This document shows positions 1-64,000 of a stretch of DNA of 64,000 bases, one piece after another (the stretch's first letter is position 1; the number at the start of each line of letters is the position of its first letter). The translations under genes were made by a program, and so were the position numbers. Source of the DNA: Hylemonella gracilis ATCC 19624 (GTDB taxonomy: Bacteria; Pseudomonadota; Gammaproteobacteria; Burkholderiales; Burkholderiaceae_C); the NCBI RefSeq assembly GCF_000211835.1, contig NZ_AEGR01000048.1, forward strand, positions 1-64,000, given 5' to 3'. The notes below the pieces were generated by a model. The model was not told the DNA's origin and ran no database searches. It saw only the letters and a program-made list of their open reading frames with translations.

Positions 1-164
1 GGGGGGGAGCCGCCGATGCCGGGCGGGAAGGGGAGGGCGAAGGCCAGGAATTGGCCCTGCGCGATTACTACGTCGCCCACAGCCCGGGCGCGGGGTTGCT
101 GTGGGTCTACCGGCGCCGCAGCGCGGGCGAGCCCGCGTGGTTTCTGCAAGGCGTGTATGGATAG
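1..164 (+). CDS. imuB: ImuB-type Y-family polymerase-like protein, C-terminal end only
   Basis: The frame running from base 3 to the TAG at 162-164 encodes a C-terminus ending ...LLWVYRRR, then GEPAWFLQGVYG. That is the usual tail of the ImuB / DNA polymerase Y family protein encoded directly upstream of dnaE2 in bacterial mutasome operons. ImuB lacks catalytic polymerase residues and bridges DnaE2 to the beta clamp during damage-induced mutagenesis (family knowledge). Only about 53 residues are visible and the start lies outside the window. The stop overlaps the likely ATG of dnaE2 (ATGGATAG), which suggests translational coupling. Identification rests on the tail motif plus the downstream dnaE2. 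Confidence 0.8.
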   Translation, partial: GGAADAGREGEGEGQELALRDYYVAHSPGAGLLWVYRRRSAGEPAWFLQGVYG

Positions 165-3100
165 CAGCGGCGCTCGCAGTCCCATGCCCAGGGTCATCCC
201 CCTGCGCACACCCGTGGGCCGACCCATGGCAACGGCGGCCCGCGCGGTCTTGCCGGCCTACGCCGAGCTGCATTGCCTGAGCAATTTCAGCTTCCAGCGC
301 GGCGCATCGAGCGCGGAGGAGCTGGTGGCGCGCGCGCATGCGCTCGGTTACAGCGCGCTGGCGATCACGGACGAGTGCAGCATGGCTGGCGTGGTGCGCG
401 CGCACGTCGAGGCCCAAAAGCTGGGACTGAGCCTGCTGATCGGCACGGAGTTGCGCGTCAACGTCGATGACCAGACCCACTTCACCCTGGTGCTGCTGGC
501 GCGCAGCCGCGTGGGTTATGGGCAGTTGTGTGAGCTGATCACCCAGGCGCGCGGCCACACCGTGACGGCGCGCGAACGCGAGCGCGGCCTGCGCTACCAG
601 CAGCGCATGGACGGCTGGCCCCTGGAGCTGGACCGCCATGAGCTGCTGGCCCTGCTGGTGCCCCAGCGCGACGGCTTGCAGCCCGAGGCGCCGGGCTTCG
701 CGGCGCGGCTGGACGCGCAGTTGCAGTGGCTGCGCGCGCGCTTCGCGCCCCATGGCTGGCTGGCGGTCGAACTGCTGCACGGTCTGGACGATGAGCGCTG
801 GCTGCGCGAGCTGCAGGCCGCGGGGGCGCGTTGCGGCGTGCCCCTGGTGGCGGCGGGCGGGGTGCACATGCACGTGCGCTCGCGCAAGCCGCTGCAGGAC
901 GTGATGACCGCCATCCGCCTGGGCCGACCCGTGGCCGAGTGCGGCTTTGAACTGCAGCCCAATGCCGAGGCCCACCTGCGCTCGCGCCAGCGATTGGCCG
1001 CGCTCTACCCGGCGGCGCTGCTGGCCGAGACGGTGCGTCTGGCCGGGCTCTGCCACTTCAGCCTGGACGAGCTGAAGTACGAATATCCCGAGGAAGTGGT
1101 GCCCGCCGGTGAGACACCGGCCTCTTACTTGCGCCGCGCCACGCTGGAAGGCGCGCAGACACGCTACCCGCAAGGTGTGCCAACGGCGGTGCGGCGGCAG
1201 ATCGAGCACGAGCTGGCGCTGATCAGCGAGCTGCGCTACGAGAAATACTTCCTCACGGTCTACGACATCGTGCGCCATGCGCGCGATGAGAAGATCCTTT
1301 GCCAGGGTCGGGGCTCGGCGGCCAATTCCGTCGTCTGCTACTGCCTGGGCGTGACCGAGGTGGACCCGGCGCGCACCAGCGTGCTGTTCGAGCGTTTCAT
1401 CAGCAAGGAGCGCAACGAGCCGCCCGACATCGACGTGGATTTCGAGCACCAGCGGCGCGAGGAGGTCATCCAGTACCTCTACACCAAGTACGGCCGCGGC
1501 CGCGCCGCGCTGACGGCCGCCGTGCACACCTACCACGCGCGCGGGGCGATCCGCGACGTGGGCAAGGCCCTGGGCCTGGACGAGGACCTGATCGACGCAC
1601 TGGCCAAGGCCCACCAGTGGTGGGACGGGCGTGAGGTGAACCGCGAGCGCCTGAGCGCGTTGGGCGTGGAGGTGGACAGCCGCCCGATCCGCCTGCTGCT
1701 TGAGCTCACGCGGCCCCTGCTTGGGTTTCCACGCCACCTGTCGCAGCACAGCGGCGGTTTCGTGCTCACGGGCGACAAGCTCACGCGCACCGTGCCCGTG
1801 GTGCCCGCCGCCATGGAGGGGCGCACCACCATCGAGTGGGACAAGGACGACATCGACGCGCTGGGTCTGCTCAAGGTGGACGTGCTGGCCCTGGGCATGC
1901 TCAGCGCCATCCGCCGCACCTTGGACTTCGTGAGCCAGTGGCGTGGCCGACCGTTCCGTTTGCAGGACATCCCGCCCGAGGACCCGCAGACCTACGAGAT
2001 GATCTGCCGCGCCGACGTGGTGGGCGTGTTCCAGATCGAGAGCCGCGCGCAGATGAGCATGCTGCCGCGCCTGCGGCCGCGCTGCTTCTACGACCTGGTG
2101 ATCGAGGTCGCCATCGTGCGTCCCGGCCCTATCCAGGGCGGCATGGTCCATCCCTTCCTGGAGCAGCGCGAGCGCCAGCGGCGTGGTGAGCCCCTGGCCT
2201 TGCCCAATGAAGCCCTGCGCCCGGCGCTGGCGCGCACCCTGGGCGTGCCCATCTTTCAGGAACAGGTGATGCAGATCGCCATCATCGCCGCGGGCTTCAC
2301 CCCCGGCGAGGCCGACCAGCTGCGCCGCGCCATGGCCGCCTGGCGGCGCAAGGGCGGCGTGGACAAGTTCCAGCAGCGCCTGATCGAGGGCATGACGGCG
2401 CGGGGTTACGAGCGCGAATTCGCCGAGGCCATCTTCCGGCAGATCGAGGGCTTTGGTGAATACGGCTTCCCGGAGAGCCACGCGGCCAGCTTCGCGCTGC
2501 TGGTCTACAGCAGCGCGTGGCTCAAGCGTCACGAGCCCGCGGCCTTCCTGGCCGGGCTGCTCAATTCCCTGCCCATGGGCTTCTACGGCCCCTCGCAATT
2601 GGTGCAGGACGCGCAGCGCCATTGCGTGACGGTGCGGCCCGTGGACGTGCTGCACAGCGAGTGGGACTGCACGCTGGAGCGAGAGGAGGGGTACGAAGGG
2701 GACGAAGGGGAACATCGACCCGCCACGCGAGCGGCCGTCCGGTTGGGCTTGCGCCTGGTGGCGGGGCTCAAGCAAGAACGCGCCCATCGCATCGTCGCGG
2801 CCCGCGCTCAGGGGCCGTTGCTCAACACCGAAGACCTCGCCCTGCGCGCCGGGCTCGATGCGCTGGACCTGAATGCCCTGGCCAGCGCCGACGCGCTCAT
2901 GGGCCTGTCGGGTCACCGACGCCAGCAGGTCTGGGATGCCTCGGCCTTGCACGCAGCCCCCGCCTTGCTGCGCGGTGCGCCCGTGCACGAACCGACACTG
3001 GCGCTGCCCGCCGCGCCCGAGGGGGAGGAGATCGTCTTCGATTACGCCGCCCTGGGCCTGACCCTGCGTCGCCACCCCTTGGCCTTGCTGCGCCCGCGTC

Positions 3101-3435
3101 TGTCGCGCCTGGGCGTGCAGACCGCGCAGGACTTGCTGGCCTGGCCGGACGGGCGGCCCGCCCGGGCCTGCGGCCTGGTCTTGGCCCGCCAGCAGCCGGG
3201 CACGGCCAAGGGCGTGGTCTTTGTCACCTTGGAAGATGAAACCGGTTCGGTGCAAGTCATCGTGTGGAAGGCTTTGCGTGACCAGCAGCGCGACGTCTTG
3301 CTGTCCGCACGGCTGATGGTCGTGCAAGGCACCTGGCAGCGCCAGGGCGCGGTGTGCCACTTGATCGCGAAGCATCTGGAAGACCAGACCCCTTGGCTGG
3401 GGCGCCTGGCCACGCAGAGCCGGGATTTCCATTGA
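157..3435 (+). CDS. dnaE2: Error-prone DNA polymerase DnaE2 (ImuC)
   Basis: C-family DNA polymerase III alpha paralogue that performs translesion, mutagenic synthesis in the SOS response together with ImuA and ImuB (family knowledge). From the ATG at 157 it is 1092 residues, close to the usual 1030-1080. The N-terminal PHP domain opens AYAELHCLSNFSFQRGAS. The catalytic aspartates are in PDIDVDF (about residues 423-429) and KVDVLALG (about 573-580). An OB-fold (VVFVTLEDETGSVQVIVW) lies near the C-terminus. The open frame extends upstream to base 16, but that part overlaps imuB. The ATG at 157 overlaps the imuB stop and has AAGG a few bases upstream; ATGs at 184 and 226 are alternatives. The SOS-controlled promoter would lie outside the window. 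Confidence 0.93.
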   Translation: MDSSGARSPMPRVIPLRTPVGRPMATAARAVLPAYAELHCLSNFSFQRGASSAEELVARAHALGYSALAITDECSMAGVVRAHVEAQKLGLSLLIGTELRVNVDDQTHFTLVLLARSRVGYGQLCELITQARGHTVTARERERGLRYQQRMDGWPLELDRHELLALLVPQRDGLQPEAPGFAARLDAQLQWLRARFAPHGWLAVELLHGLDDERWLRELQAAGARCGVPLVAAGGVHMHVRSRKPLQDVMTAIRLGRPVAECGFELQPNAEAHLRSRQRLAALYPAALLAETVRLAGLCHFSLDELKYEYPEEVVPAGETPASYLRRATLEGAQTRYPQGVPTAVRRQIEHELALISELRYEKYFLTVYDIVRHARDEKILCQGRGSAANSVVCYCLGVTEVDPARTSVLFERFISKERNEPPDIDVDFEHQRREEVIQYLYTKYGRGRAALTAAVHTYHARGAIRDVGKALGLDEDLIDALAKAHQWWDGREVNRERLSALGVEVDSRPIRLLLELTRPLLGFPRHLSQHSGGFVLTGDKLTRTVPVVPAAMEGRTTIEWDKDDIDALGLLKVDVLALGMLSAIRRTLDFVSQWRGRPFRLQDIPPEDPQTYEMICRADVVGVFQIESRAQMSMLPRLRPRCFYDLVIEVAIVRPGPIQGGMVHPFLEQRERQRRGEPLALPNEALRPALARTLGVPIFQEQVMQIAIIAAGFTPGEADQLRRAMAAWRRKGGVDKFQQRLIEGMTARGYEREFAEAIFRQIEGFGEYGFPESHAASFALLVYSSAWLKRHEPAAFLAGLLNSLPMGFYGPSQLVQDAQRHCVTVRPVDVLHSEWDCTLEREEGYEGDEGEHRPATRAAVRLGLRLVAGLKQERAHRIVAARAQGPLLNTEDLALRAGLDALDLNALASADALMGLSGHRRQQVWDASALHAAPALLRGAPVHEPTLALPAAPEGEEIVFDYAALGLTLRRHPLALLRPRLSRLGVQTAQDLLAWPDGRPARACGLVLARQQPGTAKGVVFVTLEDETGSVQVIVWKALRDQQRDVLLSARLMVVQGTWQRQGAVCHLIAKHLEDQTPWLGRLATQSRDFH

Positions 3436-3555
3436 GTGGGCCCGCCTCGGCGGAGCAGGGCATGCGAGGCGTGGTGCACGCCCCCATCCTGACCCATGCC
3501 TGACTCTAAGCCCGCCCCATGCAGGGTGCCCCGACCCGGATTGGGGGCCAGGGCT

Positions 3556-4881
3556 TCAAGGCGGGGTCGCGCTCAGCATGCGCCGCTGAGCGGCGCGCTG
3601 ACCGAGGGCGAGGGCGTCGTCCACGCTCAGACGGCCCGTGAGCACGTCCGCGATGCGTTGGCCGACCTCGTCGCCGATCGCCGCGAATTCCGGGATGGTG
3701 ACGAACTGCACACCGAGGTAGGGGCTGGGCAGCAACGTGGCGTTGCGCGGATCGGCCCCGCGGATCGCCGCGAGCTCCTGGCTGGCCCAGGGCGCGGCCC
3801 GCTGGAAGCGCGGGTTGGCATAGGTGGAAATGCGGGTGCCCGCAGGCACCAAGCCCCAGCCACGCAGCGCCGCCACCCGCTCGATGTAGGCGCGCGACGT
3901 GGCCCAGGCCACGAAGGTCTGCGCCGCTTCCGTGTGCGCCGCGTCGATGTCCGAGGGAATGGCCAGGGCCCAGGCCCAGAGCCAGCGCGCGCCCTTGGGG
4001 GTGGTGCCGATGGGGGCCGGCGCGAAGCCAACCTGCTGCGCATGCGGGTTCTGCTCGGGATCGGCCAGAAAGCCTGCTGCCACGGTGGCATCGACCCAGA
4101 TCGCGCACTGTCCGGCCAGGAACAGTGCCAGGTTCTCGTTGTAGCCGCGTTGCACCGCGTCTGACGGGCCATGGCGGCGCAGCAGGTCGACGTAGAGGCT
4201 GACCGCGTCGTGCCAGGCCCGGCTCTGCAACTGCGGCCGCCATTGCATGTCGAACCACTGAGCCCCATGCGTGTTGGCGATGGTGGTGAGCAGGGACATG
4301 TTCTCGCCCCAGCCCGCCTTGGCACGCAGGCAGATGCCATGCACCTTGTCCTGCGGGGCATGCAGCCGGGCCGCGAAAGCGGCGATGTCCGACCAAGTTG
4401 GTTGCGCGGGCATGGTCAGTCCGGCACGGGCGAAGAGGTCCTTGCGATAAAACAGCATGGAGCTTTCGCCATAAATCGGCGCTCCGTACAGCCGGCCTTG
4501 GTGTGAGAGTCCTTCCCGGATGTTGGGCAGCAGATCCTGGGTGTCCAGTTCCGGCGTGGCACGGATGGGCGTCAACCAGCCCTGGCGTGCCCAGATCGGC
4601 ACTTCGTACATGCCCACCGTCACGACGTCGAACTGTCGCCCCTGGGTCGCGATGTTGCTGCTGACCGCCTTGCGCAACTGGGCTTCGCTCAAGGTGACCC
4701 AGCGGATCTGGATGTCTGGATGGGCGCGCTCGAATTCAGGGCTCAGCGCAGCCATCTGCAGCATGTGCCCGTTGTTGACCGTCGCGACCACCACGGTGAT
4801 GGCGCCCCCTGCCAGCGGCGCCATCACGCCGAAGAGCAGCGCACCCAGACGCGCCCAGACGGCGGCGGCGGGCCGGATCAT
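3556..4881 (-). CDS. ABC-type extracellular solute-binding protein (sugar family 1)
   Basis: A 441-residue periplasmic binding protein of the sugar type (SBP_bac_1 / MalE-like fold). Residues 1-27 look like a signal peptide with a hydrophobic core and an AGGA-like cleavage region. The mature part starts ITVVVATVNNGHM and has the family pattern of a binding cleft followed by GYNENLALFLAGQCAIWVDA. Its ATG overlaps the stop of the upstream GGDEF/EAL gene (ATGA), so the two are very likely co-translated. No permease or ATPase gene lies nearby. The protein may therefore serve an ABC importer encoded elsewhere, or act as a periplasmic sensor for the coupled c-di-GMP enzyme; the latter is inference. 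The ligand cannot be deduced. It converges on dnaE2 with 120 bp between them. Confidence 0.85.
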   Translation of the reverse strand: MIRPAAAVWARLGALLFGVMAPLAGGAITVVVATVNNGHMLQMAALSPEFERAHPDIQIRWVTLSEAQLRKAVSSNIATQGRQFDVVTVGMYEVPIWARQGWLTPIRATPELDTQDLLPNIREGLSHQGRLYGAPIYGESSMLFYRKDLFARAGLTMPAQPTWSDIAAFAARLHAPQDKVHGICLRAKAGWGENMSLLTTIANTHGAQWFDMQWRPQLQSRAWHDAVSLYVDLLRRHGPSDAVQRGYNENLALFLAGQCAIWVDATVAAGFLADPEQNPHAQQVGFAPAPIGTTPKGARWLWAWALAIPSDIDAAHTEAAQTFVAWATSRAYIERVAALRGWGLVPAGTRISTYANPRFQRAAPWASQELAAIRGADPRNATLLPSPYLGVQFVTIPEFAAIGDEVGQRIADVLTGRLSVDDALALGQRAAQRRMLSATPP

Positions 4882-7800
4882 GCGCGTCTTTCCACTGCCT
4901 GTTCCTGGCCTCTGCCGCCTTGCGCCAACAGGCTGGCTTCAAAAGCCTCCACGGCTTGCGGTCGTCCGAACAGATAACCCTGAAACGCCTGGCAACCTTG
5001 TTCCACCAGGAAGTGGTGCTGTGCCTCGGTTTCCACGCCCTCGGCGATGACGTCAAGCCCCAGGCCCCGGCCCATGGCGATGATGGTTTGCGCCACCATG
5101 GCGTCGCGATGGCTGGCTGGCAGGTCGTCGATGAAGGACTTGTCGATCTTGAGCTGGGTCAGCGGCAGCTTGGTCAGGTAATTGAGCGAGGAGTTGCCGG
5201 TGCCGAAATCGTCCAGCGAGATCATGAAGCCGCAGGTGCGCAGGGCCTGCAGCTTGCTCATGGAGACATCGAACTCGTCGATGGCGGTGCTCTCCGTCAC
5301 CTCGAGCTTGAGCTTGTCGGCCGGGATGCCCGCGCGCCGAATTTTCGAGACGACGTCGTCCACGAAGGTCGGCGATTTGAACTGACGCGGGCTGATGTTG
5401 ACCGCCATGGTCAGATGGTGCGTCTCGGGACGATCAGCCCACCGGGCCAGTTGGTGGCAAGCCGTGGACAGCGCCCATTGCCCGATCGGTTCGATCAGTC
5501 CGGTCTCTTCGGCCAAGGGAATGAAATCCGAAGGAGGCACCAGCCCGCGGCGCGGATGGGCCCAGCGCACCAGGGCTTCCGCGCCCAGAGGCTGACCCTG
5601 CGCATCCACCTGCAGCTGGTAGTGGAGCACCAACTGCTCGCGCTCGATGGCTTCGCGCAACTCATGCTCGAGGTCGCGGCGGCGATTGATCTCGGTCTGC
5701 ATCGCCTCCTCGAAGAAGCGCACGGTGTTGCGTCCTTCCTTCTTGCACTTGTACATCGCCAGCTCGGCTTGGCGCAGCAGGGTGCCTGGATCGGAGCGCG
5801 GGCCAGACGACAGGGTGATGCCCACCGAAGCGGTACAGACGAGGCGATGTCCGTCCAGCATCACCGGGGCTTCGATGGTGCGCCGTACGGACTCGGCGAG
5901 CGCTTGGGCGCGTTGGGCTGTTTCCTGCCGGTCCGGGCCCAGGTGCTGCGCGACGATCACGAAGCTGTCGCCGCTGAAGCGCCCGACGGTGTCTCCCTCG
6001 CGTGCGATCAGGCTGATGCGCCGCGCCATTTCGATCAGCAGCTGATCGCCAATCACATGGCCGAGGGAGTCGTTGACTTTCTGGAACAGGTCCAGGTCGA
6101 TCATCATCACGGCGTCGGCGGTGGGTGATTCGAGGTCTTGATCCAGCAGGTGGCTCCTCATGCGATCCTCGATTTGCAGCCGGTTGGGCAGGTTCGTCAA
6201 GGGATCGAACAACCTCAGCCGCTCGGCCAGCGCCCGCGCGTCGCGTTCCGCGGTGATGTCCTGGAGGTTGCCGATGTACCGCAGGGTCCGGCCCCCTGCG
6301 TCGGTCACTTCCGTGATGGTCAGGCGCGCCGTGTAGAGGTGGCCCTGTCGATGGCGGTTCACCACTTCGCCATGCCAGTGACCCTCCCGCTTGAGCGCGG
6401 TCCACAGCGCCTGATAGAAGGCCGGTTCGTGCAATCCGGATTGGAGCAGCTTGGGTGTCTTGCCAATCGCTTCCTCGGGTGTGTACCCACTGATCCGGGT
6501 GAACGCGGAGTTCACGCGTTCGATGACGCCGTTGGCGTCCGCAATCATCATGCCGTCGTGACTTTCAAAGGCCACGGAGGCGATCCGCAATTCACGCTCC
6601 GCGCGCCGCCGCTCGGTGATGTCGCGCCCAATGGTCAGAATGCCCGCGGGCGCGGCTTGGGCATCGTGCACCAGCACCTTGACCATCTCAAGGTTGCGCG
6701 TGCTCCCGTCCTGGGCTTTGAAGGTGGTTTCGTACTGCAGTGGCTTGCCGCCGTGCAGAACCTCCTGGTCATGACCGCGGATGAAGTGCACGAAGTCGGG
6801 GTCGTCGAGCAACTGCTCGTCGGTCTTGCCCAGCAGCTCCTCGCGCCCGAGCTTGAGCAGTTCAAGCGCGCCAGCGTTGCAGTCCAGGTAGACCCCTTGC
6901 GGGCTCTTGAGCATCATGGCGTCCGGGCTGCTTTCGATGATGGCGCGCAACAGCGCCCGTTCCACGCGCAGTTGCTGCGCCGCCGCCTCCAACTGTTGGT
7001 GCTTGTACCGGATTTCCGCCGTCCTGTGCTTGACCGAACGCCGCAGCAGGCGAATCCACAGACCACCCGCCGCACCCAAGCCCAGCACCAGCAGCACGGC
7101 CATCATGGCGATGCGCAAATAGGGGCGGTACTGGAAGGGCTGACTGAACCATTTGTCGCGCAGCAGAGCGCGCTCTTCGGGGCTGATCAGGCGCATGCCC
7201 CGCTCGACCCGCTCGAAGGTCGCGACGTCGCCCCGGTTGACGGCCCAGTGGAACTGTCCCTCGTAGAGCTGGAACGCTCGGCCAAAATTCAGCTGCTCTC
7301 GATGCAGGTAGAGATAGTAGTTGGCGGGCTCATCGTCCATGCAGAACATCTTGATTTGCCCGGCCTTCGCCGCTGCCAGGATGCTCTGGTAATTCGGGTA
7401 CGCGGCCAGGTCAGACACCCCTCGGCTCGCCAGCGCGTCCACGCAAGCGTCGCCGCGTTGCACCCCGATCGTGAACCCACCGAGTGAGGCCGCGTCATGG
7501 ATGCCCTGGATGGAGCTGTCCACGTAGATGCTGACGGGCAGCGTGGCATAGGGCTGGGAGAAGTCGTAGAGCTGCTCGCGCACTGGCGTGCGGAACATAA
7601 TGTCGATCACATCGGCTTCGCGGTCGCGGATGGCCCGCTGTGCCTGCGACCACTCAATGGCCCGCAGGTCCACGCGGATCCCGGTCTTGCTCTCCCACAA
7701 TCGCCACAGATCGACGATGTAGCCCTCGGCCTGACCGTCGGCGCGCAAGACGACATAGGGCGGGTAGTTGTTGTCGGTGACGACGCGAAGGACAGGCTCC

Positions 7801-7883
7801 GCATGCGACACCGTGGACACGCTGATGGTCAGCAACACCCACGCCCATCGCCGTGTCGGCAAAGGCCTTGCGCATGCAGTCAC
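4878..7883 (-). CDS. Membrane c-di-GMP enzyme: periplasmic SBP_bac_3 sensor - TM - PAS - PAS - GGDEF - EAL
   Basis: A 1001-residue signalling protein. Domains in order: signal peptide (1-28), periplasmic SBP_bac_3 domain (about 30-250, with TDNNYPPY near its start), one membrane helix (about 255-281), two PAS domains (about 310-425 and 435-550), GGDEF (about 555-725) and EAL (about 740-985). The cyclase signature is SGDSF at 637-641 instead of GGDEF, so cyclase activity is doubtful. The inhibitory-site RxxD (628-631) is intact five residues upstream. The EAL domain keeps EALVRW (769-774), EVTES, DDFGTG (891-896), KIDKSF and AEGVET, so phosphodiesterase activity is likely. The start is GTG; no in-frame ATG precedes the signal peptide. 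It is the first gene of a two-gene unit with the solute-binding protein. c-di-GMP breakdown tuned by a periplasmic ligand is inferred. Confidence 0.92.
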   Translation of the reverse strand: MTACARPLPTRRWAWVLLTISVSTVSHAEPVLRVVTDNNYPPYVVLRADGQAEGYIVDLWRLWESKTGIRVDLRAIEWSQAQRAIRDREADVIDIMFRTPVREQLYDFSQPYATLPVSIYVDSSIQGIHDAASLGGFTIGVQRGDACVDALASRGVSDLAAYPNYQSILAAAKAGQIKMFCMDDEPANYYLYLHREQLNFGRAFQLYEGQFHWAVNRGDVATFERVERGMRLISPEERALLRDKWFSQPFQYRPYLRIAMMAVLLVLGLGAAGGLWIRLLRRSVKHRTAEIRYKHQQLEAAAQQLRVERALLRAIIESSPDAMMLKSPQGVYLDCNAGALELLKLGREELLGKTDEQLLDDPDFVHFIRGHDQEVLHGGKPLQYETTFKAQDGSTRNLEMVKVLVHDAQAAPAGILTIGRDITERRRAERELRIASVAFESHDGMMIADANGVIERVNSAFTRISGYTPEEAIGKTPKLLQSGLHEPAFYQALWTALKREGHWHGEVVNRHRQGHLYTARLTITEVTDAGGRTLRYIGNLQDITAERDARALAERLRLFDPLTNLPNRLQIEDRMRSHLLDQDLESPTADAVMMIDLDLFQKVNDSLGHVIGDQLLIEMARRISLIAREGDTVGRFSGDSFVIVAQHLGPDRQETAQRAQALAESVRRTIEAPVMLDGHRLVCTASVGITLSSGPRSDPGTLLRQAELAMYKCKKEGRNTVRFFEEAMQTEINRRRDLEHELREAIEREQLVLHYQLQVDAQGQPLGAEALVRWAHPRRGLVPPSDFIPLAEETGLIEPIGQWALSTACHQLARWADRPETHHLTMAVNISPRQFKSPTFVDDVVSKIRRAGIPADKLKLEVTESTAIDEFDVSMSKLQALRTCGFMISLDDFGTGNSSLNYLTKLPLTQLKIDKSFIDDLPASHRDAMVAQTIIAMGRGLGLDVIAEGVETEAQHHFLVEQGCQAFQGYLFGRPQAVEAFEASLLAQGGRGQEQAVERRA

Positions 7884-8324
7884 GATGCCCCCTACGCTGG
7901 AAGATGTGAAGCCACTCCGCGGGACCAGAGCGCCAGCCAGCCGGCCGCAGTTGGATCGCGCTGGCGTGCTGGGACCCTATCAAATCACAGCGCTCAATCG
8001 CAAGGCCCCGCCGTACGTCAAACAAAACATGCATTCCTGCCCAAAAGCGGAACTTTTTGGCGGAATACAGCAATTGCCGCGATCCATGGGCCTGGGGCAT
8101 GTATGCCCTGTCAGCGCCACAGACAAGCACAAGACTTGCTTGGCCAATGAGCTGAGGCGCAAAAGTGCCGCTTTGGAACAGATGTTTCTGGATGTGTCGA
8201 TAACTCGAGAATAGTCGGGAATACCCGGTCCACATAGTCCGCTCACCGAGTTCTTGTCCTGACGAAGGTAGGGGAGAATGAGGGTTGGCATGACTGAAAA
8301 AACTGAATTCGGCTAGGGAAAAGA
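7884..8324. other. Intergenic region between divergent signalling and PAP2 genes
   Basis: This 441-bp stretch separates the GGDEF/EAL gene (minus) from the PAP2 gene (plus) and should hold both promoters. Its base composition is less GC-rich than the neighbours, especially 8000-8300. A short hairpin, CGGG-AATA-CCCG, lies near 8216-8228. I see no convincing sigma70 pair and no ORF with family features; open frames crossing it are shadows. Confidence 0.5.
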
Positions 8325-9134
8325 ATGCGCGTCACGTTCCTCTCCTCCATGGTCCCCAGACTGCGCCGTGCGCGTCATCGGGAACTGCTGCATCTGGTCG
8401 GATTTGTCCTGGCCTTGGCGCTGCTGTTTGGCTTGTGGCCGACGCTGGATTTGACGGTCAGTGGCTGGTTCTACGCGGGGGAAGGCCATTTCCCGGCCAA
8501 GCAATGGGCTTGGGTGCGGGCGATCTATGACTACCCAAAAGTGGGGCAGTGGATCGTCGTGGCTGCCTTGCTGGTGTTCCTTTTGGGGCGCTTCTTACCG
8601 GGGCGCTGGCGCGTCACACGCGCTTGGCGGCGGCGTTGTCTCGCACTGCTGCTGGCGGCCGCACTGGGGGTTGGATGGCTGGTGCATGACGTCGTGAAGG
8701 AAATCACGAACCGTCCGCGTCCGAATCAGACGCAGGTTTTCGGTGGCGAGTACGCCTTCGTGCCGATGCTGGGCCACGGTGCGCAATGCGTGGACTGCGT
8801 TTCCTTTGTCAGCGGTCATGCGGCCGGCGGCTTTGTCTACATGGCCTGGGGCATGTGGGGAGCGCCCGCGACGCGTCGTCGCTGGCGTGGCATTGCTTGG
8901 CTCGCGGGCGGTGTGCTGGGTGGCGCTCGCATCCTGCAAGGTGGACATTTCCTGAGCGATGTGCTGTTCTCGGCCGTTGTGATCTGGCTGTGCTGTTGGC
9001 TGATGCGCGAACTTTGGCTTCGCCTCGCATGCTGGCGGCGGTCACGCAAGGCGAAATCTGAAGAAACCAGTGCAGTGGTTTTGCCCGGCGTCTGCAACCA
9101 GGCTCACACGCCCAGTTTGTCGCGCAGGCTGTAA
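8325..9134 (+). CDS. PAP2-family membrane phosphatase
   Basis: A 269-residue integral membrane protein of the PAP2 (phosphatidic acid phosphatase type 2) superfamily. The three motifs are visible in order: KEITNRPRP (motif 1, K-x-RP), SFVSGHAAGG (motif 2, SGH with the catalytic His) and ARILQGGHFLSDV (motif 3, R-x5-H-x3-D). About five to six hydrophobic helices surround them. Family members dephosphorylate lipid substrates such as undecaprenyl pyrophosphate, phosphatidylglycerol phosphate or lipid A; the substrate here cannot be decided. The ATG at 8325 follows an AGGGA ribosome site. The 3' end overlaps the convergent puuB-like gene by 31 bp. Confidence 0.85.
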   Translation: MRVTFLSSMVPRLRRARHRELLHLVGFVLALALLFGLWPTLDLTVSGWFYAGEGHFPAKQWAWVRAIYDYPKVGQWIVVAALLVFLLGRFLPGRWRVTRAWRRRCLALLLAAALGVGWLVHDVVKEITNRPRPNQTQVFGGEYAFVPMLGHGAQCVDCVSFVSGHAAGGFVYMAWGMWGAPATRRRWRGIAWLAGGVLGGARILQGGHFLSDVLFSAVVIWLCCWLMRELWLRLACWRRSRKAKSEETSAVVLPGVCNQAHTPSLSRRL

Positions 9135-10408
9135 TACCACGCCCCCAAGGCCGTGAGCGGCACCCGGATCAGCCGCCCGCCGGGAAAAGGGTAGTGCGGC
9201 AAGGCCCCGAAAGCATCAAAGCGTTCGGCCTGCCCGCGCAGGGCCTCGGCCAGCACCTTGCCTGCGACGTGCGTGAAGGTCACGCCGTGGCCACTGCAGC
9301 CTTGGGAGTAATAGATGTGGTCGCCCAGCCTACCCATTTGCGGTAGCCGCGAGAGCGTCAGCAGGAAATTCCCCGTCCAGGCGTAGTCAATCTTCACGCC
9401 CCGCAATTGCGGGAAGGTCTGGAGCATTTTGGGCCGGATGATGGCCTCGATGTCGGCCGGATCCCGCGCGCCGTACACCACCCCACCGCCATACAGCAGA
9501 CGGCGTCCACGCCCCTGGTCATCGGCCGTGAGGCGGAAGTAGTCCAGCAGGTAGTTGCAGTCCTCCACGCAGTAGTCCTGCGGCAGCAGGCTGCGCGCCA
9601 GATCTTCGGGCAGGGGTTCGGTGGCGATGACCTGGGTGCCGCAGGGCATGGACTTCGCGGCCAGCTCGGGCAGCAGGCCACCCAGGTAGGCATTGCCGGC
9701 CACAACCACGAAGCGGGCGCGCACCTGGCCTTGCGGTGTGTGCACGATGGGTGGCGTCTGCGTCGAGCCCCGATCGATGCGCAGAACCGGGCTGTGTTCG
9801 TGAATCACGCCACCCAGCGACACGATGGCTGCTGCCTCGCCGAGGGCGAGATTGAGCGGGTGGATATGCCCGCCACCGTGGTCCACCGCACCGCCAACGT
9901 AGCGTTCGGTGGCGACCACACCGCGGATGGCCGCAGCGTCGAGCAGTTCCAGTTGGGTATAACCGTGGCGCGCCCAGAGCTTTTGCTGGGCTTCCAAGTG
10001 GCGCAGCTGCTTGGCCGTGAAGGCCGCGAACACGCCGCCCTCCTTCAGATCGCACTGTATGCCGTACTTGCTCACCCGTTCGCGGATGATGCGTCCGCCT
10101 TCGAAGGCCATGGCGGCCAACAGGCGAGCGGGCTCAGCGCCGACTTGACGCTCGATGGCATCGATGTCACGGCTGTAGCTGTTGACGATCTGACCGCCGT
10201 TGCGCCCGGAGGCGCCGAAGCCCACTTGGGCGGCTTCGAGCACCGTGACCTTGAAGCCGTGTTCCAGCAAGTGCAGCGCGGTGGACAGGCCCGTGTAGCC
10301 CGCGCCGATGACGCAAACATCGGTGTCCACCTCCCCAACCAGCGCCGGGTACGCCACCTGGGGATGGCGTGATGCGGCGTAGTAGCTGCGGGGGTGAGTG
10401 GTGCTCAT
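9104..10408 (-). CDS. puuB: Gamma-glutamylputrescine oxidase-like FAD oxidoreductase (PuuB family)
   Basis: A 434-residue FAD-dependent amine oxidase of the DAO superfamily. It resembles E. coli PuuB along its whole length: SYYAAS at the N-terminus, GAGYTGLS FAD site (about 34-41), GFGASGRNGGQIVNSYSRDID, CVEDCNYLLDY, YGGGVVYGARDP and a C-terminal YPFPGG...YYSLRDKLGV. PuuB oxidises gamma-glutamylputrescine to the aldehyde with release of H2O2 and ammonia in putrescine degradation (family knowledge). No other puu genes (puuA, C, D, R) are in the window, so it stands alone here; related members act on other amines. A perfect palindrome lies 41-65 bp upstream of the ATG. Confidence 0.88.
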   Translation of the reverse strand: MSTTHPRSYYAASRHPQVAYPALVGEVDTDVCVIGAGYTGLSTALHLLEHGFKVTVLEAAQVGFGASGRNGGQIVNSYSRDIDAIERQVGAEPARLLAAMAFEGGRIIRERVSKYGIQCDLKEGGVFAAFTAKQLRHLEAQQKLWARHGYTQLELLDAAAIRGVVATERYVGGAVDHGGGHIHPLNLALGEAAAIVSLGGVIHEHSPVLRIDRGSTQTPPIVHTPQGQVRARFVVVAGNAYLGGLLPELAAKSMPCGTQVIATEPLPEDLARSLLPQDYCVEDCNYLLDYFRLTADDQGRGRRLLYGGGVVYGARDPADIEAIIRPKMLQTFPQLRGVKIDYAWTGNFLLTLSRLPQMGRLGDHIYYSQGCSGHGVTFTHVAGKVLAEALRGQAERFDAFGALPHYPFPGGRLIRVPLTALGAWYYSLRDKLGV

Positions 10409-10448
10409 GGAAGGACGCGGCCCTGAGGCTTCGACCAGCCCTTCGGGC

Positions 10449-10473
10449 GTTAACTTCGCAGTGCGAAGTTAAC
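10449..10473. promoter_or_regulatory. Perfect 12-bp inverted repeat, candidate operator upstream of puuB
   Basis: Two 12-base arms starting GTTAACTTCGCA pair perfectly around one central base. The site is between the metK stop and the puuB-like start. A second, shorter palindrome (GCCC-TTC-GGGC, 10438-10448) abuts it. The symmetry and spacing resemble the site of a dimeric regulator; the TTCGCAnTGCGAA core is the sort of site bound by IclR- or TetR-like dimers, but no regulator gene is adjacent. A metK terminator is less likely because there is no T-run on the minus strand after the stem. Confidence 0.5.
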
Positions 10474-10519
10474 CTGATCCGAAGAGCCGGTGAAACCGCG
10501 TGCCGTGCACGCGGCGGGC

Positions 10520-11701
10520 TTACAGCCCAGCAGCTGCACGCAGCGCAGCGGCCTTATCGGTTCTTTCCCAGGTGAACTCGGGCTCTTCGCGGCCGAAGTG
10601 GCCGTAGGCGGCCGTCTTCTGGTAAATCGGGCGCAGCAAGTCCAGCATTTGAATGATGCCCTTGGGACGCAAGTCGAAGTGCTTATTCACCAATTCGGCA
10701 ATTTTTTCGTCGGAAATCTTGCCGGTACCTTCGGTGTAGACCGTCACGTTCATGGGCTTGGCCACGCCGATCGCATAGGCCACCTGCACCTGGCATTGCT
10801 TGGCCAGGCCTGCAGCGACCACGTTCTTGGCCACGTAGCGCGCCGCGTAGGCGGCGGAACGGTCCACCTTGGACGGGTCCTTGCCACTGAACGCGCCGCC
10901 GCCGTGCGGGCAGGCGCCGCCGTAGGTGTCGACGATGATCTTGCGGCCCGTCAGGCCGCAGTCACCTTGCGGGCCACCAATGACAAAACGGCCGGTCGGA
11001 TTGACCAGGTAGCGCGTGTCTTTCAGCCACTCCTTGGGCAGCACGGGCTTGATGATTTCTTCGATCACGGCCTCGTAAAAGCTGGCTTTGAGCTTGGTCG
11101 CCGTGTCACTCTGATCCGGGCTGTGCTGGGTGGAGAGCACCACGGTGTCGATGCTGTGCGGCTTGCCGTCCACGTAGCGCATCGTCACCTGGCTCTTGGC
11201 GTCCGGGCGCAGGAAGGGCAGCTTGCCGCTCTTGCGCAGTTGGGCCTGGCGCTCGACCAAGCGGTGAGCGTAATAGATGGGCGCGGGCATCAGCTCGGGC
11301 GTTTCGTCGCAGGCGTAGCCGAACATCAGGCCTTGGTCGCCGGCACCGGTGTTCAGGTGGTCGTCGCTGGCATGATCCACGCCCTGGGCAATGTCGTTCG
11401 ACTGCTTGTCGTAGGCCACCAGCACGGCACAGCCCTTGTAGTCGATGCCGTACTCTGTGTTGTCGTAGCCGATGCGCTTGATGGTGTCGCGCGCGGTCTG
11501 GATGTAGTCGACATTGGCGTTGGTGGTGATTTCACCCGCCAGCACCACGAGACCGGTGTTGGTCAAGGTCTCAGCGGCAACCCGGCTCTTGGGATCCTGC
11601 GCGAATATCGCATCCAGGATTGCGTCCGAGATTTGGTCGGCCACCTTGTCGGGATGGCCTTCGGAAACGGATTCAGAAGTAAAGAGGTAGTCGTTCGCCA
11701 T
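10520..11701 (-). CDS. metK: S-adenosylmethionine synthase
   Basis: Makes S-adenosylmethionine from methionine and ATP in the cytoplasm. The 393-residue product starts [19 protein letters not shown], with the ATP-site His at position 16. It has [13 protein letters not shown], the glycine-rich loop [16 protein letters not shown] and the C-terminal FTWERTDKA region, so it is full length. An open frame extends nine codons upstream to 11728, but the ATG at 11701 has CGGAG about nine bases before it and matches family starts. It is divergent from the LpxL-type gene across 143 bp. No SAM-responsive riboswitch could be recognised in that interval. Confidence 0.97.
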
Positions 11702-11844
11702 TGAATAAACTCCGGTATTTGCTGCCACGTCGGCCTGGAGCTCAGGGCGAACGCTTTAGCAGAATTGTTTTATGTCGCCCTGCAAGTTGCTCATTTAACT
11801 CAGCGACGCGGCCATTCTAGCCTGGAAAATTCTTCTCTCACCTC

Positions 11845-12681
11845 ATGATTCTGCTGTTTCGCTTCTTGTCCAGGTGGCCTTTGTTGGTGCTGCACGGTTT
11901 GGGCTGGCTTCTGGGTTGGCTGGTGTTTTGTGCGTCTCCCACTTACAGGCGCCGATTCATCGCCAACATCAGGCAGGCGGGGTTGAATTGGCGACAAGGC
12001 CTCGCAGCCATAGGCCAGACCGGCTGCATGGTGATGGAAACACCGCGGTTATGGTTTGGGCGGCCGGTGCGGGTGCAATGGGCTGAGGGGGCGGAACGGT
12101 TGGTGCAGCAAGCATTGGATGCAGGCAAGGGCATTCTGATACTGACCCCCCATCTGGGCTGCTTTGAGATGATTCCCCAGGAATACGCCAAGAGATTCGG
12201 TGCAGTGCAGCCGATCACCGTGCTGTACCGTCCCTCGCGGCAGCCCTATCTGCGTGAGGTCGTGGCAACGGCCCGCCAGCGTGAGCATTTGTTGACCGCT
12301 CCAACCACGCTGGCCGGCGTCAAGCAGATGCTGAAGGCTCTGCGCGCCGGTCAGTGCGTTGGCCTATTGCCGGATCAGGTGCCGCCCGCAGGGCTCGGCG
12401 TGTGGGCCCCGTTCTTTGGGCGGGAGGCCTACACCATGACCCTCTCGGCCCGTTTGGCGCAGCAAACCGGGGCATCGATTGTGCTGGTGCGCGGCGAGCG
12501 TCTGAGTTGGGGGCGTGGATATCGGTTTCATGCCCTGCCCATGCGCCAACAACTACCTGATGAACTCGTGGCGGCGGCTGCCATGATCAACCAAGCCATG
12601 GAGCAGCTGATACTCAGCAGTCCTGGCCAGTATTTATGGGGGTACTCACGTTACAAGCAACCGCGCAAGGAGTCTGTCTGA
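11845..12681 (+). CDS. Lipid A biosynthesis-type lysophospholipid acyltransferase (LpxL/HtrB family), first copy
   Basis: A 278-residue inner-membrane acyltransferase. It has an N-terminal hydrophobic anchor (about 3-30) and the catalytic HX4E motif HLGCFE (103-108). The later LPDQVPPAGLGVWAPFFG block is typical of the LpxL/LpxM family, which transfers fatty acyl chains from acyl-ACP to Kdo2-lipid IVA (family knowledge). The stop overlaps the next ATG (TGATG), so it is coupled to a second family member. The metK-divergent pair of late acyltransferases is a common arrangement in Burkholderiales. Which acyl position each enzyme serves is not decidable here. Confidence 0.87.
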   Translation: MILLFRFLSRWPLLVLHGLGWLLGWLVFCASPTYRRRFIANIRQAGLNWRQGLAAIGQTGCMVMETPRLWFGRPVRVQWAEGAERLVQQALDAGKGILILTPHLGCFEMIPQEYAKRFGAVQPITVLYRPSRQPYLREVVATARQREHLLTAPTTLAGVKQMLKALRAGQCVGLLPDQVPPAGLGVWAPFFGREAYTMTLSARLAQQTGASIVLVRGERLSWGRGYRFHALPMRQQLPDELVAAAAMINQAMEQLILSSPGQYLWGYSRYKQPRKESV

Positions 12682-13553
12682 TGTTGGCCAAGTTTGGGAT
12701 TGGGTGCTTGCGTCTTCTGGCTCTCTTGCCGTTGAGTTGCGTGCGCGGTTTGGGTTCTGTCTTGGGGCTTTTGCTCTACGTGTTCGTGGGTTCGCGTCGG
12801 CGCATCGTGATGACTAACCTCGCTTTGTGCTTTCCAGACCAACCGCTGGCTCAAAGACGGCGCTGGGCCCGGGCCTGCTGCGTCTATTTCGCGCAAACCC
12901 TGTTGGATCGTGCCTGGCTTTGGCATGGCAAGCCGGATGTCGTGAGTCGACGCCTGCGATTGACGGGGGCGGTGCATGATCTGCATGGAGACGCGCCGAC
13001 GGTGATTTTCGCGCCGCATTTTTTTGGTCTTGACGCCGCAGGCGCGGCGGTGAGTCAGCAGATCCATCGGCCCATCGCCAGCATCTACATGCCGCAACGC
13101 AACAAGGTGGCGGATGACTGGTTGCGCAAGGGGCGGATGCGTTTTGGCGATGTACGACTTTTTGAGCGCAAGGATGGTAGCCTCAGGTCGATCGTTGCCA
13201 CGCTGCGTGCTGGCGGCTTGCTGTATTTGTTGCCAGACATGAACTACGGGCGCAAGGACTCCCTCTTTGTGCCCTTCTTCGGCGTGAACGCCGCGACTGT
13301 GCCCTCATTGCCACGCTTTGCCCGCCTGGGCAAGGCCAAGGTGGTCCCGGTGACCGCCCGTTTGACCGAGTCAGGCTACGACATCGAAGTGCACCCTGCT
13401 TGGGTGAACTATCCGACGGAAGACGAAGCGGCGGATACGGACTACATGAATCGCTGGCTGGAGGGTGTCATCGCCACGATGCCTGCGCAGTACTACTGGG
13501 TGCACAAACGCTTCAAGACTCGGCCCAAGGGCGACAAGAAGAAGCTGTACTGA
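12681..13553 (+). CDS. Lipid A biosynthesis-type lysophospholipid acyltransferase (LpxL/LpxM family), second copy
   Basis: A 290-residue paralogue of the preceding gene. The catalytic motif is HFFGLD (113-118, HX4D), followed by RKGRMRFGD and YLLPDMNYGRKDSLFVPFFG, both family signatures. The N-terminal hydrophobic segment (about 8-36) anchors it to the inner membrane. The ATG at 12681 overlaps the preceding TGA and has AAGGAG about ten bases upstream; a 15-codon upstream extension exists but overlaps the first gene. Together the two enzymes would add the secondary acyl chains of lipid A. The gene converges on the KpsS/KpsC-like gene with a 17-bp gap. Confidence 0.88.
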   Translation: MLAKFGIGCLRLLALLPLSCVRGLGSVLGLLLYVFVGSRRRIVMTNLALCFPDQPLAQRRRWARACCVYFAQTLLDRAWLWHGKPDVVSRRLRLTGAVHDLHGDAPTVIFAPHFFGLDAAGAAVSQQIHRPIASIYMPQRNKVADDWLRKGRMRFGDVRLFERKDGSLRSIVATLRAGGLLYLLPDMNYGRKDSLFVPFFGVNAATVPSLPRFARLGKAKVVPVTARLTESGYDIEVHPAWVNYPTEDEAADTDYMNRWLEGVIATMPAQYYWVHKRFKTRPKGDKKKLY

Positions 13554-13570
13554 CCGGCATCGCAGGAGGG

Positions 13571-14746
13571 TCAGCGCCGTGGAGCGGGCCGCAGCGATTG
13601 CAGGCGTGCTTTGATGCGCGTGTAATGTGTTTCGTCTGCCTTCACCTGGCGATTGCCAGGAATGAGGTAGTCGTCTTTCAGATAGGTCAGGAAATTCCGA
13701 CGCAACTGTTCATCGGGTGTGAACTGTTCCAACTGGGTCAATGCTTTTTCCAATTGGGGGCCGCTGCGAGCCGAGAGCGTCAGACCGGGAAGGTCGTAAA
13801 ACGCCTGTCCGATGACAATCACTTTCTTGCTGTACAGCATGGCCTCAATCCCGACCGTGGAACTGATGGTGATGACTGCTTCGGCATTCTCGATCAATGT
13901 TTGTGTCGGGTACTCATTGGCGAAAAACCCCCGGTCTGCCGGCAGCAGCGCATGCAGATCACCGTAGGTCTTGTGGCTGGAGGGGTGTTCCTTGAACACG
14001 AACTGGTATTGCGGAAATTTGTCTGACAGAGCCCGAAGCTCCTCAAACAAATGGCGCATGTTCTGTATCCAGGGGGAGAACAGAATGATTTTCGAATCCG
14101 TGTCGATTTGAAATGGGATGAAGATGTAACGTTTCGGCAACTCGCGCCCAGAGGATTGCCTGGCGGACTTGACCCGGCGCGCCACCAACTGGGCCGCTTC
14201 GGGTGCAGGTGCCGGGGGCAAGTTGCGGAAGAACGCAGGATCACGAGGGACGGAGTTTCTCTCGTGGATTCCTCGGCCATCGCAAACCGTCGTGTTGGGC
14301 AAAAATCCATGTTCCATGAAGGCACAGGGAATGTTGTCCCTTCGCGCGGCCTCCGCAAAAATGTAGCGACGTGGCTTCAAGCCGTTCCAGATCACGGCCA
14401 AGCTGGGGGAGAGCTTACGCATGGTTCTGCGGTCACAGGCGTAATGCCAGCGAAAAATCAGCCGCTGCATTGCCATCCAGATCCGGCCCGGCGATTTTCC
14501 ATCGCGTTCCGCGCGATAGTCCTTGATGGCATAGGACATGCAATCAGCAATCAGCGTTTCGGGGGGCGACAGCAGATCCGAGATGGAGGGCCACTTCAAA
14601 GGTGACGGACGCATCACCACGAAAGCCTCGCCCATGAACTTACCCAGCTCGTTAAAATAAGTTCGCTGAGCGAGAGCTTTTGCGCAAAAAACAATCACGA
14701 GTTCATTCTCCGGTGTCGATTTCAAACCCGTGATCACGGGCCACAA
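13571..14746 (-). CDS. Capsule polysaccharide synthesis protein (KpsS/KpsC-like, Capsule_synth family)
   Basis: A 391-residue cytoplasmic glycosyltransferase-like protein. Family features: FMEHGFLPNTTV, FIPFQIDTDSKIILFSPW, the KEHPSS loop and the C-terminal nucleotide-sugar block (TQTLIENAEAVITISSTVGIEA, then KKVIVIGQAFYDLPGLT). KpsS and KpsC are beta-Kdo transferases that build the lipid-anchored Kdo linker of group 2 capsules; single-domain relatives also occur in O-antigen loci. No kps export genes are in the window. The start is weak: TTG at 14746 (or GTG about nine bases later), no clear ribosome site, and a TATAAT-like box in the 29-bp space shared with the divergent glycosyltransferase gene. 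Confidence 0.8.
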   Translation of the reverse strand: MWPVITGLKSTPENELVIVFCAKALAQRTYFNELGKFMGEAFVVMRPSPLKWPSISDLLSPPETLIADCMSYAIKDYRAERDGKSPGRIWMAMQRLIFRWHYACDRRTMRKLSPSLAVIWNGLKPRRYIFAEAARRDNIPCAFMEHGFLPNTTVCDGRGIHERNSVPRDPAFFRNLPPAPAPEAAQLVARRVKSARQSSGRELPKRYIFIPFQIDTDSKIILFSPWIQNMRHLFEELRALSDKFPQYQFVFKEHPSSHKTYGDLHALLPADRGFFANEYPTQTLIENAEAVITISSTVGIEAMLYSKKVIVIGQAFYDLPGLTLSARSGPQLEKALTQLEQFTPDEQLRRNFLTYLKDDYLIPGNRQVKADETHYTRIKARLQSLRPAPRR

Positions 14747-14775
14747 AAAATCGTCGACAAATTATAAGGACGTCC

Positions 14776-15645
14776 ATGAAGCTGGTCATGACACTGCTGG
14801 TCAAGAACGAGGAGGACACAGTAGAAACCAACATCCGTTTCCACGCGGATCAAGGTGTAGATGCATTCATCGTCATGGACAATGGCTCAACCGATACGAC
14901 GCCGGACATACTGCGGACCGTGCAAAAGGAATACGAGCTGACTGTGGTCCACAACGCTTCGACGGCCTACAAGCAAAGCCAGTGGATGACCGGTATGGCC
15001 CGGCAAGCCCGGAAAGAGATGGGTGCTGACTTGGTCATCAGCAACGACGCTGATGAGTTCTGGAGCGCGCGTGACGGCAGCTCTCTGAAAACCAAGCTGA
15101 GTCTCCTAGACTCGGTGGTGACGGTTCGTCGCTATAACTTCATCTTGGATGAGACGCAGGGCGAGGATCGCGATGGTTATGTGCATTGCGCCAATCGCGT
15201 GATCAACCCGATTCTCTACACCTCGCAGGAGTATGAGGTTCAGAAGAAGTTGTCCATGCCCTTGCAGAGGATCGCCCCCAAGGTCATCGTCAACCCTGTG
15301 GGGCTGCTTCACATCAATGGCGGTAATCACCGCGCGAAGCACATGATGTTTTGGCGAAACCGCAAATCTGAAGACATCGTGGTGGACCACTATCCCATTC
15401 TGAGTTATAAAAATTTTGAGAAAAAGATTCAGAGTCGCCAAGTCATTCGTGCCCAGCATCCAGAGAGGCGACTCAATGTGCACTACAGGCGTTGGTTGGC
15501 CAGTCTGGATGCCGGCGAGTTGAAGCAGGAGTACCGACAGATGCTGGTCAACGAAAAAGAGCGGGATGTCTTGCAGCGCGTTGGTGTGATTGAGCGTGTT
15601 GAGCCGACGGCCTTGGCGCGCTGGCATGCTGCTCGTCAGGCTTGA
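14776..15645 (+). CDS. Glycosyltransferase family 2-like protein
   Basis: A 289-residue GT-A-fold enzyme. It begins [20 protein letters not shown] and has DNGSTDTT (nucleotide-sugar binding), the metal-binding NDADEFW (DxD equivalent, about 95-101) and a basic C-terminal half with [14 protein letters not shown]. These fit the Glyco_tranf_2_4 group of surface-polysaccharide enzymes. The ATG has AAGGA upstream. It is followed closely by the epimerase on the same strand, so the two probably form a transcript divergent from the KpsS-like gene. Donor and acceptor sugars are unknown. Confidence 0.85.
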
Positions 15646-15658
15646 GCCAAACTCGACC

Positions 15659-16684
15659 ATGCAGAAAAAACACTACCTGATCACTGGAACGGCGGGTTTC
15701 ATTGGATTCCATCTCGCCCGACGTTTGCTGCAAGAGGGGCATTCCGTCGTGGGTTTCGATGGGATGACGAAATATTACGATCCGCGCCTCAAAGAGCGGC
15801 GGCATGCCATCCTCAGTGAGTTCGGTGAGTTCACGCCAGTGATAGGAATGCTGGAGGACAAAGTCGCGCTCGAGCAAGCTGCTGCGATTCAGGGCAAACC
15901 TGAAGTCATCGTCCACCTTGCGGCGCAGGCTGGCGTGCGGTACAGCCTTGAGAATCCCAAGGCATATGTCGATTCCAATTTGATCGGCACGTGGAATATT
16001 CTGGAGCTGGCAAAAGAACATCGCCCAGAACATTTGCTGTTAGCGTCCACGTCCTCCATTTATGGGGCAAATGAAAAAATCCCTTTTGCCGAAACAGACC
16101 GAGCTGATGAACCCTTGACGCTCTATGCAGCTACAAAAAAATCAGGGGAGCTAATGGCGCACAGTTATGCGCATTTGTACAAGATTCCCACGACCGCATT
16201 TCGCTTTTTCACGGTCTACGGCCCGTGGGGCCGTCCTGACATGGCGCTGTTCAAATTCGTCGACAGCATCCTTAAGGGTAAACCGATTGATGTGTATGGC
16301 GAAGGCCGAATGAGCCGGGATTTCACTTACATCGACGACTTGATTGAAGGCATCGTCCGCTTGATGCGGGTAATGCCGAGTGAGCAAAACCGAGTTCAGG
16401 ATGTCGACACGCTCTCGCGGCACGCACCATTCCGTGTTGTCAATATCGGTGGCGGGCAGCCTGTCGAGCTGATGAAATTCGTAGAAACCGTGGAGCAAGC
16501 GGTGCGCCGTCCAGCCCGCAGGAATATGTTGCCCATGCAGCAGGGCGATGTTCCTCGTACTTATGCTGCACCTGACTTGCTAAACGCATTGACGGGATTC
16601 TGTCCGGACATCCCAGTTTCTACGGGTGTTCAGAAGTTCGTCGACTGGTATACCGTGTATCTTTCCGAATTGGAAGCAAGTTGA
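15659..16684 (+). CDS. NAD-dependent epimerase, UDP-glucuronate 4-epimerase-like
   Basis: A 341-residue short-chain dehydrogenase/reductase. It shows the NAD-binding GTAGFIGFH loop near residue 10-18, the catalytic Ser in [10 protein letters not shown] and the YAATKK Tyr-Lys pair. [18 protein letters not shown] is characteristic of UDP-glucuronate 4-epimerases (LspL/Cap1J type), which make UDP-galacturonate. It would supply an acidic sugar for the local polysaccharide; that substrate is family-based inference. The frame is open upstream to 15590, but the ATG at 15659 gives the usual N-terminus directly before the Rossmann strand. The ribosome site is poor. Confidence 0.88.
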
Positions 16685-16705
16685 GCGACTAAATGCTGCA
16701 AGACG

Positions 16706-17371
16706 TTAGCGCCGGAACCACTTGTCGATGCGTCCCAAAATACCTCTTCTCTTGGGTTGCTTGATCGGGAAGGCTTTTGCCGAGGTTCGGGCCAGTCTTT
16801 TCAAATCAAGGGTTGCAAGAGCGCTTTCATAAGAACCGCGTGGTGCGACGAGAACCCAAAAACCTTGCCGCACTGGTTGGAGATATAGGATTTCAAATCT
16901 AGCGGTTAGCCGCGACAGCCACCAACTGGGCGCTTCTTGGATGATGTGCGCATTACGTCCGTCGCTCAGTATTTTCTTTGCGGGGCCTGTATGAATGGAG
17001 AAGAGTCCATAGCTCTTTGTGATGCTCGCAAGTTCATCGAGTACACCATCTAGGAGATGGGGCTCGATGTGTTCCAGTACATCGATGCAACACACGAGGT
17101 CAGCAGGGTGCGGTGAACCATACTCTGGAAACACGGGATCATAGGGGTGATACCGCACGGATCCATGCCCCATGGCGTCCAATTTGTGCTTTAGAGCACA
17201 CTTGCCGGCCCCGTAATCTGCCAACGATTGCACGCCACTCAGCTTGATCAACCCACTGACCAATGGTGCGTACATCACTGAGGCCACGCCATAACGACGA
17301 CTTTTGTGCAGTTTCTGTTGCTCCGCCAGGTAAGTAGACGAAATGGTGGTGAGCGGCGAGGGTTGGGCCAT
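16706..17371 (-). CDS. Class I SAM-dependent methyltransferase
   Basis: A 221-residue protein. LADYGAGKCALKHKL is a degenerate motif I for S-adenosylmethionine binding. YDPVFPEYGSPHPADLVCCIDVLEHIEP carries the acidic motif and the LDVLEHI-type motif of class I enzymes. The C-terminus is basic (KQPKRRGILGRIDKWFRR). It is the last gene of the long minus-strand polysaccharide run, 24 bp after the O-antigen ligase, so methylation of a sugar or chain end is plausible but not proven. Confidence 0.8.
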   Translation of the reverse strand: MAQPSPLTTISSTYLAEQQKLHKSRRYGVASVMYAPLVSGLIKLSGVQSLADYGAGKCALKHKLDAMGHGSVRYHPYDPVFPEYGSPHPADLVCCIDVLEHIEPHLLDGVLDELASITKSYGLFSIHTGPAKKILSDGRNAHIIQEAPSWWLSRLTARFEILYLQPVRQGFWVLVAPRGSYESALATLDLKRLARTSAKAFPIKQPKRRGILGRIDKWFRR

Positions 17372-17395
17372 TGATGATCTCCAGAGGTCGATATC

Positions 17396-18727
17396 CTAAC
17401 GGATAGGCTGGCCCGTCTCGGACCGTCTTGCCATGACCAATTGCGCGGCCAGGACGCAGACGAGCAGGGCGTAAGTCATGCCATTGAACGCAGACTTGTA
17501 GATCACCACGCTGACAAGCCCAAATGCAAACACGGAACCGATCGTCAGTATTCCAGCAGCCGCGTGGACGCGCTGATGAGCGTCTCCTGTCGAAATTGCA
17601 TGTCGTAAGCAACGGATGAAGAAAACCAACGGTCCGAGAATGATGCCTAGATAGGCCAGCAATCCTACGATCCCGCGCGTGGCCATAGAGTGCAACATGT
17701 CAGAGTGAGCATGGCTCCAAGGGCGGAAAGTTGGTATTTCACCCCGGGTGATCATTTCTTTAAGCTCAGGTTGGTACCCGGTGATTCCGATGCCTATGAA
17801 CGGGTGTCGTAAAAACATCTGCCAGGCCGCTTCCCACATTCCGAATCGCGCGCCAATCGAAGTATCAAAATTATTCTTTTTGACTTGCTGAATGTCCTGC
17901 ACTATTTCAGTTAAGCGTAACTTTTGCTGCAAAGTGTCGGAATTCAGCAAGATGACCCCACTAAGGATTGTTCCCATCAGTCCGATAACCAAGATCCAGC
18001 GGTGAAAGCGGTCTTTGCGAAATATCAGCAGCATGGCAATGAGCAGCGGAAGCGGCAATAGAGATGATCGCGAGCCAGAAGCCATGCTGGCAAACATCGC
18101 CAGCATGGCAAGGGCGAGCAGACAGATGCGCGATCGAACGCGCATTTGCGTGGAAAGCGCACTGAAAAGCACCAAGAGCATGGCGATTATCATGCTCCAA
18201 TTACCAAAGCGAATCGGGAATCCGCTCAGTCCACTCGCGCGCGGCATGCCCTGAATAACTGTGTCATAAAAACCATGCCACGCCGCCAGCAATGCTGCGA
18301 CTACCAATCCCCAAAGCAGACCAATTGGATTTGCTTGGGTGACAGTTGCTAGAGCAAGCACGCTCAAAACCAAAATGAAAACGTACTGCCAGTAGTTGTA
18401 GATATAAGCCTTCTCCAAAGGCACTGGAGAACTTAGGAAGAACAATCCCGACATCAGTCCCCAAAGCAGAAATGGCCAAGCAATCCAGCGCAAATCTGGT
18501 TGCCCAGCATACAAGAAGATTGAGCGCATGCCTGATCGAGTTTCCGCACGTGCGCAAACGGTGATGAAGGCAAGCAAGGCGACCCAGGATGTGCCAACCA
18601 TTTTTTGGCTCTGAAAAAACAGAGCACCAAATACACCGAATGTCAGAGTATTTAGAAGCAGCCGCTTCCATGCATCAAGTAGATTGGACGATGGCGAGGA
18701 CATCGGTGATAGGGTTTGATCTGACAT
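17396..18727 (-). CDS. O-antigen ligase/polymerase (WaaL / Wzy_C family)
   Basis: A 443-residue polytopic membrane protein with about ten to twelve hydrophobic segments. The long periplasmic loop near residues 270-350 ends in SHAHSDMLHSMATRGIVGLLAYL, the conserved H-x-N/D...GxxG region of the Wzy_C family. WaaL joins polymerised O-polysaccharide to lipid A-core in the periplasm; O-antigen polymerases and glycoprotein ligases share the fold, so the exact role is uncertain. The ATG at 18727 is chosen over an upstream TTG at 18733. It follows the acyltransferase stop by two bases, implying coupling. Confidence 0.83.
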   Translation of the reverse strand: MSDQTLSPMSSPSSNLLDAWKRLLLNTLTFGVFGALFFQSQKMVGTSWVALLAFITVCARAETRSGMRSIFLYAGQPDLRWIAWPFLLWGLMSGLFFLSSPVPLEKAYIYNYWQYVFILVLSVLALATVTQANPIGLLWGLVVAALLAAWHGFYDTVIQGMPRASGLSGFPIRFGNWSMIIAMLLVLFSALSTQMRVRSRICLLALAMLAMFASMASGSRSSLLPLPLLIAMLLIFRKDRFHRWILVIGLMGTILSGVILLNSDTLQQKLRLTEIVQDIQQVKKNNFDTSIGARFGMWEAAWQMFLRHPFIGIGITGYQPELKEMITRGEIPTFRPWSHAHSDMLHSMATRGIVGLLAYLGIILGPLVFFIRCLRHAISTGDAHQRVHAAAGILTIGSVFAFGLVSVVIYKSAFNGMTYALLVCVLAAQLVMARRSETGQPIR

Positions 18728-18729
18728 TT

Positions 18730-20751
18730 TCAACGCGCCATTGCATCGAGGTATGGTTTAAGCACTTTGCCCACAAGGAAGCGCCCTCCACTGTACCGCG
18801 AAAGATGGTCTTCATCCCTGTACAGACTTGCCCCCTCTTCATTGAAAAGCAGGCATTCGTCTGAAGGACAAAATGCGTCGATACTGGGAATGATGGTTGC
18901 ACCATGCAACTGATTCAACGCATTCAAGTAATTCTTTTGCTGGGTACGCACTTGATCTTTTAGCAAGCGTTGGGATGCCGATGTGCCTTGCATTCGGTGT
19001 AAGACAACGCGCAATGGTTGCCCAAGTTCGAGCATCCGTGCATCGAAAGTAAGTTCCGGGTTGTCTGCAAGTACATAAATCTGTTTGCCCAATTGGTTCA
19101 TGCGATCAATGATGGGCTGCAGCACGCCGCGCACCCGTTCAGAGTCCATTTTTTCTGCGCTCATGATCAGGAAAACGGTATGTGCTTCTGGATTTTTCTG
19201 AATTTCAAGCGCGATTCGGTCTATCACGCCAGGCAGTGCCTTTGCGGGAATACCGTGTCTGAAAGCCGAGCGGCCCACCAGCCACGTGTTTATTCCAAGC
19301 CTGGCGTTGTAGTCAGCTACGGCTTCGTAAGCGGCCAACGCATGGCTATCACCCCAGAGGACTGCGGTGCGTGTTCCTTGCGCATTTTGGTAGCGGCAGT
19401 ACGGTAAGACCTTACCCGTGCTTCCAGAGAAGTCCGGATTCGCGAGTAGGTCGTCGTACAACTCACCGTATCGCAGGCGACAGGCCTCGTCAGTGTTTTC
19501 TGCAGTGGAACGGTCAACCAATCGATGTCGGCCTGTCTCCTGAGGCACGGATTTGCCGGGCGTCGAAAGGTGGATGCCGTAGCCGAATAAGCCGAAAAGC
19601 GCCAGCGCAACAGTCAGTCCAATGGCTTTAGTGCTAAGAAACTTGCCAAAACGCAAAGGTTGCTCCACCAATTTATAGGTCAGCGTAGCGAGAATTAAAG
19701 CCAATAAAAGTAGCACCCAGCGAAATCCGATAGTGGGCACTTCCCCAAGAATGATGCGGGGAAAAACGAGCAATGGCCAATGCCATAGGTAGAGGGGGTA
19801 GCTGATGAGGCCTATCCATACCAGTGGTCGCCGGCTCAATAGTCTGTTGAAAATGGTCGTGTTGCCAACTTTAGTGCCGGCGGCAATCAGCAAAACAGTA
19901 CCGAACACGGGGACCAGTGCTTGTATGCCGGGAAACCGGCGTTCTTGAGCGTTAAGAGAAAGTATCAAGAGGAGGAAACCAATCCCTGCCATCCAATGCG
20001 TTTTATCCGCCCAATAGCGGCGTCTTGCTTCGTTCTGAGCCGCGCGGACCGGCGAAACTGCGACTTGTTTCTGTCTTTGCCAAAAAGCCAGCAGCACACC
20101 CGCCAGCAATTCCCAAAAACGCGTCATGGGCATATAGAAATCAAACGCTGGGTTGGTTCTGTAAACCGCGAGATTCCAGCCGAAAGACGCCAGGGTTATC
20201 AGCCCAATACCCAAGGCGACGCGTGACTGCTTGCGCCAAGTGCCGAGGGAGATCAGATAAATGAACAGTGGGAAAACGAGATAAAACTGTTCTTCGATCC
20301 CCAGGCTCCACAGATGAAGCAAAGGTTTGACTGCGCCCGCTTCGTCGAAATAGCCGGTTTCCCCGAAAAGCACGAGGTTGGAGACGAAACCAGCGCCACC
20401 CGCGACATGCTTGCCCAGGTTGCCATAGTCTTCTGGCAGCAGAGCGAAATAGCCAAAAAGCAGGCAGCTGCCCAGCACCAGCAGCAAGCCCGGAAGTATG
20501 CGGCGCGCACGCCTCGCATAGAAATCCAGCAGGCTGAAGCGGTTCTCCGCGAAGGCGTCCAGCAGGACGCCTCCGATCAGGTAACCGGAAATGACAAAAA
20601 AAACGTCGACACCAATAAAGCCGCCGCGCACTGCGCCGGGGAAGTAGTGGTGAAACACCACTGCCAACACGGCGAAGGCGCGGAGCCCATCGATGTCGGA
20701 GCGCCAAGTGCCCGGACTCGAATGGCGGGCACCAGAAGAAGCTGCCATCAA
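18730..20751 (-). CDS. OafA-like acyltransferase 3 with C-terminal SGNH domain
   Basis: A 673-residue protein. Residues 1-390 form about ten to eleven membrane helices of the acyltransferase 3 family, beginning DIDGLRAFAVLAVVFHHYFPG with the catalytic His pair, then GVDVFFVISGYLIGG, RRARRILPGL and HLWSLGIEEQFYLVFP. Residues about 400-673 are a periplasmic SGNH hydrolase-like domain with GDSH (467-470) and a terminal DEDHLS (646-651). Such fused proteins O-acetylate lipopolysaccharide or other glycans, carrying acetyl groups across the inner membrane (family knowledge). The ATG overlaps the stop of the preceding glycosyltransferase gene (ATGA). Confidence 0.92.
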   Translation of the reverse strand: MMAASSGARHSSPGTWRSDIDGLRAFAVLAVVFHHYFPGAVRGGFIGVDVFFVISGYLIGGVLLDAFAENRFSLLDFYARRARRILPGLLLVLGSCLLFGYFALLPEDYGNLGKHVAGGAGFVSNLVLFGETGYFDEAGAVKPLLHLWSLGIEEQFYLVFPLFIYLISLGTWRKQSRVALGIGLITLASFGWNLAVYRTNPAFDFYMPMTRFWELLAGVLLAFWQRQKQVAVSPVRAAQNEARRRYWADKTHWMAGIGFLLLILSLNAQERRFPGIQALVPVFGTVLLIAAGTKVGNTTIFNRLLSRRPLVWIGLISYPLYLWHWPLLVFPRIILGEVPTIGFRWVLLLLALILATLTYKLVEQPLRFGKFLSTKAIGLTVALALFGLFGYGIHLSTPGKSVPQETGRHRLVDRSTAENTDEACRLRYGELYDDLLANPDFSGSTGKVLPYCRYQNAQGTRTAVLWGDSHALAAYEAVADYNARLGINTWLVGRSAFRHGIPAKALPGVIDRIALEIQKNPEAHTVFLIMSAEKMDSERVRGVLQPIIDRMNQLGKQIYVLADNPELTFDARMLELGQPLRVVLHRMQGTSASQRLLKDQVRTQQKNYLNALNQLHGATIIPSIDAFCPSDECLLFNEEGASLYRDEDHLSRYSGGRFLVGKVLKPYLDAMAR

Positions 20752-21479
20752 CCCTCGCGTTGCAACTTTTTCTTCGCGGTGGTTGTCAATTGGAAGACAT
20801 CAGCCTCTTTGCAATTGTTCGCCGCCGCGTATTCGCGGAACCATTCCTCGGAGTACCCGCAATCCTTGTAGTCGGGGTAGAACGGCCCACCTTCGGTGTA
20901 ATGCAGCATGGACGGATTCTTGAAGTGGTTGTAGTCCACCAATGTGTTCCATTCCAGCGGCAGAGAGCCAATCAAGTTGTCGTTCTCCAGCCATTTGAAC
21001 TGATGGAGTTGCAGGCCCGTTGCGGTATTCACATAGTCCGGCGTCAGCGCCTTGCATTTCGCATTGTTGAACAGGATCACGCTGGACCAGTTCTTTTTCT
21101 CATACCGAGTCTGTGTGGCATGCATGAACTTCTCGGCTTCTCCGGGGTCATGCTCGTGCTTGCAGACCATGGCTGCATACTTGTCATCGCGAAGCGCCCA
21201 CAGCTTGGCAATGTCATCGACAGCAATGATGTCGTTGTCCATGAAGATGGACCAGCCCTCGTAGTTCGAAAGGTAGGGTGTGAAGAAGCGGGAAAATGAA
21301 AATTCAGTGGATTGCAGTGGATTAACGTCGCGCGTGTAAAGGCTGCCCAAATTGGTCAGGCTGATTGGGCAGAACGTGACCGGGGCAGTTGCACGCGCAG
21401 TGATGCTATGCACCAAGGTCTGAAACGCCACGGGAATGCGGCGGTCATAGCCGATGAAGATTCTGATGGGTTCGTTCAT
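20748..21479 (-). CDS. Glycosyltransferase (GT8-like, nucleotide-diphospho-sugar fold)
   Basis: A 243-residue protein starting IRIFIGYDRRIPVAFQTLVHSI. The FMDNDIIAVDD segment is the expected DxD metal and donor site. SSVILFNNAKC and PLEWNTLVDYNHF resemble the GT8-like/'glycosyltransferase' folds in bacterial polysaccharide loci. It lies nine bases after the 601-residue protein and is translationally coupled to the O-acyltransferase downstream. The sugar specificity is not visible. Confidence 0.75.
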   Translation of the reverse strand: MNEPIRIFIGYDRRIPVAFQTLVHSITARATAPVTFCPISLTNLGSLYTRDVNPLQSTEFSFSRFFTPYLSNYEGWSIFMDNDIIAVDDIAKLWALRDDKYAAMVCKHEHDPGEAEKFMHATQTRYEKKNWSSVILFNNAKCKALTPDYVNTATGLQLHQFKWLENDNLIGSLPLEWNTLVDYNHFKNPSMLHYTEGGPFYPDYKDCGYSEEWFREYAAANNCKEADVFQLTTTAKKKLQREG

Positions 21480-21488
21480 GATGAAGAG

Positions 21489-23294
21489 TTAGGCATGCGC
21501 CTGTGTCATGTTGAGGACTAATTTTGCGAATTCGTCCATATCGGGAGTGCCAGCGGGCCAAGTATAGGTGCTCAACTCGGCCGCATTCAATGGCCGATTT
21601 TGATGTGCATCAATGATGCCTTTCAAAAGCGCTACCAGCGGCGTCTTGCTGCTTACGTAAACCGCGCTGCGGTGATTCCGGTCTGGTGGGGTGGACATGC
21701 CGAGCAGGTGGTTGTATCGATGTCTGGATGAGTGCAGCAGCACCGGTCGCCCCGCACCCAAGGCCTCGTCAATGGTCGTGGAGATGCAAGCCACCAGCAG
21801 ATCCGTTTCCACTAGCGCTTGCTTGAACGAGCCTCCGTTGCTGATTTCCACATTGGGGTAATGCGGGACAAACTGCTTGATCGCGGCCAAGTTGATTTCG
21901 GTCTTGTTGTTCTGTGGCTTCAGGCGTATGACAAGCTTTGCCTCCGGAATCTGACCAACGGCTTGAGCCAATTCCGCAATGCCGTTGATGAATTCATCCG
22001 GCGTCTCCACCATCCAGGGAATGTGGCTGTTTTCGCCCACATAGTTGCCAGCGAACGTGATTTGAAAAGTCGGCTTGCTATGAGTTGCTGCCAATACGGA
22101 GTTCTGCCGGACTGCGATGATTTTTTTACCGTGCGGTGACAGCTCCCTGATCAACCCAGCGATAGCAGGAAAACGCACCGCCAGAACGGTTGCATGGTCA
22201 CTGTATATACGACCGAGAGAAGCCCATAAGTCGCCCACCGTTTTGGACGGCGCCTCGCTTTGGGGCGTGTGAGAAGCATGATTGAACAGAACGACCTGGG
22301 TTCCGAGTTTGCGCGCGACGCGACACGCGGAGATTCTGAAGCTTGTGTTGATTGCATCCGTGCTGATCACGGCTGGCTTAAGCATCGACATTTGGTCGGG
22401 CATCGCGCGTTCGTACCCCAGCGTAAGCCCGACGATCCTTTCCATATACGGCTCGGATATCTCAAAGACCTTGCGTCGAAAATCATCCGCAATTCCCGCC
22501 GTCACTGCCTTCATCTCAGGCATGTGTGACCTGACGCGATGGGGATGGAAAAAGTAAGTGGGCGGATGCATTCTTGAGGCAGCAAGACCTCCTCTGAGTC
22601 GAAGGGCGCGACCCAAGGAACGCTGCACAGCCTTGATGACTTTGAAGAGGTTTTCTGGGGGTTTGCGTGGCGTTTCAAGGACCACCAGCGCCGAGTCATT
22701 TTTGCGCGCGGCAATTGAGAAACTTTGAGAGGATGGTCGAACCCCGTCAATGATCAACAGCTTCTTTCGATTCGCCAGCAGCAGACGTATGCAGAAGCCG
22801 TTCAGGCGAATCAGCATTCGATGCATCCATGACAAATCCAGCGGTTCCAGAGTGGATAGTCGTGTGCGCGACATCTCACCAAAGACGGCTTCGAAAGCCT
22901 CTTGGGGGGTGCTGGCGCGCTGCAAGACGCTATTGGAATCCACCCAATGAATTTCCTCCAAGCCTTGTAAGGACTGGTAGAAAAATGAGGCTATGCCAAG
23001 TTCGTGAAAGTAGGCGCATCGCCCAGCTTCTACTTGTGTCTCAGACAGACCCTGTTGCCGTGCCAGTCTTTCGAACTCAAGTAGCCCATCCTTCAGGTGC
23101 ATGACGGTTTGAGCATGCATGTGGTCGTTGTAGATGTCAGAAGAGCGAATCACCTCATGACCACTGTCCTGACCGAATACAGCTGCGGCAGCAGGCGTGA
23201 AAGTCAGAAGTCGAGCACCCCGTCGCAAGTTCTGTCTTTGGACGACTCTCGCTTCTTTTTCGTCTCGAATGATGATGGTCGGTCTATGGAGCAT
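21489..23294 (-). CDS. Large glycosyltransferase-like polysaccharide protein, paralogue B of a tandem pair
   Basis: A 601-residue soluble protein without signal peptide or membrane helices. The N-terminal half (about 1-300) has no motif I can assign. The C-terminal half looks like the second Rossmann lobe of a GT-B transferase: ITFAGNYVGENSHIPWMVETPDEF, LVIRLKP, then DLLVACISTTIDEALGAGRPVLLHS, which resembles the donor-binding region of capsule and Kdo transferases. It is clearly homologous to the next gene upstream over its full length, most strongly in the last 300 residues. It starts two bases after that gene's stop. The function is unknown beyond probable glycan assembly. Confidence 0.65.
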   Translation of the reverse strand: MLHRPTIIIRDEKEARVVQRQNLRRGARLLTFTPAAAAVFGQDSGHEVIRSSDIYNDHMHAQTVMHLKDGLLEFERLARQQGLSETQVEAGRCAYFHELGIASFFYQSLQGLEEIHWVDSNSVLQRASTPQEAFEAVFGEMSRTRLSTLEPLDLSWMHRMLIRLNGFCIRLLLANRKKLLIIDGVRPSSQSFSIAARKNDSALVVLETPRKPPENLFKVIKAVQRSLGRALRLRGGLAASRMHPPTYFFHPHRVRSHMPEMKAVTAGIADDFRRKVFEISEPYMERIVGLTLGYERAMPDQMSMLKPAVISTDAINTSFRISACRVARKLGTQVVLFNHASHTPQSEAPSKTVGDLWASLGRIYSDHATVLAVRFPAIAGLIRELSPHGKKIIAVRQNSVLAATHSKPTFQITFAGNYVGENSHIPWMVETPDEFINGIAELAQAVGQIPEAKLVIRLKPQNNKTEINLAAIKQFVPHYPNVEISNGGSFKQALVETDLLVACISTTIDEALGAGRPVLLHSSRHRYNHLLGMSTPPDRNHRSAVYVSSKTPLVALLKGIIDAHQNRPLNAAELSTYTWPAGTPDMDEFAKLVLNMTQAHA

Positions 23295-23296
23295 GA

Positions 23297-25129
23297 CTAA
23301 ACGGTCTTCGTGTTCGAGGTTTGAGTCGCAGGTGCGCCGAGGACAAATCGCGCAAACTCGTCCATGTTAGGAGTGGTGTAGGGCCAAATAAAGGCTTTCA
23401 ACTCCGCTTCATTCAAAGGTCGGTCGCGATGTGCATCCATAACGCCTTTCAAAAGCGCAACCAGCGGTGTCTTGCCGCTCACGTAGACTGCGCTGCGATG
23501 CGCCGCTGTGGGCGGCGTGGACATGCCCGGGAGATGGTGATAGCGGCCGCGAGTGGAATGCAGCAGCACGGGCCGGCCTGCACCTAGAGCTTCGTCGATG
23601 GTGGTTGAGATGCAGGCCACCAACAAATCCGACTGAGCGAGTGCCTGTTTGAACGTGCCTTCGTTGCTGATTTCCACGTTCGGAGACTTCGGTAGGAGCT
23701 TGCGCAGCGTTTCGGGATTGCATTCCGGCTTGGCGTTCACCTTGACACGAACCAGCAGCCGCGCTTGCGGAATTTGGCTCACGGCTTGCGCCAGCTCGGC
23801 GATGCCGTCGAGAAATTCATCCGGGGTCTCCAGCATCCAGGGGATGTGGTTGTGCACACCCATGTAGTTTCCCGCGAACAGGATCTGAAACGGCCGACTG
23901 CCTTGCGGATGTGCCAGCTTTGTCGTCTGACGAACGCCCATCACCTTGTTGCAGTGGGGGGACAGTTCCTTCACCAGTTCCGCAATGGAGGGCGCCCGCG
24001 CCGCAAGAATGGTCGAGTGCTCGTTGTATAGCCGTCCCAGGGACGCCCACAGATTGCCCATTGTCTTTGAGGGCTCTTCGGTTTGCGGCGTGTGCGAGGC
24101 GTGATTGAACAGCACCACTTGCTTGCCCATGCTCTTGGCTGTGCGACAGGCCGAGATGGCAAATCCGGTGAACGGTGAGTCCGTGCTGATGATGTCCGGT
24201 GCCAGGCGCGCGATGTCTTGGGGCACTTGGAGTTCATGGCCCAGCGCATGGCGCATGACTTTTTCCAGGTACTTCTTGGATACCTTCAACGTTGCCTTGC
24301 GGAATTCGTCGTGGACTCCGGCAGTGATCCCTTCGATCTCCGGCATATAGGATCTGACATCTTGCGGCCAAAAGAAGTAACGGGGCAAGCGCGTGCCCGT
24401 GAACTCCTTCTTGCTGCGCATCAGCACCAATGAGCCCGCCATGTTGATCACGGTTTTCAGTAGGCTTTTGGGCAGAGGGCGGGACAGCAGCATCACCAGG
24501 CTCGGGTCTTGTTTGTAAGCCGCATGCGCAAAATTTTGCGATGAGGGCCGAGCCTTGTCGATGATCAGCAGTTTTTTCCTGCCTTTCATCAGCTTGTCCA
24601 TACGGGTCTTGTAAAGCTTTAGCAACCCGAAATGCAGGGCGGAATACGGGCCGTCCTGTTCAAGGTTCGCGATGTCGACTTCAGGCTTGAGCATCCGACG
24701 GTGGATGAAGCCGCCGAACACGCCTTCGAACACCTCGTCAAAATTCTTGCTGCCTTTCAGCTTTCCACGGGTATCCAGCCAAAAAGTTTCCGTGAAGCCG
24801 CGCAATGAATGCCAGAAAAAAGAAGCGGTCGCGAGCTTGTAGAAGTAAGTGATGCGTGTGGCTTCGATTTGCGTGTCCGTCAGTCCCTGCAATCGAGCAA
24901 GTCGGTCGAACTCTTCCAGACCGTCTTTCAAGTGCTCAACGGTTCGCGCATGCAGGTCGTCACCATAGACGCTCGTGGTCCGTATCACCTCGTAGCTCTG
25001 ATCATCGACAAACACCGCCGCAGCGGCTGGGGTAAGCGTCAGCAGCTGGGCATTTTGGGCTAGGCGCTTGCGTTTGATGGTGTTCGCGTCCGCGACATCG
25101 CGAACGACAATCACGGGCCGGTCAGACAT
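23297..25129 (-). CDS. Large glycosyltransferase-like polysaccharide protein, paralogue A of a tandem pair
   Basis: A 610-residue soluble protein, homologous to the 601-residue downstream neighbour. Shared blocks include LLTxTPAAAAVF near the N-terminus, RSYMPE...ITAGVHDEFRK, QVVLFNHASHTPQTE, FAGNYMGVHNHIPWMLETPDEF and LLVACISTTIDEALGAGRP. The last resembles the nucleotide-sugar site of GT-B enzymes. The two differ mainly in the central region (about 120-260). Tandem duplication followed by divergence suggests two steps on similar sugars, or donor/acceptor specialisation. I cannot assign a named family. It sits mid-operon between the small GT29-like gene and paralogue B. Confidence 0.65.
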   Translation of the reverse strand: MSDRPVIVVRDVADANTIKRKRLAQNAQLLTLTPAAAAVFVDDQSYEVIRTTSVYGDDLHARTVEHLKDGLEEFDRLARLQGLTDTQIEATRITYFYKLATASFFWHSLRGFTETFWLDTRGKLKGSKNFDEVFEGVFGGFIHRRMLKPEVDIANLEQDGPYSALHFGLLKLYKTRMDKLMKGRKKLLIIDKARPSSQNFAHAAYKQDPSLVMLLSRPLPKSLLKTVINMAGSLVLMRSKKEFTGTRLPRYFFWPQDVRSYMPEIEGITAGVHDEFRKATLKVSKKYLEKVMRHALGHELQVPQDIARLAPDIISTDSPFTGFAISACRTAKSMGKQVVLFNHASHTPQTEEPSKTMGNLWASLGRLYNEHSTILAARAPSIAELVKELSPHCNKVMGVRQTTKLAHPQGSRPFQILFAGNYMGVHNHIPWMLETPDEFLDGIAELAQAVSQIPQARLLVRVKVNAKPECNPETLRKLLPKSPNVEISNEGTFKQALAQSDLLVACISTTIDEALGAGRPVLLHSTRGRYHHLPGMSTPPTAAHRSAVYVSGKTPLVALLKGVMDAHRDRPLNEAELKAFIWPYTTPNMDEFARFVLGAPATQTSNTKTV

Positions 25130-25150
25130 GGTCGGTGATCCAGAGCCTGG

Positions 25151-25741
25151 TCATTCTTTGGTGTAGGGGCGCACCAGTTGTGCTTCGATGGTCCATGGGT
25201 GACCGTCCCAGCCCTGGTGCGTGAAACCGATGGGCTCCAAGTAATCACCCGGGCGCATCAGTGTCTTGATCCATTCGAAAGCAATCAAGCCCGTGCTGGG
25301 CAGTTGATCCTCCTTCATGCCCAGCGCCATCAAGCGTTGGTCGAGCTCCGCTGAAAAAGCTGCATCGATTTCGATCAGTTTGAACTCTGCGGCGATCGCC
25401 TTCTTGTCCAATGGACAGCGAAAGCTCCGGTAGCTGCGGAAGAATCTGAAGAATCCCGTGGCCGCCGCCTTCAAGCGACGTATCTTTTCTTCCGAGTAGG
25501 CTTCGTTCCTGGCGAACACCAGAGAAAAATCACTGAGCTTCTTCCTGACCAACAACTTGCGCACATGGCGGACGACTTTCTTGGAAGGCGTTCCGGTGTT
25601 GGTGATGATGACGTACTTGGTCTTTTCTTGCGGGATGAGATCCACATGCAAGCACTTGTTCGTCTGAATGATCACGTCCGCATCGCGGATGCTGGCCTCC
25701 ATGCCATCGATGGGGGCGTTTCCAACTAAAAGATATCGCAT
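25151..25741 (-). CDS. Small putative glycosyltransferase, weakly sialyltransferase-like (GT29/42-type motifs)
   Basis: A 196-residue protein starting MRYLLVGNAPIDG; ATG at 25741 is preferred to a TTG two codons upstream. Visible features are an N-terminal VGNAP loop followed by DADVIIQTNKC. Near the C-terminus lies STGLIAFEW followed by IGFTHQGWDGHPWTIEAQ. The combination of a 'VGN-P' strand, a 'D-VI--N' segment, an 'STG' motif and a 'W-GH-W--E' tail recalls GT29/GT42-like sialyltransferase-fold proteins in bacterial glycan loci. That is a motif impression, not an alignment. It lies between a family 2 glycosyltransferase and the tandem 600-residue pair. Confidence 0.5.
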   Translation of the reverse strand: MRYLLVGNAPIDGMEASIRDADVIIQTNKCLHVDLIPQEKTKYVIITNTGTPSKKVVRHVRKLLVRKKLSDFSLVFARNEAYSEEKIRRLKAAATGFFRFFRSYRSFRCPLDKKAIAAEFKLIEIDAAFSAELDQRLMALGMKEDQLPSTGLIAFEWIKTLMRPGDYLEPIGFTHQGWDGHPWTIEAQLVRPYTKE

Positions 25742-25803
25742 GAGCAATCCTCGGCCTTGAGCTTGGACTCGCGTTTTTAGGCGCGGCGTGCTTGAAGGAA
25801 GGG

Positions 25804-26640
25804 TTAGGCAAGCCGCCTGAACCGCTCCGGAAGTTTGACGACGATGCGCAGGCCGAGCATGCCAGGTTTGTTCCAGGCATAAATCGGGCGGAACCAGGTT
25901 TGCAAGAATCGGGCGATCCCGAAAATCCGTTCATTCACAACCGCTTGCTTTTCGGTGATGTCATGCACCACCCGCATCCGCGCGCGTTTGAAATGTTTTT
26001 GCTCACCTCGAGCGATGATGTCGGGGTGCCGGTACTTCGCCAGGAGCGCGTCGTAATCTGTGTTGCCCAGGTGAAGCAAGTACAGATTTTTGTCGATGTG
26101 GAAATTGTGCCCACGGATGCGATGAAAGCCTCGCCCCCATCTCACGGGTTTGGCAATCACGCTGGCTTTGGTGAAGCGTGTGTTGATCAGCGCATACCCT
26201 CGCTGGGGGAGGATGGGACGGGACTTGTCCAGAGGCTGTTCATGCGTCAGATGCTGGCCCACGTCCAGTCCCAGGCCGCTGACGCTGGTGCGTATGTCCA
26301 GGCTGGACAGGTACTGCGGAAGATTCATGCCGGTGTCGGGGTCCACCATCAGGCATTCGTCCGAGTCCGTCCCAATCACCAAGTCGTAGCGTTTGAGCAG
26401 TTCCGCCGCGCGGTCAGAGAGAAAGCTCAAGCGGCGGTTTTCGGCATCTACCACCTTGATGCCTTGTTTTTCAACCAGCGTGACGTTGGCGCGGCCTGCT
26501 TGAGCGGGGACCTTTTGATCGAGTCCATCCATGTAGATGTAGAGATTTTCTTCCCCCAGAAGAGGGCCGTAATAAGCCACCCATCGGTTCAGGAAAAACT
26601 CATCATTGCGGGCCATCGTGATGGCTGCGATTTTTTTCAT
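25804..26640 (-). CDS. Glycosyltransferase family 2-like protein
   Basis: A 278-residue protein opening MKKIAAITMARNDEFFLNRWVAYY, typical of the Glyco_tranf_2_4 group. It has the metal-binding DLVIGTDSDECL (about residues 87-98) and a C-terminal HLGNTDYDALLAKYRHPDI. It resembles the family 2 enzyme at 14776 in fold but only distantly in sequence. The ATG overlaps the engB stop (ATGA), making it the first polysaccharide gene of the long minus-strand run. Specificity is unknown. Confidence 0.82.
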   Translation of the reverse strand: MKKIAAITMARNDEFFLNRWVAYYGPLLGEENLYIYMDGLDQKVPAQAGRANVTLVEKQGIKVVDAENRRLSFLSDRAAELLKRYDLVIGTDSDECLMVDPDTGMNLPQYLSSLDIRTSVSGLGLDVGQHLTHEQPLDKSRPILPQRGYALINTRFTKASVIAKPVRWGRGFHRIRGHNFHIDKNLYLLHLGNTDYDALLAKYRHPDIIARGEQKHFKRARMRVVHDITEKQAVVNERIFGIARFLQTWFRPIYAWNKPGMLGLRIVVKLPERFRRLA

Positions 26641-27407
26641 GTTGGATTTTTGTTGGTATCAATCGAAAGTTGGGTGCTTGCCTCGTCCTCAGCCGGGGCG
26701 AGCGCGTGCGTCCAATCCCACAGCAGTCGCGAAACTTCGTCCACCCCGATGCGCTTGGTGGCCGAGAACAAGCGCACTTCACCGCCCCCGGCATTGAGTT
26801 TCGCGATGGACAGAGCCTTGGCCGCCTCGCTGCGGGTGAGTTTGTCTGCCTTGGTCAGCACGATCAGGAATTTCAGACCTTGCTCCACCCGCGGGCGTAT
26901 GACTTCCAGCAGCACCTCGTCCAGTTCCGTCAGGCCATGTCGCGGGTCGCACAACAACACGATGGCCGCCAGGTTTTCCCGGGTGACCAGATAGTTGGCC
27001 ATCACCTGCTGCCAACGCAGCTTGTCTTGCATGGGCACGGCCGCGTAGCCGTAGCCGGGCAGATCGGCCAGCATCGCGTCCGTCACGCCCTGCTTGCCAA
27101 GGGAGAAGAGGTTGATGTGTTGGGTGCGCCCTGGCTTCTTTGAGGCAAAAGCCAGCTGCTTTTGTTGGGTCAAGGTGTTGATGCAGGTGGATTTGCCCGC
27201 GTTGGAGCGGCCCACGAAGGCGATTTCGGGGACATCCAATGGCGGCAGATGCAGCAGGTCTGGCGAAGTGGTCAGGAAGCGAGCCGTGTGCAGCCAGCCC
27301 AACGCGGGATGCTGGGGCGTGGCGGCCGGGGCCGATTTCCGAGGCGACGTGGGTGCACGGGCGGTGGCACGACGCGCGGGGGCTTTGGGGGCGGATGGGG
27401 GGGGCAT
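26637..27407 (-). CDS. engB: Ribosome biogenesis GTP-binding protein EngB/YihA/YsxC
   Basis: An essential-type GTPase acting in large ribosomal subunit maturation. All G motifs are present: GRSNAGKST (G1, about 66-74), the G2 region KPGRTQHIN, DLPGYGYA (G3), TKADK (G4) and SATKR (G5). The product is 256 residues from the ATG at 27407. It has a 35-residue Pro/Ala/Arg-rich N-terminal extension not seen in E. coli YihA. A TTG at 27471-27473 would lengthen it further but has no support. It is divergent from cytochrome c4, as is usual in beta- and gammaproteobacteria. It is unusual in being coupled at its 3' end to a polysaccharide gene. Confidence 0.95.
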   Translation of the reverse strand: MPPPSAPKAPARRATARAPTSPRKSAPAATPQHPALGWLHTARFLTTSPDLLHLPPLDVPEIAFVGRSNAGKSTCINTLTQQKQLAFASKKPGRTQHINLFSLGKQGVTDAMLADLPGYGYAAVPMQDKLRWQQVMANYLVTRENLAAIVLLCDPRHGLTELDEVLLEVIRPRVEQGLKFLIVLTKADKLTRSEAAKALSIAKLNAGGGEVRLFSATKRIGVDEVSRLLWDWTHALAPAEDEASTQLSIDTNKNPT

Positions 27408-27492
27408 GGCGTCGGGCTGGAAAGGGTGGGGCGCCAAAGCGGCTGGAAGACGCGAGGCGCGAAGGCCGGGCAAAAATGGCGCGGCGGGCGGC

Positions 27493-27505
27493 GCATTGTA
27501 GAATC
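27493..27505. promoter_or_regulatory. Overlapping -10 elements for divergent engB and cytochrome c4
   Basis: On the plus strand TGTAGAAT is an extended -10 type element for the cytochrome gene. On the minus strand the same bases read TCTACAAT, a -10 (TACAAT) for engB. The position fits 5' leaders of roughly 80 bases on each side. No strong -35 is visible on either strand, so assignment rests on the -10 alone. Confidence 0.45.
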
Positions 27506-27588
27506 GCCGCGTTTGATCCGGGTCATCGGGGCGGTCTTGCCGGCTCCGGGCCGACCGCCGTTTTGCCCAACAACCCTAGAACCAGACC

Positions 27589-28236
27589 ATGAAGTTGTTT
27601 GCCCCCCTGATGTTGGCTGCCGCGCTGGCAGCGCCCGCCTTTGCCATCGCCGAGGAAGCCCAGAAGGCCGCAGCCCCTGATCTGGCCAAGGGTGAGGCCA
27701 AGTTCGCAGCGGTCTGCGTGGCCTGCCACGCGGCGGACGGCAACTCCACCATCGCCGCCAATCCCAAGCTGGCCGGTCAGCATCCGCAGTACCTGCTCAA
27801 GCAGCTGCAGGAATTCAAGAGCGGCAAGCGTGAGAACGCTGTCATGAAGGGCTTCGCCTCCATGCTCAGCGACGAGGACATGATCAACATCACCGCCTGG
27901 CTCGCGGCTCAGAAGCCCAAGAACGGCTTCGCCACCGACAAGGAACTGGTGCAACTGGGTGAGCGCATCTACCGCGGCGGCATCCCCGATCGCCAGATCG
28001 CGGCTTGCGCGGGTTGCCACAGCCCCAACGGCGTGGGCATTCCGGCCCAATACCCCCGCCTCTCTGGTCAGCATGCCGCCTACACCGAAGCCCAACTGAC
28101 GGCCTTCCGCGCAGGTGCGGCCAATGCCAAGGCCAGCGGCGCTCGCCTGAACTCCTTGCCCATGACCCAGGTGGCCGCCAAGTTGAACGACCGCGAGATC
28201 AAGGCCGTTTCCGACTACATCGCTGGCTTGCGCTGA
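27589..28236 (+). CDS. Cytochrome c4, di-haem c-type cytochrome
   Basis: A 215-residue periplasmic electron carrier. The signal peptide (1-22, ...APAFAIAEE) is followed by two homologous haem domains with CVACH (43-47) and CAGCH (140-144). Distal Met ligands lie in VMKGFASMLSDEDM and LNSLPMTQVAAKLND. Cytochrome c4 passes electrons from bc1 to terminal oxidases (family knowledge). Its ATG follows a GC-rich leader; a strong hairpin terminator follows the stop. The cytochrome c maturation genes resB and ccsB are next on the same strand, consistent with a haem-protein neighbourhood. Confidence 0.93.
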   Translation: MKLFAPLMLAAALAAPAFAIAEEAQKAAAPDLAKGEAKFAAVCVACHAADGNSTIAANPKLAGQHPQYLLKQLQEFKSGKRENAVMKGFASMLSDEDMINITAWLAAQKPKNGFATDKELVQLGERIYRGGIPDRQIAACAGCHSPNGVGIPAQYPRLSGQHAAYTEAQLTAFRAGAANAKASGARLNSLPMTQVAAKLNDREIKAVSDYIAGLR

Positions 28237-28280
28237 CACTGGCGCAGAGACCAACCGCCACAAAGCAAATTCATAACAAG

Positions 28281-28312
28281 GCGGGCTGCTCACAAGGCAG
28301 GCCCGCTTTTTT
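28281..28312 (+). terminator. Rho-independent terminator after cytochrome c4
   Basis: A GCGGGC...GCCCGC stem with extra TGC/GCA pairing after a one-base bulge closes a loop of about ten bases. It is followed directly by six T residues. It lies 45 bp after the cytochrome stop and just before resB, so resB-ccsB probably has its own promoter or depends on read-through. Confidence 0.85.
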
Positions 28313-28335
28313 CATGCCTTTTTCCCGAGTTCTCC

Positions 28336-30537
28336 GTGACCGCTGAAACCTCATCCGACCTTGCCCTGCCGGGTTTGCGCGCGCGCGTACTGCTCGGGCT
28401 GAGGGGAGCCATGGAACTGCTGGCGTCCATGCGCTTCGCCATCTCGCTGCTGACCGTGATTTGCATCGCCTCGGTCATCGGCACGGTGCTGAAGCAATCG
28501 GAGCCCTATGCCAACTACGTCAACCAGTTCGGTCCGTTTTGGGCCGAGGTGTTTGGCAAGCTGCACCTCTACACGGTCTACAGCGCCTGGTGGTTCCTGC
28601 TGATCCTGGCCTTCCTGGTCGTCAGCACCACGCTGTGCATCATGCGCAACACGCCCAAGATCCTGACGGATCTGCGCACCTACAAGGAAAACATCCGCGC
28701 CCAGGCCCTGCAGGCCTTCCGGCATCGGGCCCAGGCGACGCTGGAGGAGGCTCCTGAGGCCGCCGCGCGGCGCATGGGGGCCGCCTTGGCCGCGCGGGGC
28801 TGGAAAGTCAAGCTGCAGCAACGCGAAGGCGCGGGCTGGATGATCGCCGCCAAGGCAGGCGCCGCCAACAAGCTCGGCTACCTGGCGGCGCACAGCGCCA
28901 TCGTGATGATTTGCCTGGGTGGCTTGTTCGACGGGGACCTGATCGTTCGCGCCCAGATGTGGCTGGGTGACAAGACCGTCTACAGCGGCGGTGGCCTGGT
29001 GTCCGAGGTCGCCGCGCAGCACCGTCTGTCCGACCGCAACCCCACCTTCCGCGGGAACCTGTTGGTGGCCGAGGGCACGGCGGCGGACACGGCCATCCTC
29101 ACCCAGCCCAATGGCATCGTGCTGCAGGAATTGCCTTTTGCGGTGGAACTCAAGAAGTTCATCGTCGAGTACTACCCCACGGGCATGCCGCGTCTGTTCG
29201 CGAGCGAGATCATCATCCATGACAAGGCCACGGGCGAGGCCCGGCCCGCGCGCGTCGAGGTCAACCATCCTGCTCGCTACAAGGGCGTGGAAATCTACCA
29301 ATCCAGCTTCGACGATGGCGGCTCGTCCTTGAAGCTGCGTGCCCTGCCGATGGATGGCGTGAGCGCCGCCTTTGATCTGGAGGGCCGTGTTGGCGACAGC
29401 ACGCGCTTGAGCCGCGCCGCGGGCATGCCGGGGAGTAGCGCCGAGCAGCTGACCTTGGAGTACACCGGCCTGCGCGTGATCAACGTCGAGAACATGGCCG
29501 AAGCCCAGGCGGGCGCAGGCAAGTCGGGCAATGCAGAGGCTGGCGTGGATGTGCGCAAGGTGGATTTGGGCAACCCCTTGAGTGGCCTGAACCAGCGGCT
29601 GGGTGCCGCCAACAAGCACGATGCGCCGCAGACCCTGCGCAACGTGGGGCCCAGCATCAGCTACAAGCTGCGCGACGCGGCGGGCCAGGCGCGCGAGTTC
29701 AACAACTACATGGTGCCGGTCGATCTGGGCGATGGCGTGCCGGTATTTCTCTGGGGGCTGCGCGACACGCCCGCCGAACCCTTCCGTTACCTTCGGGTGC
29801 CCGCGGATGCGGAGGGCGGCAGCACGGACTTCTTCCGCCTTCGCGCCGCCCTGGCCGACCCGTCCCTGCGTGAACGGGCCGTGCGCCGCTACGCCGCGCG
29901 CATGGTGGACGCCAACCGTCCTGACCTTCAGGCGCAACTCGCGGCGTCGGCCTTGCGCGCCCTGACGCTGTTCGCCGGGGCCGAGGCGCCGGCGCAAGGC
30001 CAGGCGCCGATGGGCGGCCTCCAGGCCATCGCCGATTTCATGGAGAACCAAGTGCCCGCGGCGGACCGTGAGCGCGCGGGCGAGATGCTGATGCGCATCC
30101 TCAACGGCGCGCTGTTCGAGTTGCTGCAGACCGCGCGTGAACGCGCCCACCTGGCGCCGCTGTCCACCGATGCCAGGACCCAAACCTGGATGGCCCAGGC
30201 CGTCATTGCCTTGGGCGACGCCTGGTTCTACCCCGCGCCTTTTGTGCTGCAGCTCAACGAGTTCACCCAGGTGCAGGCCAGTGTGTTCCAGGTCGCGCGA
30301 GCACCCGGCAAGAATGTGGTTTATCTGGGCTGTGCCTTGTTGATCATTGGGATTTTTGCCATGCTCTACGTCCGCGAGCGCAGACTCTGGGTCTGGCTGG
30401 TGCCCGCTGTGGGCGCGGCTGCCGCCGACGGCAGAGTGGGCAGCCAGGCCACCCTGGCACTGTCGACCAACCGCGAGACCCTGGACGCTGACAAGGAATT
30501 CGAGCAACTGCGCGACAGGCTGCTCGGCAAGGAGTGA
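28336..30537 (+). CDS. resB: Cytochrome c biogenesis protein ResB (Ccs1)
   Basis: A 733-residue membrane protein of system II cytochrome c maturation. With CcsA/CcsB it delivers haem across the membrane and attaches it to apocytochromes in the periplasm (family knowledge). It has N-terminal helices at about 35-55 and 80-105 (SMRFAISLLTVICIASVIGTVLK is the family opening), a third near 180-200, a long periplasmic domain, and a last helix near 660-685. Start is GTG at 28336; an ATG at 28411 would cut into the conserved N-terminus. ccsB follows four bases after the stop with AAGGAG in the resB tail. Confidence 0.93.
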   Translation: MTAETSSDLALPGLRARVLLGLRGAMELLASMRFAISLLTVICIASVIGTVLKQSEPYANYVNQFGPFWAEVFGKLHLYTVYSAWWFLLILAFLVVSTTLCIMRNTPKILTDLRTYKENIRAQALQAFRHRAQATLEEAPEAAARRMGAALAARGWKVKLQQREGAGWMIAAKAGAANKLGYLAAHSAIVMICLGGLFDGDLIVRAQMWLGDKTVYSGGGLVSEVAAQHRLSDRNPTFRGNLLVAEGTAADTAILTQPNGIVLQELPFAVELKKFIVEYYPTGMPRLFASEIIIHDKATGEARPARVEVNHPARYKGVEIYQSSFDDGGSSLKLRALPMDGVSAAFDLEGRVGDSTRLSRAAGMPGSSAEQLTLEYTGLRVINVENMAEAQAGAGKSGNAEAGVDVRKVDLGNPLSGLNQRLGAANKHDAPQTLRNVGPSISYKLRDAAGQAREFNNYMVPVDLGDGVPVFLWGLRDTPAEPFRYLRVPADAEGGSTDFFRLRAALADPSLRERAVRRYAARMVDANRPDLQAQLAASALRALTLFAGAEAPAQGQAPMGGLQAIADFMENQVPAADRERAGEMLMRILNGALFELLQTARERAHLAPLSTDARTQTWMAQAVIALGDAWFYPAPFVLQLNEFTQVQASVFQVARAPGKNVVYLGCALLIIGIFAMLYVRERRLWVWLVPAVGAAAADGRVGSQATLALSTNRETLDADKEFEQLRDRLLGKE

Positions 30538-30541
30538 CGAG

Positions 30542-31897
30542 ATGAACACCACCACCCTGACATTGAACGAAGGTTACTTCTCCCGCCGCAACACCTTCGA
30601 CTGGGTTTTCGCGCTGTTGTTGCTGGTCGGCGGTGGCTACGCCTTCGCGCGATACCACACGGCGATGGATGTCTACGAGCAAGCCATCCTCGTGCTGTCC
30701 GTGCCCGCGCTCATCGCCTTGGGCTGGTTTTGGCGTCCGTTGCGGGCCTTGAGCTTGGGCATTGCGCTGTTGGCCTTGTTGGCGATCGCCTCTTACCAGG
30801 GCGTGGACGCGCAGGGGGCGCCCGGTGGGGATCTGGCTCGTGCCGAGCAGGTGTTCTGGCTGAAGTACTTCCTGTCCAGTCAGTCGGCGATCCTCTGGAT
30901 GAGCGTGCTCTTCTTCATGAGCACGGTGTTTTACTGGCTGGGCATGTTCAGCCGGACCCAAGGCGCGACCCTGGAACTGATCGGCTCGCGCCTGACCTGG
31001 GCCGCGGTGGTGATGGCCCTGACCGGCACCCTGGTGCGCTGGTATGAGAGCTACCTGATTGGCCCCGGCATTGGCCACATTCCGGTGAGCAACCTCTACG
31101 AGGTGTTCGTGCTGTTTTGTTTGATGACCGCGCTGTTCTACCTCTACTTCGAGCAGCAGTACGCGACGCGCGCCATGGGCGCCTTCGTGATGCTGGTGGT
31201 CAGCGCGGCCGTCGGCTTCTTGCTTTGGTACACCGTGGTGCGCGAGGCGCATGCCATACAGCCCCTGGTGCCTGCCTTGCAGAGCTGGTGGATGAAGCTG
31301 CACGTGCCGGCCAACTTCGTGGGTTACGGCACCTTCTCCTTGGCGGCCATGATCGCCTATGCCTACCTGATCAAGAGTCAGGCCGAACAGGAGTCTCAAA
31401 GCGGATTGCGTTGGTACAAGCTCGCGCCGCTGTGGATCTTCGGCGTCGTGCTGTGTTTCGTGCCCATCGCATTTCGCCAGAAGATGGAGGGCGGTGGCAG
31501 CTATTGGCTGGTGTACTTCATCGTCGCGGCGCTCATCGTCGTTGGCATTTTGCTGGGCCGCAAGCGGATCGCCGAGCGCCTGCCCTCGGCCGAGGTGCTG
31601 GACGACGTGATGTACAAGGCCATCGCCGTCGGCTTTGCCTTCTTCACCATCGCCACGGTGCTGGGCGCGCTCTGGGCGGCCGAGGCCTGGGGCGGGTACT
31701 GGAGCTGGGACCCGAAGGAAACCTGGGCCTTGATCGTCTGGCTTAACTACGCCGCTTGGCTGCACATGCGCCTGATGAAGGGCCTGCGCGGCACGGTGGC
31801 CTCCTGGTGGGCGCTGGCTGGCTTGGGCGTGACGACCTTCGCCTTCATCGGCGTGAACATGTTCCTGTCGGGCCTGCACAGCTACGGCACGCTGTGA
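30542..31897 (+). CDS. ccsB: Cytochrome c biogenesis protein CcsB (CcsA-type haem handling protein)
   Basis: A 451-residue polytopic membrane protein of system II. The WWD haem-binding motif is WGGYWSWDPKETWALIVWLNY (about 375-395). Haem-ligand histidines sit in flanking loops (KLHVPANFVGYGTF, LHMRLMKG). The frame is open upstream, but the ATG at 30542 is preceded by AAGGAG ten bases before and lies four bases after resB. The pair is probably a functional unit; in some bacteria the two are fused. The last residues SGLHSYGTL are typical for the family. Confidence 0.94.
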   Translation: MNTTTLTLNEGYFSRRNTFDWVFALLLLVGGGYAFARYHTAMDVYEQAILVLSVPALIALGWFWRPLRALSLGIALLALLAIASYQGVDAQGAPGGDLARAEQVFWLKYFLSSQSAILWMSVLFFMSTVFYWLGMFSRTQGATLELIGSRLTWAAVVMALTGTLVRWYESYLIGPGIGHIPVSNLYEVFVLFCLMTALFYLYFEQQYATRAMGAFVMLVVSAAVGFLLWYTVVREAHAIQPLVPALQSWWMKLHVPANFVGYGTFSLAAMIAYAYLIKSQAEQESQSGLRWYKLAPLWIFGVVLCFVPIAFRQKMEGGGSYWLVYFIVAALIVVGILLGRKRIAERLPSAEVLDDVMYKAIAVGFAFFTIATVLGALWAAEAWGGYWSWDPKETWALIVWLNYAAWLHMRLMKGLRGTVASWWALAGLGVTTFAFIGVNMFLSGLHSYGTL

Positions 31898-32064
31898 TGC
31901 GTGGGTCCCTGGCCACGTAGCGTGAACCGCGGGCCGGCTTTGCTGCTGTGCCTGTGCTCGCACGCACAGGGCCCCGTCTCGTGGGCATGGCCTTGTGACG
32001 TCGGGGGCGTGCATGTTTTTCCCTCTGGGTGTAGGCTTGCGCGCTCGGAACAAGGAAGACCACC

Positions 32065-33084
32065 ATGCTGATTCGCACGCAGAACCAGGGTTACGACCAT
32101 CCCATAACCAGTGACATCACGCCCGCATCGGCCTACCACCGGCGGCGCGACTGGCTCCGTCTGATGGCCTCTGGCGCCGCGGGCGCAACCCTGGCGGCGT
32201 GGGCTGGCCGTGACGCTCTGGCGCAAACCGCCGCGCCAACGGCCGCTTTAGTGTCCCAGCCGGGCAAGCTGGCGCCGCTGCCGGGAGCGAAGTCCGCCGT
32301 GGCCGGTGCCGCCACGATGGAAAAGCCGACCTCCTACGAAGACGCGAGCACGTACAACAACTACTACGAGTTCGGCACGGACAAGAGTGATCCGGCGCGT
32401 AACGCGCATCGGCTCAAGACCTCGCCTTGGACGGTCAGCGTGGAAGGTCTGGTGAAGAAGCCTGTCAAATTGTCGCTGGAGGATCTGCTCAAGCTGGCCC
32501 CGATGGAAGAGCGCATCTACCGCATGCGCTGCGTGGAAGGCTGGTCCATGGTGATCCCTTGGGTGGGCTATTCGCTCTCCGCCCTGGTCAAGAAGGTGGA
32601 GCCCTTGGGCAGCGCCAAGTACGTCGAGTTCGTGACCCTGGCCGATCCCAAGACCATGCCCTTCGTGGGCTCGCGCATCCTGGACTGGCCCTACACCGAG
32701 GGCCTGCGCATGGACGAAGCCCTGCACCCGCTGACCTTGCTGAGCTTTGGCATGTACGGCGAAGTGCTGCCCAACCAGAACGGCGCGCCGGTGCGCCTCG
32801 TGGTGCCCTGGAAGTACGGTTTCAAGAGCGCCAAGAGCCTGGTGACCATCCGCTTCACCGAAAAGGAGCCTGGCACGGCCTGGAACAAGGCGGCTGCCAA
32901 TGAATACGGCTTCTATTCGAACGTGAACCCGGACGTGCCTCACCCGCGCTGGAGCCAGGCCACGGAGCGTCGCATCGGCGAGGACGGTCTGTTCGCCAAG
33001 AAGCGCAAGACCCTGATCTTCAACGGCTACGAGGCCCAGGTGGGGCAGCTGTACGCGGGCATGGACCTGAAGAAAAATTACTGA
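32065..33084 (+). CDS. msrP: Protein-methionine-sulfoxide reductase catalytic subunit MsrP (YedY)
   Basis: A 339-residue molybdopterin enzyme that repairs oxidised methionines in periplasmic proteins. The Tat signal RRRDWLRLM (26-34) is followed by a hydrophobic stretch and ALA cleavage near 53. The Mo-coordinating cysteine is C156 in [35 protein letters not shown] and [20 protein letters not shown] are family hallmarks. It partners with the haem membrane subunit MsrQ encoded 64 bp downstream. The 167 bp before it, after ccsB, shows no clear promoter or terminator. Confidence 0.96.
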
Positions 33085-33148
33085 GGATGGTCCTGGTTTC
33101 CATCTCCGTCCGCCCGCCCCAGTGGGTCGCCGGCGACAGGGGCAGCGC

Positions 33149-33796
33149 ATGAACAAGTGGCTGCTGCATCCGGTGACCAAGCCGCTGGTCTTCGTGCTGG
33201 CGCTGCTGCCTTTCGCCGCGCTGTTCCACGGCGCGCTGACGGACCAGCTGGGCGCCAACCCGGCTCAACATCTGATCCGCGCCACCGGCGAGTGGGCCTT
33301 GCGCTTCCTCTGTCTGACCCTGGCAGTGACGCCCCTGCGTGTGCAGTTCGGCTGGGCCGCGCTGGCGCGTCTGCGACGCATGCTGGGGCTCTACGTTTTC
33401 TTCTACGCCCTGCTGCATTTCCTCTGCTATGCGGTCTTCGACATGGGCCTGGGCCTGGACGAGGGCGCCTGGGCCGAAATCGTGCGCGACATCCCCAAGC
33501 GCCCCTTCATCCTCGTGGGTTTCGCCGCCTTGCTGCTGCTGCTGCCCCTGGCCCTGACCTCTTTCAACCGAGCCATCCGTGCCCTGGGCGCGACGCGCTG
33601 GCGTGCGCTGCACCGGGTTGTCTACGCGGTGGCCGCCTTGGCCGTTTTGCACTTCTACTGGATGCGGGCGGGCAAGCGTGATTTCGCGGAGGTGGCGGTG
33701 TACGGCGCCATCCTCGCGCTGTTGCTCGGGTGGCGGGTCCTGGACCGCTGGCGCCGCGCGCGCACTGATCGGCAAGCGGCGCCCCGCCGCGCCTGA
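33149..33796 (+). CDS. msrQ: Protein-methionine-sulfoxide reductase haem-binding subunit MsrQ (YedZ)
   Basis: A 215-residue membrane protein with about six helices. It supplies electrons from the respiratory quinone pool to MsrP. Conserved haem-ligand histidines are in FYALLHFLCY, WRALHRVVYAV and LAVLHFYW. The ATG at 33149 has AGGGG upstream and is preferred to an ATG at 33122. It ends against the lysA stop with no gap, as convergent genes. The C-terminal tail is strongly basic. Confidence 0.94.
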   Translation: MNKWLLHPVTKPLVFVLALLPFAALFHGALTDQLGANPAQHLIRATGEWALRFLCLTLAVTPLRVQFGWAALARLRRMLGLYVFFYALLHFLCYAVFDMGLGLDEGAWAEIVRDIPKRPFILVGFAALLLLLPLALTSFNRAIRALGATRWRALHRVVYAVAALAVLHFYWMRAGKRDFAEVAVYGAILALLLGWRVLDRWRRARTDRQAAPRRA

Positions 33797-35119
33797 TCAC
33801 AGCAGGATGTCGTGGCGGAAGCTGTCCGCCGCGCTTTCACGCTGGCGGATGAGGATGGCTTGATCGCCCTGCACCAGCACTTCGGCAGCACGACCGCGTG
33901 TGTTGTAGTTGCTGGCCATGCTCATGCAATAGGCGCCTGCCGAGAGCACGGCCAGCTGATCGCCGGCTTGCACGCTCAGCGCGCGGTCGTGCCCCAGCCA
34001 GTCACCGCTTTCGCAGATGGGGCCCACCACCTCGTAGTTCACGGCGCCGCCGGCCTGGGCCGGTTCACGCGGCGCCAGCGGCACGATCTGGTGGTAAGCC
34101 TCGTACATGGCCGGGCGGGGCAAGTCGTTCATGGCTGCGTCCACGATGCAGAAGTTCTTCTGCTCACCGGGCTTGAGGTAAAGCACCTCGGTCAAGCAGA
34201 CGCCCGCGTTGCCGACCAGGGAACGGCCAGGTTCGATGAAGATGGCCTTGTCAGCATGACCGCGCGCGTCCACGCGGGCCAGCAACTTGTGCCAGAGTGC
34301 GTCGGCGGCCGGCGGGGTGTCACCGTGGTAGTCGATGCCCAGGCCACCGCCCAAATCGATGTGATGCAACGGAATGCCCGCAGCCTCGATGGCCTCCACC
34401 AGATCGAGCACGCGCTCCAGCGCATCCAGGTAAGGCCGTTCCTCGGTGATTTGCGAGCCGATGTGGCAGTCGATGCCCACGACCTTGAGGCCCGGCAGCC
34501 GCGCGGCATGCTGGTAGACGGCCACGGCGCGTTCGTGCGCGATGCCGAACTTGTTGCCCTTGAGGCCGGTGGAGATGTAGGGGTGGGTCTTGGCGTCCAC
34601 GTCGGGGTTGACGCGGATGCTGACCGGCGCGACCTTGCCGAGCGCCGTGGCGACTTCGTTCAGCACGTCCAGCTCGGCTTCGCTTTCGACGTTGAAGCAG
34701 CCAATGCCGGCGCCTTGGCCAGCGTTCAGAGCCTGCCGCATCTCGGCGCGGGTCTTGCCCACGCCCGAGAAAATGACCCGCGCCGGATCACCGCCCGCGG
34801 CCAGCACGCGCTCCAGCTCGCCGCCCGAGACGATGTCGAAGCCGCAGCCCGCGCGCGCGAACAGCTGCAAGATGGCCAAGGACGAATTGGCTTTCAGCGC
34901 GTAGCAGATACGTGCCTTCCCTTGCGCAAGGCGGCTGGCCAGCCCGCGCTGGTAGGCCGCCAGCGCGTCCAGCATGGCTTGTTGCGAATACACGAAAAGG
35001 GGTGTGCCATGGGTACGGGCCAGGTCGGCCAGACGCACGCCTTCCAGGTGGAGGTCCTGGCCGGTGGCGGTGGCGCGATAAGCGAGATGAGGGTGGCCGG
35101 GCAGCAGGGGAGCGGTCAT
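33797..35119 (-). CDS. lysA: Diaminopimelate decarboxylase
   Basis: The last step of lysine synthesis: PLP-dependent decarboxylation of meso-diaminopimelate. The 440-residue product is full length. The PLP lysine is K76 in YALKANSS. HIGSQ, the glycine-rich phosphate loop HIDLGGGLGI, EPGRSLVGNAG and CESGDWLGHDR (substrate Cys-Glu-Ser) are all visible. The ATG overlaps the stop of the upstream lptM gene (ATGA), matching the widespread cyaY / lptM-lysA arrangement. Confidence 0.97.
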   Translation of the reverse strand: MTAPLLPGHPHLAYRATATGQDLHLEGVRLADLARTHGTPLFVYSQQAMLDALAAYQRGLASRLAQGKARICYALKANSSLAILQLFARAGCGFDIVSGGELERVLAAGGDPARVIFSGVGKTRAEMRQALNAGQGAGIGCFNVESEAELDVLNEVATALGKVAPVSIRVNPDVDAKTHPYISTGLKGNKFGIAHERAVAVYQHAARLPGLKVVGIDCHIGSQITEERPYLDALERVLDLVEAIEAAGIPLHHIDLGGGLGIDYHGDTPPAADALWHKLLARVDARGHADKAIFIEPGRSLVGNAGVCLTEVLYLKPGEQKNFCIVDAAMNDLPRPAMYEAYHQIVPLAPREPAQAGGAVNYEVVGPICESGDWLGHDRALSVQAGDQLAVLSAGAYCMSMASNYNTRGRAAEVLVQGDQAILIRQRESAADSFRHDILL

Positions 35120-35451
35120 GGTTGTTCTTCTGGGAGGGCGTAAGGGTCGTCGTACTCAGGGTCTTGGGGGACGGTGGTCTCGCTGGCTTGGTCGGGTGCC
35201 TCGTCGCTCTTTTTCGAGGGCATGAAGGGCCAAAGCGATCTGGGCAAGCTGGCCCGATGGGCTGCCGCTGGGTCCTTGGGCAGGTAGAGCTTGCCAGTCT
35301 GGCCGCAGCCCGAAAGCAGCAGCGAGCCGGATATGCCGATGACGATGAGCGCGGCAGGGGCAAAAGCGCGGCGGCGCGCGGTTGTGAGACGGCTGACTAG
35401 AATCGCGCAAGCTCTGAAGATTGAACGGGCGATTGCTCGGGTTTCCAACAT
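35116..35451 (-). CDS. lptM: LPS translocon maturation lipoprotein LptM (YifL-like)
   Basis: A 111-residue small lipoprotein. The lipobox is LLLSGCG with the lipidated Cys at about 49, followed by the family signature GQTGKLYLP. LptM helps the LptDE outer-membrane translocon to form correct disulfides (recent family knowledge). The N-terminal region before the hydrophobic stretch is long for a signal peptide (about 30 residues, Arg-rich), so the true start may lie further inside, though no ATG or GTG is available there. The tail is acidic ([15 protein letters not shown]). It is coupled to lysA and is divergent from cyaY with nine bases between the starts. Confidence 0.85.
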
Positions 35452-35460
35452 CGCGAAATT

Positions 35461-35790
35461 ATGACTGACCTGGAATTCATGGACCGTGCCGAGGCCGTGC
35501 TGCGCGCCATCGAGGCGAACTGCGACCGCATCAACGACGCTGGCGACGCGGACATCGACAACCAGCGCGTTGGCGGCATGGTGACCCTGGTGTTCCCCGA
35601 CCGCAGTCAGATCGTCGTGAACCTGCAAAAGCCGCTGCATGAAATTTGGCTGGCGGCGCGTGCTGGCGGCTTCCACTACAAGTTCGATGGCCAGCGCTGG
35701 ATGGACACCAAGGGCCAGGGCGAGTTCTTCGCCAGCCTGTCGCGCCACGCGAGCGAGCAGGCGCGGGTGGCCCTCGCCTTCGCGGCCTGA
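35461..35790 (+). CDS. cyaY: Iron-sulfur cluster assembly protein CyaY (frataxin)
   Basis: A 109-residue bacterial frataxin, which binds iron and modulates the IscS cysteine desulfurase. The acidic first helix ([22 protein letters not shown]), the [18 protein letters not shown] strand block and the [26 protein letters not shown] core with its conserved Trp residues are all present. The family length is about 105-110. Its promoter must overlap the start of lptM; a TAGAAT box occurs at about 35398-35403 inside lptM. Confidence 0.96.
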
Positions 35791-35879
35791 GACTCAAGCC
35801 GCAGGGCGGCAGGCCCGGGCTGCCCTTCGCGTCCCTCCTCAGTCCCGCAAGCTCAGTCCCGCGAGCCCGGGCACGGGGC

Positions 35880-38402
35880 TCAGTTGCGGCGGAACAGGTC
35901 CAGGATGCGTGAGCGTTCCTCGCCCTGCGTGCCGCTCGGCGGTTCGTCCGCGGGCGGGTTGTAGGGCAGGTTGGGCATGATGCCGCCCGGCAGCGTCATC
36001 ATCACCCCGCCGTTGTCCTCGTCCAGACCCAGGGACTTGACGCCCCCGTCTTCGGCGTACTCCGAGTACATCCAGTCGATGCCGGTCTGCACCACGCCCT
36101 CGGGAGGGATCACCTCCTGCACGGGCACGCCGCGCAAGGCGTGTTCCATGTAGCTGATCCACACCGGCAGGGACAGCCCACCGCCTGTCTCCTTGTCGCC
36201 CAGCTTGCGCGGGGTGTCGTAACCGATCCAAGTGACCGCCGTCAGCGTGGGCTGGTAGCCCGCGAACCAGGCGTCCATGGAGTCGTTGGTGGTGCCGGTC
36301 TTGCCGTAGATGTCCGGACGCTTGAGCTGAGCCTGCGCGCGCGCGGCCGTGCCGACGCGGGCCACTTCCTGCAGCAGCGTGGACATGATGAAGGCGTTGC
36401 GCGGCTCCAGCGTGCGCTTGCTTTCGTCCAGCACCACGGGCGGCGTTTCGACCAGCACCTTGCCGTTGGGGTCGGTGATCTTGCGGATCAGCCAGGGATC
36501 GAGGAGGTAGCCGCCGTTGGCGAACACTGAATAGGCCACGGCCATTTGCAAGGGCGTGACCGTGCCCGCGCCCAAGGCCATCGTCAGGTAGGCCGGGTGG
36601 CGTCGCGGCTCGAAACCGAAGCGCGCCGTCCACTCCTGGGCATAGCGCGGGCCGATGGCGTCCAGCACGCGGATGGACACCATGTTCTTCGAGCGCGCCA
36701 GCGCGCGGCGCAGCGGCATCGGGCCCTCGAACACACCGTCGTAGTTCTTCGGTTCCCAGGGCTGGCCACCCGTGGTGTCGGGCTCGAAGAAGAGAGGGCC
36801 GTCGTTGACCACGGTGGCGGGCGTGAAGCCTTTTTCCAGCGCGGCCGAGTAGATGAAGGGCTTGAAGCTTGAGCCCGGCTGCCGCCAGGCCTGTGTCACG
36901 TGGTTGAACTTGTTCTTGTCGTAGTCAAAGCCACCCACCATCGCGTGCACGGCCCCATCGCGCGGGTCCAGGGAGACGAAGGCGCCTTCTACTTCGGGCT
37001 GCTGCAGGATTTCCCAGCTGGCGGCCTGGTTCTTGGCCGGATCTTCCGGGGTGTGCAGGCGGATGCGCACGACCGCGCCACGCCGGATCTTGAGCGTGGG
37101 TGCGGCCCGCGATGACAGGCCGTCCGCCGCGTAGCGCAGGCCGGCGCCGGTGATGTCCAGGGTCTCTCCGTCCTGACGCATCACCGTGACCTTGCGGGGG
37201 TCGGCCTCCAGCACCACGGCGCTGAGCAGGTCGCCGTTGTTCGGGTGCTCCATCAGCGACTCCGAAACCGCCTCGGCGATGGCGTCGGCGTTGTCGGTGG
37301 TCTGCGCGGGCAGGGGGATGACTTTTTCCGGGCCGCGGTAGGGCTGGCGGCGCTCGTAGTCCATGATGCTGCGGCGCAAGGCCGCGTAGGCCACTTCCTG
37401 CTCGCCTGAGCGGATGGTCGTGTACACGCGCAGGCCGCGGGTGTAGGTCTCCTCGCCGTATTGGGCGAAGATGATCTGGCGCACGATTTCCGCGGCGTAT
37501 TCAGCGTGTCCCTGGCCCGGCCGCTCGCCTTGCGCCGTGACGGTGCGAACCTGGATGTCCTCGGCGCGGGCGGCCGCGGCTTCCTCGGCCGTGATGAATC
37601 CGTTGTCCAGCATGCGCGAGATGATGTAGAGCTGACGAGCCCGCGCGCGCTTGGGGTTGCTGATGGGGTTGTAGGCCGAGGGGGCCTTGGGCAGTCCAGC
37701 CAGCATCGCGGCCTCGGCGACCGAGATGTCCTTGAGCGGCTTGCCGAAGTAGGTTTCCGACGCGGCGGCGAAGCCGTAGGCGCGCTGACCCAGGTAGATC
37801 TGGTTCATGTAGATCTCGAGGATCTGGTCCTTGCTCAGCAGGTGTTCCAGCTTGTAGGTCAGCAGGATTTCATAGATCTTGCGCGTGTAGGTCTTCTCGG
37901 ACGAGAGGTAGACGTTGCGCGCGACCTGCATGGTGATGGTGGACGCGCCCTGGCTGTTCACCCGCCGCAGATTGGCCAGCACGGCGCGCGCCATGCCCAC
38001 GTAGTCCACGCCGCCGTGCTGATAGAAGCGCGCGTCCTCGATGGCGAGCACGGCATCGGTGAGCGCGCGCGGAATTTTTTCAATTGGGACAAAGCGGCGG
38101 CGTTCCTCCCCGAACTCACCGATCAGATCGCCTTCGACCGAGTAGATCCGCAGCGGCAGCTTGGGACGGTATTCGGAGAGGTCGGACACATCCGGCAGAT
38201 TGGGGAAGGCGAAGGCCATGGCCACGGCCACGAGCATCAGGCCACTGAGCAGACCGGCCACGCCGATGCCGGCAACCCACACGGCGATGCGCGCGAACGG
38301 ATGCAAAGTGGCCCAGCGTCGGGAAAGCGTCGATTTCATGCGGGCGAATTGTGCGCCCATCGTGGAAGCACGGGGCGAGGGAGATGGATCGTCGGCGGAC
38401 AT
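35880..38402 (-). CDS. mrcA: Penicillin-binding protein 1A, bifunctional transglycosylase/transpeptidase
   Basis: An 840-residue class A PBP that polymerises and cross-links peptidoglycan in the periplasm. It has an N-terminal cytoplasmic tail, one membrane helix (about 40-65), the GT51 domain with catalytic Glu in AIEDARFYQHGGVD (about E122) and GASTITMQVARN, an OB/linker region, and a transpeptidase domain with SSFK (511-514), SKN (571-573) and KTG (701-703). ATG at 38402 is used; ATGs at 38360 and 38339 are plausible since ribosome sites are weak. The frame runs upstream to 38534 with no support. It is divergent from the pilus operon, a common arrangement in Burkholderiales and pseudomonads. 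Confidence 0.94.
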   Translation of the reverse strand: MSADDPSPSPRASTMGAQFARMKSTLSRRWATLHPFARIAVWVAGIGVAGLLSGLMLVAVAMAFAFPNLPDVSDLSEYRPKLPLRIYSVEGDLIGEFGEERRRFVPIEKIPRALTDAVLAIEDARFYQHGGVDYVGMARAVLANLRRVNSQGASTITMQVARNVYLSSEKTYTRKIYEILLTYKLEHLLSKDQILEIYMNQIYLGQRAYGFAAASETYFGKPLKDISVAEAAMLAGLPKAPSAYNPISNPKRARARQLYIISRMLDNGFITAEEAAAARAEDIQVRTVTAQGERPGQGHAEYAAEIVRQIIFAQYGEETYTRGLRVYTTIRSGEQEVAYAALRRSIMDYERRQPYRGPEKVIPLPAQTTDNADAIAEAVSESLMEHPNNGDLLSAVVLEADPRKVTVMRQDGETLDITGAGLRYAADGLSSRAAPTLKIRRGAVVRIRLHTPEDPAKNQAASWEILQQPEVEGAFVSLDPRDGAVHAMVGGFDYDKNKFNHVTQAWRQPGSSFKPFIYSAALEKGFTPATVVNDGPLFFEPDTTGGQPWEPKNYDGVFEGPMPLRRALARSKNMVSIRVLDAIGPRYAQEWTARFGFEPRRHPAYLTMALGAGTVTPLQMAVAYSVFANGGYLLDPWLIRKITDPNGKVLVETPPVVLDESKRTLEPRNAFIMSTLLQEVARVGTAARAQAQLKRPDIYGKTGTTNDSMDAWFAGYQPTLTAVTWIGYDTPRKLGDKETGGGLSLPVWISYMEHALRGVPVQEVIPPEGVVQTGIDWMYSEYAEDGGVKSLGLDEDNGGVMMTLPGGIMPNLPYNPPADEPPSGTQGEERSRILDLFRRN

Positions 38403-38800
38403 GGGGGCTGTCGTCTTGGCCGGGTGGCCTCGGAGCTTAGGGGTTCTGGGGCAGGACCATCCAGGCCGTGAGCCTGTGCGGGCGGGTCCAAACCGGGTTG
38501 GCGACGTGCCCCGGCGCGATGACCAGGGCGGCATATCTTTTCCGAACAGCCGCCATTATAAAAATCATGGAGCCCCTGTGACGCTTGGCCGTCTGAGCCC
38601 AGGGGTTGAGGTGGCCACAATCCGAGTCCCGGCGGTTGGAAAAATGTGAGTGCATGCTTTTAAAGAGGGGCTTGGTAAACCTCGGACTTCGACCGTCGTC
38701 GGTGAACCCCGCTGCTACGATCCAGACGCCTGCCCACGAGGATCGGATCGCTCTTTCAACGGCAGCACCCGCTTGGGTTTCATCACGAGGAGGGCTGCCC
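38403..38800. promoter_or_regulatory. Divergent promoter region between mrcA and pilM
   Basis: This is 398 bp without a supported gene. On the minus strand a perfect TATAAT lies at 38555-38560, about 150 bp upstream of the mrcA start; the -35 position is poor. A promoter for pilM is expected near 38600-38780 but none is distinct. The ribosome site for pilM (GAGGAGGG) lies directly before 38801. Open frames that cross this interval are upstream extensions of the flanking genes. Confidence 0.45.
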
Positions 38801-39979
38801 ATGTTGTTTCCGTCATCACGTCGCCGGTCGGAGCCCCTCTTGGGGCTGGATCTGCAGCCCGATGCGGTCAGGCTGGTTGGGTTGGGCCAGACCCGCCAAG
38901 GGCAGCCGACGCTGGAGCATTGCGGCTGCGAGCCCCTGTCGCCCGCCTGGATGGTGGACGGCCGCATCGACGACTTCACGGCGGTGACCCAGGCCGTCTC
39001 TCGCCTGCTGCGCCGTGCGCGCCCGCGCACCGACAGAGTGGCCCTGGCCTTGCCCGAGGCCGCGGTCATCACCCGGCGCATCACGCTGCCCATCACGCTG
39101 CCCCAAGCGCCGAGCCGTGACGCCCTGGACGCCAGGGTGCGGGCGGAGGCCGAGCAACTCCTTCCTTTCCCCCTGCAAGAGGTCTACCTCGACTACGGCG
39201 TGGTGGCGCGGCGCGCCGTGGCCGATGCGGGGGCCTCTGTTCAGCCGACGCAAGTGTGCGCGCCGCTGTCCAGCGCCGTCGATGTGCTCCTCGTGGCCGC
39301 GCGGCGCGAGCGCGTGCGCGATTTGCAGGCCCTGGCCGAGGCCGTCGGTCTGGAGCCCGTGGCCGTGGACGTGGCCACGTTCGCGGCGCGTCGCGGCATG
39401 CTGCATCTGCTGTCGCGCTCCGCGCGGGCCCAGGTTCCGCCCCAGGCTCGGCCCGCTGCGGGAACACCACCGGCCAGGGCGGTGCTCGAGCTGCGCGCGG
39501 ACCGCATGGGCTGGTGGCTGGTGCGCGGTGACCAGATCGTCGAAGAGGGCGAGCGTGTCGGCCATCCCGGCGCGGGCCCGGGGCGGCCTGGCGACCTCGA
39601 TCCTGCGCTGGCGGTGGTGAGTGATTTGGCGCAGGCGCTGTCCCGCGCGTGGAATGTTCAAGGCCAGAGTTCGGGCGACGGCGAGTTTCACCACGCGCTG
39701 GGCAGCGGCGCTGTGGGCCTTGAAGCCGTTTGGTTGACGGGGGAGCCCCAGGCCTGCGCAGCTTGGGCCGAGCCCCTGTCTCGTCTGCTGGCGTGTCCCT
39801 GCCGGGTGGCGAATCCCTTCGAGGGCATGCCGCATCGGCGCCAGCCGCCTTGGCGCATCGTGCGCCGGTCGCGCAAGGGGGTCGAGGGGCGCGAGTCGGA
39901 ATCGGCCGCGCCAGAGACGGGCGCTGCCTGGGCGTATTTGCAAGCCTGCGGCTTGGCCCTGCGCCAGTTTCAGCCATGA
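38801..39979 (+). CDS. pilM: Type IV pilus assembly protein PilM
   Basis: A 392-residue actin-like cytoplasmic protein that binds the N-terminus of PilN and links the pilus alignment complex to the cytoplasmic motor parts. LLGLDLQPDAVRLVGL is the first ATPase-fold strand pair. ALPEAAVITRRITLP and EQLLPFPLQEVYLDYGVV match PilM. The sequence is more divergent than in Pseudomonas, with a long Pro/Gly-rich insert near 230-300. The ATG at 38801 has GAGGAGGG before it; the frame is open upstream to 38606. The stop overlaps the pilN ATG (ATGA). Confidence 0.85.
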   Translation: MLFPSSRRRSEPLLGLDLQPDAVRLVGLGQTRQGQPTLEHCGCEPLSPAWMVDGRIDDFTAVTQAVSRLLRRARPRTDRVALALPEAAVITRRITLPITLPQAPSRDALDARVRAEAEQLLPFPLQEVYLDYGVVARRAVADAGASVQPTQVCAPLSSAVDVLLVAARRERVRDLQALAEAVGLEPVAVDVATFAARRGMLHLLSRSARAQVPPQARPAAGTPPARAVLELRADRMGWWLVRGDQIVEEGERVGHPGAGPGRPGDLDPALAVVSDLAQALSRAWNVQGQSSGDGEFHHALGSGAVGLEAVWLTGEPQACAAWAEPLSRLLACPCRVANPFEGMPHRRQPPWRIVRRSRKGVEGRESESAAPETGAAWAYLQACGLALRQFQP

Positions 39980-40626
39980 CCGTCACGATCAATTTGCTGC
40001 CGCGCCTGCACGGCCTGCACCCGCGAGCACGGGCTGCTTTCAGAAGGGCGGTGGTCCTGGCTTTCGCCACGGGCTGGGTCATCGCGGGGCTGCTGCACCT
40101 GCACTGGCGCGAGCGCCTGGCCGCGCAGCGCGCGCTCAACGACCTGCTCGCGCGCGAGATCGCGCAACTCCAACAGCCACTCCAGGGCCTGCCGGGGCTG
40201 CGCGCGGAAATCGACGCGTGGGCCGAGTTGCAGACCCAGCGCTTGCGCGCCGCCCGCGTGCTGAGTGCCCTGCCCAGTGCCTTGCCCGATCAAGTGCACC
40301 TCAAGGGCTTGACCCTCGAAGCCGACCTGGTGACCTTGCGCGGCGCGGCCCGCTCCGATCAGGATCTGTCCGGGCTGCTGCGCCACCTGGCCCAGCCACG
40401 GTCTGGATTCCAGCAGGCCGAGCTGGTGGAGTTGCTGGGCGCGCCGATGCCGCTGTCCGTGCCCGGCACCGAACCGCTCCGTGCCGAGGCGACCTCCAGC
40501 GATGCCGACATGCGGGCGCAAACCCTGCAATTCACCGTCCGTGCCCGTCTCGCGGCGCCTTCCGTCGAGGACGCCACGGCCGTCTCCGAGCGGGGACTGG
40601 GTGCGAATCTGGAGTTCGCACCATGA
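39976..40626 (+). CDS. pilN: Type IV pilus inner-membrane protein PilN
   Basis: A 216-residue protein. The cytoplasmic N-terminal INLLPR motif (residues 5-10) is the PilM-binding peptide of PilN. One membrane helix (about 24-44) is followed by a coiled-coil region and a periplasmic ferredoxin-like domain (LPDQVHLKGLTLEADLVTLRGAARSD). It forms the alignment complex with PilO and PilP. Both ends overlap neighbours by ATGA, giving tight stoichiometric coupling. Confidence 0.9.
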   Translation: MTVTINLLPRLHGLHPRARAAFRRAVVLAFATGWVIAGLLHLHWRERLAAQRALNDLLAREIAQLQQPLQGLPGLRAEIDAWAELQTQRLRAARVLSALPSALPDQVHLKGLTLEADLVTLRGAARSDQDLSGLLRHLAQPRSGFQQAELVELLGAPMPLSVPGTEPLRAEATSSDADMRAQTLQFTVRARLAAPSVEDATAVSERGLGANLEFAP

Positions 40627-41294
40627 GCGCCGCAGCACGGGCCTGGTCCACCACGCCCGCCGAATGGCCCCGCGCCGCGCGTTGGAGTCTGTTGGCCTTG
40701 ATCGCCGCGCTGCCGCTCGTGCTGCCCGCCTGTCTGGGTCTGAACGACGACGCACGGGCATGGCATCAACTGCAGGCCCAGGCCCGGCAGGCGCGCGAGG
40801 ACTACCGCGGCGGGCTCGCACGCCAGCAGGCCATGGACTTGGCGCGTGAGCGCCGGGACGCCTTGGGGCGTGCGCTGTGGTCCCGGCGGCCGGGTGAGGG
40901 CTCGCCCATGCCGGAGCAGGGCTGGACGGAATCCTTGTTGCGCGACATCCATCGCACCGGTGAGGGCCGGGCCGTGCGTTTCGAGCTGTTCAGGCCGGGG
41001 CCACCGGCCACGCGGCCACACCACGTGGAGTTGCCGTTCACGCTGCGTGTCGTGGGCAGCTACCGCGACCTCACGGCGTTTGCGGCCGCGCTGGCGGCTT
41101 TGAACCCAGCGGTCGTGGTCGATCGCCTGACCTTGGTCGCGCGACCCAGCGCGGGGCCGACGGGTGACACGGGCTCCGAGGCAGGTGGACTGTTGGCCAT
41201 GGATGTGGCGGCCCGCGCCTTGCGCATGCCCCAGGGCCACAAGCCTGTGGTGCCCGACGCGCGCACCCCAACCTCCTTGGAGACCCGGCGATGA
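40623..41294 (+). CDS. pilO: Type IV pilus inner-membrane protein PilO
   Basis: A 223-residue protein with a cytoplasmic N-terminus, one membrane helix (about 20-42) and a predicted coiled coil (about 45-85). The periplasmic domain contains ELPFTLRVVGSYRDLTAFAAALAALNPAVVVDRLTLV, the usual PilO core. It dimerises with PilN. The C-terminal 40 residues are Pro/Thr-rich and poorly conserved. The start overlaps the pilN stop (ATGA). Confidence 0.88.
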   Translation: MSAAARAWSTTPAEWPRAARWSLLALIAALPLVLPACLGLNDDARAWHQLQAQARQAREDYRGGLARQQAMDLARERRDALGRALWSRRPGEGSPMPEQGWTESLLRDIHRTGEGRAVRFELFRPGPPATRPHHVELPFTLRVVGSYRDLTAFAAALAALNPAVVVDRLTLVARPSAGPTGDTGSEAGGLLAMDVAARALRMPQGHKPVVPDARTPTSLETRR

Positions 41295-41410
41295 AACCTT
41301 GCACGCCACCCCCACCGCCACCTCCACCGTTGAGCCTGCCACCACGCCCCAAACGCCCGCGTGCTGCATGGGTGGCGGCCCGCACCACGTGGGCTCCCGC
41401 AGGGACTCCC

Positions 41411-41965
41411 ATGCAGGCGTCGACCTGGCTTTGGGCCCTGGCCTGCGCCTCGGTGCTGGCGGCTTGCGCACCCACCGAACCCACTCAACCCGCCGACCCA
41501 GCCGCCTTGCGCGAGTGGATGGCCGAGCAGCGATTGCAGTTCAACGCGCGCAACGCGCGATCAGCCGCAGCCGCGGCTGGGGCTGGGACTGTGCCCACCG
41601 CCTTGCCCGCCATTGAGCCTGTGGCTGCTGGGCGCGGCGTGTTCGCCGATCCCTTCGATGCACGTCGTCTTTCCGGTCTGCCGCCCGCCCCAGGCCAGCG
41701 GCCCGAGCGCGCCGATCCACCGCTGCTGGCCCATCCTCTCTCAGCCCTGCGGATGGTGGGCAGTCTGCGCCGGGGCGACGAGGTCGTCGCGTTGGTGCAG
41801 GCCGATGTGCAGATTTATCAGGTCCCGGTGGGGGCGTTCCTGGGCAAGAACCAAGCCCAGGTGTTGCGCATCACCGAGGAGGGCATCACCTTGCAAGAAC
41901 CGCCGCGCGGGCTGCCGGGCCAGTCCCCGGCCCGCACCGTCACCTTGCCCTTGCAGGGGCGTTGA
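41411..41965 (+). CDS. pilP: Type IV pilus lipoprotein PilP
   Basis: A 184-residue lipoprotein that links the PilNO complex to the secretin PilQ. From the ATG at 41411 the signal is WLWALACASVLAAC, with the lipobox Cys about residue 19. The conserved C-terminal domain reads LSALRMVGSLRRGDEVVALVQ ... VPVGAFLGKNQAQVLRITEEGITLQE. The frame opens at 41291, where an ATG overlaps the pilO stop. That version adds a 40-residue Pro-rich leader which would bury the signal peptide. The 41411 start has AGGGA upstream and the normal family length, so it is preferred. Confidence 0.87.
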   Translation: MQASTWLWALACASVLAACAPTEPTQPADPAALREWMAEQRLQFNARNARSAAAAAGAGTVPTALPAIEPVAAGRGVFADPFDARRLSGLPPAPGQRPERADPPLLAHPLSALRMVGSLRRGDEVVALVQADVQIYQVPVGAFLGKNQAQVLRITEEGITLQEPPRGLPGQSPARTVTLPLQGR

Positions 41966-41968
41966 ACC

Positions 41969-43498
41969 ATGAAGACCTTGATGTTGCCAGCGCAGCCCGC
42001 CGACCTCATGCACCTGATCCGTCGCGGCTGCGGAGGTCTCCTTCTTCTTCTCCTCCTCGTCGCCGCGAGCGGCCTCGCGCCCGCCCGCGCAACGGCCATC
42101 GACGAGGTGCCGCCAGTGGGCGAGCCGACCACGGCGCAGGCGCAGCCCAGGGTCGAAGTCCTGCCCCGCGCTGCCTCGCTCGACGAGACGGCGGCGCAGT
42201 CGCGCTACAGCGGGCAGAAGTTGACGCTCAACTTTCAGAACATCGACATCCGTGCCCTGTTGCAGGTGATCGCCGACTTCAGTGGCTTCAACGTGGTCAC
42301 GTCCGACAAGGTCAGCGGCAACGTCACCTTGCGCCTGCGCGATGTGCCGTGGGATCAGGCCCTGGACATCCTGCTGCAGTCCAAGGGGCTGGACCAGCGC
42401 CGCGAGGGCAATGTGCTGTGGGTCGCGCCCCGGCAGGAGATCGCGGCCCGCGAGCGGCAAGACAGCGAGGCCCGTGCCGCGCAGGAAGGACTGGAGCCCC
42501 TGCGCACGCGCAGCTTTCAGCTCAACTACGCCAAGGCCGCCGACGTGGCTCAGCAACTCGGCGGCGCGGGCGCCGTGGGGGGCTCGGCTGGCGCCGCGGC
42601 CGCCGCGCGCATCCTCAGCCCGCGCGGCAGCGCGATCGCCGAGTCGCGCACCAACCAGCTCTTCGTGACCGACATCCACGCGCGCATGGAAGCCGTTCGC
42701 GCCCTGATCGCGAAAATCGACGTACCGGTGCGCCAGGTGCTGATCGAGGCGCGCATCGTCGAAGCCTCGGACACCTTCAGCCGTTCCTTGGGGGCCCGCC
42801 TGGGCGGCGCGGGCGGCCGATCGCCTTCGGGGGGCGCGGGGGCGGGGGCGGGTTTCGGCGGCAGCTACAGCGCCACGGCGGCGGGCGCCGGGGGCGGCTC
42901 CTTCGTCAACCTGCCCTCGCCGGGCCTGGGCGGTCAGCCCGCCGGGGTCTTCGCCGTGTCCATCTTTGGCGAAAGCGCCGCGCGTTTCCTCAACCTCGAA
43001 ATCTCCGCGCTCGAGGCGGATGGCAAGGGCAAGGTGGTCTCCAGCCCGCGCGTGGTCACGGCGGACAAGGTCAAGGCCCTGATCGAGCAGGGCACCGAGC
43101 TGCCCTACCAAGTCTCGACCTCCAGCGGCGCAACCTCCATTTCCTTCCGCAAGGCCAACCTGATGCTCGAAGTCACGCCGCAGATCACGCCCGAGGGCAA
43201 TGTGATCCTGGAGGTGGACGTGAGCAAGGATTCGGTGGGTCAGGACACCCAGGCCGGCTTCGCCATCGACACCAAGCACGTGAAGACCCAGGTTCTGGTG
43301 GAAAATGGCGGCACGGTCGTCATCGGCGGCATTTACACGCAGGAAGAGCGCGAAACCGTGACCAAGATTCCCTTCCTGGGGGACTTGCCCGGCCTGGGTG
43401 CGTTGTTCCGCGCCAAGGAGACGCGCTCCGAGAAGCGGGAGATGCTGGTGTTCATCACCCCCAAGACCTTGACCGACTCCCTCCTTTCCACGCGCTGA
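41969..43498 (+). CDS. pilQ: Type IV pilus secretin PilQ, short form lacking AMIN domains
   Basis: A 509-residue outer-membrane secretin through which the pilus fibre passes. The signal peptide lies within 1-42 (LLLLLLVAASGLAPARA). The STN-like domain begins LTLNFQNIDIRALLQVIADFSGFNVV (about 85-110), followed by a secretin N1 domain. The beta-barrel domain contains VVSSPRVVTADKVKALIEQGTELPYQ and ends FLGDLPGLGALFRAKETRSEKREMLVFITPKTL. Typical Burkholderiales PilQ is near 700 residues with N-terminal AMIN peptidoglycan-binding domains; here they are absent. A Gly/Ala-rich loop (about 270-310) interrupts the barrel domain. Confidence 0.93.
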   Translation: MKTLMLPAQPADLMHLIRRGCGGLLLLLLLVAASGLAPARATAIDEVPPVGEPTTAQAQPRVEVLPRAASLDETAAQSRYSGQKLTLNFQNIDIRALLQVIADFSGFNVVTSDKVSGNVTLRLRDVPWDQALDILLQSKGLDQRREGNVLWVAPRQEIAARERQDSEARAAQEGLEPLRTRSFQLNYAKAADVAQQLGGAGAVGGSAGAAAAARILSPRGSAIAESRTNQLFVTDIHARMEAVRALIAKIDVPVRQVLIEARIVEASDTFSRSLGARLGGAGGRSPSGGAGAGAGFGGSYSATAAGAGGGSFVNLPSPGLGGQPAGVFAVSIFGESAARFLNLEISALEADGKGKVVSSPRVVTADKVKALIEQGTELPYQVSTSSGATSISFRKANLMLEVTPQITPEGNVILEVDVSKDSVGQDTQAGFAIDTKHVKTQVLVENGGTVVIGGIYTQEERETVTKIPFLGDLPGLGALFRAKETRSEKREMLVFITPKTLTDSLLSTR

Positions 43499-43520
43499 CC
43501 TTCCGTTTGCCCTGACTGTC

Positions 43521-44123
43521 TTGAATCCGGCTCCCTTGTTCATCAGCTTCGTCGGCATGCCCGGTTCGGGCAAGTCCACCGTCGGGCGCCATCTGGCGCG
43601 CCGCCTCAACGTGCCTTTCCGCGACTCCGACCCCGTGATCGAGCAGCGCATCGGCTGCTCCATCCGCGAATTCTTCGAGCGTGGGGGCGAGGGCGGTGGC
43701 GAGACGCGTTTCCGCGACATTGAGTCCGAGGTCATCGCCAGCCTTTGCCTCCAGGGCGGCGACCCAGGGGGGACGGGGGGCGTGTTGTCCACGGGCGGCG
43801 GCGCGGTGCTGCGCGAGGCCAATCGCCAGCACTTGCGCGCGCACGGCCACGTGGTGTACCTGCGCGCGACCGCCGAGGAACTGATGCGCCGCCTGCGGCG
43901 CGACACGCAACGCCCCTTGCTGCAGGTGGACGACCCGATGCAACGCCTGCGGGACCTGCTGGCCCAGCGCGACCCCCTCTACCGCGAAGTCGCGCACTTC
44001 ATCGTCGACACGGGCCGGCCCTCGGTCGCCTCCCTGGTCAACATGATCGTCATGCAGTTGGAGCTGGCCGGCGTGATCCCGGCCCATGTCGCCTCCGTGC
44101 CCGCCGCCGACAAGGCGCTCTGA
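43521..44123 (+). CDS. aroK: Shikimate kinase
   Basis: Phosphorylates shikimate with ATP in aromatic amino-acid synthesis. The 200-residue product shows GMPGSGKST (Walker A, 12-20), FRDSDPVIE with the shikimate-binding Asp, TRFRDIE, LSTGGGAVL and DTQRPLL with the lid Arg. The start is TTG at 43521; the first in-frame ATG is inside the P-loop and cannot be the start. Compared with E. coli AroK there are two short Gly-rich insertions (near 55-60 and 78-86). It directly follows pilQ, the usual pil-aro arrangement, and precedes aroB. Confidence 0.94.
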   Translation: MNPAPLFISFVGMPGSGKSTVGRHLARRLNVPFRDSDPVIEQRIGCSIREFFERGGEGGGETRFRDIESEVIASLCLQGGDPGGTGGVLSTGGGAVLREANRQHLRAHGHVVYLRATAEELMRRLRRDTQRPLLQVDDPMQRLRDLLAQRDPLYREVAHFIVDTGRPSVASLVNMIVMQLELAGVIPAHVASVPAADKAL

Positions 44124-44251
44124 GCCACGCGGCGCGGCCAGGCCCCCGTGCCTGCGGCGGCCCTCGCGGGCCTTTTGGCGCTCGCGACCCTGGCCTCGTG
44201 CGCGGTGCGCGCGCGGTCCGTGCGCGGACCCGCCCCACGTAAACTAGCGGG

Positions 44252-45487
44252 ATGTCTTCCATCTCTCCATCGACGCCGGTGTCGGCGCCCGCGTCCATCC
44301 GGCCCGTGTCCTACGACGTGTCCGAGTCCTCGGGGTTTCGGGACGGGTCCGCGCCGGCCGCCGAGGGCGACGGCACCTCGCCCCAGCAGGTGCGCATCGA
44401 GCTGCGCGAATCCGGGGCCGACCGCAGCTACCCCATCTTCATCGGCAGCGGGCTGCTGTCCTGGTCCGCCAGCTTCGCGGGCCTGCCCAAAGCCTCGCAG
44501 GCGCTGATCGTCAGCAACACGACGGTGGCGCCCCTGTACGCCGAGACCTTGAAGCAGGCTCTGCAAGCGCACCACGCCCAGGTGACGGTGCTGGAGCTGC
44601 CCGATGGCGAGGCGCACAAAGACTGGTCGACCCTGAACCTGATTTTCGACGCGCTGCTCAGCCAGGGTGCGGACCGCAAGACCGTGCTCTACGCCCTGGG
44701 CGGCGGCGTGGTGGGCGACATGACGGGTTTCGCCGCCGCCTGCTACATGCGCGGCGTGCCCTTTGTGCAGGTGCCCACGACCCTGCTGGCGCAGGTGGAC
44801 TCTTCGGTGGGCGGCAAGACCGCCATCAACCACCCGCAGGGCAAGAACATGATCGGCGCCTTCTACCAGCCCAAGCGCGTGGTCTGTGACCTGGACCTGC
44901 TCAAGACCCTGCCCGCGCGCGAACTCAGCGCCGGCCTGGCCGAGGTCATCAAGTACGGCCCCATCTTCGACATGGCCCTGCTGGACTGGCTGGAACAGCA
45001 CATGGACGCGCTGCGCGCGCTCGACACCGCGGCCCTGGCGCATGCCGTGCGCCGCAGCTGCGAAATCAAGGCCGAGGTGGTGGGCCAGGACGAACGCGAA
45101 AGCGGCCTGCGCGCCATCCTCAACTTCGGCCACACCTTTGGCCACGCCATCGAGGCGGGGCTGGGTTACGGCGCCTGGCTGCACGGCGAGGCCGTGGGCT
45201 GTGGCATGGTGATGGCCGCCACGCTCTCGCAGCGCCTGGGCCTGGTGGACGCGGCTTTCGTCGCGCGCCTCAAGCGCCTGATCGAGCGCGCGGGCCTGCC
45301 CGTCGTGGCCCCGGTGCTGGACAAGCAGGACAACGCGGGCCGTTACCTCAACCTGATGCGCCTGGACAAGAAAGCCGAGGCGGGTGAAATCAAGTTCGTG
45401 GTCATCGAACGACCCGGCCAGGCCGCGCTGCGCGGCGCGCCCGACGCCCTGGTGCGCGAGGTGATCGATGCCTGCGCGGCGGCTTGA
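44252..45487 (+). CDS. aroB: 3-dehydroquinate synthase
   Basis: Converts DAHP to 3-dehydroquinate, an NAD- and metal-dependent step of the shikimate pathway. The 411-residue product contains [37 protein letters not shown], the metal-binding Glu in [22 protein letters not shown] and the [10 protein letters not shown] region. About 45 N-terminal residues, Ser/Pro-rich, precede the first family strand and are extra relative to the 362-residue E. coli enzyme. They may be a disordered tail or point to a later start. 128 bp separate it from aroK; dgt follows without a gap. Confidence 0.95.
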
Positions 45488-46714
45488 ATGTCGGCTGACG
45501 TGGCAGTTGACGCCGCGCTCACCGCTCCCGTCCATGCGGAACCCGGCACAACCATGACGCACACCCTCGCCGCGTGGGCCAGCGACCCCGCGCGCAGCCG
45601 GGGCCGACGCCACCCGCAGGCCCCGGCGCCCACGCGCAACGAACACCAGCGCGACCGCGACCGCATCGTCCACTCCACGGCCTTTCGCCGCCTGGTCTAC
45701 AAGACCCAGGTCTTCCTCAACCACGAGGGCGACCTGTTCCGCACGCGCATGACGCACTCGCTGGAGGTCGCCCAGCTCGGCCGCTCCATCGCCCGCGCCC
45801 TGGCCTTGAACGAAGACCTGGTGGAAGCCATCGCGCTCGCGCATGACCTGGGCCACACGCCCTTTGGCCACACCGGGCAAGACGCGCTCAACGAGGCCCT
45901 GCGTGAACATGGCGGCTTTGAGCACAACCTGCAAAGCCTGCGCGTGGTGGACGCGCTGGAAGAACGCTACCCCGACTTCGATGGCCTGAACCTGACCTTC
46001 GAAACCCGCGAAGGCATCCTCAAGCATTGCTCGCGCGCCAACGCCGTGGCGCTGGAAGCGGCCGAGCCCGGCGGCGTGGCGCGGCGCTTTCTGGACCGCA
46101 CCCAGCCCAGCCTGGAGGCGCAGCTGTGCAACCTGGCCGACGAGATCGCCTACAACGCGCACGACATCGACGACGGCGTGCGCTCCGGCCTGATCACGCT
46201 GGAGCAGCTCGAAGCCGTGCCCCTGTTCGATACCTACCGGCGTGAGGTGCTGCGCGAGTATCCCGATCTGGCCGCGCCGCGCGCCGGCCGCCGCCTGCTG
46301 TACGAAAGCATCCGCCGCATGCTCAGCGCCCAGGTCTACGACGTGATCGCCGCGACCCAGGCCCGCCTGGACCACAGCCGCCCGGCCAGTGCCGACGAGG
46401 TGCGCCGCCTGCCGCCGCAACTGGGCTTCAGCCCGGCCATGCGCGAGCAGTCCATCGCGCTCAAGCAGTTCCTGTTCCAGAACCTCTACCGCCATCCGCA
46501 GGTCACGCAGACCATGGCCCTGGCGCGTCAGGTCATCCAGGAGCTGTACGCCTGCTACTGCGCCGCGCCGCAAGAGATGCAGCAGGGCTACGCCGACAAG
46601 GCGGCCCAGGCCGAGGGCCCGCAGCGTGTGGTGGCCGACTACATCGCCGGCATGACCGACCGCTACGCCAGCCGCGAACATGGCCGCCTGACGGGCCGCA
46701 CACTGTGGGAATGA
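45488..46714 (+). CDS. dgt: dGTPase-like HD-domain deoxynucleotide triphosphohydrolase
   Basis: A 408-residue HD-domain dNTP triphosphohydrolase-like protein, which cleaves dNTPs to the nucleoside and triphosphate. HD residues are in RMTHSLEVAQLGRSIAR and AHDLGHTPFGH; EIAYNAHDIDDG provides the later Asp. The shorter 'type 2' Dgt-like group is common in betaproteobacteria beside aroB. The ATG at 45488 abuts the aroB stop. Its own stop overlaps the MFS gene start (ATGA), indicating a continuous transcript from pilM onward. Confidence 0.92.
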   Translation: MSADVAVDAALTAPVHAEPGTTMTHTLAAWASDPARSRGRRHPQAPAPTRNEHQRDRDRIVHSTAFRRLVYKTQVFLNHEGDLFRTRMTHSLEVAQLGRSIARALALNEDLVEAIALAHDLGHTPFGHTGQDALNEALREHGGFEHNLQSLRVVDALEERYPDFDGLNLTFETREGILKHCSRANAVALEAAEPGGVARRFLDRTQPSLEAQLCNLADEIAYNAHDIDDGVRSGLITLEQLEAVPLFDTYRREVLREYPDLAAPRAGRRLLYESIRRMLSAQVYDVIAATQARLDHSRPASADEVRRLPPQLGFSPAMREQSIALKQFLFQNLYRHPQVTQTMALARQVIQELYACYCAAPQEMQQGYADKAAQAEGPQRVVADYIAGMTDRYASREHGRLTGRTLWE

Positions 46715-48174
46715 CGCGCATGCCGAAGACCGACGGGGCTCAAACGGCCCAGACGACCCCAATGGATAAGACCGCTAAGACCGCTAAGACCGCTAAGACA
46801 GCAAATGCGGCCCGCACCTCGGCGGTGACCTGGGTGGTCATCGTCGCGGGCGTGGCCGCGGCCCTGCACGTGGGCAAGCTGCCGCCCGCCATCCCCGTGC
46901 TGCGCGAGGCGCTGGACTTGACCCTGGTGCAGGCCGGTTTCATGCTCGCCCTCGTGCAACTCGCGGGCATGCTGCTGGGCGTGGTCGCGGGCCTGCTGGC
47001 CGATGGCATGGGACTGCGCCGCGGCATGATCGTCGGCTTGGTGCTGCTGGGCATCAGCAGCGCGGCCGGGGGCCTGGCCCAGGACGCGACGGCCTTGCTG
47101 CTGCTGCGCGCGCTGGAAGGCTGTGGCGTGCTGATGGCCACCATGCCCGGGCCGGGTCTGATCCGGCGCATCGTGAGTCTGGAAGCTGGGGCCGCGGGTC
47201 CGTCCCCGGGCCGCTTGAACGCCGCGCTGAGTTTGTGGAGCATGTACATGCCCGCGGGCACGGCGCTGTCCTTGCTGGTCACGCCCTGGATCATCGGCCT
47301 CGTGGGCTGGGCCGCATGCTGGTGGGTCTTGGCCGCGCTGGCCCTGCTGGCCGCCGCGCTGGTGGCGCGGGCGTTGCCGCAGGACGCCTCGCGCACCGGT
47401 CCGCACCGGGCCGATCAGTCCGCTGAGTCCGCTAAGTCCGAGCAGTCTTCTAAGTCCGCTAAGACTGCGAAGTCCGTTCAGTTCGCCAAGTCGGATCACT
47501 GGACGGCGCGCCTGCGCCAGACCCTCGGCGCCCTCGGCCCCTGGCTGCTGGCCCTGACCTTCGGCGTCTACGCCGCGCAGTGGTTGGCGGTGGTCGGCTT
47601 CCTGCCCTCGGCCTACGCGCAGGCCGGTATCTCGGTGCAATGGGCGGGTCTGCTCACGGCGGGCGTGGCGCTCATCAACATCGTGGGCAATGTCGGCGCG
47701 GGCCGTCTGCTGCAAGCCCATGTGCCCGCGCGCACCGTGCTGGGCACGGGCTTTGGCGTGATGGCCGTGTCGGCTTTCGTGGCCTTCGCCGATTGGCCGC
47801 ACTGGCTGAGCCTGGAGTCGTCCACGGTGACTGGCGTGTCGCGTTACGTCGCGGTGCTGCTGTTCTCCGCCGTGGGGGGGGTCATCCCCGGCACGCTGTT
47901 CGCGCTGTCGGTGCGCCTGGCGCCCAGCGAGCGCACCGTGGGGGCCACGGTGGGCTGGATGCAGCAGGGCTCGTCCGCGGGCCAGGTGCTGTTGCCGCCC
48001 CTGGCGGGTTGGCTGGCCCAGCGCGTGGGCGGCTGGCACTGGACCTGGGCCTTGACCGGCGCCTGCGCCCTCGCGGGGCTGGTGTTGACCTGGGCCATTG
48101 GGCGCCAATTGCAGCGGCAAGTGAGTCGACCATCGGGCCCATCGGTGCGCCAACCTTCGGAGCAAGGCGCATGA
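46711..48174 (+). CDS. MFS transporter with repeat-encoded linkers
   Basis: A 487-residue major facilitator protein with about twelve membrane helices in two halves. GLLADGMGLRRGMIVGL after helix 2 is the classic MFS loop A motif. It belongs to the general CynX/NimT-like or sugar-porter-like MFS; the substrate is unknown. Two parts are low complexity: the N-terminus (KTAKTAKTAKTA) and the central cytoplasmic loop between helices 6 and 7 (AESAKSEQSSKSAKTAKSV). Both are encoded by in-frame 9-bp repeats. The ATG at 46711 overlaps the dgt stop; a GTG two codons earlier is possible. Confidence 0.87.
   Translation: MTRMPKTDGAQTAQTTPMDKTAKTAKTAKTANAARTSAVTWVVIVAGVAAALHVGKLPPAIPVLREALDLTLVQAGFMLALVQLAGMLLGVVAGLLADGMGLRRGMIVGLVLLGISSAAGGLAQDATALLLLRALEGCGVLMATMPGPGLIRRIVSLEAGAAGPSPGRLNAALSLWSMYMPAGTALSLLVTPWIIGLVGWAACWWVLAALALLAAALVARALPQDASRTGPHRADQSAESAKSEQSSKSAKTAKSVQFAKSDHWTARLRQTLGALGPWLLALTFGVYAAQWLAVVGFLPSAYAQAGISVQWAGLLTAGVALINIVGNVGAGRLLQAHVPARTVLGTGFGVMAVSAFVAFADWPHWLSLESSTVTGVSRYVAVLLFSAVGGVIPGTLFALSVRLAPSERTVGATVGWMQQGSSAGQVLLPPLAGWLAQRVGGWHWTWALTGACALAGLVLTWAIGRQLQRQVSRPSGPSVRQPSEQGA
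46767..46802 (+). repeat. 9-bp tandem repeat, four units (MFS N-terminus)
   Basis: Four consecutive units of TAAGACCGC, the last with one change (TAAGACAGC). In the MFS frame they read Lys-Thr-Ala repeats before the first membrane helix. Because the unit is a multiple of three, copy number could change without frameshift. Confidence 0.9.
47414..47494 (+). repeat. 9-bp degenerate tandem repeat, nine units (MFS central loop)
   Basis: Nine contiguous 9-bp units related to CTAAGTCCG, which occurs exactly twice. The others differ at one to several positions (for example CTGAGTCCG, CGAAGTCCG). They encode a Ser/Lys/Ala-rich cytoplasmic loop between transporter halves. The unit is clearly related to the array at 46767-46802 and to the one at 48782-48817. 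Confidence 0.85.
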
Positions 48175-48746
48175 GGCTGCCCGCCGACGATCCGCGCCAC
48201 GTCGCCGTGCAGGCCGACCTGCGGCACTGGCTGGAACAGGCCGTGATCGGCCTCAACCTGTGCCCCTTCGCCAAGGGCGTGCACGTGAAGGGACAGATCC
48301 ACTGGGTGGTCAGCGACGCACGTGATGGCGATGCGCTGCGTGAAGACTTGCGCGCCGAACTCCTGGCCTTGGCCGAGAGTGACCCGGAGCAGCGCGACAC
48401 CACGGTACTGGCCGCGCCCTGGTGCCTCGCGGATTTTCTGGACTTCAACGATTTCCTGGACGAGGCCGACGCCGTGCTCGAAGCGCTGGAACTGGACGGC
48501 ACCTTGCAGATCGCCAACTTCCACCCGCACTACCAGTTCGCGGGCACCGTCGACGACGACGTGAGCAACAACAGCAACCGCGCGCCGTACCCCGTGCTGC
48601 ACCTGCTGCGCGAAAGCAGCATCGACCGCGCGGTGGCCGCTTACCCCGAGGCCGAGATGATTTACGAGCGCAACATCGAAGCCCTGGAGCGCCTGGGCGC
48701 GGCGGGGTGGGCCGCATTGAACATCCGCCGCAGCGTGGGGGAGTGA
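48171..48746 (+). CDS. DUF1415 family protein
   Basis: A 191-residue soluble protein of the DUF1415 family: WLEQAVIGLNLCPFAKGV near the N-terminus, FLDFNDFLDEADAVLE and IANFHPHYQFAG...NNSNRAPYPVLHLLRE. The biochemical role is not known. The ATG overlaps the MFS stop (ATGA), and the next gene starts two bases after the stop, so these are co-translated. The conserved NLCPFAK and HPHYQF blocks contain Cys and His residues that could bind metal, which is inference. Confidence 0.9.
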   Translation: MRLPADDPRHVAVQADLRHWLEQAVIGLNLCPFAKGVHVKGQIHWVVSDARDGDALREDLRAELLALAESDPEQRDTTVLAAPWCLADFLDFNDFLDEADAVLEALELDGTLQIANFHPHYQFAGTVDDDVSNNSNRAPYPVLHLLRESSIDRAVAAYPEAEMIYERNIEALERLGAAGWAALNIRRSVGE

Positions 48747-48748
48747 GC

Positions 48749-49717
48749 ATGAACGCCGCCATGAAACAACAGACCCGCCACGCCAAGACGGACAAAAACG
48801 CCAAGACAGGCAAGGCCGCCCAACCGTCGGTCGCCGACGACCTGGGCCTGCGCCCCGGCCAGTCCCTGGAACTGCTGCAAGAACTGCACATCCTTACCCG
48901 CGAAGGCCGCCTCAACCAGGACAGCCGCCGCAAGCTCAAGCAGGTGCTGCACCTGTTCCAGTTCATCGAAGCACTGTTGAAGGAACTGCCGCCCGGCACG
49001 GCGCCCACCCTGGCCGACCACGGCGCGGGCAAGTCCTACCTGGGCTTCATCATTTACGACCTGTTCTTCAAGGCCCTGGACGCAGGGCAGATCTACGGCA
49101 TCGAGACCCGTCCTGAGCTGGTGCAGAAATCGCGCGAGCTGGCCGAGCGCCTGGGCTTCGCGCGCATGCGCTTCCTCAACCTCAGCGTGGCCGAGTCCGA
49201 GCGCGCGACCGAGCTGCCCGCGCGCATCGACGTGGTCACGGCCTTGCACGCCTGCGACACCGCCACCGACGACGCCATCGCCTTTGGCCTGGCCAAGCAG
49301 GCCCGCTTCATGGCCCTGGTGCCCTGCTGCCAGGCCGAGGTGGCGGGCGTGCTGCGCGGCGGCAAGGCCCTGGCCCTGGCGCGCACGCCGCTGGCCGAGC
49401 TGTGGCGGCATCCGCTGCACACGCGCGAGTTCGGCAGCCAGATCACCAACGTGCTGCGCTGCCTCTACCTCGAAGCCATGGGCTACCAGGTGACGGTGAC
49501 CGAGCTGGTGGGCTGGGAGCACAGTATGAAGAACGAACTGATCCTGGCGCGCTACACCGGCCAGAAGAAGCGCAGCGCCGCCGAGCGCCTGCGCGCCATG
49601 CTGGGCGAATTCGGCCTGGAATCCCTGCTGCCCGTGCGCTACGCGCGCCTCGGCCTGGTTCAAGGTGCGGACGCCAGTTCAGACTCGGGCTCAGACCCCA
49701 GCCCGGCCTCCGCCTGA
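48749..49717 (+). CDS. SAM-dependent methyltransferase (Methyltransf_32-type)
   Basis: A 322-residue class I methyltransferase. Motif I is LADHGAGKSYLGF (about 92-104), with the acidic residue in IYGIETRPELV and VVTALHACDTATDDAI as motif IV. These match the Methyltransf_32 group, related to METTL25/GSTCD-like proteins. LVPCCQAEV follows, as in that group. The target is unknown; RNA or protein are the usual suggestions. The N-terminus includes a Lys/Ala-rich stretch encoded by 9-bp repeats. It lies two bases after the DUF1415 gene and ends the long operon-like run. Confidence 0.8.
   Translation: MNAAMKQQTRHAKTDKNAKTGKAAQPSVADDLGLRPGQSLELLQELHILTREGRLNQDSRRKLKQVLHLFQFIEALLKELPPGTAPTLADHGAGKSYLGFIIYDLFFKALDAGQIYGIETRPELVQKSRELAERLGFARMRFLNLSVAESERATELPARIDVVTALHACDTATDDAIAFGLAKQARFMALVPCCQAEVAGVLRGGKALALARTPLAELWRHPLHTREFGSQITNVLRCLYLEAMGYQVTVTELVGWEHSMKNELILARYTGQKKRSAAERLRAMLGEFGLESLLPVRYARLGLVQGADASSDSGSDPSPASA
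48782..48817 (+). repeat. 9-bp degenerate repeat, four units (methyltransferase N-terminus)
   Basis: Units GCCAAGACG, GACAAAAAC, GCCAAGACA and GGCAAGGCC are contiguous and encode the AKTDKNAKTGKA segment. They resemble, more weakly, the arrays inside the MFS gene 1.3-2 kb upstream. Confidence 0.6.
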
Positions 49718-49766
49718 AGCGGCACGTCCAAGCCAACCCAGCGCACCACCAGCAAGGCCTTCCCCC

Positions 49767-50462
49767 ATGGCACGCCTGCCCCGCCTCAGCGTCGCCGGTC
49801 ATGCACACCACGTGGTGCAGCGGGGCAACGACGGCCAGGCCATCTTCCGCGACGAGGTGGACCGGCGGCAGATGCTGCAACTGCTGGAGACGCAGGCGCG
49901 TGAACACCGCGTCGCCCTGCACGCCTACGTGCTGATGGACAACCATGTGCACCTGCTGCTCACCCCCGCCACGGCCGAGGGCCTGCCCAAGATGATGCAG
50001 GCCGTGGGCCGCCGTTACGTGCGCTGGTTCAACGACCGCCATGGCCGCAGCGGAACGCTGTGGGAAGGGCGCTACCGCGCTACCGTGATCGAGGCCGAGC
50101 GCCACCTGCTGCCCTGCATGGCCTACATCGACCTCAACCCCGTGCGCGCCGGCCTGGTGGCCCAGGCCGCGGACTACCCCTGGTCCAGCCACACGCACTA
50201 CATCGGCCAGCGCGCCGACCGCCTCGTCACGCCCCACGCCCTCTACTGGGCCCTGGGCAACACCCCCTTCGCCCGCGAAGCCGCCTACACCCGCCTCGTC
50301 GCCGAGGGCCTGACTCAGCAACAGCAAGAGGCCCTGACCGACTCCGCCTTCAAGGGCTGGGCCCTGGGCGGGCCGGAATTCATGGCTGCGCTGCAGAAGC
50401 AAACGGCGCGGCGGCTGAGCAAGGGGAAGGCGGGGAGGCCGGCGGGGCGGGGGGCGGGTTAG
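49767..50462 (+). CDS. REP-associated tyrosine transposase (RAYT, Y1_Tnp / IS200-like)
   Basis: A 231-residue single-strand DNA transposase of the HUH superfamily. MARLPRLSVAGHAHHVVQRGND is split by the family opening HHVVQRGN. The metal-binding HUH motif is MDNHVHLLL (H60, H62), and Y84 in RRYVRWFN is the likely nucleophile. GTLWEGRYRATVIE and YIDLNPVRAGLV are RAYT hallmarks. RAYTs process REP hairpins rather than carrying IS ends (family knowledge). The frame is open upstream, but the ATG at 49767 fits. The low-complexity tail (KGKAGRPAGRGAG) ends with a TAG lying in a GTTAGAC core at the boundary of the gene cassette array. Confidence 0.9.
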   Translation: MARLPRLSVAGHAHHVVQRGNDGQAIFRDEVDRRQMLQLLETQAREHRVALHAYVLMDNHVHLLLTPATAEGLPKMMQAVGRRYVRWFNDRHGRSGTLWEGRYRATVIEAERHLLPCMAYIDLNPVRAGLVAQAADYPWSSHTHYIGQRADRLVTPHALYWALGNTPFAREAAYTRLVAEGLTQQQQEALTDSAFKGWALGGPEFMAALQKQTARRLSKGKAGRPAGRGAG

Positions 50463-50509
50463 ACGTTGCTTGCATAGCCCGCACACCGATCGCACAAGCC
50501 AAGTTAGTC
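50458..50509 (-). repeat. attC-like site 4, terminal, recombined end
   Basis: On the minus strand a TAAC core (50503-50506 region, holding the TAA stop of cassette D) is followed by TTGGCTTGTGC. That pairs with GCAAGCAA on the other arm if two bases are left extrahelical, as in true attC sites. The expected GTTAG end is replaced by GTCTAAC, which reads GTTAGAC on the plus strand and contains the RAYT stop. It looks like a cassette boundary joined to a secondary, non-attC site. Confidence 0.6.
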
Positions 50510-50671
50510 AAGGTCTTGAACAGGAAACATCTCCTCAAATCTGACCTTTGGGATATTTGAGGGCGTATCAGACTTGCGCCCGTACTGCTGGCATGCGGCG
50601 CATTGTGTGATCCACTTTCTGGCCCTCGTGTCTGCAAGGAACCAGTCTTGTGTCTTCGTTTCTGTCCGCAT
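50504..50671 (-). CDS. Cassette D ORF: 55-residue protein with a CxxC motif, unknown function
   Basis: The product starts MRTETKTQDW, contains WITQCAACQQYG with a single CxxC, and ends FPVQDLD. The ATG lies seven bases after a perfect GTTAAAC core of attC 3 and the TAA stop overlaps the next TAAC core, which strongly supports a real cassette gene despite its size. Aromatic and charged residues are balanced, with no signal peptide or membrane helix. The CxxC could bind metal or be redox active. No family is recognised. Confidence 0.7.
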   Translation of the reverse strand: MRTETKTQDWFLADTRARKWITQCAACQQYGRKSDTPSNIPKVRFEEMFPVQDLD

Positions 50672-50677
50672 GTCGAC

Positions 50678-50765
50678 GTTTAACGCGAAGATGACCGAAC
50701 CACAACACGTTGCGGCGAAGCCGCCTTCTGTTGTTGTGGGTCCGTGTCGATTGGCATGTTAGAGC
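50678..50765 (-). repeat. attC site 3 (cassette C)
   Basis: 88 bp bounded on the minus strand by GCTCTAAC and GTTAAAC (exact GTTRRRY). Imperfect arms CGGACCCACAACA / TGTTGTGG...CGGTC enclose a GC-rich inner stem, GGCGGCTTCGCCGC. The ACACGGACCCACAAC block is identical to attC 1, implying related cassettes. Confidence 0.85.
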
Positions 50766-51079
50766 GGATGCTGACGGAGTAGTGATCCATCGGGATTGAT
50801 CGCCTCCTCGTCACGCCTCGTCGGGTAGTACTTCATTTTCGAGTCAAGCTGATAGAACAGCAGGCCATGAATTCCCATTGCGTCTTTCTTTGGAATTCGG
50901 CGTGTCCAAATCTGCTTGAAAGCACGCCCCAACTCTTCGGCCCGCCCCCTGTCCCAGACTTCGTCAATGAAGGCCACGTCCTGGCCGTCCGGAAAAATCA
51001 GCGAGAACTCTTCGTCCGTCGCTTGGAAGATGTCATAAACGGAATTGTCTGCCCCGTCGATAACCTGGATGTTTTTCAT
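50759..51079 (-). CDS. Cassette C ORF: 106-residue hypothetical protein
   Basis: The protein starts MKNIQVIDGADNSVYDIFQATDEEF, with FPDGQDVAFIDEVWDR and RRIPKKDAMGIHGLLFYQL later. It is soluble and acidic in the first half, basic in the second. It resembles the many small globular proteins found only in cassette arrays, but I know no function. The ATG lies three bases after the degenerate GTCAGAGC core, and its TAA stop forms part of the next core. Codon use and GC differ from the surrounding chromosome. Confidence 0.82.
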   Translation of the reverse strand: MKNIQVIDGADNSVYDIFQATDEEFSLIFPDGQDVAFIDEVWDRGRAEELGRAFKQIWTRRIPKKDAMGIHGLLFYQLDSKMKYYPTRRDEEAINPDGSLLRQHPL

Positions 51080-51081
51080 GC

Positions 51082-51143
51082 GCTCTGACGTTTGAGGTAA
51101 GCGGATGCCGCAGGCAATCCGCGCTTGACTGAAATGTTAGAGC
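51082..51143 (-). repeat. attC-like site 2 (cassette B), divergent type
   Basis: 62 bp with GCTCTAAC at one end and GTCAGAGC (one base off GTTAGAGC) at the other. Arms of the form AAGCG-CGGAT / ATCCGCTT flank a short loop with CTGCGGC. It is shorter and unlike attC 1 and 3 inside, so cassette B came from a different source. Confidence 0.75.
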
Positions 51144-51595
51144 TCATGCCGCACTCCTGCGTGTATGTCGAGCCCGAGCATCATCGGCGGAAACACGTGT
51201 CTAAGCGTCAAGGTCGCACCGGAGCTTAGTACCAAATCAAGTGCAGATACTGCACCTTCACCCATCGAATCCCATGCTCTTACATCGGAGATAGTCGCGG
51301 GCAAAAGGCCCTCAACTTCGACAGGTGTGGCAACAGCGTATTCACAACCGTCCGACCACTTTTGAACTCCAGGCGACTCAGGCCAAACGACTATTTCAAT
51401 CCCTAAGGCTGGATACTGGCCTGGGAGTGGCACCTCACAAGGACGCACTTGAACGCAGGGCGAGTCCGCAAGTTCTAGGTTTGCAGCATAAGTGGCGATC
51501 TGGGGAGTGGAAGCATCGACCCAGGCCGGGTGCGTCCCGACGCTAAGAAGCTTCAGCGAAAGTAGCTGCTGACCAGCGAGGCGCTCGTATTTCAT
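51137..51595 (-). CDS. Cassette B ORF: 152-residue hypothetical protein
   Basis: Starts MKYERLAGQQLLSLKLLSVG and ends HVFPPMMLGLDIHAGVRHEL. Mostly beta-type composition with AVATPVEVEGLLPATISDVRAWDSM in the middle; no signal peptide, membrane helix or catalytic motif that I can name. An open frame extends ten codons upstream to 51625, but that part lies inside attC 1. The ATG at 51595 sits directly after the GTTAGAGC core and is the typical cassette start. The TAA stop overlaps the GCTCTAAC core of attC 2. Confidence 0.8.
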   Translation of the reverse strand: MKYERLAGQQLLSLKLLSVGTHPAWVDASTPQIATYAANLELADSPCVQVRPCEVPLPGQYPALGIEIVVWPESPGVQKWSDGCEYAVATPVEVEGLLPATISDVRAWDSMGEGAVSALDLVLSSGATLTLRHVFPPMMLGLDIHAGVRHEL

Positions 51596-51597
51596 GA

Positions 51598-51686
51598 GCT
51601 CTAACGTTGGAGGCAACTGGACCACAACAGATGCGGCGAAGCCGCAGCCTTCAGTTGTGGGTCCGTGTTGGCCGACCTGTTAAAAC
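51598..51686 (-). repeat. attC site 1 (cassette A)
   Basis: 89 bp bounded on the minus strand by GTTTTAAC and GTTAGAGC. Arms GGCCAACACGGACCCACAAC and TGTTGTGGTCCAGTTGCC pair imperfectly around the GCGGCTTCGCCGC inner stem. The structure and sequence closely match attC 3. Confidence 0.85.
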
Positions 51687-51734
51687 TAAAGCTGCGACCA
51701 TGACCGCATGAGATGTTGGTGCTAAAACGCATCT

Positions 51735-51923
51735 TCACTTCCCGCCAGTGACTGAAAGTTCCAGTGCATCGACCGTTCGATCCACAAAAAGTCGTGTTCC
51801 ATCCGTGAATTCCAACAAGACCTCAGTCGGTCTATTGCGGATCACCTTCGCAATCACTTTTCCACGCAGCATTTCCGATGCGCGTTCCGCTTCATCTTCG
51901 AGCTGAGTAACTTCGCTTGGCAT
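51735..51923 (-). CDS. Cassette A ORF: 62-residue hypothetical protein
   Basis: The product starts MPSEVTQLEDEAERASEMLRG and contains KVIRNRPTEVLLEFTDGTRLFVDR, a predicted helix followed by a small beta sheet. A longer frame starts at 51965, but the ATG at 51923 follows a GTTAAAAC core by two bases, as in the neighbouring cassettes. The stop (TGA, 51735) is 48 bp before attC 1, so this is the only one of the four whose stop is not in the core. Function unknown. Confidence 0.75.
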   Translation of the reverse strand: MPSEVTQLEDEAERASEMLRGKVIAKVIRNRPTEVLLEFTDGTRLFVDRTVDALELSVTGGK

Positions 51924-51943
51924 GAGTTTTAACGTGATATCGA

Positions 51944-51965
51944 CCGCAAAAGTGCGGAATAACAT
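51944..51965. repeat. 22-bp hairpin repeat, copy 1
   Basis: CCGCA and TGCGG arms close an AAAG loop, followed by AATAACAT. A second copy lies 132 bp away at 52076-52097. It is just upstream of cassette A on the minus strand. Confidence 0.7.
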
Positions 51966-52196
51966 GGACTAATGTACATCCTGATGCCTCCCGAATTGCG
52001 AGCTAAGTGCTTGTATTGTTTGGAGAATTCAGATGAATATAACGTGGCGTTGCGTCCGAGACAAACCCTGAAACCTCGCAAAACTGCGAAATAACATTAC
52101 CGCCACTCGTCGACTCGCGAGGTCGAGACAAGCCCTCTTCATTGGGACTCCGGGTCACGCAAAAAACGGACCGCGTTCAAAGTAGGGAAGCAGCTT
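51966..52196. other. Low-GC intergenic stretch between cassette array and chromosome
   Basis: No ORF with recognisable features. It contains hairpin repeat copy 2 and two TAAC-like cores but no complete attC. It probably marks the edge of the inserted DNA; composition returns to the chromosomal type at the next gene. Confidence 0.5.
52076..52097. repeat. 22-bp hairpin repeat, copy 2
   Basis: TCGCA and TGCGA arms close an AAAC loop, followed by AATAACAT. Compared with copy 1 only three positions differ, and two of these are a compensatory pair at the stem base (C-G to T-A), so the fold is kept. Each copy also has a TAACGTG upstream (51930 and 52040). Confidence 0.7.
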
Positions 52197-52682
52197 CTAG
52201 AGCCCGCCCTCGTCTGCTCGCCACACCCCATAAGCCCGCAGCGCCGCCTCAATCTGCATAGCCTCGCTGGTTTCCAACGGGTACAGCCGATAACTGGGCG
52301 CCACGATGGGTTCCACCTTTGTCGCGCGCACCACGAACACGCTGTGGATGGGAAAGCGCTCGCCAGCCATCGCGCGCAGGGGATCGGCCCAGCGGGCGTA
52401 GTCGGCGTCGGAGGGCTGGGCCTCCGTGGCGAGGCCGAGCACCTTGTACCCCTTCTGGGCGAACACGTCGATGAAGCTGAGGCACACCTTGGCGTTGGCG
52501 CGGATGTTCCGGGCCGAGCCTGGCGAGGCGATGTTCGCCACGACGATGTGCTCGCTGTCCAGAACAGCGAATATCTCCTTGGGCGAGACGTTGGGTTGAC
52601 CGGATGCGTCCACCGTGGCGAGCCAGCAGAGCACGCTGCGTTGCGCCATGGCCTGGATGTCGGGACCGAGGAGTTGCTTCAT
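52197..52682 (-). CDS. Pyridoxamine 5'-phosphate oxidase-family (flavin split-barrel) protein
   Basis: A 161-residue protein of the PNPOx-like split-barrel group, with VLCWLATVDASGQPNVSPKEIFAVLDSEHIVVANIASPGSARNIRAN as the typical flavin-site region. Such proteins bind FMN or F420 and act as oxidoreductases or haem-related enzymes; the substrate is not visible. It stands alone, divergent from the DUF2277 gene across 72 bp. GC and codon use are those of the chromosome. Confidence 0.88.
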   Translation of the reverse strand: MKQLLGPDIQAMAQRSVLCWLATVDASGQPNVSPKEIFAVLDSEHIVVANIASPGSARNIRANAKVCLSFIDVFAQKGYKVLGLATEAQPSDADYARWADPLRAMAGERFPIHSVFVVRATKVEPIVAPSYRLYPLETSEAMQIEAALRAYGVWRADEGGL

Positions 52683-52754
52683 ATCGGCTCTGGTTGTTTG
52701 CGCTCAGTCTAGCTAGACTGGCGCGACCAACCGAACGACCACCGACGCCCCACC

Positions 52755-53036
52755 ATGTGCCGCAACATCAAGACGCTCTTCAACTTTGAGCCTCCGGCGA
52801 CCGAGCTGGAGATACGCGACGCCTCGCTGCAGTTCGTGCGCAAGCTCAGCGGCTTCTCGGTGCCTTCGCGCGCCAACGAGGCGGCGTTCAATCAGGCGGT
52901 GGAAGAGGTCGCGGCCACGGCGCGCAGGCTGATGGCCAGCCTGGTTACCCACGCGGAGCCCCGCAATCGGGAGGTGGAGGCGCTCAAGGCCAAGGAAAGG
53001 TCGGCCAAGCGTTTTGGCACGGACGCCTTGTCCTGA
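52755..53036 (+). CDS. DUF2277 domain-containing protein
   Basis: A 93-residue protein beginning MCRNIKTLFNFEPPATELEIRDA, then LQFVRKLSGF, the signature of DUF2277. The biochemical role is unknown. The Cys at position 2 and the RNI-L-NF motif are conserved in the family. It is monocistronic as far as seen, convergent with the DinB gene 84 bp away. That gap holds a CGCCCA simple-sequence run. Confidence 0.92.
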   Translation: MCRNIKTLFNFEPPATELEIRDASLQFVRKLSGFSVPSRANEAAFNQAVEEVAATARRLMASLVTHAEPRNREVEALKAKERSAKRFGTDALS

Positions 53037-53120
53037 CGCCGATCCTGCGGGCCTGCTCGCCCCCGTCCTCGCCCACGCCCACGCCCAACCCCACGCAGGC
53101 CGCGTCCGCAGCCGCCCGGC

Positions 53121-53654
53121 TCACACCTCGTTCGGAATCAGCGTGAACAGATCCGTCACGCCCACATCCACGCCCGCCTGGAACAGCAGGGTGCTGGCCT
53201 GGCCGCGGTGGTGGGTCTGGTGGTTGAAGAAGTGCTGGAGCAGGGCGCCGACGTTGCGGGCCTGTGGCTTGCCCGAGGTGTTGGCGTAACGCAGGGTCTC
53301 GGCCAGGTGCGCGGGTGTGAGTTGCTGGGCGAACTGGAGGATCACGGCGTCGAGCCGCGTGCGGTAGTCCCACAGTTCCGCGAAGGATGCCGCCATGGGC
53401 TCGCGCAGCGAGGTCGGCTTCGGAAAGCCCTGCATCGCTTCTTGCAGCCCGCCCAGTGCCGGGTGCTGCGCGAAACGCTGCAGCCAGATGGTGTCGGCCA
53501 CGGCGAGGTGGTTCAGCGTTTCGTAAAGCGATCCGAAGAAGGCGCCGCGGTCTTGCCGCAGTTGCGCATCGCTCAACTGGCCGGCGGCCTCGTAGAGCTT
53601 GGTGTTCATCCAGCGGTTGTAGTCCGCCATCAGGGTGCAGGAAGCAGGGGTCAT
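53121..53654 (-). CDS. DinB-family protein
   Basis: A 177-residue four-helix-bundle protein of the DinB/YfiT superfamily. The three metal-binding histidines are expected in TLNHLAVADTIW and FNHQTHHRGQ. LMADYNRWMNTKLYEA is the usual first helix. Members include thiol-dependent metal enzymes of unknown substrate. It is about 50 bp from the end of the ArsR-type regulator gene on the same strand, so they may share a transcript. Confidence 0.9.
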   Translation of the reverse strand: MTPASCTLMADYNRWMNTKLYEAAGQLSDAQLRQDRGAFFGSLYETLNHLAVADTIWLQRFAQHPALGGLQEAMQGFPKPTSLREPMAASFAELWDYRTRLDAVILQFAQQLTPAHLAETLRYANTSGKPQARNVGALLQHFFNHQTHHRGQASTLLFQAGVDVGVTDLFTLIPNEV

Positions 53655-53706
53655 GGTCAGGGCAGGGGCGTAGCTTGGACTGAGCGTGGGCTGAGCAGGG
53701 AGGAGG

Positions 53707-54438
53707 CTACGCCATTGTGGGGGCGGCGTCCGCCAGATGGGGCAGCAGTTTCTGCTGCCCGGTGGGTGTCAGCTCGATGGCGCGCCCCGTGCCGCGCCGC
53801 AGCCAGCCGCGGTTCAGAAAATGCTGCAGCAATTCGTCCGCGAGCTGACCGGCCAGATGGTCACGGCGTTCGGACCAATCGAGGCAACGGTAGGCGTAAC
53901 GGCGTTTGCGCGTGGGTTCGGGCGGGGTGAATCCCAGTTCGGCCAGCCAGGCGCGGCCCGCTACGCTGAGTTCAAAACCCTCGGGGTGGGTGCGCAGGCC
54001 CTCGCCTCGCAGCAGGCTGTCGAACAGGCGCACGCCCAGGGCGCCGGCCAGGTGGCCGTAGCAGCAGCGCGCCTGGCGCAGCCGTTCGCGTTCGGGGCGG
54101 GCCCATTCACGTTCATGCACGTCCCGTTCGGCGACCAAGGCCAGCGATTCAAGCGCGTGCGCCACCTCGGCGTCGGCCAGCCGGTAGTAGCGGTGCCGCC
54201 CGCGCTGTTCGCAGACGATGAACTGCGCTTCCAGCATCTTGCCCAGGTGCCCGCTGGCCGTGGCCGGTGTCACCGAGGCGGCCCGTGCCAGTTCACCCGC
54301 GCTGGCGTAGTCGCCCGAGAGCAGGTAGGCCAGCATGCGCGAGCGCGCCGGGTCGGCCACGACGGCCGCCACCCGGGCCAGGCGCGGCTCGTGCGGTGAG
54401 GATGACGGTGCGGACGCGCGGGACGGTGATGGGGGCAT
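53707..54438 (-). CDS. ArsR-type winged-helix transcriptional regulator with C-terminal extension
   Basis: A 243-residue regulator. The winged helix (about 20-100) reads VAAVVADPARSRMLAYLLSGDYASAGELARAASVTPATASGHLGKMLEAQFI. The remainder is an unassigned C-terminal domain (about 100-243) with RCCYGHLAGALGVRL, which holds a vicinal Cys pair that could sense metals or thiols. It begins five bases after the ABM-domain gene, so it likely regulates that small operon. The ligand is not known. Confidence 0.88.
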   Translation of the reverse strand: MPPSPSRASAPSSSPHEPRLARVAAVVADPARSRMLAYLLSGDYASAGELARAASVTPATASGHLGKMLEAQFIVCEQRGRHRYYRLADAEVAHALESLALVAERDVHEREWARPERERLRQARCCYGHLAGALGVRLFDSLLRGEGLRTHPEGFELSVAGRAWLAELGFTPPEPTRKRRYAYRCLDWSERRDHLAGQLADELLQHFLNRGWLRRGTGRAIELTPTGQQKLLPHLADAAPTMA

Positions 54439-54443
54439 GGCCT

Positions 54444-54788
54444 TCAGACCAGGGCTTGCAGGGAATCGCTGGGCGCATTGTCGCGGTCGCGCAGGCCGTA
54501 GTCACGCAGCACGGCCGCCACGCGCAGCCGGTAGTCGGCGAACAGCGCGCTGCGGCCCGCCTGCTGCGCCGCGCGGTGTTGCGTCTGCTGGCGCCAGGCG
54601 CGCACGGCGTCCTCGTCGCGCCAGAAGCTGAGCGAGAGGTAACGGCCGGGGCGCGACAGGCTCTGGAAGCGTTCGACGGAGAGGAAGCCATCGATGCCCT
54701 CCAGCAGGGGCCGCAGCTGCGCGGCCGTGTCGAAGTAGGCCGCTTCGGCGCCAGGCTTGGCTTCCAGTTCGAACAGCACGGCGATCAT
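54444..54788 (-). CDS. Antibiotic biosynthesis monooxygenase (ABM) domain protein
   Basis: A 114-residue ferredoxin-like-fold protein: [61 protein letters not shown] and a conserved HRAAQQAGR helix. Members are small cofactor-free monooxygenases or haem-binding proteins. The ATG overlaps the stop of the NIPSNAP gene. A much longer open frame reading upstream is not used. Confidence 0.85.
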
Positions 54789-55123
54789 GGGCGCACCTGC
54801 CGTGGCTGGTTCAGCGTGCTGGCCACGTCGTCCAGCCAGGTGCGTTCCTCGCGCAGGATGAAGCGCTGCGTCTGCGCCAGCTCGAAGTTGGCCCGTCCTT
54901 CCGCGTCTTGCCGCAGCACCGCGCGGTAACGCTCGTAGGCCGCCAGGTCGTCGAAGCCGATCAGGCCCCAGGCGATGTCGTTCGTGCCCTCGTGCGGCAG
55001 AAAGTAACCCAGCAAATTGCCGCCGCAGCGCGGGATGATGCGGCCCCAGGCCTCGGCGTAGCGCTGGAAGGCGGCGCGCTGGAACGGGTCGATCTGGTAG
55101 CGGATGAAACAGGTGAGGGACAT
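54785..55123 (-). CDS. NIPSNAP-family protein
   Basis: A 112-residue protein of the NIPSNAP group: [66 protein letters not shown]. This is another dimeric alpha/beta-barrel fold related to ABM. Start at 55123 is chosen because the upstream extension to 55264 lacks family sequence. It is the first gene of the NIPSNAP - ABM - ArsR unit; 137 bp precede it before the Nudix stop, room for its promoter. Confidence 0.85.
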
Positions 55124-55260
55124 GGTGCTGGGGCTCCTGAAGTAAGAGCAGGCATTCTGGAAGCCGCCACGCGGGGGATGTTTCGGTGCAGGCCGAAATG
55201 ACGGTGCCGAAACACGCCGAGGTGCTGCAGCAGGCGCCACACGCACTGACCTCTGTGCCC

Positions 55261-55791
55261 TCACTTGGCCGGGATCGCCATCTCCTGCGGGTCGAAGCCC
55301 TTGCCGCGCAGCCAGTCGCGCAGCGCGTACCCGGTCGCGGCGGGCCAGTAGCGGGCCTGCTCGAAGCGCAGGTGCTTGTACTCGGCCAGTTCCTCATTGA
55401 GCCGCACCGTGCCCTCGGCGGGCACGTGGTACGCGATGATCAATTGGTTCATCCGCTCGAAGGTGTAGTGGCCGATGAAGGCCGCGCTCAGGGGCCGCAG
55501 GCTCAGTTCTTCCTCCACCTCGCGCTGCACGGCTTCGTGCGGCAGCTCGTTCTTTTCCAGAAAGCCGGTCACCAGCGCGAAGAAGCCTGGCGGCCAAGCC
55601 ACGTTGCGCGCCAGCAGCAGGCGGCCTTCGTGCTCGACCACCGCGGCCACCACCGGCGTGGGGTTGTCCCACCAGACAAAGCCACAGCCCTCCGCCCGAC
55701 AGAAGCGGCGCGTGAAGCCGCCTTCGACGCGGTCGTGCAGTGGGGCCGCGCAGCGCGGGCAGAACTGGAATTCGGGGGTGGCGGGGGTCAT
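55261..55791 (-). CDS. Nudix hydrolase with N-terminal zinc ribbon
   Basis: A 176-residue protein. The zinc ribbon CPRCAAPL...CRAEGCGF precedes the Nudix box [21 protein letters not shown] (about 76-96), with the GX5EX7REXXEEX pattern intact. The layout resembles NudC-like (NAD-capped RNA / NADH pyrophosphatase) proteins but is shorter, so the substrate is uncertain. The frame is open far upstream; the ATG at 55791 matches the first family residues. Confidence 0.88.
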
Positions 55792-56162
55792 GACGAGGGT
55801 GGGTGCAGGGCTAAAAGGGGTGAGGGAGGGGCGTGGGAGGGGCGTGGGAAGGCAAGCGGGCGTGGCGCAGAGGCCGCCGGGAGCAAAAAACCATCTTCGC
55901 ATGCCGCTGGAGGCCGTTGCCATGGGGGTAAGACGGTCCGCGCGGCACGCAAGTTGCTCAACACTGCGCCCCGGCGAGGTCGAACGGCCGTTGTTGGGCC
56001 GTCTCGCGGGCGGCATTCACGGTTGATCTTTATGTGTCCCCAATTAAATTCCGATCAGAAAACTAGGTCTTTAAATAAGAATCTGACCCCTATTGTTTTC
56101 TTGGAAGCCTACTGAATCTGCTCTATGCTCGGCCCCCTTGTCATGATTAGCAGGAGCAGGCC
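55792..56162. other. Intergenic region before gltB with AT-rich REP-like remnant
   Basis: 371 bp with no gene. 56034-56110 is conspicuously AT-rich for this genome and contains ATGTGTCCCCAATTAAA and AAGAATCTGACCCCTATTG-type strings. These are reminiscent of short sequences scattered near RAYT-type transposases in betaproteobacteria. The gltB promoter presumably lies downstream of it; AGGAG precedes the gltB ATG. Confidence 0.45.
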
Positions 56163-60893
<4,731 letters not shown>

Positions 60894-60902
60894 GGAAAGA
60901 AG

Positions 60903-62381
60903 ATGGGAAAAGTCACTGGCTTCATGGAGTACGAGCGTCTCGAGGAGGGCTACGAGCCCGTCACGAAGCGCGTCAAGAACTACAAGGAATTCGTGATTGG
61001 CCTGAGCGAGCCGCAGGCGAAGCAGCAGGGCGCGCGTTGCATGGACTGCGGCACGCCCTTCTGCAACAGCGGTTGCCCGGTCAACAACATCATTCCGGAC
61101 TTCAACGACCTGGTCTACCAAGGGGACTGGAAGAACGCGATCGAGGTGCTGCACAGCACCAACAACTTCCCCGATTTCACGGGCCGTGTTTGCCCCGCGC
61201 CCTGCGAGGCGGCCTGCACGCTGAACATCAACGACGACGCGGTGGGCATCAAGTCCATCGAGCACGCCATCATTGACCGCGCCTGGGCCGAGGGCTGGAT
61301 CAAGCCCCAGCCCGCCACGTTCAAGACGGGCAAGAAGGTCGCCGTCGTGGGTTCCGGCCCGGCGGGCCTGGCCGCTGCCCAGCAGCTGGCGCGTGCCGGT
61401 CACGCCGTGACCGTGTTCGAGAAGAACGACACGGCCGGCGGCCTGCTGCGCTTCGGCATCCCGGACTTCAAGTTCGACAAGTCGCACATCGACCGCCGTG
61501 TCAAGCAGATGGAAGCCGAGGGCGTGGTGTTCAAGACGAACACGATGGTCGGTGAACTCCCCAAGGGGTCGAAGGTCACCAACTGGGCCAAGGACACGGT
61601 CAGCCCCGAGCAACTGAAGAAAGAATTTGATGCCGTGCTGCTGGCGGGCGGCGCCGAGCAGAGCCGTGACCTGCCGGTGCCGGGCCGTGACCTGGACGGC
61701 ATCCACTTCGCGATGGAATTCCTGCCGATGCAGAACCGCGTCAACGCGGGCGGCAAGATCAAGGACCAGATCATGGCCACCGGCAAGCACGTCATCGTGA
61801 TCGGCGGCGGCGACACGGGGTCCGACTGCGTGGGCACCAGCAACCGCCATGGCGCGGCCAGCGTGACCCAGTTCGAGGTGATGCCCCAACCGCCCGAGCA
61901 GGAGAACAAACCCCTGGTCTGGCCCTACTGGCCGCTCAAGCTGCGCACCAGCTCTAGCCACGAGGAAGGTTGCGTGCGCGAGTTCGCCGTCTCAACCAAG
62001 GCCTTCATCGAGGGAGAAGGCAAGGACAAAGGCCGCATCGTAGGTCTGAAAACCGTGCACGTCGAATTCAAGGACGGCAAGTTCGTCGAGATTCCGGGCA
62101 CGGAGAAGGAATACAAGGCCGACCTCGTGCTGCTCGCCATGGGCTTTGTGAGCCCGGTGGCCAGCATCCTCGAATCCTTTGGTGTCGAGAAAGACCCGCG
62201 CGGCAACGCCAAGGCGGGCGTGGATGCCCAGGGTGGCTATCGGACCAGCGTGGACAAGGTGTTCGCGGCCGGCGACATGCGTCGCGGACAGTCCCTGGTG
62301 GTCTGGGCGATCCGCGAAGGTCGTCAGGCGGCCCGCGCTGTCGACGAATTCTTGATGGGTTCAAGCACCCTGCCGCGCTGA
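60903..62381 (+). CDS. gltD: Glutamate synthase (NADPH) small chain
   Basis: A 492-residue FAD protein that passes electrons from NADPH to GltB. The 4Fe-4S ligands are in [14 protein letters not shown] and [17 protein letters not shown] is bound at [13 protein letters not shown] and NADPH at GGGDTGSDC. The final [28 protein letters not shown] is a family hallmark. AAGGAAAGA precedes the ATG. It is the second gene of the gltBD operon, full length. Confidence 0.97.
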
Positions 62382-62390
62382 GAACCTGGT

Positions 62391-62414
62391 CCTCCGCGGT
62401 GGCTTCTGCGGAGG
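62391..62414 (+). terminator. Possible hairpin terminator after gltD
   Basis: A perfect 7-bp stem CCTCCGC/GCGGAGG with a ten-base loop lies ten bases after the gltD stop. No T-run follows, so intrinsic termination is doubtful. It may stabilise the gltBD mRNA end. Confidence 0.35.
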
Positions 62415-62558
62415 GATGCCATTCAGTGTCGTGTTCTCTGGCAGTGTGGGCTTCGGGGCCGCCTCGCCATTCCCCTTGGAGCAAGGGGACGCGGGCATGC
62501 TTTATGATCCCTCGGCTTGGAGACGAGTACCGTTCTCACGGGCTAACACATTCACGAC

Positions 62559-63389
62559 ATGGCTGAACCAACACAACAAGGCAGGCCGGACTCCCCCATG
62601 GTCGAATTGCGCGACGTGGTCTTCGGCTACGGCAAGCGCGCCATCCTGGACGGGGTCAACCTGGTGATACCGCGTGGCAAGGTCACCGCGATCATGGGCG
62701 CCTCTGGCGGTGGCAAGACCACCGTGCTGCGACTGATCGGTGGACAGATCCGCGCCCAACAGGGCCAGGTGTTGTTCGACGGGCAAAACGTCGGCGAGAT
62801 GGATCACGCTCGCCTTTACGAAGCGCGTCGCCGCATGGGCATGCTGTTCCAGTTTGGTGCGCTTTTCGCCGACCTCAGTGTGTTCGAGAACGTTGCCTTT
62901 CCCTTGCGTGAGCACACCAAGTTGAGCGAAGACTTGCTGCGCGGCGTGGTGTTGATGAAACTCAATGCCGTGGGCCTGCGCGGCGCGCGCGATCTGATGC
63001 CCAGCGAGGTCTCGGGCGGCATGGCTCGGCGCGTGGCGCTGGCACGCGCGATCGCCTTGGACCCCGAGCTGATCATGTACGACGAGCCGTTCGCCGGGCT
63101 GGACCCGATTTCACTGGGCACCGCGGCCCAGCTGATCCGCCGACTCAATGACAGCCTGGGCGTGACCAGCATCGTCGTCTCGCATGACCTGGAGGAAACC
63201 TTCCAGATCGCGGACCATGTGGTGATCCTGGCCAACGGCGCCATCGTCGCGCAAGGCACGCCAGCCGAGGTTCAAGAATCCAGCGATCCCTTGGTCAGGC
63301 AATTTGTCCATGCCTTGCCCGATGGGCCTGTGCGATTTCACTATCCCGGTCCGACCGTGGAAGAAGACTTCGGCGGGGTGCGCTCATGA
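62559..63389 (+). CDS. mlaF: Phospholipid transport ABC ATPase MlaF
   Basis: A 276-residue ABC ATPase of the Mla system that moves phospholipids between the outer and inner membrane. Walker A is GASGGGKTT (about 49-57), the signature SGGMARRVALARAIALDPELIMYDEPFAGLDP spans the C-loop and Walker B, and the switch His is in SHDLEE. The N-terminal MVELRDVVFGYGKRAILDG fits MlaF. Start ATG at 62559; a second ATG 13 codons later is possible. 177 bp precede it after gltD. Its stop overlaps the ATG of a mini-ORF that leads to mlaE. Confidence 0.93.
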   Translation: MAEPTQQGRPDSPMVELRDVVFGYGKRAILDGVNLVIPRGKVTAIMGASGGGKTTVLRLIGGQIRAQQGQVLFDGQNVGEMDHARLYEARRRMGMLFQFGALFADLSVFENVAFPLREHTKLSEDLLRGVVLMKLNAVGLRGARDLMPSEVSGGMARRVALARAIALDPELIMYDEPFAGLDPISLGTAAQLIRRLNDSLGVTSIVVSHDLEETFQIADHVVILANGAIVAQGTPAEVQESSDPLVRQFVHALPDGPVRFHYPGPTVEEDFGGVRS

Positions 63390-63454
63390 GCGCCGCGCCG
63401 TTCTACCCCACGCAAGATCGCGCCGCAGTGCGTAGCACGGAGGTTATTCAATGA
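63386..63454 (+). CDS. 22-codon mini-ORF bridging mlaF and mlaE
   Basis: The frame starts with an ATG overlapping the mlaF stop (ATGA). It encodes [20 protein letters not shown] followed by two residues, and ends with a TGA overlapping the mlaE ATG (ATGA). Its last codons include the GGAGG ribosome site for mlaE. It could be a translational-coupling leader or simply the relic of a longer mlaE or mlaF end. No family is visible. Confidence 0.4.
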
Positions 63455-64000
63455 GCTGGTGGCGTCCCTCCGACGTGGGTTACGCGGTGCGCAGCAAGTT
63501 GGTCGACATCGGCCGTGCGACGCGGCTGTTCATCCGTTTTTGGCAACTGGCCCGACCCACCTTCCGCCGTTTCGGTTTGGTCAGTGAGCAGATCCACCTG
63601 CTGGGCAATCACTCGCTGGCCATCATCGTCGTCTCGGGCCTCTTCGTGGGCTTCGTGCTGGGCTTGCAGGGTTATTACATCCTGGTGGATTTTGGTTCGG
63701 AACAGGCCTTGGGTCAGATGGTCACGCTCTCCTTGGTGCGTGAACTCGGTCCGGTCGTCGCCGCGCTGCTGTTCGCCGGCCGGGCGGGCACTTCGCTCAC
63801 GGCGGAGATCGGCCTGCTCAAGGCCGGCGAGCAGCTCAATGCCATGGCCATGATGGCGGTCGATCCGGTGCAGCGCATCTTGGCGCCGCGCTTCTGGGCT
63901 GGCGTGATCGCCTTGCCCTTGTTGACCGCGGTCTTCAGCGCGGTCGGCGTGCTGGGTGGATGGGTGGTTGGCGTGGTCATGATTGGCATCGACCCCGGGG
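63451..64000 (+). CDS. mlaE: Phospholipid transport permease MlaE, N-terminal part
   Basis: The permease of the Mla ABC system; 183 residues are visible and the gene runs off the window. It starts [21 protein letters not shown] with GGAGG seven bases upstream. [28 protein letters not shown] is the first membrane region. [27 protein letters not shown] and [26 protein letters not shown] are the MlaE signature blocks. The rest of the operon (mlaD, mlaC, mlaB) is expected beyond the window. Confidence 0.93.

Follow-up and report, generated by a model that had tools for sequence, protein, structure and literature searches.

An integrase-less gene cassette array of Hylemonella gracilis is headed by an attI-type leader dispersed across the genus

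The cassette array analyzed here in Hylemonella gracilis ATCC 19624 is a CALIN headed by an attI-type site of its own. It probably represents one member of a genus-wide set of dispersed, integrase-less integron platforms, onto which cassettes would be integrated in trans and from which they would be expressed by coupling to the leader. The usual description of an integron comprises a single integrase, a single attI and a single array. The most interesting part of the present locus, its head, is a genus-wide dispersed element that the original prediction for this DNA had missed. The source genome assembly has a size of 3.62 Mb in 115 contigs and is 99.55% complete; the window, meaning the whole stretch of 64,000 nucleotides that was analyzed, corresponds to positions 1-64000 of contig C68.

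Results

Cassette genes and attC sites in the window

All four predicted ORFs are present on the minus strand, spanning 50504-51923, and the imperfect inverted repeats and TAAC/GTTA cores reported between them are visible in the sequence. The sharp drop in composition that had been described amounts to a fall in GC content from ~0.70 in the flanks to 0.52-0.56 across the array. For the identification of attC sites, a covariance model (R1) was prepared from 36 sites of integrase-bearing relatives and zero sequence from the window. Loci flanking intI in family genomes supplied candidates, which were selected by core motif and arm pairing, and 36 were aligned. The arms of this alignment had 94.2% of their cells paired, vs 81.8% after shuffling and no more than 41.1% after sliding.

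Run over the 64-kb window with default filters and E up to 10, R1 gave three matches, all of them on the minus strand and intergenic within the array. Gene D (51735-51923, minus strand, 62 aa) is followed on the same strand by an attC at 51599-51685 (32.6 bits, E 8e-6), and gene C (51137-51592, minus, 151 aa), whose ATG start lies just after a core, by an attC at 51083-51142 (minus; 41.9 bits, E 4e-8) that contains the stop codon of C. Gene B (50759-51079, minus, 106 aa), a member of a widespread family, has a weakly scoring attC at 50678-50765 (minus; 16.0 bits). Its E value was 0.099 for the whole 64 kb and 0.003 when R1 was run over 2 kb with filters off. No attC was detected at the 3' end of gene A (50504-50671, minus, 55 aa), and a fourth site at 50455-50512, 3' of this gene, received no support from R1. 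Nine loci of the same genus that have no array (103,585 bases in total) yielded zero R1 matches with E up to 1, and a scan of the window with Rfam at gathering thresholds returned no match.

Three of the four genes, one of them weakly, therefore have a same-orientation attC at their 3' end, and the reading of the array as integron-type gene cassettes without an integrase is supported. The check with an attC model that had been proposed for this region bore out three sites, the third weak, and none after gene A. With at least two attC sites, the threshold described in PMC9024848, and no integrase nearby, the array is a CALIN, as had been suggested.

Absence and remnants of the integrase

The proposed search for intI was extended to the whole source assembly, where no IntI was found over the TIGR02249 cut-off. 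Matches below this cut-off were XerD, a XerC-like gene (best family XerC, slightly below the cut-off of that family) and one other tyrosine recombinase on contig C23. Since the assembly is not closed, this result by itself does not prove the absence of intI from the source genome; no intI adjoins the array, as it would in a complete integron. Elsewhere in the genus, intI was found in two of 26 genomes (G015 and G023) and in none of G003 and G018, each assembled as one contig, and G007, assembled as two. No intI was found in 16 of the 18 genomes that bear the leader described below, and across the family the gene scored over the cut-off in 128 of 299 genomes. Because 24 of the 26 genus genomes yielded no integrase, present-day activity of the platforms is doubtful.

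Traces of lost integrases were sought at 49 loci, namely 48 with a leader and one, L045, with a partial leader. Beside the leader on contig C24 of G009 lies what is left of an intI gene, in divergent orientation to the leader, in which the N-terminal ~50 residues run straight into the last ~20 and the middle is gone. No remnant was found at the other 48 loci with the IntI of G015 as query and E up to 1, many of these loci offering only ~1 kb of upstream sequence. With composition adjustment switched off, four further loci matched intI at E 0.1-0.9, which was taken as chance, and with the IntI of G307 as query the loci L233 (E 0.026) and L246 (E 0.53) matched.

The head of the array

Upstream of gene D lies an attI-like leader (51930-52108, minus strand), a stretch common to leader copies elsewhere on chromosomes that ends at the core. 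The original prediction had placed the array at 50458-51933, whereas the feature reaches ~52108 on the right through this head. The proposed reading as the distal end of a chromosomal integron is not supported, since the end on the right is of attI type and proximal.

Within the leader, a promoter-like site TTGTCT-17-TATATT (52036-52064, minus) has 9 of 12 matches; as chance would give 0.8 such sites in this region, it is weak alone. By eye, many other copies carry the hexamers TTGTTA-17-TATATT, and a few copies are without them. A Shine-Dalgarno-like GGGAGG (51987-51992, minus), similar in most copies, stands 7 nt upstream of the start of a leader ORF of 16 codons (51929-51979, minus; peptide MYISPCYSALLRSISR), whose TAA stop lies inside the attI-like crossover core GTTAAAA(C) (51927-51933, minus). 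Homology with G003 ends at this core, the seventh base of which is A and not Y as in GTTRRRY. The commonest leader sequence has TTGTTA-17-TATATT, GGGAGG and a 16-codon ORF (MNIRPCYSALLRSISR) and ends at GTTAGGC.

Counts of leader ORFs, flank groups and intI remnants exclude one copy, L231, which is truncated by a contig end. Among the 48 copies, the leader ORF starts with ATG in 45, and the core reads GTTA or GTTG in 36. The stop of the ORF is inside the core in 31 copies and elsewhere in 17. The 64 synonymous differences observed, against 56 ± 6 expected, were equaled or exceeded in 61 of 500 random placements, so that this comparison gives no clear sign of selection on the leader peptide at the protein level. 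The stretch shared with the window leader has a median of 153 nt and a maximum of 178 nt; for the 22 copies compared, the medians of the shared stretch before the core were 90-156 nt, and 140-156 nt for 16 of them. Several copies have a partial repeat directly upstream. A search of plasmids gave no match to the leader. The head was also considered as a REP-type palindrome serving the neighboring transposase, an idea that was dropped as the stem is not kept among the copies compared by eye.

Homology of the leader to attI

A sequence-only model of the leader (R2) was constructed from 38 dispersed copies and zero intI-linked sites; the window leader scores 105 bits with it at 51929-52054. When R2 was applied to 52 loci with 41 distinct intI genes, it produced three matches, all at attI positions, from G015 and from G192, the latter being represented twice. 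In G015, which belongs to the same genus as the window, an intact intI is followed by sequence alignable to the leader (25.5 bits, E 3e-6), beyond which lie attC sites. In G192, from another genus, the match lies between intI and the first attC (20 bits, E 1.6e-4). R2 did not recognize the attI of the remaining 39 of the 41 distinct intI loci; among them, the attI of G258 showed a weak BLAST match to the leader (E 0.026). As judged from sequence comparison, the leader shares homology with intI-linked attI sites of one genome in the genus and of a second genus, and it is an attI-type site at which recombination by IntI is predicted.

Copies across the genus and the cassettes behind them

The leader has 49 matches in 18 of the 26 genus genomes, with up to six copies per genome. 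All except one end at most 11 nt from a core, and the remaining one is truncated by a contig end. The source genome itself holds a second array beside queA on contig C60, with its own leader and an attC (41.5 bits); it came from a non-exhaustive search for attC sites in this genome, in which 150 of 4282 candidates were scored and one attC of the window was missed. Under strict filters and with eight scored candidates per genome, R2 was found in at least 16 of 379 family genomes, at least ten of them, from seven genera, lying outside the genus and several being weak.

For attC sites near leaders, 49 copies were examined, comprising 48 of the 49 genus matches (the copy on C36 of G004 was left out) and one from the family search. 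Seven have less than 800 nt downstream, which left 42 testable copies. A same-strand R1 match was located within 2.5 kb downstream of the leader in 24 of the 42 (at 22 bits or more in 21 of these), 18 had no R1 match, and no copy had a same-strand attC within 1 kb upstream. Two opposite-strand R1 matches near leaders are shadows of the same palindromes.

The upstream flank is common within eight groups (of 8, 5, 5, 3, 3, 2, 2 and 2 genomes) that together include 30 of 46 copies, and 16 copies stand alone. The downstream flank is also common in several groups, at differing distances from the core: 1478 vs 2238 nt in the window and G003, 1004 vs 1283 nt in G013 and G015, and 996 vs 2047 nt in G004 and G335. 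None of these three pairs has a match of 100 nt or longer before the common downstream flank. The window and G003 have both flanks in common, with 92.5% identity beyond the array, and in G009 and G018 the genes that follow the core are the same (91%). Altogether, the positions of the platforms are conserved while the genes behind them mostly differ.

The locus of the window was compared with 11 same-genus loci, in all of which the gene for a REP-associated tyrosine transposase that forms the left flank (49665-50462, plus strand) is present, its last codons differing where the array begins. At nine loci the transposase is followed within ~400 bases by the equivalent of 56024-56235 of the window; the block 50452-56029 is absent from these nine and present in G003 and G007. 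The sequence of G003 matches the window up to 50451 and resumes from 51930, with ~2.2 kb of other genes between, including those for a trypsin-like peptidase and a DUF5076 protein, and with three attC sites (37.4, 22.7 and 22.4 bits, R1). The genes of G007 at this locus include one resembling P-loop NTPases (below Pfam cut-offs) and one for a NYN protein; they are accompanied by one attC (36.1 bits), and the leader is kept only in part at this site. Synteny of the four ORFs in relatives, named beforehand as a finding that would speak against cassettes, was not observed; at the corresponding locus, relatives lack the genes or have others instead.

Cassette proteins

Defense or toxin-antitoxin functions had been envisaged for the products of genes A to D. 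Neither found support, as the four proteins matched no PADLOC family at E up to 0.1, had no match in Pfam and none over cut-off in NCBIfam. Searches of the PDB by sequence gave nothing convincing, and those of PHROGs weak matches only. For B, the family profile had one PDB match at E 0.97. The predicted fold of this protein is confident (mean pLDDT 94.6), and comparison of it with the PDB gave no Foldseek match at E 0.001 and no VIA-align match at Z 2.

When 84,980 species genomes were scanned, relatives of B were located at 79 loci in taxa as diverse as Nitrospira, cyanobacteria and Verrucomicrobia, with identity of up to 76% over near full length and, for some, short matches only. The largest recurrent cluster of neighbors of this family comprises seven loci. 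Within the 399 family genomes, and with the source genome included, B was found in five, C in three and D in four. Relatives of B are located within attC arrays of G182 and G391 and near attC at other loci, and in G220 two D-like genes, one complete and the other cut, lie with an attC directly beside intI. Both B and D thus have relatives in the cassette pool, B in attC arrays and D beside intI; no attC was detected near relatives of C. Nine plasmid records contain B and three contain D, C was not found in plasmids, and B and D were not found in phages.

Discussion

Each platform consists of an attI copy of 150-180 nt with promoter-like hexamers, a Shine-Dalgarno sequence, a 16-codon leader ORF and a GTTRRRY-type core. 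Cassettes may have been inserted at this core by an integron integrase acting in trans, either once resident, as it still is in G015 and G023, or temporarily brought in. Transcription of the first cassette would start from the leader, and its translation would be coupled to the leader ORF; we infer this from the cores of most cassettes, which supply an in-frame stop for that ORF immediately ahead of the cassette start. A precedent is ORF-11 of attI1 which, as described in PMC8876359, has a Shine-Dalgarno sequence and a short ORF across the crossover, the cassette supplying the stop at core positions 3-5; expression there proceeds by translational coupling, and amino-acid changes have a slight effect. 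The ORF-11 type of leader design (Shine-Dalgarno sequence, start, and stop completed by the core) was seen in 31 of 48 copies, and the absence of clear peptide selection in the leader would fit with the slight effect of amino-acid changes in ORF-11. Several findings speak against the platform account: 18 of 42 copies had no R1 match, clear selection on the leader peptide was not seen, the promoter match of the window taken alone is at chance level, R2 missed the attI of 39 of 41 intI loci, G007 has only part of the leader, and in 17 of 48 copies the ORF does not end within the core.

Integration must have been carried out in trans or by an integrase lost since, and the two main accounts of the platforms are the dispersal of attI units and the in-place loss of many integrases. 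Dispersal is favored by how short the sequence common to the copies is and by the scarcity of intI traces, and in-place loss by the intI remnant of G009. A distributed integron, in which an attI-plus-promoter unit was uncoupled from its integrase, multiplied into fixed chromosomal docking-and-expression sites and loaded in trans, has in our judgment an even chance of being the right description. That each platform is instead what remains of a separate complete integron that lost its intI in place, with no attI unit ever dispersed, seems rather unlikely. The remnant in G009 does lie beside the leader in integron geometry, and degraded integrons have been proposed as an origin of CALINs (PMC9024848). 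However, significant IntI similarity was found at one of 49 loci only, many of them with ~1 kb upstream, homology between sites mostly stops 90-180 nt from the core (16 of 22 copies have medians of 140-156 nt), and a single genome can have as many as six leader copies.

Insertion of cassettes at attG sites has also been described, as summarized in PMC12444791, and the dispersed repeat could in principle just resemble attI and contain unrelated sites of this kind. Its homology to attI beside intI in G015 and G192 and its attI1/ORF-11 type of design make this improbable. Four ordinary syntenic chromosomal genes with inverted repeats arising by chance would hardly be compatible with the absence or replacement of these genes at the corresponding locus of relatives, with significant R1 matches to attC and with relatives of B and D in attC arrays elsewhere, and we give this explanation practically no credence. 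Dispersed integrase-less integron platforms, as proposed at the outset, are the reading followed below.

CALINs, one attI-headed CALIN and conserved CALIN positions are already in print. The array of the window resembles other CALINs in that it has two or more attC sites, that its cassettes all point the same way and that no intI is nearby, and differs from them in having its own attI-type head, itself a repeated genus-wide element. In Xanthomonas, CALINs occupy seven distinct chromosomal loci away from intI, at positions fairly conserved across species, whereas the available text of PMC12444791 mentions no attI copies at those CALINs. The Shewanella prophage M16-3 includes an attI-bearing CALIN, and the same genome contains a complete integron as well (PMC9892861); that is a single prophage case, compared with 49 matches in 18 genomes of different species here. 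The leader shares with attI1/ORF-11 (PMC8876359) its design, namely a Shine-Dalgarno sequence, a short ORF across the crossover and a stop supplied by the cassette, but it is without an adjoining intI. Delta-attI-type cassettes (PMC12901181) likewise have attI fragments away from the usual place beside intI; in those cassettes, however, attI pieces replace attC at the 3' end, whereas leaders of the present type head arrays at separate loci. No dispersed attI family was found in the literature searched, a search outside which most subscription papers and bioRxiv preprints fell.

In this genus, the capture-and-expression site of the integron is a repeated genomic element, present mostly in genomes without a detectable integrase. 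The platforms offer a concrete origin for some CALINs and suggest that attI-headed arrays are overlooked by tools that seek only intI and attC. Additionally, they provide natural material for testing how integrases act in trans and how leader ORFs are coupled to cassettes in integrons other than class 1.

Integron integrase genes upstream of dnaE2 (imuC)

Among the 40 distinct loci examined that carry an integron integrase gene (intI), dnaE2 (imuC), which encodes an error-prone polymerase, was found downstream of intI on the same strand in four (L046 9205-10280; L052 9384-13490; L063 1-3976; and L039). The gap between the two genes differed amongst the genomes concerned, from about 4 nt in G023 and about 0.1 kb in G187 to about 0.3 kb in G250 and about 1.3 kb in G286. 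The closest-spaced of these pairs possibly constitute an SOS operon, and a by-eye reading of the G023 sequence identified a LexA-like box close to the intI start.

Leader copies and cassette-type sites outside the array

The attI-like leader that heads the array was also observed on another contig of the Hylemonella gracilis ATCC 19624 genome, C60, where it stands at the head of a second integrase-less array adjoining queA (L112 6341-7239). An attC-like site scoring 24.9 bits was detected on a further contig, C23 (L114 8092-8149); a leader copy was not found on that contig. In a compared genome, G009, a leader copy is adjoined by an intI remnant that lacks its middle part (L233 751-1185). At two other loci the leader is framed by direct repeats of 22-27 nt, spaced 132 nt apart (L239 4204-4362; L235 4416-4569), which may be integrase-binding repeats or a vestige of the spreading of the unit. 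To the right of the array, the flavin oxidase-like gene (window 52197-52682) is mostly deleted in compared genome G003 (L087 5800-5940).

Plasmid-borne relatives of cassette genes B and D

On a Leptospira plasmid, a relative of gene D (L118 3986-4156) lies behind two genes, one with RHS repeats and the other of the DUF6258 family, an arrangement that hints weakly at an immunity-like role. Relatives of gene B begin about 70 nt 3' of an IS66 transposase gene on both a Rhizobium and an Ochrobactrum plasmid (L116, L117), and this association with IS66 could represent a second vehicle for the gene B family.
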